NCBI GenBank assembly: GCA_947447225.1
Contig: CANFJV010000005.1
Location: 1-47,476 of the forward strand
Length of the DNA stretch: 47,476 nucleotides
From: Acidimicrobiaceae bacterium
Lineage (GTDB): Bacteria; Actinomycetota; Acidimicrobiia; Acidimicrobiales; RAAP-2
Direction of reading: 5' to 3'
Part shown: positions 1 to 47,476 of the stretch, piece after piece
Layout of the letters: every line of letters starts with the position of its first letter
Position numbering within the stretch: the first letter of the stretch is position 1
Position numbers and translations under genes: made by a program
Notes under the pieces: model-generated
What the model was told of the DNA's origin: nothing
The model's input: the letters and a program-made list of their open reading frames with translations, nothing else
Databases searched by the model: none

Positions 1-284
1 AATGAGAGTCGTTGTTGATATTGCTGTTCCCACAGCTCCTTGAACTCGACCGGGGTCAGGTAGCAAAGAGAACTGTGAAGACGCTCATGATTGTATTGCT
101 GTCGCCAGTTCTCAAGGAGCACTTGCGCCTCGAGCAGTGAGTCGAACAGATGGCTGTTCAAGTATTCGTCGCGAATACGTGAGTTGAATGATTCGATGTG
201 GCCGTTCTGCCAGGGTGAGCCTGGATCGATAAACGTGGTCGAGGGGGTCTCAATCGAATGAAGGCCGTGCTCACTGGGCGCGAC
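1..284 (-). mobile_element. IS3-family transposase (OrfB) C-terminal remnant, cut by window edge
   Basis: On the minus strand this reads as the end of a DDE integrase-type transposase of the IS3 family. The diagnostic run FIDPGSPWQNGHIESFN (about 190-240) is followed by the RDEYLN element, a region with the catalytic glutamate context, and YNHERLHSSL plus TPVEF near the C-terminus (about 20-70). The frame is open from 284 but is stopped by an in-frame TGA at 285-287, and transposase-like sequence fades upstream of about 255, so the first two thirds of OrfB and all of OrfA are missing. The C-terminus runs off the window at position 1. It is a dead fragment unless the window edge hides something unexpected. 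What replaces the missing part is an unrelated plus-strand reading frame, so a recombination junction lies near 255-285. Confidence 0.85.
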
Positions 285-545
285 TCACTCGACGACGTGG
301 CTATTGATCGTGCTATCGCGACGCTCCAAAAGATCCGGGGGCTCCGCCACACTCATGCTCACAGCGGGGCGGCTGGTGACCGCCCGCGCATCCTCCGCGA
401 ACTTGGCTTGGGGGCGTATGCCTCGGATTGGAGTCTCCTATGGGAGGGGGTACGTTCGAGGACCGTCGAGGCTCTGCTTGCGCTCCGTACTCAGGTGGCC
501 CATCTGACAGAAGGGAACGCGGATTCTTCGTCGGCTCCGCGTTGA
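258..545 (+). CDS. Hypothetical protein, probably a 5'-truncated fragment
   Basis: I do not recognise the family with certainty. The 95-residue frame is mostly helical by eye, with a DVAIDRAIATLQKIRGLRHT segment, a conserved-looking HSGAA turn and a helix ending in RTQVAHL; this resembles the C-terminal part of HEPN-like or other all-helical accessory proteins, but that is a weak impression. The frame stays open upstream into the transposase remnant, there is no convincing ribosome binding site before the ATG at 258, and family-like sequence starts only at about residue 9. I infer the 3' end of a larger gene whose start was removed at the same junction that truncated the transposase. It lies upstream of the AbiE pair in the same direction. 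Confidence 0.4.
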   Translation: MKAVLTGRDSLDDVAIDRAIATLQKIRGLRHTHAHSGAAGDRPRILRELGLGAYASDWSLLWEGVRSRTVEALLALRTQVAHLTEGNADSSSAPR

Positions 546-570
546 GGCTGCAGCGACCGTGCCACCGATA

Positions 571-607
571 TACTTCGTAATACACCCTATAGGGGTTTTA
601 TGAAGTA
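571..607. repeat. Imperfect 37-bp inverted repeat with a perfect palindromic core
   Basis: Outer arms TACTTC (571-576) and GAAGTA (602-607) are exact reverse complements; the core CCCTATAGGG (585-594) is a perfect palindrome; the segments between are partly complementary. It sits between the fragment ending at 545 and the AbiE promoter. It could be a factor-independent terminator (TTTTA follows the right half of the core), a second operator for AbiEi, or an element end. Confidence 0.6.
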
Positions 608-624
608 GCAGGGCTCATCTAATA

Positions 625-653
625 CTGCAAGATACCCACATAGCGGGTAGAAT
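625..653 (+). promoter_or_regulatory. Candidate leaderless promoter of abiEi-abiEii
   Basis: -35-like CTGCAA (625-630), 17-bp spacer, -10-like TAGAAT (648-653), then 6 nt to the ATG at 660. A transcript starting 6-7 nt after the -10 box would begin at the start codon, so abiEi would be translated without a leader; no Shine-Dalgarno sequence is visible. Confidence 0.5.
633..649. promoter_or_regulatory. Candidate AbiEi operator inside the promoter
   Basis: TACCC (633-637) and GGGTA (645-649) form an inverted repeat with a 7-nt spacer, lying between the proposed -35 and -10 boxes. AbiEi-type antitoxins are known to repress their own operon by binding inverted repeats in the promoter, so the position fits; binding itself is inferred. 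Confidence 0.4.
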
Positions 654-659
654 GTAGAC

Positions 660-1394
660 ATGATGGGCGTGCCACCACTCGACCTCATCGCTTCGATCGC
701 TGAAGACCAGTGGGGTCTCGTCACGCGTCGACAGGCCGAGCGGCTTGGCGTGACACGTAAAGCCTTCGAGGGCCTCAGCGCACCAGGACGGCCGCTTGTT
801 CGAATTGCGAGCGGGGTCTATCGAATGGCAGGTGCGCCCCTCGCAGAGCACCTCGCGCTCAAGGCGGCATGGCTACAGCTCGAGCCGAGCGTCTTCGCCT
901 ATGAACGAACCTTCGAGCAAGGAGTCGTCTCCCATCGCTCGGCAGCGGCCGTCTTTCGGATCGGACACCTTCCCGAACAATCCCATGAGTTCACGGTGTC
1001 ACGCCGACGCCAGACCCGTCGTACTGATGTCAAACTCCACCTCCGCCGCTATGAGGCAACGGACTGTTCAAGGAATCAGGGACTGCTTCTCACTCGTCCC
1101 GCAAGGATCGCCGGTGACCTGCTCGCCGATCGTGAAGATCCTGGTGCAGTAGGTCACCTCATCGCCGATGCACTTCGCCACGACCTCGATCAGCCCGGCG
1201 CCATGGCGCGAGCCCTCATTCCGCATGCGCTGAACTTCGGCCTACGACGTCGTGATGGTCTGGCGCTTCTTCGCTGGCTCCTCGAACTGGTTGGAGATCC
1301 GGCAATGGACACATGGCTGCGCACCGCGCACATTGCCCTCCAGGTCGACGACCGGGAGAACTACCTACGAAGTCGTCGAACGTCCAATGAATGA
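660..1394 (+). CDS. abiEi: AbiEi-type antitoxin / transcriptional repressor
   Basis: Antitoxin half of a type IV toxin-antitoxin (AbiE) module: it represses the operon and counteracts the AbiEii nucleotidyltransferase without a stable protein complex (family knowledge). The 244-residue protein opens with a winged-helix region (about 5-60) with the typical series QWGLVTRRQAERLGVTRKAF, followed by VRIASGVYRM, the hallmark of the AbiEi N-terminal domain, and then a C-terminal domain with the VVSHRSAAAVF region near residue 90. The ATG at 660 is chosen over the one at 663 because it lies 6 nt after a TAGAAT -10 box. Its stop overlaps the start of abiEii by 8 bp, the usual arrangement. It sits in a patch with transposase debris, so horizontal acquisition is likely. 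Confidence 0.85.
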   Translation: MMGVPPLDLIASIAEDQWGLVTRRQAERLGVTRKAFEGLSAPGRPLVRIASGVYRMAGAPLAEHLALKAAWLQLEPSVFAYERTFEQGVVSHRSAAAVFRIGHLPEQSHEFTVSRRRQTRRTDVKLHLRRYEATDCSRNQGLLLTRPARIAGDLLADREDPGAVGHLIADALRHDLDQPGAMARALIPHALNFGLRRRDGLALLRWLLELVGDPAMDTWLRTAHIALQVDDRENYLRSRRTSNE

Positions 1395-2292
1395 GAGGCA
1401 CAGTTCTCGATACGCGACAGCCGGAGCGTTCCGCAGCGCGCTGACCGCTCGCCTCAGAGAAGTCGCCAAGGACGGACGATGGACACTGCACGATCTCCAG
1501 CGTCAATTCGCGTACGACCGCCTCCTCGAGCGTCTATATCTCGTCGACCAAGGATGGATCGTGAAGGGGGCGACCGCACTTCTCGCCCGCGAGTTGGGAG
1601 TTCGAGGGACGACTGACATTGACCTTCTGCGTCTAGTCGAACCAGCGCAAGCCGAGATCGAGCTTCGTCGGGCTGCTGCACTATTGCTCTCCGACTGGTT
1701 CACCTTCGAGGTTGGGTCGGCAACACCGGTTGCTGATGGCGTGACGGGCCTGCGACTTCCAATCACCGCTCGGATAGGTGCCACCTCCTGGTCCGAGTTC
1801 CACGTTGACATTGTTGGTTTGGGAGTCACGATGACCGGAGTCATCGAAATCGTTCCGGCCCTCGCTCGCGTGATGATCCCTGATGTCACACAACCGCCCT
1901 ATCAGGTCTACCCACTCGTTGACCATGTCGCCGACAAGCTTGCGGCGATGTACGAACTCCACGGCCCATCACTGCGACCGTCAACTCGCTTCAAGGACCT
2001 CGTCGACCTCGTTGCCATCGTGACGCAAGCATCGATAACCGCAACGGATCAACGTCGCGCAGTCGAGTCCGAATTCGCGCGGCGCACACTCGAGGTTCCG
2101 GATCGACTCGTCGTCCCTGACCGTGAGCTTTGGGTCCGTGGCTACCAACGTGAGGTAGAGCGCTCGTTTCTTGATGTTGCCGTTGAGCTCGACGACGCCC
2201 TCGACATTGTGGGCCGTTTTGCGAATCCCGTCTTCTCGTCGACAGCTCGAGGCGTCTGGATGCCCGATCGACTCGCGTGGGTAGGAGAGTGA
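1387..2292 (+). CDS. abiEii: AbiEii-type nucleotidyltransferase toxin
   Basis: Toxin half of the AbiE module, a DNA-polymerase-beta-like nucleotidyltransferase that halts growth; homologues in this superfamily modify tRNA or use GTP (family knowledge). Within 301 residues the catalytic core is visible: IVKGATALLAREL near residues 58-70, the metal-binding pair in TTDIDL (Asp77, Asp79), a third acidic site in FHVDIVGLG near 140, and the conserved DHVADKLAAM and RFKDLVDL segments near 180-205. All motif residues expected of an active enzyme appear present. The ATG at 1387 overlaps the abiEi stop; the open frame extends upstream to 1252 but that part belongs to abiEi in another frame. The C-terminus MPDRLAWVGE looks natural, so the toxin is full length. 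Confidence 0.85.
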   Translation: MNERHSSRYATAGAFRSALTARLREVAKDGRWTLHDLQRQFAYDRLLERLYLVDQGWIVKGATALLARELGVRGTTDIDLLRLVEPAQAEIELRRAAALLLSDWFTFEVGSATPVADGVTGLRLPITARIGATSWSEFHVDIVGLGVTMTGVIEIVPALARVMIPDVTQPPYQVYPLVDHVADKLAAMYELHGPSLRPSTRFKDLVDLVAIVTQASITATDQRRAVESEFARRTLEVPDRLVVPDRELWVRGYQREVERSFLDVAVELDDALDIVGRFANPVFSSTARGVWMPDRLAWVGE

Positions 2293-2294
2293 AA

Positions 2295-2789
2295 ATGACG
2301 CCTTCGAAGATGATGAGCCCGAGGGCAGTCGCTACGCGGCCGTATGGAGCCTTGTCGTATTTCGGAGTGTCACCAACCGCAGTTCTTGGGTCGCGAGGCG
2401 TGAACCTGCTCTATCAATACTGGATCCACACCGAGCTGATTTCGTCAATGGGCGAGGCTGAACTCGTCTTCAACTCACCGTCTGCGCACCGGGTGCACCA
2501 TGGGGTGAACGGTCAGTATTTGGATAAGAACCACGGCGGAATCTTCGTCTCGTTTGACCGTCTGTTTCGCACCTATGAACCAGAAGTTGAACCAGTGACC
2601 TATGGACTGACGAAGAATCTCTCGTCGTTCAACTGGGCAACGGTTGCGCTGCATGAGTACAAGGCCATGGCGAGCGACGTTTTTCACGCGGCGTCTTGGA
2701 GCGAACGGATGAAGTACCTCACTGAGCGCCCTGGCTGGAAGCCAGACCGTGTGGTGGCTCAGGCGAGTAGGGCCTCTGGCTCGAAGTAG
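2295..2789 (+). pseudogene. Sterol desaturase / fatty acid hydroxylase family, 5'-truncated
   Basis: Only the C-terminal half of a membrane di-iron desaturase/hydroxylase remains. Homology starts at about 2350 with FGVSPTAV and continues through NLLYQYWIHTELI, the histidine box SAHRVHHG and YLDKNHGGIF, then a FDRLFRTYEPE segment, all in family order. Full-length members are about 300 residues and have earlier HxxxH boxes and several membrane helices; these are missing here, so the di-iron site cannot form. The first ~20 residues are not family-like and come from the inserted side. GGAGAG at 2284-2289 and an ATG at 2295 could still drive translation directly after abiEii. The 3' end overlaps the TetR gene tail to tail by 31 bp, the natural chromosomal side of the junction. 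Confidence 0.8.
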
Positions 2790-3439
2790 CGCTGAAGGCG
2801 CGTCGCAACGGCGTCATCGTTCTGCCACACAAAGCCAAGTGAGAGCGAACTAAAGCGCATCGCGATATTGAATGCCACCTCGGCAGTCACGTTGCCCTCT
2901 TTGCATGCCACGTTGACGGCAAAGCCATCAAACATTGCAGCCAACGCAATGACGGTGTTCTCAATGGTCCCGAAAAGAACGAACTCCTTGGCTGCGATGC
3001 CTTGCTCGATCACCGTGGTCAGTTTTTCGCGCCAGCGCGTATCGTTTTCACGGTGCACTGCAGCGATGGTTTCGTTGCGCGTGGCTTGGCTCCATAGGTC
3101 AAGCCACAGCGACCACTGCATCTGCAACATTGGTGTGCGTCCACCAATGAGGAAGATCGCCACCATGCCTTCAAGCAGTTCGGTCGCGGTTGTGGCGTCG
3201 GCTAAGGCGTCTTCGAGTTCGCCGTACCAACCATCTTCGGCGTAGCGAACTGCGCCAACGAGCAAATCAACCTTGGTTGGGAAGTAATACATGACGAGGC
3301 CGCTTGAAATCCCGGCTCGTTTGGCAATATCGGCAATGCGGGTCTCGGAGTAGCCGCGCTCGGAGATGATCTCGAGCGCCGTCATCAGTATTTGCTGGCG
3401 ACGAAAGTCGCTTTGCTCAATGTTCTCTGATCTAGCCAC
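2759..3439 (-). CDS. TetR/AcrR-family transcriptional regulator (BetI-like)
   Basis: One-component regulator of 226 residues. The N-terminal DNA-binding domain (about 12-60) has the typical ALEIISERGYSETRIADIAK helix-turn-helix followed by AGISSGLVMYYFPTKVDLL; the rest is the helical ligand and dimerisation domain, with no identifiable ligand. The start is GTG at 3439 with GGAG six bases upstream. A 16-bp near-perfect palindrome lies 15-30 bp upstream, suggesting autoregulation. Its 3' end overlaps the truncated desaturase gene, so the two were convergent neighbours before that gene was damaged; the natural target is unknown. Confidence 0.9.
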   Translation of the reverse strand: MARSENIEQSDFRRQQILMTALEIISERGYSETRIADIAKRAGISSGLVMYYFPTKVDLLVGAVRYAEDGWYGELEDALADATTATELLEGMVAIFLIGGRTPMLQMQWSLWLDLWSQATRNETIAAVHRENDTRWREKLTTVIEQGIAAKEFVLFGTIENTVIALAAMFDGFAVNVACKEGNVTAEVAFNIAMRFSSLSLGFVWQNDDAVATRLQRYFEPEALLA

Positions 3440-3453
3440 TTGTTACTCCAATT

Positions 3454-3469
3454 CGCAACCACGGTTGCG
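3454..3469. promoter_or_regulatory. Palindromic operator candidate for the TetR regulator
   Basis: CGCAACC (3454-3460) and GGTTGCG (3463-3469) are exact reverse complements around a 2-bp centre. Size, symmetry and position just upstream of the TetR start match operators of this family. The same DNA lies about 35 bp beyond the 3' end of tRNA-Ser, so it could alternatively form a short terminator hairpin for the tRNA, although no T-tract follows. Confidence 0.5.
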
Positions 3470-3503
3470 TTGGTTAACAACGTTAGCCTGATGTCGCCTT
3501 CTT

Positions 3504-3593
3504 TGGCGGAACGGGTGGGATTCGAACCCACGAGAGGCTTGCACCCCCAACAGTTTTCAAGACTGTCGCATTCGTCCACTCTGCCACCGTTCC
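3504..3593 (-). tRNA. tRNA-Ser(TGA)
   Basis: Minus-strand cloverleaf of 90 nt including an encoded CCA. The acceptor stem GGAACGG pairs with CCGTTCC, the discriminator is G, the anticodon loop CTTGAAA gives anticodon TGA between ACAGT and ACTGT, there is a long variable arm as expected for serine, and the T arm is GTGGGTTCGAATCCCAC. It reads UCA and UCG by wobble, UCN codons in general depending on modification. Confidence 0.97.
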
Positions 3594-3600
3594 GTTGTCC

Positions 3601-3627
3601 ATCCTACTTCGCAACCTTGATGGTCAA
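3601..3627 (-). promoter_or_regulatory. Weak promoter candidate for tRNA-Ser(TGA)
   Basis: On the minus strand TTGACC (3627-3622) and TAGGAT (3606-3601) precede the mature tRNA 5' end by 7 nt. The spacer is only 15 bp, which is shorter than usual, so the -35 assignment is uncertain; the -10 box alone is well placed. Confidence 0.35.
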
Positions 3628-3653
3628 AAACGAACGAACGTGGTGCGGTTGGC

Positions 3654-5480
3654 TTAGCCGTTCTTGTTGGACTTGCGCAGACGACCACGAATGTTCTGGT
3701 CAAGGACCACCTTGCGAAGGCGAACGGTCTTCGGGGTGACTTCGACACACTCGTCGTCGGCAATGAATTCCAGCGCTTGCTCAAGCGACAGCAGCGTGGC
3801 TGGCGTCAATCGCTCGAAGTTGTCGGCTGCCGACGAGCGCATGTTCGTGAGCTGCTTTTCCTTTGTTGGATTGACGTCCATTTCTTCGGACCTCGAGTTC
3901 TCACCAACGATCATTCCTTCGTAGGTCTCGGTCTGAGGTCCAACGAACAATGTGCCGCGCTCTTGGAGGCCAGTGAGGGCAAAGTTTGTAGTCACGCCAC
4001 GACGGTCGGCCACGAGTGATCCGTTGCGACGAAGCTTCAACTCACCGAGCCATGGAGCCCAGCCATCAAAGACGTGGTGCAAGATTCCGGTGCCGCGAGT
4101 TTCGGTCATGAATTCCGTGCGGAAGCCCACGAGTCCACGTGCTGGAACCTTGTAGTCGAGGCGAACCCAGCCAGTGCCGTGGTTCACCATTTCGAGCATG
4201 GTTCCCTTGCGAAGGGCGAGCAACTGGGTGACGACACCCATGTATTCCTCAGGCACGTCAACCGACACGCGCTCAATTGGCTCGTTCTTCACGCCATCGA
4301 TGTCACGGGTGACCACTTGTGGCTTCCCAACGGTCAACTCAAAACCTTCACGACGCATGGTTTCGACGAGAACGGCGAGTTGCAACTCACCACGGCCTTG
4401 GACTTCCCAGGTGTCGGGGCGATCTGTTGCCAGCACCCGAATGGCCACGTTGCCAATGAGTTCTTGGTCGAGGCGGTTGCGCAAGAAGCGAGCGGTCAAC
4501 TTCGAGCCGTCTTGGCCAGCCAAGGGGCTCGTGTTGATACCAACGGTCATGCCAAGCGATGGCTCGTCAACCGTGATGGGAGGAAGTGCAATTGGGTTCT
4601 CGAGATCGGCCAAGGTTTCACCAATGGTGATCTCAGGGAATCCGGCAACGGCAACGATTTCACCTGGTCCAACTTCATTGACATCGACGCGCTCAAGGGC
4701 GTTTGTGACGTAGAGCTCGGTGATCTTGGCTCGCTCGGTCGTGCCATCAAGCTTGCACCAGGTGACACTGTCACCTTTTTTCAGCGTGCCGTTGTGGACA
4801 CGGCAGATGGCAAGACGGCCGACATAGGCCGATGCATCAAGGTTGCACACCAGCGCCTGCAAGCCGTGTCCTGCTTCGTATTCAGGAGCGGGGATGTGCT
4901 CAAGAATTGCTTCGAACAGTGGCGTCAGCGTCGTGCCAACTTCACCCTCTTTGTTGGCTGCCCAGCCATCACGGGCACAGGCATAAAGGATGGGAAAGTC
5001 GATCTGGTTCTCGTCGGCGTCCAAGTCCAAGAAGAGTTCTTCAACTTCGGCCACGACTTCGCTAATGCGTGCGTCGGGACGGTCAACTTTGTTAATGACG
5101 AGCACGACCGGGAGTCGAGCTTCAAGCGCTTTTCGCAGAACGAAGCGAGTCTGGGGAAGGGGGCCTTCTGAGGCGTCGACGAGCAGCAGTACGCCGTCAA
5201 CCATGGTGAGTCCACGTTCCACTTCGCCACCGAAGTCGGCGTGACCTGGGGTGTCGATGATGTTGATCTTTGTGCCGTTGTAGGTGATGGAGGTGTTCTT
5301 GGCGAGAATGGTGATGCCCTTCTCGCGCTCTAAGTCACCGGAGTCCATGACGCGGTCGGCAATGTCCGCGTTGGCTCGAAAAGCTCCGGTTTCCCAGAGC
5401 ATTTTGTCCACGAGGGTGGTCTTACCGTGGTCGACGTGGGCGACGATGGCGACATTACGAATTTCTGAGCGGCGTTCCAT
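3654..5480 (-). CDS. typA: Translational GTPase TypA/BipA
   Basis: Ribosome-binding GTPase involved in ribosome assembly and stress or cold adaptation (family knowledge). The 608-residue protein has the full domain series: GTPase domain with G1 AHVDHGKTT (14-22), switch region REKGITI, G3 DTPGH (76-80) and G4 NKVD (130-133); an EF-Tu-like beta barrel; EF-G-like domains III and V; and the BipA-specific C-terminal domain with the [20 protein letters not shown] region and a basic end [11 protein letters not shown]. The open frame runs far upstream of residue 1 without homology, so the ATG at 5480 is used. No clear Shine-Dalgarno sequence stands directly before it. Downstream lies tRNA-Ser. Confidence 0.97.
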
Positions 5481-5526
5481 GACCAAAGAGACGTTAGTTC
5501 TCCTGAAGCCTCCGCCTCGACCGTTT

Positions 5527-6366
5527 CTACGCCGCGTGGGCTTCGAGGTCAGAAAGACGGCAATTTGCCACCCTTTTCGCGATGCCAAGTGCGGTTCGCT
5601 GAAGGACATTTTCGGTGATCTCGAGGACGGCTGCTTGGGCCGACGTTGGGAAATACGCCACCATGCGTGCTGGCGCACGGCGGTCACTGCTCGACAAGGT
5701 GGCAGCAAGTGCCGACAATCCGAGCAGCAAGGTGGTGTCATCTGCAATGGCGCCATGCATGATGACAAGGCGACTTTCTCCGAGGTCACCTTCTGTTGGG
5801 CCATCGAGATCAGCAACGAGTTCAGCACGGCCACGAAGCAGCAACCCTTGTCCACGAAGCAGCGCGGACGCATCGGGGCTGCCGATGAGCGGGTGGCGCA
5901 CAAAGGCTTTCCAGTCAATGGCGCAGAAGGCTTCGGTGGCGTAGGTGGTGGCATGGGCAATTGCGGCACCTCGAATCGCGCTGGAGCACGACGCAAGGTA
6001 GCGAGCGAGCGAGGTTGACGTCTGCGGCTGTTCTTGGCCCATCCGGACGAGTCGGTCAACTTCGTGGGCAACGGCTTCACGTGGCGTTGGGGCAACACCA
6101 AAGACCAGTAGCCGAAGTGCGGCGAGACCGAGTGTGCGCTTGGCAAATTGCGGCGTCCATGCAAAGGGCGTTTGAACCGTGTTGAGGCCCGACCGAAGGG
6201 TCCAACTGTCGATACGCAGCAGTTCGCCTGAAGGCAGTGGTCCGTGGCCAAGACGAGCACTCAGCCCGCGAAGGTCCTCTCGGCTGAATTCGGCCACGTG
6301 GTCGGCTGGACGCAATAACGCCTCGGTCAGGTTGCGGGCATCAATGCGGCGAAGGGGATTGGTCAT
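5527..6366 (-). CDS. Hypothetical protein, decayed paralogue of the upstream gene
   Basis: No family recognised. The 279-residue protein overlaps the stop of the preceding gene (6363-7187) by 4 bp and appears to be its paralogue: its [18 protein letters not shown] segment matches ALFRLVVTCGPSEDPFRDA upstream, and [13 protein letters not shown] followed by RLVIMHGA and a helix rich in [10 protein letters not shown] align with IVLRGMADLVIG, CLVAVKST and FLGLVETLRSG there. In the partner these segments resemble a PD-(D/E)XK nuclease core; here the candidate acidic residue is a glutamate in a shifted context and the lysine is absent. A structural or regulatory role is more likely than catalysis. 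Both genes diverge from lhr, but a functional link is only inferred. Confidence 0.7.
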
Positions 6367-7187
6367 TTTGACGCTCCTTCACGCTCAATGGCGGCAATCG
6401 TCATCATCACCGCGTTCTTTAATAGTTCTTCGGTGACCGCTTCAGCGATCACTTCGCCGGTCAAGGTTGAATACGTTGCGAGACGAAACGGTGCAGTGCC
6501 ACTGCGAAGCGTCTCAACAAGTCCCAAAAATCGCAGCTCATCGCGATGGGCACTGTGCAGCGGGGTGGATTTGACCGCGACGAGACACACGCTTGGAAGA
6601 TGGTGACTTGGCACGCCAATCACGAGGTCGGCCATGCCGCGCAACACAATGCGACCGCCATCAAAGGTGGTGTTCATTGCCACTGCGGTTCGAGGCATCC
6701 ACGAGGGCAACAGATCTGGCCACCGAGCAGCGAGATTACGTCCGTGCAGGAGGAGTTCTCGGGCAAGGCCACGGCGGTCTCGCTCCTCCATTGAGGCAAG
6801 AAAGGCAGCGATTTCGCCCTGGTGGGGTTCGGCGAGCACCATCTCGCAGGCGTCACGAAATGGATCTTCACTTGGCCCACAGGTAACAACAAGACGGAAC
6901 AGTGCAGCGACAAGCGCACCACGGACGAATTCATAGGTGCATGCTGACGAACGGTGGTGCGTTCCTCCAGCAACCATCTTTTTCGTAATGACAAGCGGCG
7001 AGGGCGGCGTCTGTTGTTCAACGTGGCAGGCGTCACTGAGCCACGCACGCAAGCCGCCAGCGAGGCCTTTGTCAATGGGTTGACGGTTTGAGCGTGGGCC
7101 ACGAAGCACGTCAAGCAACTGGTCCCCTGCAAGTGGGGTGACGCCAGCTAGTTCTGTGGCGGCGATGTTGCGTTCTGCGAGGAGCAT
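6363..7187 (-). CDS. Hypothetical protein with a PD-(D/E)XK-like core
   Basis: Uncharacterised 274-residue protein. Residues from about 170 onward read as beta strand-Asp (IVLRGMADLVIG), beta strand-Lys (CLVAVKST) and a helix with HRDELRFLGLVETLRSG, ending with a strand PFRLATYSTL; this is the order of a RecB-like PD-(D/E)XK nuclease core. The position where an active enzyme has Glu (ExK) is Ala here (AVK), so activity is doubtful. ATG at 7187 is preferred; the frame continues upstream through unrelated sequence. A CATCCT hexamer lies 6 nt before this ATG, close to the TANNNT boxes used by neighbouring genes. The next gene overlaps by 4 bp and is probably a paralogue. Transcribed divergently from the small membrane protein-lhr pair, 54 bp away. 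Confidence 0.7.
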   Translation of the reverse strand: MLLAERNIAATELAGVTPLAGDQLLDVLRGPRSNRQPIDKGLAGGLRAWLSDACHVEQQTPPSPLVITKKMVAGGTHHRSSACTYEFVRGALVAALFRLVVTCGPSEDPFRDACEMVLAEPHQGEIAAFLASMEERDRRGLARELLLHGRNLAARWPDLLPSWMPRTAVAMNTTFDGGRIVLRGMADLVIGVPSHHLPSVCLVAVKSTPLHSAHRDELRFLGLVETLRSGTAPFRLATYSTLTGEVIAEAVTEELLKNAVMMTIAAIEREGASK

Positions 7188-7228
7188 GGACGAAGGATGG
7201 CGAACGGGTGTCGCACGACGACGAGCGA

Positions 7229-7234
7229 TAACCT
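7229..7234 (+). promoter_or_regulatory. -10 box (TAACCT) of a leaderless transcript
   Basis: TAACCT is followed by 7 nt and then the ATG at 7242. No ribosome binding site is present, and the spacing matches the other leaderless candidates in the window. No good -35 box is visible. Confidence 0.4.
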
Positions 7235-7241
7235 TGAATTT

Positions 7242-7427
7242 ATGAACCTCGCCGTGATCGCCGGAGTCAATATCGCGTTCGTGGTCGTCTTCTCGATTTT
7301 TGTGATTGCCACATTGGCGTTGCTGGTACTCACTATTCAATTCATTGTTGCGAGAGGTAAGGCTGACAAACGCAAGTTTGAGGAGCAGCGGTCCTCTGCG
7401 GCCGGCGACGAGTCGCCGCCGTCGTGA
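7242..7427 (+). CDS. Small single-span membrane protein, coupled to lhr
   Basis: A 61-residue protein with one strongly hydrophobic segment (residues 3-33, IAFVVVFSIFVIATLALLVL core) followed by a basic RGKADKRKFEEQR stretch and an acidic Ser/Pro tail, so probably one membrane helix with the charged tail in the cytoplasm. Function unknown. The ATG at 7242 is chosen because it lies 7 nt after a TAACCT box and directly begins the hydrophobic region; upstream codons encode unrelated basic sequence. Its stop codon overlaps the GTG start of lhr (GTGA), so the helicase should be translated by coupling from this gene. Confidence 0.65.
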   Translation: MNLAVIAGVNIAFVVVFSIFVIATLALLVLTIQFIVARGKADKRKFEEQRSSAAGDESPPS

Positions 7428-10400
7428 CGAACCGGTCTGACACACCGAGCGGCGATGCTCAAGAGGTGAGTGGACCATCTAGCCAACCCTCGCTGTTTCG
7501 TGCTGTCGCTGGAACACCACTGCCGCATCTTGAAGGGTTTCACCCAGTTGTGGCGGAATGGTTCTCCAACCGGTTCCCAAATGGGCCGACTGCCCCACAA
7601 CTTGCGGCATGGCCGGCACTGAGAACCGGAAGCGATGTGCTTGTGGCTTCGCCAACTGGTTCGGGTAAAACCCTGACGGGATTCCTCGTCGCCATTGATG
7701 CCCTGTGGCATGCCTTTGACGCCGGGGACTATGTGCCAAAGACGGCCAAGGTGCTCTATGTGTCGCCACTCAAGGCACTCACGGCCGACGTGCGGGAAAA
7801 CCTCCTGCAGCCGTTGGCCGAGATTGCTGCGTTGGCCGAAGCGAAAGGCATTGTTGGCCCAACCGTTGAGGTCGGCCTCAGAACTGGCGATTCCACCGCA
7901 CAAGAGCGAGCAGCGCTCGTGAAGAACCCACCAGATCTCATTGTCACGACCCCTGAGTCGCTCTACTTGTTGTGCACCTCAGCCAAGGGTCGAAGTGCGC
8001 TTGCAAGCGTGTCGACCATCATCATCGACGAAATCCACACGCTGGCTCGAGACAAACGTGGTGCGCACTTGGCACTCACCGTTGAGCGCTTGGCCGCCCT
8101 CGTGGCAAAGCGTGGCGGACGACTGCAGCGCATTGGGCTCTCTGCCACGCAGCGCCCCCTATCGGTGGTTGGGGATTTGTTAAGCGGTGTTGGCGAAGGG
8201 CGTGTACCGCCCACCATCATTGACTGCGGCCATCGTCGTGATCTTCGCGTCTCGGTTGCGCTTGGTGCACAAGATCTCGAAGCCGTGGCGAGTGCCGCGC
8301 AAATGAGTGAAGCGCTTGATGACTTGGCCGACCAGGTTCGACGTCACCACACCACGTTGATTTTTGTCAACACCAGACGCATGGCGGAACGCCTTGCCCA
8401 CCAATTGGCCGAACGACTTGGACAAGACCCGGCAGACACCAACGACGATGCCCTCAACGTCGCCGCCCACCATGGCAGTTTGTCCTTTGCCCGGCGACGT
8501 CTGGTCGAAGCCAGGCTGCGCTCGGGGGATTTGAAAGCCTTGGTCGCCACCGCGTCACTCGAACTTGGTATTGACGTTGGGCCGGTTGACCTTGTGTGTC
8601 AGTTCGGCTCGCCTCGGGCGATTGCCACGTTCTTGCAGCGCATTGGTCGAGCAAATCACCAAGTTGGCGGGACACCCGAAGGCCGCATCTATCCAATGAC
8701 CAGAGATGAGTTGGTCGAGTGCACGGCACTGCTTGCGGCGGTGCGAGCAGGCGACCTTGATGTGTTGCATCCGGTCCACCAGCCCATGGACGTTGCCATT
8801 CAGCAGATCGTGGCAGAAGTGGGTGCGGCCGGAGAGTGCACCGTGACCGAGCTCTATGACCTCGTGCGCCACGCTGCAGCGTTTTGCGACCTCAGCATTG
8901 ATGATTTTGATGAGGCCTTAGAGCTCGCCGCCCGAGGCATCGTGTCGGGTCGTGGCCGCAGAGGTGCCCACCTGCACCTTGACCGCGTCAATGGTGTGGT
9001 GCGTCCAGCCAAAAGTGCCCGCCTTGCGGCACTCCTCAATGGTGGCGTCATTCCCGAGACCGGGGACTATCGAGTGGTTCTTGACCCAGAAGGGGTCACG
9101 ATTGGCCAAGTCAATGAAGACTTCGCGATTGATTCAACGCCTGGTGATGTGTTCTTACTCGGGACACAGTCGTGGCGGGTGACCAAAGTGGAAACGAGCG
9201 TCGTGCGTGTCGTTGACGCTGGGGGCGCTCGGCCCTCTGTCCCGTTTTGGCTTGGTGAAGCGCCAGCTCGAACCACCGAGCTTTCCCACTGGGTCGGAAC
9301 GATTCGTGCGCTGGCACAGTCCTATCTCGAGCAAGGTCGCGCCCCATCGCTACCAAGCGCCATTGATGACCTCTCTGGTGTTGGTGAGGTCGCGAGTGTG
9401 CAGGTTGCGACGTATTTGGCCGCGGCGTTTGGCAGCCTTGGGAAGCTCCCAACCGCCACGCACTTGGTCATTGAGCGATTCTTTGACGAAGCAGAAGGCA
9501 GTCAGCTCATCGTGCACTCGCCGCATGGTGGTCGGATCAATCGAGCCCTTGGCTTGGCCTTGCGCAAACGGTTCTGTGTGGCGTTTGACTTCGAACTCCA
9601 AGCCGCGGCCGATGACGACACGGTGTTGATCTCACTCGGGCCACATCACAGCTTCCCCTTGACTCAAGTGCCAAATATGGTGCGGTCCGACCAGGCCATC
9701 TCGGTGCTCACCCAAGCGGTGTTGCCCCACCCGATGCTGCAAGCACGGTGGCGATGGAATCTCAATCGCAGCTTGATCGTGGCGCGAACCTCTTCAGGGG
9801 GTCGCCGTCCCATTCACTTACAGCGCATGGAGTCTGAAGATCTTCTTGCGGCCACTTGGCCATCGCTCGCAGCCTGTCAAGAAAATGCCGCACCAGGTCC
9901 AATTCCGATTCCCGATCATCTGCTGGTTCGCCAAACCATTGCCGACACCTTGTTTGAACCCATGGATGGCGACGGCCTTGTTTCGTTGCTGCAAGGAATT
10001 GAGCGGGGCGAGATCACCTGCTCGTTTGTTGAATCGGCAACACCTTCTCCACTGAGCCACGGCATCTTGACCGGCCGGCCCTACACCTTCTTAGATGATG
10101 CGCCGCTTGAAGAGCGTCGGTCACGAGCCGTCGGCATGGAGCGCTCACTTCCAGAACTCGCCAATGTGGCTGCCGGTGGGTCAACCACAATTGACCCGCA
10201 AGCACTCGAGCAACTGCTCGATCAGATTGGTCCGAAGGTCCGAAGCGCCGATGAATTGGCTGATCTGTTAGATGACCTTGTCGCCATGCGCCCGGTGCCC
10301 GAGTGGCAGGCCTTTGCCGAGATCTTGGAAACAAGTGGCCGCTTGAGCCAGGTTGATGGAAGTTGGGTACTCACACATCGCCAAGCACAATTCGCGAGTC

Positions 10401-11731
10401 GTGATGGAGACGACGACGTCGTGGCCGAATGCCTTCGTGGTCATCTTGAGCGAGCCGGGCCAATCACCCTTGATCAGCTCGTGGCGCCATTGCCAATTGG
10501 CCCCGGTCCACTACTCGGCGCGCCCTTCACGCAACTTCGAGGCTCGACGGCAATTCGCCGGGTTGAGGCCATGGGTCTAGCCATTGAACTTCCCGATGGG
10601 CGATGGTGCGCGCGGCACTTGTTGGCACGGCTGTATCGCTCGAGCACTGCAGTTCGGCGACAGCGAGTTGAAGCCGTTCCCCTTGCGAACTATCTCGACA
10701 CGCTGCGCCAGGTGCAACATGTTGGGCCCGGTGTGCAACTCCACGGCCGCCAAGGTGTCCTCGCCGTCATTGAACAACTCCAAGGCATTGAGCTCGCTGC
10801 TGGGGACTGGGAACGCCACGTCTTGGCCGCTCGTGTGGCTGACTACCAGCCGAGTTGGCTCGATGAGCTGTGTTTGTCCGGCCAGGTCACGTGGCTCCGT
10901 CTGACGCCGAGAAGCGACACGACGACGGAGCGTCGGGGCAGTTCGCACCCATCAGCATCGACACCGCTCACCTTGTGTTTGCGCGCTGACCTGCCGGTTC
11001 TTCTTGCCGGGGTTCGACAAGGCCAGAGTCCAACTCCTCCTGCACATGGCGCGGCTGCAGATTGCTATGGCGTGCTGTCGACAAGTGGTGCAACGTTTCG
11101 CTCCGACTTGGCCGCACTCACCGGCCGCTTGCCAGCCGAGGTCGATGAAGGTCTGTGGGAACTCGTGGCGTCAGGTCTTGTGCATGCGGACACCTTTGGT
11201 GCGGTGCGCGCGCTCCTGCGCCCAAGAACGACAAAAGCGAGTCGACTCTCCCGGTCGCCCGCCGGTCGGCTGGGCACGCACCGGGGGCTGCGCTCAAGCG
11301 AAATTGGCGAAGGCAGATGGTCACTGGTCACCCCTGCGTTTCGCACGTCTGATGTGCTTGCAACCGAAGGCCTCGCCGAAGATGTGGCCGCGATCATGCT
11401 TGATCGCTGGGGTGTCGTGAGTTTCAGCCACTACGCCAGAGAGTCGTTCACTGTGCCGTGGCGCGACCTCGCTCGAGCGCTTCGTCGCTTTGAAGCCAAG
11501 GGACAAGTGAGCGGTGGCCGCTTTGTTGCTGGCATTGCCGGTGAGCAATTTGCGCGCCATGACGTGGTGCAAGCGTTGAGCGCAGGTCCTCGTGAACCGC
11601 TCGCCCAAGTCACCGTGTGTGGATCAGATCCGCTCAATGTGACGGGGCTGTTGTTGCCTGGGGCCAGAGTCCCAGCACAACGGAACCGAACGGTCACGTT
11701 CCGAGGTGGCGTGGTGTCTGCCACGAGTTAG
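7424..11731 (+). CDS. lhr: Large helicase-related protein Lhr, DEAD/DEAH-like superfamily 2
   Basis: ATP-dependent 3'-5' DNA helicase of the Lhr family, linked to DNA repair (family knowledge). At 1435 residues it has the size of long bacterial Lhr proteins. Visible motifs: PQLAAW region (Q-motif side), Walker A ASPTGSGKT (75-83), PLKALTADV (Ia), TTPESLYLL (Ib), Walker B DEIH (202-205), GLSATQ (III), then domain 2 with FVNTRRMAERLA, ATASLELGIDVG (V) and QRIGRANHQ (VI) near residue 400. After about 480 come the Lhr winged-helix and core region and a long C-terminal part with several winged-helix-like segments. Starts with GTG overlapping the stop of the small membrane protein. Ends 1 bp from a convergent secreted-protein gene with no terminator between. 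Confidence 0.95.
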   Translation: MTNRSDTPSGDAQEVSGPSSQPSLFRAVAGTPLPHLEGFHPVVAEWFSNRFPNGPTAPQLAAWPALRTGSDVLVASPTGSGKTLTGFLVAIDALWHAFDAGDYVPKTAKVLYVSPLKALTADVRENLLQPLAEIAALAEAKGIVGPTVEVGLRTGDSTAQERAALVKNPPDLIVTTPESLYLLCTSAKGRSALASVSTIIIDEIHTLARDKRGAHLALTVERLAALVAKRGGRLQRIGLSATQRPLSVVGDLLSGVGEGRVPPTIIDCGHRRDLRVSVALGAQDLEAVASAAQMSEALDDLADQVRRHHTTLIFVNTRRMAERLAHQLAERLGQDPADTNDDALNVAAHHGSLSFARRRLVEARLRSGDLKALVATASLELGIDVGPVDLVCQFGSPRAIATFLQRIGRANHQVGGTPEGRIYPMTRDELVECTALLAAVRAGDLDVLHPVHQPMDVAIQQIVAEVGAAGECTVTELYDLVRHAAAFCDLSIDDFDEALELAARGIVSGRGRRGAHLHLDRVNGVVRPAKSARLAALLNGGVIPETGDYRVVLDPEGVTIGQVNEDFAIDSTPGDVFLLGTQSWRVTKVETSVVRVVDAGGARPSVPFWLGEAPARTTELSHWVGTIRALAQSYLEQGRAPSLPSAIDDLSGVGEVASVQVATYLAAAFGSLGKLPTATHLVIERFFDEAEGSQLIVHSPHGGRINRALGLALRKRFCVAFDFELQAAADDDTVLISLGPHHSFPLTQVPNMVRSDQAISVLTQAVLPHPMLQARWRWNLNRSLIVARTSSGGRRPIHLQRMESEDLLAATWPSLAACQENAAPGPIPIPDHLLVRQTIADTLFEPMDGDGLVSLLQGIERGEITCSFVESATPSPLSHGILTGRPYTFLDDAPLEERRSRAVGMERSLPELANVAAGGSTTIDPQALEQLLDQIGPKVRSADELADLLDDLVAMRPVPEWQAFAEILETSGRLSQVDGSWVLTHRQAQFASRDGDDDVVAECLRGHLERAGPITLDQLVAPLPIGPGPLLGAPFTQLRGSTAIRRVEAMGLAIELPDGRWCARHLLARLYRSSTAVRRQRVEAVPLANYLDTLRQVQHVGPGVQLHGRQGVLAVIEQLQGIELAAGDWERHVLAARVADYQPSWLDELCLSGQVTWLRLTPRSDTTTERRGSSHPSASTPLTLCLRADLPVLLAGVRQGQSPTPPAHGAAADCYGVLSTSGATFRSDLAALTGRLPAEVDEGLWELVASGLVHADTFGAVRALLRPRTTKASRLSRSPAGRLGTHRGLRSSEIGEGRWSLVTPAFRTSDVLATEGLAEDVAAIMLDRWGVVSFSHYARESFTVPWRDLARALRRFEAKGQVSGGRFVAGIAGEQFARHDVVQALSAGPREPLAQVTVCGSDPLNVTGLLLPGARVPAQRNRTVTFRGGVVSATS

Positions 11732-11732
11732 C

Positions 11733-14700
11733 TCAACGCGGCCCGCAGTACTGGGTTGGCAGGATGAATTGCAAGGTGTTGTAGGTGCCGTTCCATGGGG
11801 CCTTTGAGAACATCGATACTTGATTTGCGTAGTCACCAGCACGACCCCACTCTGATGGGCAGAAGTCATTGAACGAGATGATGCCGGCAATATTTGGCCC
11901 CGAGACAATCTTTTTTGGTGGCGTCGGCGGTGCCGTGATGGTCAATTTGCCTTGCTGGCTCACGGTGTAGTGCACACCCCAGGCGACCGCCAAGAACGCG
12001 GGGAGTGCAAGTTTGGCGATGTTGTAGGTGAGATATTCGGCCTGGTCCATGTAGACACCGACGTGGGTGCCGGGATTGAGTTGGTGAAGCCCATCGGCCC
12101 AACCACTGAGCGCCGAGGCCCACTTCGCTGAGCTCACCGCCCCTGGGGGGCCATCAAGGCCGGAGTGGTTGTCGGGATACCCTTCGGGGTCATAGATCAC
12201 GAAGTTGGGTTGAAGATTGAGCCCTTGTTTTGGATACGACGCCAAAATGGTGCCAACCGCTCGACCGGCGAGCAGGCTTGCTTGGTAGTACGCCTGCGGT
12301 GGATTTGCCGCACCGGCACCCGATGGCAAGACACTCAGTTGCGCGGTGTTCGCACTTGGCGTTCCCGAGGTGGCGAGACCTTGTTCGGTGCCGCTTGAAT
12401 CGGTGAAACCACCAACACCACGACACAGGCTTGGCGAAACACAGGCAATCGCCGATAGCACTGCTTCAGGACTTCGAGCCGCACCAGCAGGCAAGTTGGA
12501 AAAGGCAGCCTTGCCAACAATGCCACCCACAATGGCGAGCAGCACGGGTCGCTTGTGGAGCGCCCCATCAATCGCGCTGCCCGCTGCGATGCAGGTTGCC
12601 GTCGGGCAACTGACCGAGTTGAGGACAAACGACGGGTTTGACGCTGCAGCAACTGGGGCGGAAATGGCAGACGTGGCGCCAGCAATGCCACCACTGACAA
12701 CGGTCACCGTGGCAAGCGATTTTCCAGTTGCCATGGTGGTGGTGCCAACCACCGTGCAAGTGCTTGGCCCGCAAGAAATGGCCGTGTAGGTCGCCTGAGG
12801 ATTACTTGCCGCTCCTGGCGCCAAGGTGCCGGCGGCGACCGAAATGGCAACGTCGGCGGCGATGGACCCAAGCCACGGTCGAGTGCGACCAGCAGTATCG
12901 ACAAATGAACCAACGCCGAGGCAGCTTTGCCCGCTCGTGCACGTGATCGACGTTGGGGTCATTCGCGAGTTAACCGATGCACCCGGCGGGGTCGCAAGCA
13001 CGCGTGCGGTGCTTGGCGTTCCTGCTCTTGTTGCCACCGCAATGCCAACCGTGCGACCAGCGACATCCATCTGCGTGCCAAGGCCAACACACACGCTGGC
13101 CGAAGTGCATCGCAGCGCGGTCAGTGTTGCTTGTGGGTTGCTCGCCGCAGAAGTCGGCACGGCGACAAACCGGGCGGAACTGGTTGCGCCGGAAATGGTC
13201 GTCCATGTTGGAAGGCGCTTTCCCGTTGCATCAAGGGCGCTGCCAACAATGGTGCAGATGGTTGGTTGTTGACAAGAAATCGCACCAATTTGTGCCTTTG
13301 GATCCGCGGCAGAACCGGTGGGGATGGGTAACCACGTGCCCACACCTTTTCCATCGGCAGTACTCGTCACCATGACCGGCATCGACGATCCATCAAATTC
13401 GGTCGCAACTCCGGCGGCAACACAGGTGGTCGGGCACGAAATCGCTGACAGTTTGGCGGAGATCGGAGGACCAGAAACCGTCCAAAAGCTCAGCCATGTT
13501 GCCGGTCGACCACTTGCGGCGATGGCTTTGCCAGTGGCCAAGTCCTGGCCACTGTTGGCGAGTCCGGTGTAGGGAGCGCCAACGGTCCCAAGTGCTCCGG
13601 TGTCGCCAATTACTGGCCAGCCATCATTGAGCGCTCGAGGAAGTGACCCTTGCGGGATGGCATAGAGGCCCGTGCCGGAAGTTGAGGTGAACATGGCGCC
13701 ACTGGCAAAGACAAGGAACTGTCCTCCAACTGCCGCGGCACTGAGCGATGTGGACGACGGAGAAAACACGGCGGATGCTTTCACATCAAGTGCTCGCCAC
13801 GATGGCGTGCCTTGACCCACCACCGTGTCGAAACTGAGATAGTCCGAGTAGTCACTTCGGGCGAGGACTTCCACTTTCGTGCCGTCGCTGGCTAAGACGG
13901 GACGACCAGTCACGGTGGAGCCGCCACTTGCCGAGGTTGACAAGTCCGTCGTTGTCCACAGCGAGGACACGGTGTTGATGGGACCAGAAAGTGCAACCAG
14001 ATGATGGTTGGCGAGCGTCACCACAATCGTGGTCATACCCGGCGTGCAGGCAATGACGGGACCGCCCGTCACGAGACTCGGTACGGGAAAATTCCGACTG
14101 CTCCAGAATCGCAAGGTGGCATTGTCATCAGCGAATTCGACCACGTTGCCAAGCACCGAGACCCCAGCAACATGGTGTTGGGCTGACGTCTGCTCACTGT
14201 CGACAACTGGATCCGTCACGATGTTGGGCCCGCCAGATAGTGCGGTCACGTCAACGGCTTGCCAAGGTTTGGTCGCACTCGCGGTGTCGACAAAGGAGAT
14301 GACATGGCCCGCGCTCGTGCGGCTGAAGACCGAGGTACCAGTGTCGGTGATGCTGATCGATGGCCGACCAATGGTGGCTGGGCCACTTGACAGTGCAGTC
14401 AGGTCATAGCGCTGCCAAGCGGTTCGCCCACTGAATTGCTCAACGCTGAGCATGAGGTGGCCATTTGTTGCTCTCGTCACGAGCACCGGCACGCCGGATT
14501 GGTCGACGGCAATTGCCGGTGTGACGGTTGAGGTGAGGCCAATGGACTGGGTCAAGTTGGTTGAGGACCAGTTGGTTGAACTTGCCGAAGGAGCTGTTAT
14601 CACCACCACTTGACTTGACTCAGTGAGTCCAGCAGCAAGCACGGAGCCACCGGCATCGACGATTGCTGGGGGTTCTTTGAAATTGGTTAAGGCCGCACTT

Positions 14701-14918
14701 GCGGTCACGTCAACGGTGGCCCAATTCGCGGTTGATCCAATCGGGGCATGAAACGCCCACAGGTGTGACGGCGGAGTTGCTGGTGCACTAATTGCGCCAG
14801 CAGGCGTGGCCTCATCGGCGCTGCGGGCCGCAAACAACGCCGACGCGACAATGACCCCTGCCAGAACCGCGCGGCGAAGTTGTCTACCTCGCCGTGGTCG
14901 ACCCGTCATGTTCGCCAT
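11733..14918 (-). CDS. Giant secreted protein: two seven-copy repeat arrays plus C-terminal hydrolase-like domain
   Basis: Exported protein of 1061 residues, not assigned to a named family. The N-terminus has a basic stretch and a hydrophobic segment ending near residue 45 (signal peptide or anchor). Residues about 52-422 hold seven copies of a ~51-residue unit anchored by W-x3-D-[LV]-[TS] (Trp at 66, 117, 168, 219, 272, 321, 374), which predicts a seven-bladed propeller. Residues about 488-855 hold seven copies of a 55-residue unit with a C-x(3-5)-C pair (first Cys at 495, 549, 604, 660, 716, 771, 826). The last 190 residues contain NFVIYDPEGYPD, HVGVYMDQAEY and GIISFNDFCPSEW, strand-like segments with acidic ends reminiscent of a TIM-barrel glycosidase (GH25-like at best). 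ATG at 14918 is chosen because TAGGGT lies 7 nt upstream; a GTG at 14927 is the alternative. Confidence 0.75.
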   Translation of the reverse strand: MANMTGRPRRGRQLRRAVLAGVIVASALFAARSADEATPAGAISAPATPPSHLWAFHAPIGSTANWATVDVTASAALTNFKEPPAIVDAGGSVLAAGLTESSQVVVITAPSASSTNWSSTNLTQSIGLTSTVTPAIAVDQSGVPVLVTRATNGHLMLSVEQFSGRTAWQRYDLTALSSGPATIGRPSISITDTGTSVFSRTSAGHVISFVDTASATKPWQAVDVTALSGGPNIVTDPVVDSEQTSAQHHVAGVSVLGNVVEFADDNATLRFWSSRNFPVPSLVTGGPVIACTPGMTTIVVTLANHHLVALSGPINTVSSLWTTTDLSTSASGGSTVTGRPVLASDGTKVEVLARSDYSDYLSFDTVVGQGTPSWRALDVKASAVFSPSSTSLSAAAVGGQFLVFASGAMFTSTSGTGLYAIPQGSLPRALNDGWPVIGDTGALGTVGAPYTGLANSGQDLATGKAIAASGRPATWLSFWTVSGPPISAKLSAISCPTTCVAAGVATEFDGSSMPVMVTSTADGKGVGTWLPIPTGSAADPKAQIGAISCQQPTICTIVGSALDATGKRLPTWTTISGATSSARFVAVPTSAASNPQATLTALRCTSASVCVGLGTQMDVAGRTVGIAVATRAGTPSTARVLATPPGASVNSRMTPTSITCTSGQSCLGVGSFVDTAGRTRPWLGSIAADVAISVAAGTLAPGAASNPQATYTAISCGPSTCTVVGTTTMATGKSLATVTVVSGGIAGATSAISAPVAAASNPSFVLNSVSCPTATCIAAGSAIDGALHKRPVLLAIVGGIVGKAAFSNLPAGAARSPEAVLSAIACVSPSLCRGVGGFTDSSGTEQGLATSGTPSANTAQLSVLPSGAGAANPPQAYYQASLLAGRAVGTILASYPKQGLNLQPNFVIYDPEGYPDNHSGLDGPPGAVSSAKWASALSGWADGLHQLNPGTHVGVYMDQAEYLTYNIAKLALPAFLAVAWGVHYTVSQQGKLTITAPPTPPKKIVSGPNIAGIISFNDFCPSEWGRAGDYANQVSMFSKAPWNGTYNTLQFILPTQYCGPR
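12354..13457 (-). repeat. Seven tandem 55-codon repeats with Cys pairs
   Basis: Coding repeat inside the secreted protein. Each unit is about 165 bp and shows a linker like AASNPQA, a strand like TLTALRC, a second Cys 3-5 residues on, a V-G-[ST] turn and a D-x-x-G-[KR] loop. First-Cys spacings are 54, 55, 56, 56, 55 and 55 residues. Each pair probably forms a disulfide, which suits an extracellular propeller or solenoid. Confidence 0.75.
13653..14765 (-). repeat. Seven ~51-codon propeller-like repeats, copy 1 of 3 in the locus
   Basis: Anchors include NWATVDVTA, NWSSTNLTQ, AWQRYDLTA, PWQAVDVTA, FWSSRNFPV, LWTTTDLST and SWRALDVKA, each followed 12-16 residues later by a P-[VLAS]-[ILV] strand. 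The same anchor occurs in the two neighbouring secreted proteins. Seven copies at steady spacing is the classic sign of a beta-propeller. Confidence 0.7.
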
Positions 14919-14925
14919 TTTGTTC

Positions 14926-14931
14926 ACCCTA
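14926..14931 (-). promoter_or_regulatory. -10 box (TAGGGT) of a leaderless transcript
   Basis: TAGGGT followed by GAACAAA (7 nt) and the ATG at 14918. It lies inside the 40-bp gap after the S53 peptidase stop, so the downstream secreted protein may have its own promoter as well as read-through. Confidence 0.4.
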
Positions 14932-14958
14932 GTAACGGCCCTTCACGGAGCGGAGTCG

Positions 14959-17900
14959 TCACAGAGCCACTTGCGTCGTGGCAAGCGTTACGTGGCCAGC
15001 TGCGGTTACCCAACTGAGCACCGTCGACGACGTGGTCGCTGATCCACGAAGCATGGTGCCAACACCGCTTAGGCCCCAAGCAGCGGTTGCGTCATAGGCA
15101 TTCCATCTAGCACTTGGACCGCTTTGCGAGAGCACGATGAGGTGATTGAGTTTTGACCAGCCAACAACGAGCAGTCGCGCTTGGCTCGACACCACGACTG
15201 GACTGGCAAGAATCGCGCTTGATCGTGCTGCGGCACTGACGTCGGTTGCTTCCCAGGCGCCACTGGTCGGCACCAAGTTGGCAATCCATGCGTGACCACT
15301 GGTGGTCGATACTGCCACTGCGCTGCCAAGTGGCCCAACGGTGACCGAGATTGGGTTGGTCGAGATGGCGCCAAGGGTTGTTGACGCTGACACATTGGTC
15401 TGTGCGGTGACGACGGCTCCCGACGTTGACACGACGAAGAGTTCACCAGCGCTTGACCGAACGCCAAGAAGAAGTCCACTGGCACTCCCCGCACATGCCG
15501 GCGCACTGGAAATGGTGAGTCCCGTGAGCGCGGTGAGATCGGTGGTGGAAAACGCGGTTGCAAGTGGTGACGTTGCCGTGAAGATCACCAGTCGGCCACT
15601 CGTCAGGCGAATCGCTCCACTTGCAACAAAGGTCGGCGATGCACCGACACTTGAGAGACAAAGTGCTCCAGCGGTTGCGCCGGTGAGACCTGCCGATTTG
15701 GTGAGATCAGTGATGGTGAACTTGGTCTTTGTGCTGGTTCCTCGAGCCACGAGCACATGGCCGGTGGTCGAGACGCCTGCGACAATGAAGACCGCGCCGA
15801 CTTTGGTGAACTGCACCGGTCCGGTGAACACACCGGAGGTCTTTGGCAGCGAGGTAAAGCTGAGGGTTGCAGCACTCAGCGACGGTGCGGTGCCGGTGGC
15901 AAGAATCACTTTGCTCGCAACACTCGCGAGTTGCGTCGTTGAAGGTGTTGCGGCAAGGAGGCCTCCAAGGGTTGCCTTGCCCGTAAGGGCCCGGTTGGCA
16001 GCCGTTAGGTCTTTGGTGGTCCATGCAGCTGCCCCGGTAAGGGTGGCCATGGGTGCAGCGACCACCGTCCAGCGCTGTGCGCTCGAGGTGACCGACACAC
16101 TCGATGGAACCTTGGACGTGGCATTGAGTGCTGCGAGAGCTCCAACACTGAGCAGCGACCCAGCGGGAAGGGGACTTGCGACGGTGTAGGTCATCTGGTT
16201 GATCGTGGTCGATGACGATGAGGTGCCAAACGACTTCCAGGTGAGCGTTGACACGTCACCGTTTGCGCTGGCGACGAGAGACGCAGGGTTTGAGGGCAAG
16301 GTCATGCCGCGTGGCCACGTGATCGTCAGCGTGTCACCAGTCGCGAGATCGGCAGAAGACAACAAGGTCACTCCAACATTGGTTGGTCGACCAATCAGGG
16401 TGGACGATGACTTGGCGGATGCTGCTTCGGCGCACAAACTGTCGAGCGCACCAGCAAGTGGGGTTCCGAGCCCACTGGCCAAGTCATAGCCAGTCGTGGC
16501 ATTAAAGACCGTGCCGGTTCCAACACTTGAGGACCCTGCGGTCACGTCAGCAAAGTTCGATGGCGAGGCAAGTGCGGAGCGATAGAGGGTGGGATTGAGA
16601 AAACCAACGGTCTTTCCGCACGAAGACTCCGCCAAGGCAACAATGGCGGCGAGGAGTGGTGAGGCAGCCGAGGTTCCTCCGACCGGGAACCAGCCGCCTT
16701 CGTCGGACTGGTAGATAAGTACCCCTGAGCGTGGGTCGCCATTGAGCGACACATCAGGAACCATGCGTTGCGTTGACGTGTTCACTCGAGCGTCAGTGCT
16801 TGTGACAACCTGCCACGCAGGCCGTGGCCACACACTCGACAGACCGCCACCTGATCCGCCACCACCGAGTGACCCACGCCCCCAAGCGCTTTGGACTAGC
16901 GGGGTAAACGAGGTAGTTCTGGTGGCACCGACACCGGTGACATAGGGCTGACTCGCCGGGTCATCGACCGCATCGGCCACGTCGGTTGGATACGAACCAT
17001 TGCCGGCGCAATCTGCTGGACCATTGTCGCCACTCGCGGCGATAAAGGTCTGACCTTGGGCCGCCATTTGCTTGAACAGCCCGTTTTCAAAGTTCACGCC
17101 ACCGGGATCAGGATTGTCGGATTCACACAGTCCCCACGACGTCGTGATCACTTGGGCGAGATCATCAGCGGCGATTCTGGCTAACAGATCATTCGGCGCA
17201 CTTGGGTTCGCAGCGGTCGAGTTGGGTGCTTGGTAGACGAGCAGTTGTGCGCCGGGGGCGACAGAGAGCACATGGTCAATGTCAAGGGTTGGTTCGGTTG
17301 CCTCTGACGGGGCCGAGGGGCTGTAGGCCGGTGGGCCACCGTCAACATTGATGTTCACGATGTTCGGCGTGATGCCGTAGCAGCGGGCGTAGGACGCAAT
17401 ATCGGCCGATTTGTAGCGAGCTAATTCGTAGATGCCAACGGTTACGCCTTGGCCCGTCGTGCCGGCGCTGTAGTAGCGGTCAAGTCCATAGGCACTCCCG
17501 AGTTGTGTGGTCGTGATGCCGTAGCCACTTGTGGCGAGATCAGTAGCAGTTGGACACGTCGGGATTGCAGCTGCGGCTCGGCGAACGGTGGTCACTGACG
17601 GCGACAAGGTGTTAAACGAACCAAGTCCTGAGATTCCAGAGATGAGTGGGCGAAGTGACGAATCAATTCGTGGTGCCGACGTCACGGAAAAGTGGTGCTC
17701 ACCATTTCTGGTGGTGAAGTTCGCCATCTCGGTATGGAAGTACGCACTGATGGTCTTTGCACTCGCCGCAACTTTCAACAGTTGACGTGCGCCATGGAGC
17801 GGCTCGACCGTAAAGCCGGCTGCTTCCAAGCTCTTGGTCAGTGGCGCAAGCGAGGCCGCGCTTGGGCCAAATCGCTTGGCGTAGTCGCCTGGCTTCAAAA

Positions 17901-18180
17901 ACGCTCGATACGTCGGACTTCCCGGTGTTGACACGCCGGCCACGAACGCATCAAAGGCCTGCGGGTGCCGAGGAGCGAGGCCAATGGTCAAGGTAAAGCG
18001 GCGAGAAGCCTTGACTGCCGAGATGCGCTTGGCGTCGGAGGGGAGCTGTGGCGTTGGGGAGAGTCGAACGAGATGTGGACGTTGTGACGAGGTCGCCGCA
18101 CCGGCGACGTCAATCGTCGCCATTGACATCGAAAGCGACGCCGCAAGCAGCAACGGAGTCCACCGAAGGTTTCTCGCCAT
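14959..18180 (-). CDS. Secreted S53 (sedolisin/kumamolisin) serine-carboxyl peptidase with C-terminal propeller-like repeats
   Basis: Extracellular endopeptidase of 1073 residues. Order: signal peptide (1-29, cut after GAA), pro-kumamolisin activation domain (about 38-195, with FTLTIGLAP and SPTYRAFLKPGDY), and the peptidase domain (about 205-585). The catalytic set is complete: Glu296 and Asp300 in EPTLD, oxyanion Asp385 in SGDNG, and Ser504 in GGTSAASP; the calcium-site region GYDLASGLGTP follows near 564-573. A linker domain (590-710) leads to seven ~50-residue units (anchors near 720, 775, 821, 877, 925, 976, 1026; for example AAWTTKDLT, AFSTTDLTA, AWEATDVSA) like those of both neighbours. 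The start lacks a Shine-Dalgarno sequence; TAGCCT lies exactly 6 nt before the ATG. Family members usually act at acid pH. Confidence 0.95.
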   Translation of the reverse strand: MARNLRWTPLLLAASLSMSMATIDVAGAATSSQRPHLVRLSPTPQLPSDAKRISAVKASRRFTLTIGLAPRHPQAFDAFVAGVSTPGSPTYRAFLKPGDYAKRFGPSAASLAPLTKSLEAAGFTVEPLHGARQLLKVAASAKTISAYFHTEMANFTTRNGEHHFSVTSAPRIDSSLRPLISGISGLGSFNTLSPSVTTVRRAAAAIPTCPTATDLATSGYGITTTQLGSAYGLDRYYSAGTTGQGVTVGIYELARYKSADIASYARCYGITPNIVNINVDGGPPAYSPSAPSEATEPTLDIDHVLSVAPGAQLLVYQAPNSTAANPSAPNDLLARIAADDLAQVITTSWGLCESDNPDPGGVNFENGLFKQMAAQGQTFIAASGDNGPADCAGNGSYPTDVADAVDDPASQPYVTGVGATRTTSFTPLVQSAWGRGSLGGGGSGGGLSSVWPRPAWQVVTSTDARVNTSTQRMVPDVSLNGDPRSGVLIYQSDEGGWFPVGGTSAASPLLAAIVALAESSCGKTVGFLNPTLYRSALASPSNFADVTAGSSSVGTGTVFNATTGYDLASGLGTPLAGALDSLCAEAASAKSSSTLIGRPTNVGVTLLSSADLATGDTLTITWPRGMTLPSNPASLVASANGDVSTLTWKSFGTSSSSTTINQMTYTVASPLPAGSLLSVGALAALNATSKVPSSVSVTSSAQRWTVVAAPMATLTGAAAWTTKDLTAANRALTGKATLGGLLAATPSTTQLASVASKVILATGTAPSLSAATLSFTSLPKTSGVFTGPVQFTKVGAVFIVAGVSTTGHVLVARGTSTKTKFTITDLTKSAGLTGATAGALCLSSVGASPTFVASGAIRLTSGRLVIFTATSPLATAFSTTDLTALTGLTISSAPACAGSASGLLLGVRSSAGELFVVSTSGAVVTAQTNVSASTTLGAISTNPISVTVGPLGSAVAVSTTSGHAWIANLVPTSGAWEATDVSAAARSSAILASPVVVSSQARLLVVGWSKLNHLIVLSQSGPSARWNAYDATAAWGLSGVGTMLRGSATTSSTVLSWVTAAGHVTLATTQVAL
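14962..16083 (-). repeat. Seven ~50-codon propeller-like repeats, copy 2 of 3 in the locus
   Basis: C-terminal third of the S53 peptidase gene. Anchor motifs of the form [WF]-x3-D-[LV]-[TS]-A recur at spacings of 46-56 residues. One unit (near residue 775) and one near 925 have lost the Asp, so the array is more divergent than in the neighbouring protein. Confidence 0.6.
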
Positions 18181-18186
18181 AGTCAG

Positions 18187-18192
18187 AGGCTA
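18187..18192 (-). promoter_or_regulatory. -10 box (TAGCCT) of a leaderless transcript for the S53 peptidase
   Basis: Minus-strand TAGCCT, then CTGACT (6 nt), then ATG at 18180. The same hexamer at the same distance precedes the metallophosphoesterase gene at 42549. No -35 consensus is seen. The 141-bp gap to 18322 holds this promoter and, presumably, the divergent one for the CHAP gene. Confidence 0.5.
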
Positions 18193-18321
18193 GGAGAAAA
18201 CTGCTCGACCTCTTTGGTGCCGAGGATTCTGTCTCAGCCATGACTCAGCGAGGCTGCACTGGTAGCGTTACGTCTGGGCGGAGCGTGACGCACCTACGCA
18301 AGGTGACCTCAGGAGAAGAGG

Positions 18322-20148
18322 GTGGAGCGCTCAAGAAGTAGAAGGTCCGCACCATTTGGTCGGATCCTGATGAGTGCAGGAGTCTTGGCCGGCCTCGTTG
18401 CCGGATTTACCGAGCGCGCCTCCGCCGTTGCTCCGAGAGCCACGCCACTTGCCGACGTGGTCGTGTTCACCCCGTCAACCTTGCCGCCAGTTGGCACCAC
18501 GATTGCGACCAATCTCACCCAGTCGTCGGTGTTTCCCGCCGGGTCGACGTCGATGGTGCTTCGCCAAGTCGGGACGAACTTGGTCGTTGCCGCGGTTTCT
18601 CCAACGGGGGCGATTCTCACGGCAAGCGATCCACAACTCGGTGCGCAGCCAAAACCAGCGGCTACGCCGAGTGGACTTGCGTCACTTGCCAATGTCACTG
18701 GACTTTCGAATCTGGTGAGCAATGGGGCAGCAGGAGTTGCCGTTGCAGTGCGCAGTGCAAGCGGAGCGGTGTCACTCGCCACCGCACCTTCAGCAGGCCA
18801 AAGCGGATGGCAATACACCGTGTTGACCTCGGTGGCTGGTGGTCCTGGAATCACTGGAACTCCAGAACTCGGCCGCAGTGCTGATGGACGCTATGAGATT
18901 TTCGGCACCTCTGGCGCCGGCCATGTCATTGAGTGGACGAACGACGGACGCTTTGGTCGAACCTGGAACGCCTATGACCTCTCTGCAATCACCGGCATCG
19001 GGCCGGTGTCGATGACGCCGCAGCTTGCCGCCGCGAGTAGCGATGGCGAGATCCAAGGCGTGTTGGTTGAAACCGCCACGCGGCAGCTCATTTTGCTCAT
19101 TGATGACAACTCGACCTACACCTTGTGGCGTCAAATCCCCTTGACACTTCCCGCTGGTGTGGTGCCCGCTGGTGCTCCGCAAATGGTGACCTCAGGAACT
19201 GGGCTCATGCTCGGCGTGACGACCACCACCGGAGCACTTGTTGCCACGGCTCCGAGCGTGCTTGGTCCATGGGTCTTTACGGATTTGGCTCCGGCACTGA
19301 CTAAGGCAAAGCAACTCGTCGCGCCAAATTCTGGGATTGCGCTGTCGCCAACGACTGCCTACATGCGTTCAACCGCAGGGGACCTGTTGTCGTTGTCGAA
19401 CTTCGCTTCAGCAACGACGGTGACGGTGTCGAATGTGAGCGCTGCCGTTGGTGTTGGAGAGCGCATTTCGAGTGATCCGGTGTTGTCGATGACCTCGAAC
19501 GGACCAGCACTTGTGGCCGCTGATGGCGGGTCAATTCCACTGGTCGCGAAGATCGTGTCGCTGGCAAGAAGCCTCGACCAAAATCATGCTGCGGTGGTTG
19601 AGACGCCACTCAATACCAACTGCAACCCCTATTCGGGCTATTTCGGCCGGGGCAGCACCTGGGCCTGCCCAAAGGGCATGGGAGCAGAAGAGTGGTGCTC
19701 GGACTTTGCCAACTGGGTATGGGCACGATCTGGCGCACAGGTTGCAGGGATCACTGGTTATAGCTACACCTTTGTCACCGCCGGTATGCGTCTTGGCACC
19801 TTTAAACCTGGTGCGACCAATAATCCAAAGCCTGGCGATGCCGTGGTGTGGGGTGTGGCTGCCACCGGCGTTGGCAACCATGTAGGTCTCGTTGTTGCGG
19901 TCAAGGGCAATCTCATTGATGTGGTCGCTGGAAATGCCGGTCCGGTCACGCCACAGGGCTACAACGTGAAGGTGTGGGAATCAGGCTTCTTCGACCCAGC
20001 TACCAGTCACGACACGCCAACCGACGGCATTGTTGGCTACGTCACCCCAATTGCCATTGGCCAAGGTGCTCGCATTGCTCCGCCAATCGCGCAGCCGGTA
20101 TCTGCCAGTGAGGCAGCCAAGATTGCCGCCCAAGACCACGGTCGTTAA
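18322..20148 (+). CDS. Secreted CHAP-domain cell-wall hydrolase with propeller-like N-terminal region
   Basis: Probable peptidoglycan amidase or endopeptidase of 608 residues. A signal peptide (about 1-37, hydrophobic LMSAGVLAGLVAGF core) leads to about seven propeller-like units (anchors near 60, 118, 163, 215, 269, 317, 366; the clearest are TWNAYDLSAITG and PWVFTDLAP), and a C-terminal CHAP domain (about 430-580). The catalytic Cys459 sits in AEEWCSDFANWVW, His520 in GNHVGLV and the third polar residue in VAGNAG. GTG at 18322 has AGGAG 6 nt upstream, unlike its leaderless neighbour. It diverges from the S53 peptidase gene and shares its repeat type, so the three genes form one locus. Substrate could be the cell's own wall or other bacteria; sequence alone does not tell. 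Confidence 0.9.
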   Translation: MERSRSRRSAPFGRILMSAGVLAGLVAGFTERASAVAPRATPLADVVVFTPSTLPPVGTTIATNLTQSSVFPAGSTSMVLRQVGTNLVVAAVSPTGAILTASDPQLGAQPKPAATPSGLASLANVTGLSNLVSNGAAGVAVAVRSASGAVSLATAPSAGQSGWQYTVLTSVAGGPGITGTPELGRSADGRYEIFGTSGAGHVIEWTNDGRFGRTWNAYDLSAITGIGPVSMTPQLAAASSDGEIQGVLVETATRQLILLIDDNSTYTLWRQIPLTLPAGVVPAGAPQMVTSGTGLMLGVTTTTGALVATAPSVLGPWVFTDLAPALTKAKQLVAPNSGIALSPTTAYMRSTAGDLLSLSNFASATTVTVSNVSAAVGVGERISSDPVLSMTSNGPALVAADGGSIPLVAKIVSLARSLDQNHAAVVETPLNTNCNPYSGYFGRGSTWACPKGMGAEEWCSDFANWVWARSGAQVAGITGYSYTFVTAGMRLGTFKPGATNNPKPGDAVVWGVAATGVGNHVGLVVAVKGNLIDVVAGNAGPVTPQGYNVKVWESGFFDPATSHDTPTDGIVGYVTPIAIGQGARIAPPIAQPVSASEAAKIAAQDHGR

Positions 20149-20149
20149 T

Positions 20150-20641
20150 TCACGAACGCAACGAGGGATAGCGCTTTGACAGGTCGCCGCATTCTTCGCA
20201 GACCGAAGCCGGGATAAGACCCACCCGCATGAGGAGGGCAAAGCCCTTGCAGCCGAGGCACAAGCCAAAGGCTGATTCCAAAAAGGCGGCAAGTGCCAAC
20301 GGAAGCAGAATCCACCGTGCCGCACCCCATGAGGCAAACGCCCACGTAAGAACGACGCCCAGTGAAAATGCCAAGCCAATGGCTTGGGCAAAACGCTTCG
20401 GTGGCCCAGGCGTGAGAACGGGTGCCGAGAATCGTGGCGCAATCACTTTGGTGGCAAATAGACCAAGTGGCGAAAGTTTCGGCCCAGTTGCAACTCGGGC
20501 CGCAAAGCCAAGTGTCAACACAATGGCGCCGACTTCGATATTGGTGAAGAAGGTAAGGAGTGACAGCAAAACGACGCCGGCTGCAACCGTGCGGGCCGCA
20601 TGCTCGTCAACGGGATTCGGGAAGGAGAAGAACGACGCCAT
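20150..20641 (-). CDS. DUF4395 family membrane protein
   Basis: Integral membrane protein of 163 residues, of a family without assigned function. The typical start FSFPNPVDEHAARTVA is followed by about four hydrophobic segments (20-50 and 85-125). Two cysteine pairs, CLGC near 128 and CEEC near 148, are characteristic and hint at metal or redox chemistry; members are often found with rhodanese or thioredoxin-type genes. Here the neighbour is a TauE/SafE exporter, 27 bp upstream in the same direction, which also suggests sulfur metabolism (inference). TAGGCT lies 7 nt before the ATG. It converges with the CHAP gene, 1 bp between stops. Confidence 0.85.
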   Translation of the reverse strand: MASFFSFPNPVDEHAARTVAAGVVLLSLLTFFTNIEVGAIVLTLGFAARVATGPKLSPLGLFATKVIAPRFSAPVLTPGPPKRFAQAIGLAFSLGVVLTWAFASWGAARWILLPLALAAFLESAFGLCLGCKGFALLMRVGLIPASVCEECGDLSKRYPSLRS

Positions 20642-20648
20642 GGTTTCC

Positions 20649-20654
20649 AGCCTA
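20649..20654 (-). promoter_or_regulatory. -10 box (TAGGCT) of a leaderless transcript
   Basis: TAGGCT, GGAAACC (7 nt), then ATG at 20641. It lies between the TauE stop and the DUF4395 start. The identical hexamer with the same 7-nt spacing occurs before the phnY-like gene at 41029. Confidence 0.45.
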
Positions 20655-20668
20655 GTGAAGGCTGCGAC

Positions 20669-21451
20669 TTAGGCCTTTGCGGCGAGGACTGCCGTGGTGA
20701 TCACGCCAATGGCGACGACGGTGACCCTCAGCCAAATGGTCGGGAGGCGCTTAGCCAAATGCGCACCGACGTAGCCACCAACGAGACTTCCTGGAGCAAG
20801 ACAGGCGACTGCAACCCAATTTGGCGTGCCGCGGAGCAAGAAAATCAACGCAGCCAAGGCATTGACCATGATCGACAACACCGAGCGAAGTCCCGATGAC
20901 TCCGCCAACGAGATCGGCAAGGTCAGGCCAAACACGACGAGCAACATGATGCCCATGCCGGCGCCGAAATAACCGCCATACAGCGAGGTCACGGTGACGC
21001 CAACGACGACCGCCACTCGGTGTTCGACCTTGGTCGAGGCTCGACCCATGGCCTTGGCCAGCAGTGGCTGAAGGGCAAAGAGCAGGGTTGCGAGTCCAAC
21101 GAGGACCACAACAAGCACGTTGAACACTGCCGGCGAGGTGGTGAGCAACAGCGCAGCGCCGACAATGCCGCCACCGACGGCTGGGACAATGAGGCGTCGC
21201 AGTTGATGGCGCTGTTGGGAAATCTCTTGGCGAAAGCCATGAATAGAAGTGAGATAGCCCGGCAAGATGCCAATGGTCGATGAGATATTGGCAGTGATGG
21301 GTGAAATCCCAAGGGCAAGCAAGGTGGGAAATGACAACATGGTGCCGCCGCCGGCTACCCCATTGAACAGCCCCGCGCCGAAGCCCGCGGCGACGACGGC
21401 GGCAATGAAAGAAAGACCAACTCCGTGGTGCGCAGTTGCCGTTGCGAGCAT
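20669..21451 (-). CDS. TauE/SafE-family sulfite/anion exporter
   Basis: Permease of 260 residues with about eight hydrophobic spans, in two similar halves as usual for the family. The N-terminal GFGAGLFNGVAGGGTMLSFP and the second-half GGYFGAGMGIMLL are the family's paired glycine-rich motifs; the C-terminal GSLVGGYVGAHLAKRLP segment is also typical. Members export sulfite, sulfoacetate or related anions, or import others; the substrate here is unknown. TAGCAT lies 6 nt before the ATG and there is no Shine-Dalgarno sequence. DUF4395 follows. Confidence 0.9.
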   Translation of the reverse strand: MLATATAHHGVGLSFIAAVVAAGFGAGLFNGVAGGGTMLSFPTLLALGISPITANISSTIGILPGYLTSIHGFRQEISQQRHQLRRLIVPAVGGGIVGAALLLTTSPAVFNVLVVVLVGLATLLFALQPLLAKAMGRASTKVEHRVAVVVGVTVTSLYGGYFGAGMGIMLLVVFGLTLPISLAESSGLRSVLSIMVNALAALIFLLRGTPNWVAVACLAPGSLVGGYVGAHLAKRLPTIWLRVTVVAIGVITTAVLAAKA

Positions 21452-21457
21452 TGGCTG

Positions 21458-21463
21458 ATGCTA
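21458..21463 (-). promoter_or_regulatory. -10 box (TAGCAT) of a leaderless transcript for the exporter
   Basis: TAGCAT, CAGCCA (6 nt), then ATG at 21451 on the minus strand. The intergenic region to the divergent EthD gene is 80 bp. Confidence 0.45.
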
Positions 21464-21531
21464 GGCGAAGCGCACGTTTGGCCCTCCACAAGGCAGGTAG
21501 GTTTAAGAACCACGTGTTGGAGGAGGAAGCC

Positions 21532-21879
21532 ATGGTTCGTTTGACCTGCATGCTGCGACGGAAAGCCGGAATGACTCGTGAGGAGTTCCATGATCACTGG
21601 ATCAATGTTCACGGCCCACTGATTGCCCGCTCAAAGTCCGGCTCGTATGTGCTGCGCTACGAACAGCACCCCCGCACCAACTACCCAGAGGTCGATGACG
21701 GCGGCTTTGATGGTGTGACCGTGCAGTGGTTCGCCACGATGGCCGACTACGAAGCATCACTCATGGCCGAGGACTTCGGCGAAATGTGGGCCGACATTGA
21801 GTCCTTCCTCGATACCTCGCAACTCCACTTTGTGCTGACTGAAGAGCCACGGCTTGTCATTGACAAGGTTGCCGACTGA
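21532..21879 (+). CDS. EthD-domain protein
   Basis: Small dimeric alpha/beta-barrel (ferredoxin-like) protein of 115 residues. The start MVRLTCMLRRKAGMTREEF and the HDHWINVHGPL motif are typical of EthD, a family found beside oxygenases and in polyketide or degradation pathways with mostly unknown chemistry. Strong GGAGGAGGAA precedes the ATG at 21532. The Nudix gene starts 2 bp after its stop, so the two are almost certainly co-translated. No cytochrome P450 or ferredoxin gene, the classic Eth partners, is nearby. Confidence 0.85.
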   Translation: MVRLTCMLRRKAGMTREEFHDHWINVHGPLIARSKSGSYVLRYEQHPRTNYPEVDDGGFDGVTVQWFATMADYEASLMAEDFGEMWADIESFLDTSQLHFVLTEEPRLVIDKVAD

Positions 21880-21881
21880 AC

Positions 21882-22421
21882 GTGGCCTTCATCACGCAGT
21901 CCGAACCGCACCTGCCTGGTGGGCCACCTGATCAGTTGTGGCACATGGCCTCGTCTCGTCATGTGACAGAAGACCCACTGTTTGCCGAAGGCATCACGGT
22001 GTGGTCAGCCGGTGGCCTCGTGTGGCGAAGAAGCGATGAGGGTGTGGTCGAAGTCGTCGTGTGTTACCGCCCCTACCGGGTTGACTGGTCCTTCCCAAAG
22101 GGCAAGTTGCAAGGGGCAGAAACCTTTGAAGAAGCTGCCATTCGCGAAGTCTTCGAAGAGACGGGACTGCACTGCAAACTCGGCACCTATGTCGGATTTG
22201 TCAACTATGTCGACCGCAAAGATCGCCCAAAGGTCGTTATCTACTGGTTGATGGAGATGACCGGTGGTGCGTTCGCCGCCAACGACGAAGTATCTGAGCT
22301 TCGTTGGGTGAGCGTTGATGAGGCGCGTCAACTCGTCACCTATGACCGCGACCGATCAGTGTTGCAACTGTTCAGTCGGTTGGACGAGGTTCAACCGCTC
22401 GTCTCGTCGCCGGCCAAGTAA
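21882..22421 (+). CDS. Nudix hydrolase
   Basis: Hydrolase of a nucleoside diphosphate linked to another moiety, 179 residues. The Nudix box is complete, running from GKLQGAETFEEAAIREV to FEETGL, matching Gx5Ex7REuxEExGu. The PYRVDWSFPKGK lead-in resembles the MutT1 type of Actinobacteria, which removes oxidised or dinucleoside polyphosphates, but the C-terminal histidine-phosphatase domain of full MutT1 is absent. GTG at 21882 keeps an N-terminal extension; an internal ATG about 21 codons on is possible. Its 3' end overlaps the convergent ABC ATPase gene by 31 bp. Confidence 0.9.
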   Translation: MAFITQSEPHLPGGPPDQLWHMASSRHVTEDPLFAEGITVWSAGGLVWRRSDEGVVEVVVCYRPYRVDWSFPKGKLQGAETFEEAAIREVFEETGLHCKLGTYVGFVNYVDRKDRPKVVIYWLMEMTGGAFAANDEVSELRWVSVDEARQLVTYDRDRSVLQLFSRLDEVQPLVSSPAK

Positions 22422-23143
22422 CGACGCAAAAACGCGGCTGTTCTTGGGTCGCGTGGGGCGACGAGGACTTCACGTGGTGGTCCAGATTCAACAATACGAC
22501 CGGCTTCTAAGAACACCACGGTGGTTGCCACATCTCGAGCGAATTCAATTTCGTGAGTGGCGAGCAGCATGGGCATCCCCGAGGCGGCGAGTTCACGCAC
22601 GAGGTCCAACACCTCTGCCACAAGTGCTGGGTCAAGGGCACTCGTGATTTCATCAAGCAACAACAGTCGTGGATCCATGGCGAGTGCTCGAAGGATGGCA
22701 ACACGTTGCTGCTGACCACCAGACAGTCGATCAGGAAAGTCATTCGCCTTTTCGGCCAAACCAAAGCGCTCGAGCAGCTCAAGCGCTTTTCGTTCGGCTG
22801 CGTGTTTTGAGACCTTGAGCGCACGGCGAGGTCCCATTGTGATGTTGTCGAGCACGGTTCGGTGCGGGAAGAGATTGAAACTCTGGAAGACAATGCCCAC
22901 TTCGCGACGAACAAGTTCGCCGCGAACCTCGTCGCCACCAAGGTCAACGCCGAACAGTGAAATCGTGCCGCTCGTAGCTGGTTCAAGCAGATTGCAGCAG
23001 CGAAGCAAGGTGGATTTTCCTGAACCAGATGCACCAATGAGGCACACCACTTCATGGGCCTCAACGCGAAGTGAGACACCGTCAAGGACGAGGTTGTCGC
23101 CGAAGGACTTGGTGAGATTGTTGAGTTCCAACACCGCGGTCAT
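22391..23143 (-). CDS. Polar amino acid ABC transporter, ATP-binding protein
   Basis: Cytoplasmic ATPase of a GlnQ/HisP-type importer, 250 residues. Walker A GASGSGKST (37-45), Q-loop in VFQSFNLFPH, signature LSGGQQQR, Walker B LLLLDEITSALDP and the H-loop in LLATHEIEFA are all present. It is last in the operon SBP-permease-ATPase; its ATG overlaps the permease stop by 4 bp. Walker B has DEITSALD where most family members have DEPTSALD, a conservative change. No second permease gene exists, so a homodimeric membrane part is likely. Confidence 0.95.
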   Translation of the reverse strand: MTAVLELNNLTKSFGDNLVLDGVSLRVEAHEVVCLIGASGSGKSTLLRCCNLLEPATSGTISLFGVDLGGDEVRGELVRREVGIVFQSFNLFPHRTVLDNITMGPRRALKVSKHAAERKALELLERFGLAEKANDFPDRLSGGQQQRVAILRALAMDPRLLLLDEITSALDPALVAEVLDLVRELAASGMPMLLATHEIEFARDVATTVVFLEAGRIVESGPPREVLVAPRDPRTAAFLRRYLAGDETSG

Positions 23144-24045
23144 GACTGGCTCCCGGCAAGTCGAGCCCGCATGTCATTGGCTTGGAGCCGGTCGGCCACT
23201 CGAGTGAGGGGCACACAGATGGACAAGAACAACAAGCCCGCCACGGCGTAGCTCGAGTCATTAAAGAACACGCCTTGATTGATCTGGGCTGCCTTCAGCA
23301 GTTCAATAACCCCTGCACCAATGCCAATGATGGCGGTGTCTTTTTGGAGCGAAACAAAGTCATTAATGAGCGGCGCCACCACAATGCGAAGGGCTTGGGG
23401 GATCGTGACAAATCGCAGTAGTTGTAATTCAGACAGGCCAATGGCTCGACCGGCAAGAAACTGGGAGAACGGCACGGACTGCACCCCAGCTCGGTAGACC
23501 TCCGACACATACGCGCCATAGCAAAACACGAGACAGAACAGTCCGTATTGAAACCACGTTCGCGACGAGATGAAGGGAATGCCGAGGATGGGAAAGCCGA
23601 AGTAGACGGCCAACACCACCAAAATGAGTGGGACGCCTCGGGCAAAGTCGACGTAGACCGTGAGCGCTGCTCGCGGGCCAGCAAGTAGTGGTGATTTCGT
23701 ATTGCGAACAAGCGCGACAGGAAGCGCAAGAAGCAGCACCAAGGGCTCTGCCACGACGCACAACAGCACGTTTTTGAGGAATGCCTGCCACATGGGGGTG
23801 ATGTTGTGGGAAGGATCGCCAAGCAAGGCGATCTTCATGTAGTGCGGGTTAAGGAAGGTGTGGGCAAAGACTCGTGCCCCAGGTGACAGAACGAAGATAA
23901 GCACCACAAGGAAAAACAACACCGCCACTGATGCAAGTGAAAGTAGGCGAGGCCGAGTTCTCGTTACTCGCCACAACACCCCCCGAGGCTTTGTGAGCCT
24001 TGGAGGGTGTTGGTTGGCGACCTTGGTCGTTCGAGGTTCGTCCAC
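23140..24045 (-). CDS. Polar amino acid ABC transporter, permease
   Basis: Membrane subunit of 301 residues in the HisM/GlnP class. A ~40-residue charged N-terminal extension precedes a first hydrophobic span (about 38-58), a loop, and four further spans. The EAA loop lies at GRAIGLSELQLLRFVTIPQAL near residues 200-220, the ATPase contact. The C-terminal region VSLQKDTAIIGIGAGVIELL is typical of the class. It starts 3 bp after the binding-protein stop region and overlaps the ATPase gene. The periplasmic-side loop after span 1 is longer than usual. Confidence 0.92.
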   Translation of the reverse strand: MDEPRTTKVANQHPPRLTKPRGVLWRVTRTRPRLLSLASVAVLFFLVVLIFVLSPGARVFAHTFLNPHYMKIALLGDPSHNITPMWQAFLKNVLLCVVAEPLVLLLALPVALVRNTKSPLLAGPRAALTVYVDFARGVPLILVVLAVYFGFPILGIPFISSRTWFQYGLFCLVFCYGAYVSEVYRAGVQSVPFSQFLAGRAIGLSELQLLRFVTIPQALRIVVAPLINDFVSLQKDTAIIGIGAGVIELLKAAQINQGVFFNDSSYAVAGLLFLSICVPLTRVADRLQANDMRARLAGSQS

Positions 24046-24048
24046 GAA

Positions 24049-24930
24049 CTACGGCTTGATCTTTGCGACCTTGTTGTAGATGCCGAGGTACTTGGCCTGC
24101 AGCGTCTTCAGGGTCTTCTTTGCGTTCAACTGGTCAATACCGAGGTTGACGCAAGCAACCAGTGGGCTGTCCTTTTGGAACAGTGCACCAAAGTGCTCAC
24201 CAGTCGTTGGGAACTGACCAACTTGAGTTGCGGTTCCTTTCTTGAACTCGCCGCTCCAGTCAGAAGCCATGTACTGACCCGTTGGGGTGTCGACCACAAT
24301 GGCGTCAATCTGCTTGGCCTTGAGTGCCAGCACGGCGTCTTCCAAGGTGTTGTAGACGCTTGGGGTCTTTGTCGGCTTCAAGTTGTTCACGATGTAGTCG
24401 TAACCGGTCGTGCCGATTTGGTCACCATAGCGGTAGGTCTTCAAGTCTGCCGAGGTGTGGTGCTTCACAATACGGTTGGACTTGAGCGCAATGATCGACT
24501 GCGTGACGTCGTAGTAGCTCTTCGAGAAAGACACCACCTGCGCACGAGCATCGGTGTAGGAAACCTCGTTCAAGTCAAAGTCAAAGGCCTTTGGCCCTGG
24601 CTGGTAGGAGGAGTCAAAAGGAACGGTGACCCACTTGACCTGCTTGGCCGTGAAACCAAGTTCGGTGGCAAGTGCGTAGGCAAAGGCGGATTCATAGCCC
24701 TTGCCATTGGTTGGCTTGTTGTTGGAGAACCATGGTTCATAGACCGGGTTGTCCGTGGCAATCGTGAGCGTCTTTGACGCGTGCAGTGACGAGGCATGAG
24801 CCGTCACGCACGCAGCAGCTGCTGATGGCGCCTTGGCCGGGGCCTTGGTCGCAGCGTTGGCAACACTGCCCGAAACGAGCAGTGATCCAGCTAGTGAAGC
24901 GCTGGCCAAAAGAGTGTGAAGTTTCCGCAT
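24049..24930 (-). CDS. Polar amino acid ABC transporter, substrate-binding protein
   Basis: Exported solute-binding protein (SBP_bac_3 family), 293 residues. Signal peptide MRKLHTLLASASLAGSLLVSG, probably cut after NAA, then an Ala/Lys/Pro-rich linker and the binding domain. Visible family elements: TLTIATDNPVYEPW, GYESAFAYALATELGF, the domain-crossing FDFDLNEVSYTDAR, and QIDAIVVDTPTGQY. There is no lipobox cysteine at the expected place. ATG at 24930 is preferred (GGAG 5 nt upstream) over the TTG four codons earlier. It is first in the transporter operon, with the 197-bp upstream gap holding its promoter and the livJ terminator on the far side. Likely ligand: a polar amino acid, not resolvable from sequence. 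Confidence 0.93.
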   Translation of the reverse strand: MRKLHTLLASASLAGSLLVSGSVANAATKAPAKAPSAAAACVTAHASSLHASKTLTIATDNPVYEPWFSNNKPTNGKGYESAFAYALATELGFTAKQVKWVTVPFDSSYQPGPKAFDFDLNEVSYTDARAQVVSFSKSYYDVTQSIIALKSNRIVKHHTSADLKTYRYGDQIGTTGYDYIVNNLKPTKTPSVYNTLEDAVLALKAKQIDAIVVDTPTGQYMASDWSGEFKKGTATQVGQFPTTGEHFGALFQKDSPLVACVNLGIDQLNAKKTLKTLQAKYLGIYNKVAKIKP

Positions 24931-25071
24931 GTGAGTCTCCAAATCGTGAAACGGTGCGATGTCAGGTTACTGCCCAATGCTGATCGAAACGTCCGCGCCC
25001 TGCAAAAGTCTCGATGGCAGGGTGCTCGCTCGCCGTACGCGCGCCCAGTGTGCACCATCGTTCGTGATGCA

Positions 25072-25105
25072 AAGAACCCCCGCCGGTTTCCCGGCGGGGG
25101 TTCTT
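25072..25105 (-). terminator. Strong intrinsic terminator after livJ
   Basis: Perfect 15-bp stem AAGAACCCCCGCCGG (72-86 of this hundred) with CCGGCGGGGGTTCTT and a 4-nt loop. It lies 22 bp beyond the livJ stop; on the minus strand it ends TTCTTTG, a short U-rich run. It is the only textbook terminator I find in the window. Confidence 0.9.
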
Positions 25106-25127
25106 GAGCGTTACTGCTGCCGTGGAA

Positions 25128-26462
25128 CTAGCTGAGCCAGGCAGGAACTGGTGCGTTGACTGGAGTCTTGGCAACCAGCGGTGTGCCGTCAGCATCGGTC
25201 GTGGTGTAGACCTTTGCGTTCTTGACCGGCGTCGTCGACGTTGTTGACTTCACCGTCACCATGATGCCTCCCATGAGGCCTTGGTGATTCGACGCCGAGT
25301 AGGCAAGCTTGGTGATGGCTGGGGTGGCAAAGGTTGAGCCCTGTGTTTCCAAGGTAGACACCGCGTTGGCCTGCGTCACGTTTGACCCCATGGCCTTCAC
25401 CAACTGCAAGAAGGTCACGGCCCAACCGGCGCCGTACTGCATGTTGCCGGTCAAGATGGTCGAGGACTTGAACTTCGGGAAGTCGGCCTTGTCAGCCAAC
25501 AGCACCTTGCTCGTCCACTTGTTCCACGAGTTCTTCGTGTCGCCAGTTGCGGCAAAGAAGGTCATGGAGAGTGCGCCAACTTCGTTCTTGTTGTTGACGG
25601 TCTGTGGATCTGAACCAACACCAGAGATGATGAACTGTGCCGCGAACTTCAACTTCTTCGCGTCATCCAAGACCTTCTTGGTGGCCTGAGGAATGGTGTC
25701 GAGGACAACAACCTTCACACCATCGTTCTTGAGCTGGGTCAACTTCGAGACAAAAGGGTCACTGAAGATGATGTCGCCGACGTTGTAGCCAAGCGAGTCG
25801 CCGGTTCCCATGTTTGGAATCGACAAGCCGCCACGCTGCAGGCCGAGAAGACCGTTGCGACCGAAGTCGTCGTCTTGACCAATGAAGCCGACCTTCTTGC
25901 CCTTGAAGTTGGTCTTGATGTAGTTGGCGAAGATCTTGCCTTCAGCCACGTAGTCGGTCTGCCATCCAAACAGCGATGGGTAGGTGCCAGGGTTGTCCCA
26001 GTCCTTCGAGCCCGAGTTGACGAAGAGTTGTGGAACGCCGCTGCTCTTCAGCAAGTTGCGAACTGAGTCTTGGGTGTCGGTGCCGAGCGAGCCAACCGTT
26101 GCGAAAATGCCACCTGGGGTGTTGAGCAACGCATTGGTTTGGGTCACGGTGTTTGGGGTGCCGGTGCAGCCAAAACCAGGGACGCCATAGCAGTCATCTT
26201 TGATGATGAAGTTGATCTTGCGGCCGTTGACGCCACCTTTGGCGTTCACGTACTTGAACACCGCGTTCGCGGCCTTGGCCACGTCGGAGTATCCAGCCGA
26301 AGCAATGCCGGACAGTGGAACCGTCGCACCGATGGTGATTTGGTTGTTCGTGACGCCGTCAGAGCCTGAGGCCCCTGCGGAGACTGCAGAAATTCCTCCG
26401 ACGCCGAGTGCAGTAGAGGCTGCGACTGCTGCGGCAACGCTCTTGCGAATGATGGTGCGCAT
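25128..26462 (-). CDS. livJ: Branched-chain amino acid ABC transporter, substrate-binding protein
   Basis: Exported Peripla_BP_6/LivJ-type receptor of 444 residues. Signal peptide 1-31 (hydrophobic AAAVAASTALGVGGISAV, cut near AGA). The mature start has NQITIGATVPLSG, then GGVNGRKINFIIKDD, FATVGSLGTDT, PQLFVNSGSKDW and KKVGFIGQDDDFGR, in family order. AAGGAA precedes the ATG. It is the last gene of the liv cluster, separated from livM by 95 bp where other junctions overlap, so it may have additional regulation or its own promoter. Ligand could be leucine-type amino acids, amides or urea. Confidence 0.92.
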   Translation of the reverse strand: MRTIIRKSVAAAVAASTALGVGGISAVSAGASGSDGVTNNQITIGATVPLSGIASAGYSDVAKAANAVFKYVNAKGGVNGRKINFIIKDDCYGVPGFGCTGTPNTVTQTNALLNTPGGIFATVGSLGTDTQDSVRNLLKSSGVPQLFVNSGSKDWDNPGTYPSLFGWQTDYVAEGKIFANYIKTNFKGKKVGFIGQDDDFGRNGLLGLQRGGLSIPNMGTGDSLGYNVGDIIFSDPFVSKLTQLKNDGVKVVVLDTIPQATKKVLDDAKKLKFAAQFIISGVGSDPQTVNNKNEVGALSMTFFAATGDTKNSWNKWTSKVLLADKADFPKFKSSTILTGNMQYGAGWAVTFLQLVKAMGSNVTQANAVSTLETQGSTFATPAITKLAYSASNHQGLMGGIMVTVKSTTSTTPVKNAKVYTTTDADGTPLVAKTPVNAPVPAWLS

Positions 26463-26557
26463 GTGTTCCTTTCTTAGAAGTGTGCAGGTGAAGCGTAACG
26501 GTCGAATTTCGCTGCGACTACACCCAACTGCAGCATCCTGAGAGGGTGCGCGGAGGG

Positions 26558-27619
26558 TTAGTTTGCGCCGCTACGGAGGCGTCGAGCCTTGGCGGCAAGC
26601 GTCGTTGCGAGACCAACAAGTCCACGGGGTGCGGCGAGCATCATGGTGATGAGCACGACACCGAAAATGATGCCCTTCATATTTGCGCCCAAGTTGGAGA
26701 AGGGGTCAATGCCGGTCAATGAATTGATTTTCGTCATGATCAGGTCGGTGTAGGCGGCCAAGATTCCGGCAATGATCGCTCCACTGATCGAGCCCATTCC
26801 GCCAAGCACGAGGAGTGAGAGCAATTCAATCGACAATGCCACGCCATAGGTAGATGACGTAGCTGCACCAGCAACGAGGGCCAGCAGCGACCCACCAAGT
26901 GCGGCCAAGGCAGCAGAAGCAGCAAACGCGGTGACGCGGGTTTGGGCCAAGTTGACGCCAACGAGTTCTGCTGCAACATCGTCATCTCGCACAAGTCGCA
27001 TCGCTCGACCGACCCGACTGTTTGACAAGTTGGCAGCAAAAAACAGTGCAATGCCAGCCACCAGCACTGAAAGCACGGCCTGATACCGGGCGTTTGCCCC
27101 AATCAGGTTTTCACTCTCTCCAACGAGTGAGGTGAACCAAGTTGGGGTCACAAGAACGGGAAAGTAAAGGCCACCAGATCCGCCGGTCCAACTCCCAAGC
27201 GACTGGATAAAAGGTGTCATGACGTACCCAAAGGCGAGCGTCATGCCCGCAAGGTATGGACCGCGCAGGCGAGTTGCGGGAAGTCCGAGCGCAATGCCTC
27301 CAAGTGCGCCAACTGCCATTGAACCAACAAGGCTCAGCACGATGGGAAAGTGCTCATGGTGATTTGCCCAGATCGCAGTGGTGTAGGCGCCAATGGCCAT
27401 AAACCCTGCGTTACCAATGGAGACTTGACCGGAAAAGCCGGTCAAGATGGAGAGCCCCATCACCGAGACCGCCATAGCTGCAGCAGTGGCGATGTAGATG
27501 TCGGTTGAGGGCGTGAGCACGTAGCCGGCAATGAGCGCTACGAGAATTGTCGCAACTGTGGCCTTGATGAAGCGAGTCGTTGTTGGTCGGGCGTCGGAGA
27601 ACGTGGTGAGTTTGCTCAT
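26558..27619 (-). CDS. livM: Branched-chain amino acid ABC transporter, permease LivM
   Basis: Membrane subunit of 353 residues with about ten hydrophobic spans. Typical motifs: LTGFSGQVSIGNAGFMAIGAY near residue 60, GLPATRLRGPYLAGMTLAFG near 115, and the EAA-like loop ALRDDD-type segment RLVRDDDVAAELVGVN near 220, ending with VLGGMGSISGAIIAG. The true start is ATG 27619, which overlaps the livH stop by 4 bp; the open frame further upstream lies within livH in another frame. Confidence 0.93.
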   Translation of the reverse strand: MSKLTTFSDARPTTTRFIKATVATILVALIAGYVLTPSTDIYIATAAAMAVSVMGLSILTGFSGQVSIGNAGFMAIGAYTTAIWANHHEHFPIVLSLVGSMAVGALGGIALGLPATRLRGPYLAGMTLAFGYVMTPFIQSLGSWTGGSGGLYFPVLVTPTWFTSLVGESENLIGANARYQAVLSVLVAGIALFFAANLSNSRVGRAMRLVRDDDVAAELVGVNLAQTRVTAFAASAALAALGGSLLALVAGAATSSTYGVALSIELLSLLVLGGMGSISGAIIAGILAAYTDLIMTKINSLTGIDPFSNLGANMKGIIFGVVLITMMLAAPRGLVGLATTLAAKARRLRSGAN

Positions 27620-28512
27620 ACTCGCCGAGCCTTCGTGGTCGAAAACAGCCCTTGAGGACGGATCATGAGTGCAACGACCAAAATGATGACTGGGGCAAAC
27701 GAGGAGATGCCTGATGGGGCATAGTCCTGGAGGAATTGCTGGACGAGTCCAATCATGAGGCCGGCCACGACCGCACCGAGTGGGCTCTCGAGTCCACCAA
27801 CGGCAGCAGCAATGAAACCGAAGACAAAGAAGCCATCCATGATCGTTGGTGACAGGCCAATTGATCCACTCGATGAAATGACCACGGCTGCGACCACGCC
27901 CGCTGCACTCGACAGCATCCAACCAAAGGTGAGGAGGCGGTTCACTCGAACACCGAGCAAGCGAGCAACTTCAGGGGCAAGCGCAGCTGCTCGGAGCTGG
28001 AGTCCAAGGTTTGTGTAGCGAAAGATCGCACCAACAGCGGTCATAATGACGAGCGCAGCGATGATTTGAAACAGCGCAAATGGTGACAGCAGAATCGTCG
28101 AGCCGTGGTGCTGGAAGTAAATCTGCGAGAACGGGCTCTCCAAGGTGCGCGGAGCAGTTGACCAAATCGCTGCCGCAGCACTTTCAAGAAGTCCTAAGAA
28201 CCCAACCATGACCACGATCGAGTTGATTTCTGGTCGCTTGTAGAGGGGGCGAACGAGGACTCGCTCGGTCAGGCCACCAAGAGCGAAACCTGCAGCAATG
28301 GCAATGGCGAAGCAGGCCCAGAAGTTGAGTCCATGACTCGACATCGTCATGCCGACATAGGCAGCGAACATTGCCATTGCCCCTTGGGCGAAGTTGAGAA
28401 TTGACGTCGAGCGCCAAACAATCACGAGGCTCAATGCAATCAACCCGTAGAGCACGCCGTTGGTGATGCCTAAGAACACGTCACTCATGAATCCACTGCT
28501 CAACCAGGTCAT
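27616..28512 (-). CDS. livH: Branched-chain amino acid ABC transporter, permease LivH
   Basis: Membrane subunit of 298 residues with about eight hydrophobic spans. Typical LivH elements are GITNGVLYGLIALSLVIVWR at the N-terminus, LNFAQGAMAMFAAYV, and the coupling segment AALAPEVARLLGVRVNRLL near residue 185, then AAAVGGLESPLGAVVAGL. Its start overlaps the livF stop by 4 bp and its stop overlaps livM, so the two permeases are made in coupled fashion as a heterodimer. Confidence 0.94.
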   Translation of the reverse strand: MTWLSSGFMSDVFLGITNGVLYGLIALSLVIVWRSTSILNFAQGAMAMFAAYVGMTMSSHGLNFWACFAIAIAAGFALGGLTERVLVRPLYKRPEINSIVVMVGFLGLLESAAAAIWSTAPRTLESPFSQIYFQHHGSTILLSPFALFQIIAALVIMTAVGAIFRYTNLGLQLRAAALAPEVARLLGVRVNRLLTFGWMLSSAAGVVAAVVISSSGSIGLSPTIMDGFFVFGFIAAAVGGLESPLGAVVAGLMIGLVQQFLQDYAPSGISSFAPVIILVVALMIRPQGLFSTTKARRV

Positions 28513-29219
28513 TGTTCCGCCAACCCGAGGTAGTACTGGCGCAGTCGCTCATCACCGGCCACTTCTTGTGCCGATGCCGAGGCCACGACCTTTCCAAGGT
28601 GCAAGACCACCGCATCGTGGGCAACCTTCAGCGCACTCTTTGCGTTTTGTTCCACCAGCAACACGGTCAAGTTTTGTTTGGCGCAAAGCTCCGAAATTGT
28701 CGCCATCATTTCCGCGGTGACAAGTGGTGCGAGTCCGAGCGAGGGTTCATCAAGCAGCAGCACGGTCGGCTTGGCAATGAGGGCACGAGCCATCGCCAAC
28801 ATCTGGCGTTCGCCACCTGACAAGGTCGCTGCGTGCTGATGACGACGTTCTCCAAGAACAGGGAACAGTTCAAACTGTTCGGCGATGCCCTCTTGGAAGT
28901 TCACCTTGGCGGCAAGTGAGCCGAGTCGGAGGTTCTCGAGCACGGTGAATTCAGCAATCACGCCTCGTCCTTCTGGGACATGGCCAACGCCGGCACGAGC
29001 AATATCTTCGGTGCGCTTTTTGAGCAGTGATTCGCCGTCAAGGGTGATGTCGCCAGAGGCTGCTTCTTCGAGACCAGTAATGGTGCGAAGTAGCGTCGTT
29101 TTGCCAGCGCCGTTGGCACCCAAAATGGCAGTGATCTTGCCGTTGGCGGCATCAAAGGATACGCCGGTCAAGGCGTGAATTGCCCCAAAAGAAACCGATA
29201 ACTGCGAAACGGAGATCAT
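28509..29219 (-). CDS. livF: Branched-chain amino acid ABC transporter, ATP-binding protein LivF
   Basis: ATPase of 236 residues. Walker A GANGAGKTT near 34-42, the LivF-specific GVGHVPEGRGV, signature LSGGERQML, Walker B LLLDEPSLGLAP and H-loop VEQN are all present. The start overlaps livG and the stop overlaps livH by 4 bp each. It pairs with LivG in the transporter. Confidence 0.95.
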   Translation of the reverse strand: MISVSQLSVSFGAIHALTGVSFDAANGKITAILGANGAGKTTLLRTITGLEEAASGDITLDGESLLKKRTEDIARAGVGHVPEGRGVIAEFTVLENLRLGSLAAKVNFQEGIAEQFELFPVLGERRHQHAATLSGGERQMLAMARALIAKPTVLLLDEPSLGLAPLVTAEMMATISELCAKQNLTVLLVEQNAKSALKVAHDAVVLHLGKVVASASAQEVAGDERLRQYYLGLAEQ

Positions 29220-29995
29220 TCGTCCACTCCGAGATACGCAGCGAGGACTTCTTCGTTTTGTCGCACGACTTTTGGCGTGCCTTCGGCAATCACTTTTCCG
29301 AAGTTCAGCACGACCAAGCGGTCCACTAGTTCCATGACGAAGTCCATGTTGTGCTCAACGAGCAAGACGCCCATGTTTTGACGCAGCCCTGCAATGAGCT
29401 GAGCAAACTCATCGAGTTCGCGCTCATCAAGACCAGATGCCGGCTCGTCAAGCAAGAGCAACTTTGGCGACTGCATGAGGGCCCGAGCAACGGCCACCTT
29501 CTTGGCGGTCCCGTAGGGGATTGCGCCTGGAAGTTGCATGGCCACGTCAGCAACGTCGAGTCGCTCAAGATTGGCAAACGCCTCTGCTTTCAGTGCCTTC
29601 TCGGCCTTTGAGCCACGAGCAAAGCCAAAGATTCCTTGAAGCAGTCCGCCGCCCGGCTTGCTTTGGCCGCCAGCAATCACATTCTCGAGCACCGTGAGGT
29701 TGGGAAAGAGCCCAACGCCTTGAAGGGTGCGGGCAACGCCTGCTTCGGCCAAGTCATGAGGTTTGAGTGTCGCCTTGCCAAGGCCAGGAAACGTGACTGT
29801 TCCGGTCGTTGGTTCAACAAAACCACATGCCGCGTTGAACGCCGTCGTCTTCCCGGCACCGTTTGGGCCAATGAGGCCAACAATTTCACCACTGTTGACG
29901 GAAAAATTGACGTTCGAGAGCGCATGGAGGCCACCAAAGACGACGGACACGTCGTCGAAGTGCATCAATGGAGTGTCTGCGCCAAGCATGGGCAT
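29216..29995 (-). CDS. livG: Branched-chain amino acid ABC transporter, ATP-binding protein LivG
   Basis: ATPase of 259 residues and first gene of the liv operon. It has Walker A GPNGAGKTT near 42-50, the GVARTLQGVGLFPNLTVLEN segment typical of LivG, Walker B LLLLDEPASGLDE and VEHNMDFVM. The canonical signature LSGG is not obvious: the corresponding place reads LPGAIPYGTAKKVAVARAL, a reduced form seen in some LivG proteins. ATG at 29995 or the second ATG two codons on; a TATGCT box ends 3 nt before the first, too close for a leaderless start there. Confidence 0.93.
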   Translation of the reverse strand: MPMLGADTPLMHFDDVSVVFGGLHALSNVNFSVNSGEIVGLIGPNGAGKTTAFNAACGFVEPTTGTVTFPGLGKATLKPHDLAEAGVARTLQGVGLFPNLTVLENVIAGGQSKPGGGLLQGIFGFARGSKAEKALKAEAFANLERLDVADVAMQLPGAIPYGTAKKVAVARALMQSPKLLLLDEPASGLDERELDEFAQLIAGLRQNMGVLLVEHNMDFVMELVDRLVVLNFGKVIAEGTPKVVRQNEEVLAAYLGVDE

Positions 29996-30023
29996 TGCAG
30001 CATAGGTGGCCTCGGCTTATCTC

Positions 30024-30053
30024 TTGACGACCCATGTGGAGATGCAATATGAG
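30024..30053 (+). promoter_or_regulatory. Promoter candidate facing tRNA-Ser(GCT)
   Basis: TTGACG (30024-30029), 18-bp spacer, TATGAG (30048-30053). It is the best sigma-70-like pair in the 258-bp gap between livG and the tRNA, but it would give a leader of almost 200 nt. The rest of that gap shows only a small hairpin, AAGGGA-GTT-TCCCTT, near 30100 and nothing else I recognise. Confidence 0.3.
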
Positions 30054-30253
30054 GCGCCGTGAAGGCTGTCCACGAACCTTTGGGTGTGACGCCGCGAAGG
30101 GAGTTTCCCTTGAAGACGGAGGCGCTCCATGTCGCCGAGAAGGTCAAGCGCCCGTCTCGTCGACTGCTTTCAGTTATCCGCTACCATGAAAGAGCGTCGT
30201 TTCCAAGAGTGCTGCCACGAGAAATTGGCACGCAAGTGGCCAACGAAACGCCA

Positions 30254-30345
30254 GGAGAGGTGCGAGAGCGGCCGAATCGGACTCACTGCTAATGAGTTGT
30301 CTGTTGAAAGACGGACCCAGGGTTCAAATCCCTGTCTCTCCGCCA
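30254..30345 (+). tRNA. tRNA-Ser(GCT)
   Basis: A 92-nt cloverleaf including encoded CCA. Acceptor stem GGAGAGG pairs with TCTCTCC (one G-T pair), discriminator G, D-arm GAGAGCGGCCGAATCGG, anticodon loop CTGCTAA with anticodon GCT, long variable arm typical of serine, T arm GGGTTCAAATCCC. It reads AGC and AGU. Confidence 0.97.
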
Positions 30346-30357
30346 GAGGTGGTGTCG

Positions 30358-30377
30358 GCCGTTCACTCGTGAACGGC
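30358..30377 (+). terminator. Hairpin after tRNA-Ser(GCT), no T-tract
   Basis: GCCGTTCA-CTCG-TGAACGGC forms a perfect 8-bp stem with a 4-nt loop 12 bp after the tRNA CCA. No run of T follows, so it is either an atypical terminator or a processing signal. It also lies 130 bp upstream of rimO. Confidence 0.45.
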
Positions 30378-30505
30378 TCGACGCAACCAGGTTCCAAGAA
30401 GTCGTTCGTTTCCACCAGATGCCCTTCTCAAGGCTTGTAGGTTGGAAGCACCATGAATCTGTTCAATTGCCTCGTCTTGTCGCGTCCCGCTGTGGGGTGC
30501 TGGTG

Positions 30506-31843
30506 ATGGCAAAGACGTACTGGGTCGAGACCCTCGGTTGCCCAAAGAATCACGTGGATTCGGACAAAGTCACGGGTCAACTGCTTCGTGATGGCTACCG
30601 GGCTGCCGATTCTCCTGAAGGTGCAGACCTTGTTGTGGTCAACACCTGTGCGTTCATTGACGAAGCACGCCAAGAATCAATCGATGTCATCTTGGACCTA
30701 GCGGACCGAAAGCACGATGCGAGTCGCCTCGTCGTTACTGGCTGCATGGCTGAGCGCTATGGCGATGAGTTGGCTGAAGCGCTGCCCGAAGTTGACTTGG
30801 TCGCAGGTTTCGGTGAATCACTGACCGCGTCGGTGCCTGTGTCGCTTGGAAAAAGAAGCCACTCGGTTCGAACGAGCGAATTGCTGGAACTTCCCCGCAC
30901 GCCAAGTTCAACGCCCTGGGCGTATTTGAAAGTTGCAGAGGGCTGTGACCGAATTTGCGGTTTCTGTGCGATCCCAAGCTTCCGCGGTCCTCAGCGGTCT
31001 CGCACCGTTGAGTCGTTGCTGGCAGAAGTCGAGTCACTAAAGACAGGAAGCGAAGTGCCACTTCGCGAGGTCGTGCTCATTGCCCAAGATTTGGCCTCAT
31101 TTGGGCGGGACCGAAGTAGTGGTCGCGAAGGCGACCCTGATGATTTTTCTCGTGCGGCCAAAGCCGGTGAGCAGCCAATTGTTGAAGTCTTAAAGGCGCT
31201 CAAAGGTTCCGTTGAATGGGTTCGACTGTTGTATTTGTACCCATCGGGCCTCACCCCAACGTTGATTGAAGCAATGCTTGAAGCCGAAGTTCCTTACTTT
31301 GACCTCTCGCTTCAGCACGTCACGCGGCCAATGCTGAAGCGCATGCGCCGCTTTGGTGATGGCGACAAGTTCTTAGAGCGCATTGCCATGATTCGTGAAA
31401 TGGCTCCTGATGCCGCGTTTCGATCGAGTTTCATCGTTGGATACCCCGGTGAAACTGAAGCGGATCATGACGCGCTGCTCTCGTTCATTGAACAAGCACG
31501 TCTCGACTGGGCAGGATTCTTTCCGTACTCGGCCGAAGAAGGCACCTATGCAGCCGACCTCGAAGACCAGGTTGAACCTGACCTCGTGGCCGAGCGTCTT
31601 CGAGAAGTACGCGAGCTGCAGGACGCGATCACGTTTGAACTTCGCGATGAGCTCATTGGCCAGACCATGACGGTGCTCGTTGACAAGCCTGGTCAAGCTC
31701 GCTCAACCCGAGAAGCTCCAGAAATTGATGGAATCATTTCCGTTCCGATGTCGATTGCGGCTGGCACCATGGTGGACGTGGAAATCGTGGCCGCAATGGG
31801 CACCGATCTTGAAGCCGTTTTGGTTGGGGGGACCGACGCATGA
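30506..31843 (+). CDS. rimO: Ribosomal protein uS12 methylthiotransferase RimO
   Basis: Radical-SAM enzyme that adds a methylthio group to an aspartate of ribosomal protein S12. Of 445 residues, the N-terminal UPF0004 domain carries Cys12 (TLGCPKN), Cys48 (NTCAF) and Cys80 (GCMAERY), ligands of the auxiliary cluster; the radical SAM motif CDRICGFC has Cys147, Cys151 and Cys154; a TRAM domain ends the protein (from about 375). The order of the N-terminal signatures and LSLQHVTRPMLKRMRR fits RimO rather than MiaB. ATG at 30506 is chosen because homology starts at MAKTYWVETLG and GGGG lies 8 nt upstream. The stop overlaps pgsA by 4 bp. Confidence 0.96.
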   Translation: MAKTYWVETLGCPKNHVDSDKVTGQLLRDGYRAADSPEGADLVVVNTCAFIDEARQESIDVILDLADRKHDASRLVVTGCMAERYGDELAEALPEVDLVAGFGESLTASVPVSLGKRSHSVRTSELLELPRTPSSTPWAYLKVAEGCDRICGFCAIPSFRGPQRSRTVESLLAEVESLKTGSEVPLREVVLIAQDLASFGRDRSSGREGDPDDFSRAAKAGEQPIVEVLKALKGSVEWVRLLYLYPSGLTPTLIEAMLEAEVPYFDLSLQHVTRPMLKRMRRFGDGDKFLERIAMIREMAPDAAFRSSFIVGYPGETEADHDALLSFIEQARLDWAGFFPYSAEEGTYAADLEDQVEPDLVAERLREVRELQDAITFELRDELIGQTMTVLVDKPGQARSTREAPEIDGIISVPMSIAAGTMVDVEIVAAMGTDLEAVLVGGTDA

Positions 31844-32400
31844 CGACCCAGAAGCAAACCACCTATGGACCAACGGCAATCATGACGCCGGCGAATGCCA
31901 TCACGGTTGGACGCCTCCTGCTCACGCCGTATTTCATCTATTTGTTCATTCATGAAGGCGCCACTTGGCTGACTGCAGTTATTGGCGCGATCGTTGCGTT
32001 CTCCGATGGCATTGACGGCGTGGTCGCTCGCCGTCAAGGCGCGACGCGCTCAGGAGCATTTCTTGACCCACTGATTGACAAAGTCGTCATTATGGGTTGT
32101 TTCATTGCCGTGGCGTCTGAAGGCAAGTTGCCGTGGTTACCAATCATCATCATTGGTCTTCGTGAAGTCGCGATGACGGTCTATCGCTCGGTCGTGGCGC
32201 GCGATGGCATTTCTATTCCGGCACGCCAATCGGCCAAGTGGAAGACCTTTGTCCAAGATTTCGCCATTGCCTTTGTGTGCTTGCCGCCAACGGCCAATCT
32301 CCACTGGCTCCATGTGGCAACGGTTTGGGCCGCAGCAGTGCTCACTGTCACGACCTTTGGGCAGTACATCGTTGATGGTCGTCGATTGGCGGCGACGTGA
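31840..32400 (+). CDS. pgsA: CDP-diacylglycerol--glycerol-3-phosphate 3-phosphatidyltransferase (PgsA-type)
   Basis: Membrane CDP-alcohol phosphatidyltransferase of 186 residues that makes phosphatidylglycerol phosphate. MTPANAITVGRLLLTP is the usual start, followed by the catalytic motif with DGIDGVVARR and GAFLDPLIDK (residues about 55-80); between AR and G there are seven residues, where the consensus has eight, so the loop is one shorter. About five hydrophobic spans. The assignment to PGP synthase rather than another CDP-alcohol transferase rests on the conserved rimO-pgsA-cinA order. Translationally coupled to both neighbours. Confidence 0.93.
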   Translation: MTTQKQTTYGPTAIMTPANAITVGRLLLTPYFIYLFIHEGATWLTAVIGAIVAFSDGIDGVVARRQGATRSGAFLDPLIDKVVIMGCFIAVASEGKLPWLPIIIIGLREVAMTVYRSVVARDGISIPARQSAKWKTFVQDFAIAFVCLPPTANLHWLHVATVWAAAVLTVTTFGQYIVDGRRLAAT

Positions 32401-33653
32401 GGGTTGAAGTCCTAGCCGTTGGCACCGAGCTCTTGCTCGGGCAAATTGCCAATACCAATGCCGCGTGGCTTGGCCAAGAGATGGCCGCTATCGGCGTTGA
32501 CAGTCACTTCCATCAAGTCGTCGGCGACAATCACGCACGGATTGTTCGAGCCCTACGCACGGCACTTGCGAGGTCTGATGGCGTCATTGTTTGTGGCGGC
32601 CTTGGGCCAACCCAAGATGACATCACTCGAGAAGCCATTGCTGAAGTCATGGGTGTTGCGCTTGTTCGAGATGAAGCACTGGTGGAGAAGATCGCGAGCT
32701 TCTTCAATGCTCGAGGGCGAACCATGGCGGCGAACAATGCCCGCCAAGGCGATGTGCCAATGGGCGCCTCGATCATTTCCCAAGTTCGTGGCACGGCACC
32801 TGGCCTCATCTGTCCCGTAGGCAACAAAGTGGTCTTTGCGGTTCCTGGTGTCCCTTATGAGATGTCGGAAATGTTTGAACGGGCAATTGCTCCTGAACTG
32901 AAGGCACGACTCGCTGACGAAGGCATGACAGCCACCATTACCTCCAAGGTGCTGCGCACGTGGGGCACGTCTGAGTCGGGACTGGCCGAAGCCTTAGATG
33001 GCCGCTTTGCTGCACTCGCAGAAGGCCATCTTCCCGTCACCATCGCGTTTTTGGCCAGCGGCATTGAGGGCATCAAAGTTCGCATCACGGTGAAGGGCCA
33101 AGACGCCGACCACGCCGCACAGTTGTTGGCTGAAGAAGAACGAGAAGTTCGTAGCGTTCTGGCGGATCGATTTGGCGACATCATCTTTGGTGTTGATGAC
33201 GAGACCATGGAAGACGCCATTGCCAATTTGCTTCGCCAACGCTCGCTCACCCTTGGCGTGGCTGAGTCCGTGACTGGCGGCATTATCGCGAGTCGCCTTG
33301 TTGACGTCGTTGGTGCAAGTACGTGGTTCAAAGGCGGCGTTGTTTCGTATGCAAGCCAAGTCAAGTTTGATGTGCTTGGTGTACCAAATGGTCCGGTGGT
33401 CAGCGCTGAGGCCGCAATTGCGATGGCAAGCGGGGCAGCGTCGGTATTGAACGCCGACTGCGCGGTGTCAGTGACTGGCGTTGCCGGTCCTGACCCTCAA
33501 GATGGCCACGAGGTCGGCACGGTGTTTGTCGGCATTGTTGTCCCCGGCAAAGCACCTTTCGCCGAGCGATTGCAACTACCCGGTGACCGGGCTCGCATTC
33601 GTCAGTACAGCGCCATCAGTGCACTCGACATCTTGCGACGGGCGTTCGATTGA
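32397..33653 (+). CDS. cinA: CinA-family protein (nicotinamide-nucleotide amidohydrolase)
   Basis: Two-domain protein of 418 residues. The N-terminal MoCF/COG1058 domain (1-170) has EVLAVGTELLLGQIANTN and GGLGPTQDDITREA; the C-terminal amidohydrolase domain (about 260-418) has TLGVAESVTGGIIASRL and the VTGVAGPDPQDGHEVGTV segment, the PncC signature. It probably recycles NMN by removing the amide. GTG start overlaps the pgsA stop by 4 bp; the next gene overlaps at its end. CinA upstream of recA is a common bacterial arrangement. Confidence 0.94.
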   Translation: MRVEVLAVGTELLLGQIANTNAAWLGQEMAAIGVDSHFHQVVGDNHARIVRALRTALARSDGVIVCGGLGPTQDDITREAIAEVMGVALVRDEALVEKIASFFNARGRTMAANNARQGDVPMGASIISQVRGTAPGLICPVGNKVVFAVPGVPYEMSEMFERAIAPELKARLADEGMTATITSKVLRTWGTSESGLAEALDGRFAALAEGHLPVTIAFLASGIEGIKVRITVKGQDADHAAQLLAEEEREVRSVLADRFGDIIFGVDDETMEDAIANLLRQRSLTLGVAESVTGGIIASRLVDVVGASTWFKGGVVSYASQVKFDVLGVPNGPVVSAEAAIAMASGAASVLNADCAVSVTGVAGPDPQDGHEVGTVFVGIVVPGKAPFAERLQLPGDRARIRQYSAISALDILRRAFD

Positions 33654-34549
33654 GTGAACTTCGTGTCGATGACGTGGTCATCGTCGACTGGAGTGCTGCC
33701 GCATCGCCGAAACGTGGACGCGACAGTATTTGGATTGCCCACGTTGCCACTGGGGAGACTTTCGAGCTGAAGGCGATTGAAAACCTCGCCACGAGAACTG
33801 CGGCGCTTCAGTGGCTACGTCAACAGCTCGCCACGTTGAGCAACATGGGCCGCCACGTCGTGTGTGGGTTTGATTTTTCGTTTGGCTATCCCGCTGGCTA
33901 CGCAAACCTTTTGCAAAGCGCATTCAGCAAGGGCGACTGTGAAAGAACTCGATTCGAACAGGTGTTGTCGATCACGGCTTCACTCATTTCGGATGCACCA
34001 ACGAATGCCAACAACCGCTTTGCCGTCGCCAACATGATTAATGCGCGCACTCGGACCGCTCTGTTTTGGGGCCATCCAAGAACCCAGAGTTTTCCTTCGC
34101 TCTCGCCCACGAAAACTGCTCCACCAGGGCTTGAACGAAATGAACTTCGCGACTTTCGCCACACCGAACGAGACCTTCGCGTGAAGAGCAACTGGCAACT
34201 TCTTGGTGCTGGTGCCGTTGGTTCGCAAGTGCTGATGGGCCTTCCCCTCTTGGAGGCACTTCGACGCAGCGAACGTTCGGCAACGCTTTGGCCATTTGAG
34301 CCCCATCACTTACATGAACAAGGTGGCACCGTGGTCTTGGCAGAAGTGTGGCCATCAATGTTCGCTACTGGCGAGCAAACCCATGTGATTCGTGATGCGT
34401 GGCAAGTTGCAACGACCGCGCAGTTCCTCGGTCGACTCAGTCCAACCAAGTGGACAGAACTGTTCGCTCCACCGTCATGGGCAACCTTCACGCCACAAGA
34501 ACTTGAGGAAATTATCGGAGAAGAAGGCTGGATTTTGGGGAAACCGTGA
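33650..34549 (+). CDS. Hypothetical protein, DUF429-like
   Basis: Uncharacterised 299-residue protein. VVIVDWSAAASPKRGRDSIW opens a likely RNase H-like fold; GFDFSFGYPAGYA (near 75) and NANNRFAVANMINAR (near 130) with FWGHPR match from memory a family sometimes labelled MobA-like or CbiG-like in alphaproteobacteria without proof of function. The acidic residues in VDWS and GFDF could form a metal site. TTG start overlaps the cinA stop, so it belongs to the rimO-pgsA-cinA operon and takes the place where Actinobacteria often have clgR. It ends 14 bp before the recA SOS box. Confidence 0.75.
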   Translation: MSELRVDDVVIVDWSAAASPKRGRDSIWIAHVATGETFELKAIENLATRTAALQWLRQQLATLSNMGRHVVCGFDFSFGYPAGYANLLQSAFSKGDCERTRFEQVLSITASLISDAPTNANNRFAVANMINARTRTALFWGHPRTQSFPSLSPTKTAPPGLERNELRDFRHTERDLRVKSNWQLLGAGAVGSQVLMGLPLLEALRRSERSATLWPFEPHHLHEQGGTVVLAEVWPSMFATGEQTHVIRDAWQVATTAQFLGRLSPTKWTELFAPPSWATFTPQELEEIIGEEGWILGKP

Positions 34550-34555
34550 CCATCG

Positions 34556-34584
34556 TCGAACACGAACGTCTGTTCGGTTATGGT
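34556..34584 (+). promoter_or_regulatory. recA promoter with embedded LexA box
   Basis: TCGAAC (34556-34561), 17-bp spacer, TATGGT (34579-34584). The LexA box at 34563-34576 lies within the spacer, so bound LexA would block RNA polymerase. Predicted leader is about 75 nt, in contrast to the leaderless genes around. Confidence 0.6.
34563..34576. promoter_or_regulatory. SOS/LexA box CGAAC-GTCT-GTTCG
   Basis: Perfect 5+5 palindrome with a 4-nt centre, matching the Gram-positive and actinobacterial LexA consensus CGAAC-N4-GTTCG, 91 bp upstream of the recA start codon. Confidence 0.9.
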
Positions 34585-34666
34585 GAGACAACGCAGTTCA
34601 GCGAAGTTCGCGGCACACCCCCTCGTTACCGTTCGTGGGGCCGCCAGGCACAAGAGAGGAACCACC

Positions 34667-35704
34667 ATGGTTGACGACAAGGACAAGGCGCTCGACATTG
34701 CGCTCGGACAGATCGAGAAGCAGTTCGGTAAGGGCTCGATCATGCGACTTGGAGAGAACCTCCACATGAACGTGGAGTCGATTCCGACCGGTTCGCTCGC
34801 CCTCGACCTCGCCCTCGGCATTGGCGGCCTTCCTCGTGGACGCATTGTCGAGATCTATGGTCCAGAAGCTTCGGGTAAGTCGACGCTTGCCATGCACGTC
34901 GTGGCCGAAGCCCAGCGTCTTGGTGGCCGTGCCGCTTATGTCGACGCTGAACACGCGCTCGACCCGCTCTACGCCCGTGCGATTGGTGTGGCGGTTGATG
35001 ATCTGCTCATCTCGCAACCCGACACCGGCGAGCAGGCGCTTGAGATCACCGACATGCTGATTCGCTCCGGTGCGCTCGACGTGATCGTGGTCGACTCGGT
35101 CGCAGCGTTGACGCCAAAGGCTGAAATCGAAGGCGACATGGGTGACTCGCACGTTGGCCTCCAAGCACGTCTTATGTCTCAAGCCCTTCGCAAGATCACC
35201 GCGAACTTGTCGAAGTCCCAGACGATCCTCATCTTCATCAACCAGCTTCGCCAGAAGATCGGCGTGATCTACGGCTCCCCAGAAGTCACCTCCGGCGGCC
35301 AAGCACTCAAGTACTACTCCTCTGTTCGTATCGACATTCGTCGCATTGAAGCCATCAAAGATGGCACTGATGTCGTGGGTAACCGCACTCGCGCCAAGGT
35401 CGTGAAGAACAAGGTTGCGTCGCCATTCAAGCAAGCCGAATTCGACATCATGTACGGCAAGGGCATTTCCAAAGAAGGATCGCTCTTAGACGTTGGCGTG
35501 GAGCTCGGCCTCATTAAAAAAGCTGGCGCCTGGTTCACCTATGAAGGTGAGCAACTCGGTCAAGGCCGCGAGAACGTCAAGAACTTCTTGCTCGAGAACC
35601 CAACGCTCATGGCCGAAATTGATGGACGCGTGCGTGAGCAGCTTGCTCCGTCGAGCGAAGACGGCTTCGCCGTCGATGCCGACGAGCCCATCAGCTTGGA
35701 CTAA
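34667..35704 (+). CDS. recA: Recombinase RecA
   Basis: DNA strand-exchange ATPase and coprotease for LexA cleavage, 345 residues. Walker [10 protein letters not shown] (65-73), Walker [11 protein letters not shown] near 142-151, L1/L2 loops with [10 protein letters not shown] and [10 protein letters not shown], and [19 protein letters not shown]. The C-terminal tail is acidic ([15 protein letters not shown]). ATG at 34667 with GAGAGGA upstream; upstream in-frame codons are not family-like. No recX follows, unlike most Actinobacteria. No intein is present. Confidence 0.98.
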
Positions 35705-35712
35705 GTCATCTC

Positions 35713-35762
35713 GTCACCCCGCCAAGGGAAGGTTTCTCTCGGAACTACCGTGGTGGGGTGAC
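35713..35762 (+). promoter_or_regulatory. 12-bp inverted repeat after recA covering the next gene's start
   Basis: GTCACCCCGCCA (35713-35724) can pair along all 12 positions with TGGTGGGGTGAC (35751-35762), one pair being G-U; the loop is 26 nt. The right arm contains the GTG start (35758) of the acyltransferase gene. It has no T-run, so it is a weak terminator candidate; in read-through recA mRNA it would bury the downstream start. Confidence 0.55.
35746..35751 (+). promoter_or_regulatory. -10 box (TACCGT) of a leaderless transcript
   Basis: TACCGT then GGTGGG (6 nt) then GTG at 35758. A transcript beginning at the GTG would lack the left arm of the surrounding inverted repeat and stay open. 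Confidence 0.4.
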
Positions 35763-36423
35763 TTGGGTTCGTCAACTGCCAAAGCCAATACGCGGCCTTC
35801 TCGGTTCGCTCATGACGTGGTCGAAGTCTGCCGCTATTGATCTTGGAACGATTGGACCAAAGGACAAGCGAGGAAAGCGCTTTGGTCACTTCGGTGAGGG
35901 CGCAGCGTTGCTCTGGCCGCAAGGGTCGATCTACAACGAACACTGTCTTTCTGTAGGCGCAGGCACCCTTGTTGGCCCCAATGTCTGTTTAACCGCAGGC
36001 ATGGCACCGGGCCAGCAAATGGTGACGAACCCGGTGGTCTCCATTGGAGAACGCTGCATCATTGGCCGAGGAAGCCACATCATTGGTCACTGGTCCATCA
36101 CCTTGGGTGACGACATCCAAACCGGACCATACGTCTACATCACCGACCAAAACCATGTCTATGTTGACCCTGATGAACCAATCGGGCGTCAGTGGCCGGT
36201 TGAAGCAGCGGTGTCGATTGGTTCAGGTTCTTGGCTCGGCGCCAATGTCGTGATTTTGCCAGGAACAACCATTGGCAAACATTGTGTGGTCGCTGCGGGA
36301 GCCGTTGTTCGCGGGAACATTCCCGATCACTGTGTGGTTGCCGGCGTGCCAGCGCGCATTGTGCGTAGGTATAGCCCAGATGCTGGTTGGTATGGCGTAG
36401 ATCACGAGTCACCTAGTACCTAG
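35758..36423 (+). CDS. Left-handed beta-helix (hexapeptide-repeat) acyltransferase
   Basis: Probable O- or N-acetyltransferase of 221 residues. Hexapeptide turns of the [LIV]-G-x4 type are plain, for example VGAGTLVGPNVCLTAG, IGERCIIGRGSHIIGHWSI and IGSGSWLGANVVILPGTTIG, with the closing AAGAVVRGNIPDHCVVAGVP. The active-site histidine may be in ITDQNHVY, the family's typical loop position. The acceptor is unknown. GTG at 35758 is supported by the TACCGT box; an ATG at 35812 is an alternative. It sits between recA and serB where recX is often found. Confidence 0.88.
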   Translation: MTWVRQLPKPIRGLLGSLMTWSKSAAIDLGTIGPKDKRGKRFGHFGEGAALLWPQGSIYNEHCLSVGAGTLVGPNVCLTAGMAPGQQMVTNPVVSIGERCIIGRGSHIIGHWSITLGDDIQTGPYVYITDQNHVYVDPDEPIGRQWPVEAAVSIGSGSWLGANVVILPGTTIGKHCVVAAGAVVRGNIPDHCVVAGVPARIVRRYSPDAGWYGVDHESPST

Positions 36424-36439
36424 GGCAGGCGTTCTAGGT
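36418..36439. repeat. Small inverted repeat upstream of serB
   Basis: ACCTAG (36418-36423) and CTAGGT (36434-36439), 10-nt spacing, ending 2 bp before the serB -10 box and including the acyltransferase stop codon. Possible operator; short enough to be chance. Confidence 0.3.
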
Positions 36440-36441
36440 CG

Positions 36442-36447
36442 TAGTGT
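36442..36447 (+). promoter_or_regulatory. -10 box (TAGTGT) of a leaderless transcript for serB
   Basis: TAGTGT then 6 nt then GTG at 36454. The alternative GTG at 36448 would directly abut the box, which is impossible for a transcript starting from it. Confidence 0.45.
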
Positions 36448-36453
36448 GTGAGC

Positions 36454-37647
36454 GTGACGAGCACCCCTTCAATCGTCGTGACGGTGGCTGGTACCGACCG
36501 CCCAGGCATTGGTGCACTGCTGTGGCGTGCGCTTGATGACATTGGCCACCCAATCACCGATATTGAGCAGATCACCGTGCGGGGGCAATTGCTCTTGTGT
36601 GCCGAGATTGACGCACCCGCTGCCTCAGATTTGGACGCGATTCGTCAACAGCTCGACGCCTCCGACCTTGCTCGTGAGCCGGGAATCTCCGTTACGGCCA
36701 TCCGCTATGCCGACCCAGTGGCCGAAGCACTCGGGACTCGGCAGGTGGTCACCATTGTCGGCCCAACCATCACCGCCTCTGCCCTCGATGGCGTGTTCAG
36801 TGCCATTGCCAGTTTGGGCGGCACCGTTGAGCGCATTCAGCACTTGGCCTCGTATCCGGTGGCGGCCTATGAACTCACCGTCGCCGTCCAAGACGCCGTT
36901 GCGCTTCGTTCTCGACTCGTGCGAGCAGCCAAGAAACTCGGCATTGATGTGGCCGTGCAGCGAGCTGGGCTCTATCGCCGAGCCAAACATTTGATTGTCA
37001 TGGACGCAGATTCCACCTTGCTGCAGGGGGAAGTCATTGACGCACTTGCGGCCAAGTGTGGCTGCGAAGCAGCAGTGGCGGCCATCACCGAGCGAGCCAT
37101 GGCTGGTGAACTCGACTTTGAGGCGAGTCTTCGTGAGCGTGTAGGGCTCTTGAAAGGCCTACCCGCCTCGGTGCTCGATGAAGTGGCCGAAGAGACGTTG
37201 CTGACCCCAGGTGCACAAACACTGGTTCGGACACTCCAGCGCTTGGGCTATGTCGCCGCCATCGTCTCTGGAGGCTTTACCCAAGTCATTGACCCAATTG
37301 CGGCGTCACTTGGTATTGAGCTTGTCGCTGCGAACACCTTGGAAGTGGTCGACGGCGTGCTGACGGGCAACATCATTGGCCAAGTAGTTGACCGGGCTGG
37401 CAAAGCAGAAGCGCTCCGCCACTTTGCCGCCCACGTCGGCGTGCCGGTCAACCAAACCGTTGCCATTGGCGATGGCGCGAATGACCTTGACATGATTGGC
37501 GCGGCTGGACTTGGGATTGCCTTTAACGCCAAGGCCGTCGTTCGAGATGCGGCCGACACTGCCTTAAGCGTTCCTTATCTTGATGCTGTGTTGTTCTTCC
37601 TTGGCATCTCTCGAAAAGAAATCGAGGCTGCTGACGGCGAAGGCTGA
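36454..37647 (+). CDS. serB: Phosphoserine phosphatase SerB, with N-terminal ACT-type domains
   Basis: HAD-superfamily enzyme for the last step of serine synthesis, 397 residues. Two ACT-like regulatory domains (about 6-83 and 96-168) precede the phosphatase: DxDxT nucleophile motif DADST (Asp184, Asp186), motif II Ser in AAIVSGGFTQVID, and motif III/IV GDGANDLDMIGAAGLGIAF. The arrangement matches the actinobacterial SerB2 type that is inhibited by serine. I place the start at GTG 36454, two codons inside the longest frame, because of the TAGTGT box. No other serine-pathway genes are near. Confidence 0.94.
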   Translation: MTSTPSIVVTVAGTDRPGIGALLWRALDDIGHPITDIEQITVRGQLLLCAEIDAPAASDLDAIRQQLDASDLAREPGISVTAIRYADPVAEALGTRQVVTIVGPTITASALDGVFSAIASLGGTVERIQHLASYPVAAYELTVAVQDAVALRSRLVRAAKKLGIDVAVQRAGLYRRAKHLIVMDADSTLLQGEVIDALAAKCGCEAAVAAITERAMAGELDFEASLRERVGLLKGLPASVLDEVAEETLLTPGAQTLVRTLQRLGYVAAIVSGGFTQVIDPIAASLGIELVAANTLEVVDGVLTGNIIGQVVDRAGKAEALRHFAAHVGVPVNQTVAIGDGANDLDMIGAAGLGIAFNAKAVVRDAADTALSVPYLDAVLFFLGISRKEIEAADGEG

Positions 37648-37655
37648 CGCGTTGG

Positions 37656-38618
37656 TTAGAACAGCGTGATGATGTCGAGCTTGTCGCAAACTTCCCTGGT
37701 CAACAGCGGCACCGCGTCGAGGGCGGACATGTTTTCCGCAACCTGCTCAGGGGTGGACGCACCGGTGATGACGGTCGAGACGTTCTTGTTCTTGACGCAC
37801 CACGCGATGGACAGTTGCGACAAGGTGATGCCGAGTTCGTTGGCAATGGTCTGCATCTCGCGGACCTTTGCATTCTTTGACTCATCGGTCAGCGTTGACT
37901 TCAACCACTCATACCCAGGCAAAGTGGCTCGGCTGCCTTCTGGAATGCCGTTTAAGTACTTGCCCGTGAGCAGACCTGAGGCAAGTGGCGACCAGGTGGT
38001 GAGGCCGAGGCCAATTTCTGAGTAGAGGCGGGCGTATTCCTTTTCCACGCGGTCACGCCAGAACAAGTTGTACTGCGGCTGGTCCATGAGCGGCTTGTGG
38101 AGGTGGTGCTTGTCGGCAATGGCATAGGCGGCCATGATCTCGGCGGCTGACCACTCTGAGGTTCCCCAGTAAAGGGCCTTTCCTTGGCTGACCATGTCGG
38201 ACATGGCCCACACCGTCTCTTCAATGGGGGTGTGTGGATCTGGGCGGTGGCAGAACACGAGGTCGACAAAGTCGAGACCGAAGCGCTCAAGGGAGCCATC
38301 AATTGCCTGGGAGAGGTACTTGCGGTTAAGGGTGTTCTTCATGTTCACTTCGTCATGGAGTCCCCAGTAGAGCTTGGTGGACACGACGTAGCTGTGGCGG
38401 GCCCATCCAAGGTCAGAGATGGCCTTACCCATGATGCGCTCGGACTCACCCGAGGCATAGCCTTCGGCATTGTCGAAGAAGTTCACCCCAGCGTCGCGAG
38501 CAGCCGACAGGCATTCGGCAGCAAGTCCGGTGTCGAGTTGGGTATTAAACGTGACCCATGAACCAAAACTCAAGGCACTGACTTTGAGGCCGGAACGACC
38601 GAGGTTGCGATACTCCAC
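37656..38618 (-). CDS. Aldo/keto reductase (potassium-channel beta-subunit-like clade)
   Basis: NADPH-dependent oxidoreductase with a TIM barrel, 320 residues. The catalytic tetrad appears as Asp in [12 protein letters not shown] (with the Tyr), Lys in VVSTKLYW and His in [19 protein letters not shown], the cofactor-binding [13 protein letters not shown] and [15 protein letters not shown] are typical of the YghZ/Kv-beta group. Natural substrate unknown, probably a small aldehyde. GTG start at 38618 with AAGGAG 8 nt upstream. Convergent with serB. Confidence 0.93.
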
Positions 38619-38736
38619 GAGATGTCTCCTTCACTTACGATCGCCTTCTGTCTAGCAGCATTGCCCCCTCCGCCGTGCGGACACTGTGACAAGTAGCGTG
38701 AAGGAAGATGCCGACGGTTCTTAGTGGTTTTTGTTC

Positions 38737-39711
38737 ATGAGCGACCTCACGTCCCTCGGCTTTGACGTCGACCGACTTCGTGAAGTGGACGCGGCGGGAC
38801 GAGGTGCGGCAACCCTTGGCCGAGTCATTCGTGTCGACCGGGGGATGGCGACACTCGAGACGGTTGAAGGGCCCCTGCGAGTCGACAATGTGGCCGACCC
38901 CTTCTTGGTCGTTGGCGACTTTGCCGCCATAAGCGACGGCGCAACCTATCGATTCGAACGTCGCACCGAACTCGTCCGCCGTTCGGGCTACCGGCGAGAT
39001 GAGCGCCAAGTCATGGCGGCCAATGTTGACGTCATTGTGGTGGTCCGTGCACTTGACACACAGTTGAGCGTCAAACGCCTTGCGACCTTGGTGGTCATTG
39101 CCCATGACTCTCGTGCGGTGCCGCTCGTTGTCCTCACCAAAAGCGATGTTGCCACCGACCTCGATGCCACCATTGCCGAAGCAAGAGACGGATTGCCTGG
39201 GGTAGAAGTGCTCTCGGTGTCCGCTACGACCGGTGAAGGTTTAGAGACGCTGAAAGCACGCCTACTCGGCAAAACCGTTGTGCTCTTAGGCGAATCAGGA
39301 GCGGGGAAGTCAACCCTTACCAATGTGCTGCTCGGTGAAGAGCATCTAGCTACAACTGAAGTGCGGCGCGATGGTCAAGGCCGCCACACCACGACGCACC
39401 GAGAACTCGTCACGCTTCCTCATGGTGGCGCCATCATCGACACTCCAGGAATTCGTGAAGCCGCAGCAATTGGTGAAGGCGAAGGGGTCGAATTGGCCTT
39501 TGCCGACTTGACCGAGCTCGAAGCCACCTGCCGATTTAGTGATTGCACCCACCGGTCAACGCCTGGTTGCGCGTTAGCCGCTGGTGTTCAATCCGGTGAA
39601 CTCGACGCCAACTACGTCGCTCGGTATTTGCAAGAACTCGACGAGCGAGCCGCGTTTGCTGAACGGCTTGAGCAGCGTGAGCGTCTGGCCAAGCGAGGCC
39701 GCCGTCGTTAA
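38737..39711 (+). CDS. rsgA: Small ribosomal subunit biogenesis GTPase RsgA
   Basis: Circularly permuted GTPase that matures the 30S subunit, 324 residues. An N-terminal OB-like domain (25-95) is followed by G4 TKSD (134-137), G1 GESGAGKST (185-193) and G3 DTPGIR (235-240), then the zinc knuckle CRFSDCTH with STPGC. ATG at 38737; no Shine-Dalgarno and no well-placed -10 box. The stop codon overlaps the stop of the convergent phnZ-like gene (shared TTAA). Confidence 0.95.
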   Translation: MSDLTSLGFDVDRLREVDAAGRGAATLGRVIRVDRGMATLETVEGPLRVDNVADPFLVVGDFAAISDGATYRFERRTELVRRSGYRRDERQVMAANVDVIVVVRALDTQLSVKRLATLVVIAHDSRAVPLVVLTKSDVATDLDATIAEARDGLPGVEVLSVSATTGEGLETLKARLLGKTVVLLGESGAGKSTLTNVLLGEEHLATTEVRRDGQGRHTTTHRELVTLPHGGAIIDTPGIREAAAIGEGEGVELAFADLTELEATCRFSDCTHRSTPGCALAAGVQSGELDANYVARYLQELDERAAFAERLEQRERLAKRGRRR

Positions 39712-40274
39712 CGGTTCGCCAATGCCAACGACTCAAGGAGTTGCACGTAGTGGTCAAGCGACAGGAGTTGAAGGTCGGTTTGCTTGCCGGCATCATCGAA
39801 ACTGCGGAGCAAGACTGCATCAGCAAAACCTGGGTGGGCTTCAAAACGTCGACATGCCGCTTCATCTAATAAGCCACCTTGGGCAATGAGCGTTGCCTTG
39901 GAGGTTGCCGACAAGGTCTCGTAGTACGACGGCTCAACCGTGCAACGCCAGCGCTTGGCCGTCACGTGGAGCGCAACAGGCTTTGCCACCGCTGGGCCAA
40001 AGATGGGCGCCAGCACGCGAGCGCCGAGCGCTTCGTGGTCATCGTCATCGTGTTCGTAGTCAAAGCGAACATCGCCTTGGACTTCTGCAATCATGTGGCC
40101 AACATCGTGGAGCAGTGCGGCGGCAACGAGGGCATCGCTCGCTCCGGCTCTGGTGGCGAGCGCGGCACACTGCAACGCATGGCTCAGTTGGGTGACGTCT
40201 TCGCCATAATGCGCATCGCCACCTTGTTCGTAGAGTGCGACGAGTTCGCCAACGGTTGTTGGAAGTTCAGTCAT
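39708..40274 (-). CDS. phnZ: HD-domain mixed-valent di-iron oxygenase, PhnZ/TmpB-like
   Basis: Predicted to cleave the carbon-phosphorus bond of a 1-hydroxy-2-aminoethylphosphonate made by the upstream dioxygenase, giving glycine (or a betaine) and phosphate. The 188-residue size and all six metal ligands fit PhnZ: His32 (TQLSHALQ), His56-Asp57 (LLHDVGH), His80, His103 (ALHVTAKRW) and Asp160 (SFDDAGKQTDL). Substrate-side features HYGED and SYYETLSATSK with QGG also match from memory. PhnZ and the trimethylated-substrate enzyme TmpB cannot be told apart here. Its ATG overlaps the phnY stop by 4 bp, strong support for the pairing. An ordinary HD phosphohydrolase is the less likely alternative. 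Confidence 0.85.
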   Translation of the reverse strand: MTELPTTVGELVALYEQGGDAHYGEDVTQLSHALQCAALATRAGASDALVAAALLHDVGHMIAEVQGDVRFDYEHDDDDHEALGARVLAPIFGPAVAKPVALHVTAKRWRCTVEPSYYETLSATSKATLIAQGGLLDEAACRRFEAHPGFADAVLLRSFDDAGKQTDLQLLSLDHYVQLLESLALANR

Positions 40275-41029
40275 AGGGGGCGTCCTTCAAAGTCTTGAAT
40301 GAGGCTGAGCCGCACGACACCTTCCGTTGCCGGTGCAGCGAAGGCTTTCAGTTTCTCTTCGTAATACGCGGTCCGCAGATCACCTTCACTCGCGGCGTTG
40401 TAGGTCGGATACAGCGCTCGACGGGGAAGAGCAGACGTGTTGCTCGCGCTTTTGTGTGGCGTGAGTGCATCGAAGAACAACGTCTCGCCAGCGGCCAAGA
40501 CCATTGGATGAAAGTTGAGGGTAGTTGCTACTTCAGTTTTGATGCAGCCACGGTCATCTTGTGGCAGGACTTCTCGGTGGAGACGATCAACAACGTGAAG
40601 GCAGCCATTTTCAACTGTGGCGTCGTCAACCGCGACCATGACCGAGAGCACCTTGTCGACAAATGGGTAGGCCGGTTTGTCTTGATGGGGAGCAAATCCC
40701 GCACCACCGACGAGTTTGTAGTTGATTTTCTCTTTGTAGAGCAGGGCCTCTTCCCCAAGAAGTTCTCCTGCAGCAGTGCGAATCTTTCCGTCAACCAAGG
40801 CTTGGCGCAGTACGTCAGAGCACGCAATGAAGTGCTCGGTTCTCGCGAGTGCGGGTCCGAAATCAGTCATCTCAAAGTGATGCAAGCACTCTGCGCCTTC
40901 AGCCAGTGCGGCGACTTCATCGACTGCACGCTGGAGTTCTGCCACGGAGCATTCGAGGAGACCGGCGACTTTGACCCAGCCTTCTCGATGAAAGTGCGCA
41001 ACTTCGGCATCGGTCAACACGGGTTCCAC
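40271..41029 (-). CDS. phnY: Fe(II)/2-oxoglutarate dioxygenase, PhnY/TmpA-like (PhyH family)
   Basis: Predicted to hydroxylate carbon 1 of 2-aminoethylphosphonate (or its N-trimethyl form). Of 252 residues, the facial triad is His115 and Asp117 in APHQDKPAY and His192 in LTPHKSAS, with an arginine for 2-oxoglutarate in LPRRALYPTYN; LYKEKINYKLVGGAGF just before the HxD is the phosphonate-type signature I recall. No ATG exists near the start: I choose GTG 41029, 7 nt after TAGGCT, over the TTG two codons earlier. The HD partner overlaps at the 3' end; an HNH-like secreted protein and a metallophosphoesterase lie upstream in the same direction. Confidence 0.82.
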   Translation of the reverse strand: MEPVLTDAEVAHFHREGWVKVAGLLECSVAELQRAVDEVAALAEGAECLHHFEMTDFGPALARTEHFIACSDVLRQALVDGKIRTAAGELLGEEALLYKEKINYKLVGGAGFAPHQDKPAYPFVDKVLSVMVAVDDATVENGCLHVVDRLHREVLPQDDRGCIKTEVATTLNFHPMVLAAGETLFFDALTPHKSASNTSALPRRALYPTYNAASEGDLRTAYYEEKLKAFAAPATEGVVRLSLIQDFEGRPL

Positions 41030-41036
41030 TTCCAAA

Positions 41037-41042
41037 AGCCTA
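41037..41042 (-). promoter_or_regulatory. -10 box (TAGGCT) before the phnY-like gene
   Basis: TAGGCT, then 7 nt, then GTG at 41029. Same hexamer and spacing as before DUF4395. It would let the phnYZ pair be transcribed separately from the two upstream genes. Confidence 0.4.
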
Positions 41043-41062
41043 GTGAGTTCGCACTTCGCTCG

Positions 41063-41563
41063 TTAGCCCACGTAGCGCGAATAGGCCGTAATCCAGTTCG
41101 TGGCAATGGCTCGCTGCGCAACTGCGAGTGGGACCACTCGAGCACAGACCAGTCGGTGGAGTTTGTTTTCCAATGTGTCTTTCGTGCGAGCACCGTTCGC
41201 AATGAGGTAGGGCTCGGGCCAAAGGTTCGCTGGAGCGGTTGGACTGCCACCGAGTTCCAGCGAGATCAAGTGGTCTTCTTCGTAGTGCGAGGTCAGGCGA
41301 TCATTGCCGAGGGCATAGCCAGAGGCGAGCTGGCTGATCTTGAGGGCTCGGGTATACGAGTACGACGGGCGAACCCGCGTGGTGTAGCCGACCACGCAAA
41401 TGGTGGACGAAAGGTTTGCTTGGGTGACCCGTGGGTCAATCGCGCCTGGCGTCCTTGCGGCAATCGGCAGCGCTGGATTTCTTGCTGCTCCGCTACTTGT
41501 GAGTGGAACGAACGTGAAAGCAACAGCAACAAGTGCCATGGTCAGTCGTGTGCGGTACCTCAT
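41063..41563 (-). CDS. Secreted HNH-like conserved protein
   Basis: Exported protein of 166 residues in a widespread uncharacterised group. Signal peptide 1-26 (TMALVAVAFTFVPLTSSGAA). The core has CVVGYTTRVRPSYSYTRALK, then the HNH-like HYEEDHLISLELGG with NLWPEPY, then a basic helix ENKLHRLVCARVVPL and AQRAIATNWI. The E-D-H plus N resembles the beta-beta-alpha metal nuclease motif, so an extracellular nuclease is possible but untested. ATG at 41563 with AAGGAGA upstream; it overlaps the metallophosphoesterase stop by 4 bp. Confidence 0.8.
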   Translation of the reverse strand: MRYRTRLTMALVAVAFTFVPLTSSGAARNPALPIAARTPGAIDPRVTQANLSSTICVVGYTTRVRPSYSYTRALKISQLASGYALGNDRLTSHYEEDHLISLELGGSPTAPANLWPEPYLIANGARTKDTLENKLHRLVCARVVPLAVAQRAIATNWITAYSRYVG

Positions 41564-42549
41564 TGGATTCTCCTTGGAATGGTAAAGGAACGGTCGGCGA
41601 GGGTGCCCATGGCGTAGTCCCGATAAAGACCAGCAAACATGGTGGAGGTTCGAGTGGCCCAAGAAACTGCGGCTGGGGAACTTGCTCGGTGAATGAGTTG
41701 GACAATGCCACGTTCTCTCACTTGATACTCAGCAAAGGCACCGGGAAAGTCTTTGACCGCCGCGACATCAATGATTGACCGCCCGCGCACCACTACTCGC
41801 CGGCAACGGTGGGTGTGACCAGCGCTATAGGCAACCAGATTGTCGTGGCGACTCGCCATCTCCATGAACGCTTCAGAGTCACGTTTGTTGAGCGAGCGGT
41901 GTCCATCAGCTGGTGCTTCGTTGAGCACTAACGGATGATGGCCCATCACCATCACCGTGTCTCGCGTTTGCGATGCCGCGTCGGCAATGTCGTGGAGTTG
42001 TTCGGTACTGAGCGAACCACCAACTTCGCCGCTTCGTGCGGTGTCAACGAGCACAATGCGAAGTCCGGGTACGTCAATGAGTTGCACTTGCGTGTCCGCG
42101 ATTCCCTCGGCGTGGTAACTGTCGTGATTGCCGCGAACGTAGGCAACCTTGTCGCCAAAAGTTCCGACGTAGCAATCGAGAAAGGCTTGGAATTCTTCCG
42201 GCCGTCCGGCATTGGTGAGGTCGCCTTTGACAATGACTGCGTCAGGGCAAAGTTGGAGAGCGTCGTCGCACGCAGATCTGTTCATGGTGAGTGGATATGG
42301 GTCCTCGCCGTCGTTCACGCAAAGCGCGTCGCCAATGACCCCTTCAATCTCCCCGCAGGTGGTTTCGCCAAAGTGCACATCGTTCATCGTCACTACTCGG
42401 CTGAGGAGAGGGCCGAGATCGTCCAACGTGCGAAAGTGCAGTTCACCAACGCGGTAGTCGGTGTTCGGCGTGAGGTCGTCCAAGTGCACAATCTCGTCAC
42501 TGCGCACGAGCACTGCGCTGTTCGTGCCAACGCTCACAATTTCTTCCAC
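41560..42549 (-). CDS. Metallophosphoesterase
   Basis: Calcineurin-type phosphoesterase of 329 residues. All five metal motifs are present: D-x-H in NDVHFGE (near 54), GDLTN (near 109), GNHDS (near 139), GHHP (near 203) and GHTHR (near 245). An N-terminal ~45-residue strand-rich segment (VSVGTNSAVLVRSDEIVHL) resembles a fibronectin-like fold. There is no signal peptide. Candidate substrates are cyclic nucleotides or phosphodiesters; being first in an operon with a phosphonate pair, a phosphate-scavenging role is possible. GTG start 42549 lies 6 nt after TAGCCT. Confidence 0.88.
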   Translation of the reverse strand: MEEIVSVGTNSAVLVRSDEIVHLDDLTPNTDYRVGELHFRTLDDLGPLLSRVVTMNDVHFGETTCGEIEGVIGDALCVNDGEDPYPLTMNRSACDDALQLCPDAVIVKGDLTNAGRPEEFQAFLDCYVGTFGDKVAYVRGNHDSYHAEGIADTQVQLIDVPGLRIVLVDTARSGEVGGSLSTEQLHDIADAASQTRDTVMVMGHHPLVLNEAPADGHRSLNKRDSEAFMEMASRHDNLVAYSAGHTHRCRRVVVRGRSIIDVAAVKDFPGAFAEYQVRERGIVQLIHRASSPAAVSWATRTSTMFAGLYRDYAMGTLADRSFTIPRRIQ

Positions 42550-42555
42550 ACCTTG

Positions 42556-42561
42556 AGGCTA
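42556..42561 (-). promoter_or_regulatory. -10 box (TAGCCT) of a leaderless transcript
   Basis: TAGCCT, CAAGGT (6 nt), then GTG at 42549; likely start of the four-gene operon ending with the phnZ-like gene. Confidence 0.45.
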
Positions 42562-42596
42562 CGAGATTGAGGTCGAGTTGTGTGGGCCGTGGCACG

Positions 42597-43499
42597 ATGG
42601 GGGATGTGACCAGCGACAACTCCGACCTCCTCGCACTATCGGCCAGAGTTTCGAGGTCAGTGCAGACCACTGTTGGGTGGATCTTCTGGGATCCGGGCGC
42701 AGTTGCGCGCTACGAGTCCCTCGGACTTCCTGAGCAATTCGCCTCGCCACTTGGCTACATCGCCGCACGCGCAGCGCCGATTGCCGCAGCTGGACCTGAT
42801 GCGGTTATTGGCGCGTTCGGATCCATTTCGCCACTTGGCATTCGGGGACTGTTTGAGTTTCTTGGAGATCGCAGTCGATTTTTCGACTTCGCTGCTGCTC
42901 GAGATGCTGCCGTGCTTGAAGGCCTGTCGACCTACACCCCAACCTATGGACCAGTGCTTGCTGCACTTGGGCCGAAGCTGTGGGAGGTGGTCGATGATCT
43001 TTCTGGGACAGGCCGGGTGTTGTTCTCCGCCCTTCGAGCACAGCCTCGACCGCAAGATCCGGTGCTGTCGGGCTGGCATGCGATCAACGCGGTTCGAGAA
43101 TGGCGTGGCGACACGCACTGGGCACTTGTTGCCACCAACGGACTTGATCACGGTGCCGCGTCAATTCTCCACAATGCCTGGCTTGGATACGAGGCCGATT
43201 GGCTACCAAAGTCACGTGGAACCTCTGAGGCAGATCTCGCTCGAGGGTGGAGCGACCTTCGTCGTCGTGGACTCGCTGATGACCAGGGCGTGACGAGTGC
43301 GGGCATTGATCTGCGCGAAGCCATTGAGGTGGCGACCGATGAGCTCTGCATTCCAATTTGGCGTGCGGTTGGTGTTGACGAAACGCTCACGTTTTGCCAA
43401 CAGGCCGAACCGCCCTGTGAGGTGCTGCTGGGTCGTGTCGATGTCACTGCTGGCGTCAATTACCAGCCAGGGTCGCGGACCCGTCGCCTTCGGAGTTAA
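42597..43499 (+). CDS. SCO6745-family conserved actinobacterial protein
   Basis: Function unknown. The 300-residue helical protein shows the family features: PGAVARYESLGL near 35, a repeated Ala-rich helical region with RAAPIAAAGPDAVIGAF, GDTHWALVATNGLDHGAASILH near 190, and RGWSDLRRRGLADDQGVTSAGIDLR, which looks like a winged helix-turn-helix. DNA binding or a thiol-dependent role has been suggested for such proteins but not shown. ATG at 42597 (GTG 42606 possible). It is 3 bp from the ATP-grasp gene and diverges from the metallophosphoesterase operon. Confidence 0.85.
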   Translation: MGDVTSDNSDLLALSARVSRSVQTTVGWIFWDPGAVARYESLGLPEQFASPLGYIAARAAPIAAAGPDAVIGAFGSISPLGIRGLFEFLGDRSRFFDFAAARDAAVLEGLSTYTPTYGPVLAALGPKLWEVVDDLSGTGRVLFSALRAQPRPQDPVLSGWHAINAVREWRGDTHWALVATNGLDHGAASILHNAWLGYEADWLPKSRGTSEADLARGWSDLRRRGLADDQGVTSAGIDLREAIEVATDELCIPIWRAVGVDETLTFCQQAEPPCEVLLGRVDVTAGVNYQPGSRTRRLRS

Positions 43500-43502
43500 G
43501 CC

Positions 43503-44321
43503 ATGGCCACGGTTGTCCTGCTGACCGCTCCACGCCGAGGAGCACACCGAGGTGGCCCCTCGGCGCGCTATCGCCAAGGAACTGGGCACCCACTCGCTGA
43601 GGCGTTGCTTCGACTCGGTCATGACCCGGTGATGTGGTGGGATGCACCAGATGGGCCGTTGGTTAAGTGCGAGCCTGACCTTGTGGTCTTGCGAGCACTG
43701 TCTGGTCCACAACGAGTCCGTGCGCAAGGTTTTGAGCGAGATGGAGTGCGAGTCGTGAATCGCCTCGCTCCCCATGTGGCGGCGGCGGACAAGTTGCATC
43801 AAGCAACCGTCTTTGTTGACCACGGCATTGCCCACCCGCAAACCCTTTCTCGACACGGAGCCTTTGTTGGCCGAGCAGTGGTGAAGCCGAGGCGAGGTTC
43901 TGGCGGCGACCGAGTCCGAGAGGTGCTGTTGCCAACGGGTTGGTCAACGGTCGAAGCAGATGAGCTCGTGCAACCATTTCTTGAAGTGCTGGCCGACTTT
44001 CGAGTAGTGGTGGTCGGGGGAGAGGTGCTCAGTTGGACGAAGCGTGAACCCGCACCCAATGACTTCCGGACCAATTTGTCCCGTGGGGCAACGGCAAAGC
44101 CGGCAGAGGCGCCCTCACGGCAAGCAACCGAGATCGTGCTCGGGGCTGTAGCGGCACTTCAGTTGGAGATTGCTGGTGTTGACCTTGTGATCACTGACGA
44201 TGGCCCCTTTGTCGTAGAGGTCAATGCCGCAACCACGCTCTATGGGCCAAGTGAAGCGGCGACAGAGCACATTGCCGAGCAAACGGCGCGCTATCTCGAT
44301 TCGCTGCTTATGGCGCCGTGA
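43503..44321 (+). CDS. ATP-grasp ligase, RimK-like
   Basis: Probable peptide or amino-acid ligase of 272 residues. Central elements of the ATP-grasp fold are AVVKPRRGSGGDRV (phosphate loop and Lys), ADELVQPFLEV, DFRVVVVGGEVL, the RimK-type NDFRTNLSRGA, and the metal-binding VDLVITDDGPFVVEVN. The N-terminal ~90 residues (pre-ATP-grasp) include RGGPSARYRQGTGHPL. Targets could be an amino acid, a peptide or a ribosomal protein. GGAG precedes the ATG by 7 nt within the SCO6745 gene, so the two form a pair. Its 3' end overlaps DUF2855 by 14 bp tail to tail. Confidence 0.85.
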   Translation: MATVVLLTAPRRGAHRGGPSARYRQGTGHPLAEALLRLGHDPVMWWDAPDGPLVKCEPDLVVLRALSGPQRVRAQGFERDGVRVVNRLAPHVAAADKLHQATVFVDHGIAHPQTLSRHGAFVGRAVVKPRRGSGGDRVREVLLPTGWSTVEADELVQPFLEVLADFRVVVVGGEVLSWTKREPAPNDFRTNLSRGATAKPAEAPSRQATEIVLGAVAALQLEIAGVDLVITDDGPFVVEVNAATTLYGPSEAATEHIAEQTARYLDSLLMAP

Positions 44322-45393
44322 ATTGGCAAATCATGCCAATCGTTGGGTCAACCCGACCGTCGACGAGTTCTGCATACGCGCGTTGCATGTCGCCTGGACC
44401 AGTCACCGGAGCAATCGTGATGAAGTTCGCAAACTTGGGCAAGCACCGCTCCCATGCCGCGCCAACGGCTTGTTCAAAACCGTCACGGCCCCAGTCGGTG
44501 CGACGTTTGGCAATCTGCACTGGGGCAAAGAGCAACTCTGGCTTTGGCCCTGGAAGGTGTTCTTGAGGGGTTTCGGCTGCATCCCAGTGTGTGTCGCCAA
44601 TGATCATGGACCAACCAAGAAGGTCACCCAAATGGTGGTGGACCTTGGCGGTGACATCTCGTCGACCAGCAACGTCGAAGTAGACGCTTGAGTACTTTGG
44701 CAGTTGGTCCACGTCGTCATAGGTCAGCACCTCGTCGTAACACCCAAGGCTTCGGCAGAACTCCACATTTGCGGCGGACGTGAGGCCAATGACCTCTAGT
44801 CCTTCGAGTTCCGCCAACAACATCGCCGAGCCAATGGCGGTCTTTGAAGAGGCGGAAGAGACAATCGCGGTTGCCGCCCCAAAGCGGTCGTTGTCAATAA
44901 AGAAGTCGACCACGACGAATGACGTCGTAAATAAGGGGCGAAGGAGCATGAGGAGTTCTTCACCTTGTTCGCTGTATAGCGGGTCAGTGGCATTTCTGGC
45001 GTAGCGGTTATAGACGTGGGGAAGCGCACTTCGATGCAGGGCCATGTCGCTGAACCCCGTCTCGTCTGATCGTCCTGGGGTGACAATGAGCTCGGTTGAC
45101 CAGGGGAAATAGCCAAAGACACGCTCACCAACGTGAACGGCGTCACTGAGCGACTCAGTTGCAGTGGCAAAGCCCCACACCGGCATCTTCCGCCACTGGT
45201 CGCCGAGGTTGCCGTCGTAGGGGAAAAAGTCCCAGTATCGCATGAGGTCGCCCATGACGGCATAGGTGATGTTATTGGCCGAAAGGCCAAAACGGTCGAG
45301 CCGAAGGCGCACCTCGCCAGCCCCTAGGGGCCGAGAATCAAGCGATTCCGTGGTGGTTTCTCGCAAATTTGCGGCGTTAATTAAGCAGTCCAT
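44308..45393 (-). CDS. DUF2855 family protein
   Basis: Uncharacterised 361-residue protein resembling the medium-chain dehydrogenase/reductase fold. The family hallmark SANNITYAVMGDLMRYWDFFP is near residue 38; then VWGFATATES, GERVFGYFPWSTEL, and a Rossmann-like part with AIVSSASSKTAIGSAML and GLTSAANVEFCRSLGCYD, matching quinone-reductase-type NADP binding. Natural reaction unknown. ATG at 45393 with GAAAGG upstream; the longer open frame is not conserved. It is divergent from a TetR-like regulator with a palindrome in between, so it is probably the regulated target. Confidence 0.87.
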   Translation of the reverse strand: MDCLINAANLRETTTESLDSRPLGAGEVRLRLDRFGLSANNITYAVMGDLMRYWDFFPYDGNLGDQWRKMPVWGFATATESLSDAVHVGERVFGYFPWSTELIVTPGRSDETGFSDMALHRSALPHVYNRYARNATDPLYSEQGEELLMLLRPLFTTSFVVVDFFIDNDRFGAATAIVSSASSKTAIGSAMLLAELEGLEVIGLTSAANVEFCRSLGCYDEVLTYDDVDQLPKYSSVYFDVAGRRDVTAKVHHHLGDLLGWSMIIGDTHWDAAETPQEHLPGPKPELLFAPVQIAKRRTDWGRDGFEQAVGAAWERCLPKFANFITIAPVTGPGDMQRAYAELVDGRVDPTIGMICQFTAP

Positions 45394-45442
45394 GGTGCGC
45401 CTTTCGTTCTTTGCAGTCTTGCACTTACTGAGAGCAAACTGA

Positions 45443-45454
45443 TGAGTGCACTCA
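45443..45454. promoter_or_regulatory. Palindromic operator candidate TGAGTG-CACTCA
   Basis: Perfect 12-bp palindrome in the 102-bp gap between DUF2855 and the TetR-like gene, with an outer pair ACTGAG (45427-45432) and CTCAGT (45451-45456). It is placed to control both directions. Confidence 0.6.
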
Positions 45455-45482
45455 GTTACCAACATTTCCCTTGGAACTTGCG

Positions 45483-45488
45483 TAAGGT
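45483..45488 (+). promoter_or_regulatory. -10 box (TAAGGT) of the TetR-like gene
   Basis: TAAGGT then 7 nt then ATG at 45496. The AAGG inside could equally act as a weak ribosome binding site if transcription starts further upstream. Confidence 0.35.
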
Positions 45489-45495
45489 AGTGAAC

Positions 45496-46293
45496 ATGGT
45501 GAACAAGACGCCAGTTCGAAAGGTCACACGAGGTCCTCGCCGAAGCAGCGAGCAGATCCGCACGCTCCTTGTTGAGGCGGGTCTGCGCATCGTGGCAGAA
45601 GACGGTCTCGCAAATGGAGCCGAGCACTTGACGTTTAAGCGAGTGTTTGACTACCTCGAGCAACACGAGCAAATCCGCCTCACCCACGCCAGTGTGATCC
45701 GACGAGTCTTTGAGTCCCAAGAGGACTACCAAACCGCAGTGCTCAAAGTGATTGCTACTCGCGGAGCTGAAGATCTCACCTCAGAGGCGAGGACGATTGT
45801 CCACGAAATCATTCTGCAATCGGATTTGTCGACCGAAGAGCTTCGGCGCAAGTGCTTGACCGAAGTAGTTCGTGTTTCGGGAAATACGGCAAGTGAAGTC
45901 CTTCGCACCTCACCAATGTGGCGTGCCTGGATTGGTGTGTGGGCACTTTCTGCGTCAGGCAACCAGTCGACGGCGGCCAAAGAAATCAAAGATGCGCTCA
46001 GTGCAACCTATGACGAGATTGATCGGTCGGCACTCGAGTTCTATACACAAGCCATGGCGATCTTTGGAATCCGATTCAAAAACGGGATTTCCACCCATTC
46101 ATTCACGGTTGCCGCATCATCAATTATTGAGGGCTGTTCACTGCGCGATCTCGTTGATGCCTCAAAGGTTGCTCCGGTTGAGTTGCCAACTGGACCAAAG
46201 GGTGAACTCCAGACCTGGTCACTCCAGAGCATGGCCTTGATGGCGTTGGTTGATTCACTTACTGAAACTGATGCTGAAGCCTTTCCAAACTAA
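45496..46293 (+). CDS. TetR-like transcriptional regulator
   Basis: All-helical regulator of 265 residues. The N-terminal region (about 14-65) reads SSEQIRTLLVEAGLRIVAED, then an unusual longer turn with LTFKRVFDYLEQHEQIRLTH and VIRRVFESQEDY, a variant of the TetR helix-turn-helix with an inserted loop. The C-terminal ~200 residues are helical with no recognisable ligand site. It diverges from DUF2855, and a perfect palindrome lies between. Start at ATG 45496; an upstream in-frame ATG at 45442 overlaps the palindrome and is less likely. Confidence 0.75.
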   Translation: MVNKTPVRKVTRGPRRSSEQIRTLLVEAGLRIVAEDGLANGAEHLTFKRVFDYLEQHEQIRLTHASVIRRVFESQEDYQTAVLKVIATRGAEDLTSEARTIVHEIILQSDLSTEELRRKCLTEVVRVSGNTASEVLRTSPMWRAWIGVWALSASGNQSTAAKEIKDALSATYDEIDRSALEFYTQAMAIFGIRFKNGISTHSFTVAASSIIEGCSLRDLVDASKVAPVELPTGPKGELQTWSLQSMALMALVDSLTETDAEAFPN

Positions 46294-46330
46294 AGAGACC
46301 CTTCGCTGGTCGCTCATTTGTAAGCAATAG

Positions 46331-46359
46331 TTGCAAAAATTTCGGCCTGCGTCTACGGT
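46331..46359 (+). promoter_or_regulatory. Promoter TTGCAA-N17-TACGGT
   Basis: TTGCAA (46331-46336), 17-bp spacer, TACGGT (46354-46359), then 6 nt to an ATG at 46366. One of the better -35/-10 pairs in the window. It drives the mini-ORFs and probably the aminopeptidase. Confidence 0.5.
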
Positions 46360-46365
46360 TCGCTC

Positions 46366-46401
46366 ATGGCTGCGATCTTGACCAAGGCAACGGACGGGTG
46401 A
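46366..46401 (+). CDS. 11-codon leaderless mini-ORF
   Basis: MAAILTKATDG, starting where transcription from the 46331-46359 promoter should begin, and overlapping the next small ORF by GTGA. It could be a leader peptide that couples translation to the following membrane peptide. Too short to prove from sequence. Confidence 0.25.
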   Translation: MAAILTKATDG

Positions 46402-46472
46402 CGTACGTCATTCTTGCTGCCGTTGCACTGGTGATTCTCGCAGCAGTGTTCTTCCCCCCATCGTCGACGTGA
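46398..46472 (+). CDS. 24-residue single-span membrane peptide
   Basis: GTG-started frame encoding MTYVILAAVALVILAAVFFP plus PSST: one uninterrupted hydrophobic helix with a polar tail. Its start overlaps the mini-ORF stop. It resembles small bitopic peptides such as KdpF only in type; no kdp genes are here. The aminopeptidase starts 79 bp later. Confidence 0.4.
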   Translation: MTYVILAAVALVILAAVFFPPSST

Positions 46473-46551
46473 CCATCACGGCGGACTGGGCCACCGGGTA
46501 AATTGACCTTCTCTCGAGGGGTTGGCCCTCGGGTGAGCGCCGGAGAGTTCT

Positions 46552-47476
46552 ATGAGTAATCCCTACCGTCTTGGCACGACCATCGTTCCGGTTGCCTACC
46601 GGTTGACCTTGACGCCAGACCTTGATGCCGCCACGTTCTCTGGGTCCGTTGAGATCGACGTTGAGATCAATGAATCGGTTGTTGAATTTTCCCTCAATGC
46701 CATTGAGCTATCCGTGGGTCCCGCGTCGGTTGCCTCTGGCGGGAAAATCGCCATCTCGAAGACGCAGGTTGCCAACGAGACCTATGAAACCTTGACCTTC
46801 GCGTTCGACCAGCAGTTGCCAGTAGGGCCGGCCACAGTGTCACTCGAGTTCACTGGCATTTTGAATGACCAACTCCATGGGTTTTATCGCTCAACCTTCA
46901 CCGATGCAGACGGTGTCGCCCACACCATTGCCACCACACAGTTCGAGCCAAGCAATGCCCGGAGGGCATTTCCGTGTTTTGACGAGCCGTCACTAAAAGC
47001 CACCTACACCACGACGCTCATCGTGCCCGCCCACTTGCGTGCGTTTTCCAACACCAAAGAGGTTGCGAGTACTGACCTTGGTAATGGAACGAAGAAGGTG
47101 CAGTTCGCACCCACCATGAAGATGTCGACGTATCTCGTGGCCTTTGTTGTTGGGCCGTTTGAGGCAAGTGCTCCAATTGAGGTCGCTGGCACCGAGCTGC
47201 GCGTGATCTACCCCCTTGGCAAGGGGGGTCACCTCATTGACTGGGCGATGGAAGTAGCCACCTTTTCCCTCACGTTCTTCTCTGACTACTTCGACATTGC
47301 CTATCCCGGCGACAAACTCGATCTCGTCGCCATTCCGGACTTTGCTGCCGGCGCAATGGAGAACCTTGGCTGTGTGACCTTCCGAGAAACAGATCTCCTC
47401 ATTGACCCAAGTACCGCAAGTCACCTCGAGATTGAGCGCGTTGCACTCGTCGTCAATCACGAACTTGCGCACATGT
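46552..47476 (+). CDS. pepN: M1-family aminopeptidase (PepN-like), 3' end beyond window
   Basis: Zinc aminopeptidase that trims N-terminal residues from peptides; no signal peptide, so probably cytoplasmic. About 308 codons are visible. The N-terminal beta domain runs from YRLGTTIVPVAYRLTLTPDL; FEPSNARRAFPCFDEPSLKA is the family's conserved DEP segment; the substrate-binding exopeptidase motif GAMEN (near 264-268) and the first zinc motif HELAHM (from about 303) follow, and the window ends directly after it. The second glutamate ligand and the helical C-terminal domain lie outside. ATG with GGAGAG 5 nt upstream. Confidence 0.95.
   Translation, partial: MSNPYRLGTTIVPVAYRLTLTPDLDAATFSGSVEIDVEINESVVEFSLNAIELSVGPASVASGGKIAISKTQVANETYETLTFAFDQQLPVGPATVSLEFTGILNDQLHGFYRSTFTDADGVAHTIATTQFEPSNARRAFPCFDEPSLKATYTTTLIVPAHLRAFSNTKEVASTDLGNGTKKVQFAPTMKMSTYLVAFVVGPFEASAPIEVAGTELRVIYPLGKGGHLIDWAMEVATFSLTFFSDYFDIAYPGDKLDLVAIPDFAAGAMENLGCVTFRETDLLIDPSTASHLEIERVALVVNHELAHM

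What the first reader, a model, noticed from the sequence alone, without database searches (positions are those of the whole stretch)
11733..20148. Three adjacent secreted proteins share a predicted seven-bladed propeller module with different effectors
The proteins at 11733-14918, 14959-18180 and 18322-20148 each carry about seven units of ~51 residues anchored by a [WF]-x3-D-[LV]-[TS] motif. In the first the Trp spacings are 51, 51, 51, 53, 49, 53. The module sits N-terminally in the first and third proteins and C-terminally in the S53 peptidase. The attached parts are a Cys-repeat array with a hydrolase-like end, a complete S53 peptidase and a CHAP wall hydrolase. I infer a shared targeting or binding domain that brings protein- and wall-degrading enzymes to the same surface: a dedicated lysis or scavenging locus. 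I know of no named system with this set.
Basis: partly seen in the sequence, partly recalled or inferred. Interest (0 to 1): 0.78.

Follow-up and report, generated by a model that had tools for sequence, protein, structure and literature searches.

The report
Three enzymes sharing one sugar-binding propeller
In this acidimicrobial genome three neighbouring secreted enzymes (a protein cutter, a cell-wall cutter and a member of an unnamed enzyme-like family) carry the same lectin-like propeller, probably an address tag that brings them to one sugar-coated surface; relatives swap the tag for other sugar-binding modules, and in every genome where two of the partner enzymes could both be read they carry the same kind.

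Summary
Proteins A (11733-14927 -), B (14959-18180 -) and C (18322-20148 +) each carry one homologous seven-repeat module (profile-profile E 9e-25, 1.5e-12, 1.8e-10; reversed and shuffled controls near 0.1-1). Models of A and C match Photorhabdus PLL/PHL seven-bladed lectins best (Z 25 and 24, above all other propellers), though the models are partly low-confidence. B is a complete S53 peptidase and C a complete CHAP hydrolase. A's 'hydrolase-like end' is half of a split domain: residues 418-490 plus 867-1064, interrupted by a seven-repeat Cys array; other genera have it uninterrupted. That domain has no Pfam, NCBIfam or PDB match and, among the Actinomycetota sampled, occurs only in this family; one distant relative is on an Alicyclobacillus plasmid. 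The locus occupies one fixed chromosomal slot in most genera. In relatives the propeller is replaced by B_lectin or CBM_4_9 modules; in all 17 genomes where both A- and C-type partners were readable, both carry the same class. So the module is very probably a carbohydrate-binding address tag. Whether the target is the cell's own envelope (favoured) or other cells is untested. New variant of a known kind, containing an unnamed catalytic-type domain.

The parts
11733..14927 (-). Protein A, 1064 aa, secreted-looking: lectin-like propeller + split unnamed catalytic-type domain + inserted Cys-repeat array
13698..14780 (-). A, propeller module (aa 50-410), seven repeats
13458..13676 (-). A, first half of the unnamed D-x-E domain (aa 418-490)
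12330..13457 (-). A, Cys-repeat array (aa 491-866), seven C-x(3-5)-C repeats of about 55 aa, inserted in the domain; about four strands per repeat in a low-confidence model, so possibly a second propeller
11736..12329 (-). A, second half of the unnamed domain (aa 867-1064), with invariant D913-x-E915
14959..18180 (-). Protein B, 1073 aa, S53 (sedolisin/kumamolisin) peptidase with C-terminal propeller
17614..18033 (-). B, pro-kumamolisin activation domain PF09286 (aa 50-189)
   Evidence: 4.8e-23
16426..17583 (-). B, S53 catalytic domain (aa 200-585); E296, D300, D385, S504
14962..16068 (-). B, propeller module (aa 705-1073)
18322..20148 (+). Protein C, 608 aa, propeller + CHAP
18469..19530 (+). 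C, propeller module (aa 50-403)
19531..20145 (+). C, CHAP domain region (aa 404-608; PF05257 at 457-538; C459, H520, N538)
18259..18321 (+). Conserved promoter-like box and leader of C: CTGGTAGCGTT, TGGGCGGAGC, hairpin, RBS-containing hairpin; box and hairpin recur upstream of the CHAP gene in other genera

Best explanation
A set of secreted envelope hydrolases steered by one kind of lectin-like address tag. Each protein is exported (signal-like N-terminus seen by eye), its seven-bladed PLL-type propeller docks on a glycan-rich surface, and the attached enzyme works there: C cuts peptidoglycan peptides or amides (CHAP), B cuts protein at acid pH (S53), and A carries a D-x-E domain that most likely cuts or binds a wall or capsule glycan, with a second repeat array inserted into that domain. 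Shown: the homology of the three modules, the PLL-like fold of two of them, intact catalytic residues in B and C, the split domain, the fixed locus, and module replacement by other carbohydrate-binding folds in relatives. Inferred: secretion, carbohydrate binding, the activity of A, action on one common surface. Favoured but not shown: the surface is the cell's own envelope (remodelling, cell separation, turnover) rather than prey.
For: Homology of modules with controls. Foldseek: the 22 best hits for both models are all PLL/PHL lectins (A 1e-13 to 2e-11; C 2e-10 to 6e-8); VIA Z 25.1 (A) and 24.1 (C), related lectins BP39L/CV39L 20-22, other propellers below 21. Propellers of a related genus align with proteins of DUF346 type at 1.6e-9 against 0.5 reversed. 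Replacement: B_lectin stands in place of the propeller in the A- and C-type proteins of g14 and of G026 (Pfam 1.7e-22, 6.7e-11, 3.8e-9; mutual 1.7e-43) and in the A-type protein of G059; CBM_4_9 in G060 (2.5e-18). Matched class in all 17 genomes with both readable (14 propeller, 3 B_lectin; compiled). The propeller is also fused to a polysaccharide deacetylase in G055 (1.3e-21). Fixed slot between TypA-Lhr and DUF4395-TauE-Nudix in g1, g7, g10, g14, g18, g19. dN/dS about 0.03-0.09 for catalytic parts and 0.15-0.18 for propellers; neighbours 0.02-0.10.
Against: No binding or activity data. Models have mean pLDDT 43 and 47, from four-row alignments that share rows, so they are not fully independent; the A domain was not resolved. 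Pfam lectin hits of the propellers are below cut-off. Matched module class rests on few evolutionary switches. In g10 the S53 neighbour has no propeller and no CHAP partner was found, so the three enzymes need not act together. Self versus foreign target is undecided.
Confidence: 0.62

Rival explanations
1. A weapon or scavenging set: the propellers bind surface polysaccharide of other cells and the three enzymes lyse them for food or competition.
For: Pairing of a protease with a wall hydrolase; secreted-looking, no wall anchor seen by eye; modules diverge faster than catalytic parts; B_lectin folds occur in lectin-like bacteriocins (own knowledge).
Against: Usually one copy, same chromosomal slot across genera, kept in genomes of 1.4-2.3 Mb; purifying selection, no diversifying signal; no obvious immunity gene beside it.
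Confidence: 0.3
2. The module is a structural or protein-protein propeller (stability, spacing, complex assembly), not a lectin.
For: Pfam lectin families stay below cut-off; propellers serve many roles.
Against: Best fold matches are all sugar-binding lectins; replaced by B_lectin and CBM_4_9 in relatives.
Confidence: 0.15
3. Extracellular matrix or capsule turnover: the set trims the cell's exopolysaccharide-protein coat rather than peptidoglycan.
For: Propeller also fused to a polysaccharide deacetylase; A's domain has no known wall family.
Against: CHAP domains act on peptidoglycan in known cases (own knowledge).
Confidence: 0.2

Closest known systems
PLL/PHL seven-bladed lectins of Photorhabdus (PMC6943638, PMC5584973)
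   Same: Seven repeats of about 50 residues each with a Trp-anchored motif; best fold matches of both modelled modules
   Different: PLLs are stand-alone lectins; here the module is fused to hydrolases; 13-18% identity; DUF346 score below cut-off in the sequences tested
S53 sedolisin/kumamolisin peptidases
   Same: Pro-domain, E/D/D/S site, kumamolisin 2.2e-52
   Different: C-terminal lectin-like propeller, seen here only in g1 and g19
CHAP peptidoglycan hydrolases
   Same: PF05257 above cut-off; C/H/N invariant
   Different: N-terminal PLL-like propeller
GH25 / Rv2525c-like DUF1906 (PF08924) hydrolases
   Same: By eye, a D-x-E motif on a strand, later W and a Q-F/Y end
   Different: Profile comparison no better than reversed control; no Pfam or PDB match

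Membership tests
PLL-type seven-bladed lectin | seven W-motif repeats of about 50 aa | tested here: met
   A exact Trp spacing; lag 51-52 in A and C; B by profile
PLL-type seven-bladed lectin | fold closest to PLL/PHL among solved structures | tested here: met
   A and C, Z 25.1 and 24.1, 22 best Foldseek hits; B not modelled; models partly low-confidence
PLL-type seven-bladed lectin | DUF346 (PF03984) above curated cut-off | tested here: not met
   no hit in A, B or C; 7 of 11 related propellers hit, best E 4.1e-5, none shown over the cut-off
PLL-type seven-bladed lectin | carbohydrate binding | not testable with these tools
   needs a binding assay
S53 peptidase | pro-kumamolisin domain | tested here: met
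   4.8e-23
S53 peptidase | catalytic Glu-Asp-Asp-Ser | tested here: met
   E296, D300, D385, S504 invariant in six orthologues
CHAP hydrolase | PF05257 above cut-off and Cys/His/Asn | tested here: met
   32.7 bits vs 26; C459, H520, N538
GH25 / DUF1906 (domain of A) | profile similarity to PF08924 | tested here: inconclusive
   E 0.1, reversed control 0.08
GH25 / DUF1906 (domain of A) | beta/alpha barrel fold | tested here: inconclusive
   modelled at pLDDT about 25

The most novel reading that the evidence does not exclude
A's split domain founds a new glycan-active enzyme family whose catalytic domain carries an inserted second seven-bladed propeller, and the locus is a lectin-addressed enzyme set in which partner enzymes must share one glycan address, so that lineages exchange the whole lectin class in both partners together.
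Probability: 0.3. Interest if true: 0.75.

Novelty: new variant of a known kind. Interest (0 to 1): 0.55.

Why it matters
It offers a natural module-swap experiment: enzymes at one chromosomal address carry matching sugar-binding tags of unrelated folds. Testing binding on glycan arrays and on the producer's own wall would tell whether secreted wall enzymes are co-addressed, and would give a first function for a conserved domain that Pfam and NCBIfam do not describe.

Tried and rejected
GH25/DUF1906 assignment of A's domain: suggested by eye, not supported by hhalign, PDB or Pfam. Cys array: no Pfam hit; PDB hits are two dehydrogenases, best 0.0018, taken as chance. The PDB sequence search with the propeller profile gave AofleA at 0.017 and one chance hit. 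Viral contigs, phages and, for the propeller, plasmids: none. Known riboswitch in the leader of C: no Rfam match. A genome-wide regulon for that leader: 5 of 6 pattern hits lie upstream of this CHAP gene, while the reversed control pattern hits more often overall, so only the location is informative; the pattern's gap limit excluded the window itself. Papers on this set: none found with the terms used.

Full report
What is there. Three ORFs lie side by side: A (11733-14927, minus), B (14959-18180, minus) and C (18322-20148, plus). B and A run in the same direction with 31 bases between them; B and C diverge from a 141-base gap. The genome is a 2.04 Mb assembly in 162 contigs, 91% complete. The nearest named relative is a MAG labelled Acidimicrobiaceae bacterium Jr-7aug17-84, whose contig length equals that of G049:C20.

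The shared module. A's Trp anchors are spaced 51, 51, 51, 53, 49, 53. Strict motif counts in A and B are far above shuffles; C has one strict motif, but best periodicity at 52. Profiles built from six orthologues of each module align with each other at 9e-25 (A-C), 1.5e-12 (A-B) and 1.8e-10 (B-C), while reversed and column-shuffled controls give about 0.03-0.9; the Cys array, S53 and CHAP parts do not align with the modules. A search of the own genome finds the module only in these three genes.

Fold. AlphaFold2 models of A (mean pLDDT 43; mostly 55-84 over residues 150-340) and C (mean 47; mostly 55-85 over 130-370) were made from four-row alignments. For both, the 22 best Foldseek hits are Photorhabdus PLL/PHL lectins; VIA Z is 25.1 and 24.1, with generic propellers below 21. 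PLLs are seven-bladed, with sugar sites between blades (PMC6943638). Related propellers match DUF346 and Fungal_lectin weakly and align at 1.6e-9 with PLL-like proteins, one of which is above the DUF346 cut-off. B's module was not modelled.

The enzymes. B has a pro-kumamolisin domain and matches kumamolisin at 2.2e-52, with E296, D300, D385 and S504 invariant in six orthologues. S53 peptidases correlate with an acidophilic lifestyle (PMC6411800). C has a CHAP domain with C459, H520 and N538 invariant. A's hydrolase-like end is the second half of a domain whose first half is residues 418-490; the Cys array sits between. In most homologues from g7, g8, g10, g13, g14 and g18 the domain is uninterrupted or has shorter insertions. 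An alignment of 18 members has 35 invariant columns, including D-x-E-G, and no Pfam, NCBIfam or PDB match. In the family it is in 49 of 100 genomes and 8 of 21 genera; in class and phylum samples only in this family. A 240-aa Alicyclobacillus plasmid protein is 28.6% identical (1e-9). The fold is unresolved: the model is at pLDDT about 25 there, and comparison with DUF1906 equals its reversed control.

The Cys array has seven C-x(3-5)-C repeats, 54-56 apart, in A and seven in the two further orthologues listed; the low-confidence model shows about four strands per repeat, so a second propeller is possible, not shown. Similar arrays occur in separate proteins of other genera and of G041.

Locus. 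The slot between TypA/Lhr and DUF4395/TauE/Nudix holds A-B-C in g1 and g19, A-B in g10, and A-C in g7, g14 and g18; in G026 only A is there and the CHAP gene lies about 115 kb away; in g8 and g13 the genes are on other contigs where these neighbours were not seen. It is therefore an old, mostly vertically kept locus with gain and loss of members in place, on the genomes sampled.

Module replacement. In g14 (two genomes) and G026 both the A-type and C-type proteins carry B_lectin modules in place of the propeller; they match each other at up to 1.7e-43 and Pfam B_lectin above cut-off in G026 (both proteins) and in one g14 C-type protein; the g14 A-type proteins are assigned by similarity to their C-type partners (1e-12 to 1e-32). 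G059's A-type protein has B_lectin, G060's has CBM_4_9. Counting genomes where both are readable: 14 propeller-propeller (G000, G049, G041, G029, G010, G019, G046, G038, G007, G027, G064, G013, G018, G032), 3 B_lectin-B_lectin (G014, G030, G026), no mismatch. Trees put propeller and B_lectin members of g7/g14 in one supported clade for the A domain, and g7 propeller next to g14 B_lectin for CHAP, so the class changed within that clade; the number of switches is small. The propeller is also fused to a polysaccharide deacetylase in G055.

Selection. Between the window and its nearest relative dN/dS is 0.03-0.09 for catalytic parts, 0.15-0.18 for propellers, 0.02-0.10 for neighbours; dS is near saturation, so this is rough.

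Reading. The module is very probably a carbohydrate-binding address tag. Co-location of three enzymes on one surface follows from sharing it but is inferred. No result here separates them.

Noticed in passing
18259-18321: Promoter-like box and leader upstream of C (CTGGTAGCGTT, TGGGCGGAGC, hairpin, RBS in a hairpin loop): about 40 nt are identical in four genomes of the genus while the proteins differ widely; box and a hairpin with other stem sequences recur upstream of the CHAP gene in G010, G019, g7, g14 and g18 (L074, L075, L076, L077, L057, L058, L088). No Rfam match.
   Followed up: partly
L092:5971-6693: Alicyclobacillus sp. ALC3 plasmid (acid mine drainage) encodes a 240-aa stand-alone relative of A's unnamed domain, keeping D-x-E-G, near mobile elements.
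   Followed up: partly
L081:6858-8720: Same propeller fused to a polysaccharide deacetylase (PF01522 1.3e-21) in G055.
   Followed up: no
L115:6316-8772: PLL/DUF346-type propeller (above cut-off) fused to a GMC oxidoreductase in G064.
   Followed up: no
L071:5288-7228: Cys-repeat arrays like A's insertion also occur as separate secreted-looking proteins, here in the same genus (G041) and elsewhere in the family.
   Followed up: no
L055:7458-10490; L066:6232-8520; L065:1-2535: Some g10 genomes have extra insertions late in the unnamed domain, splitting it at another place than in the window.
   Followed up: no
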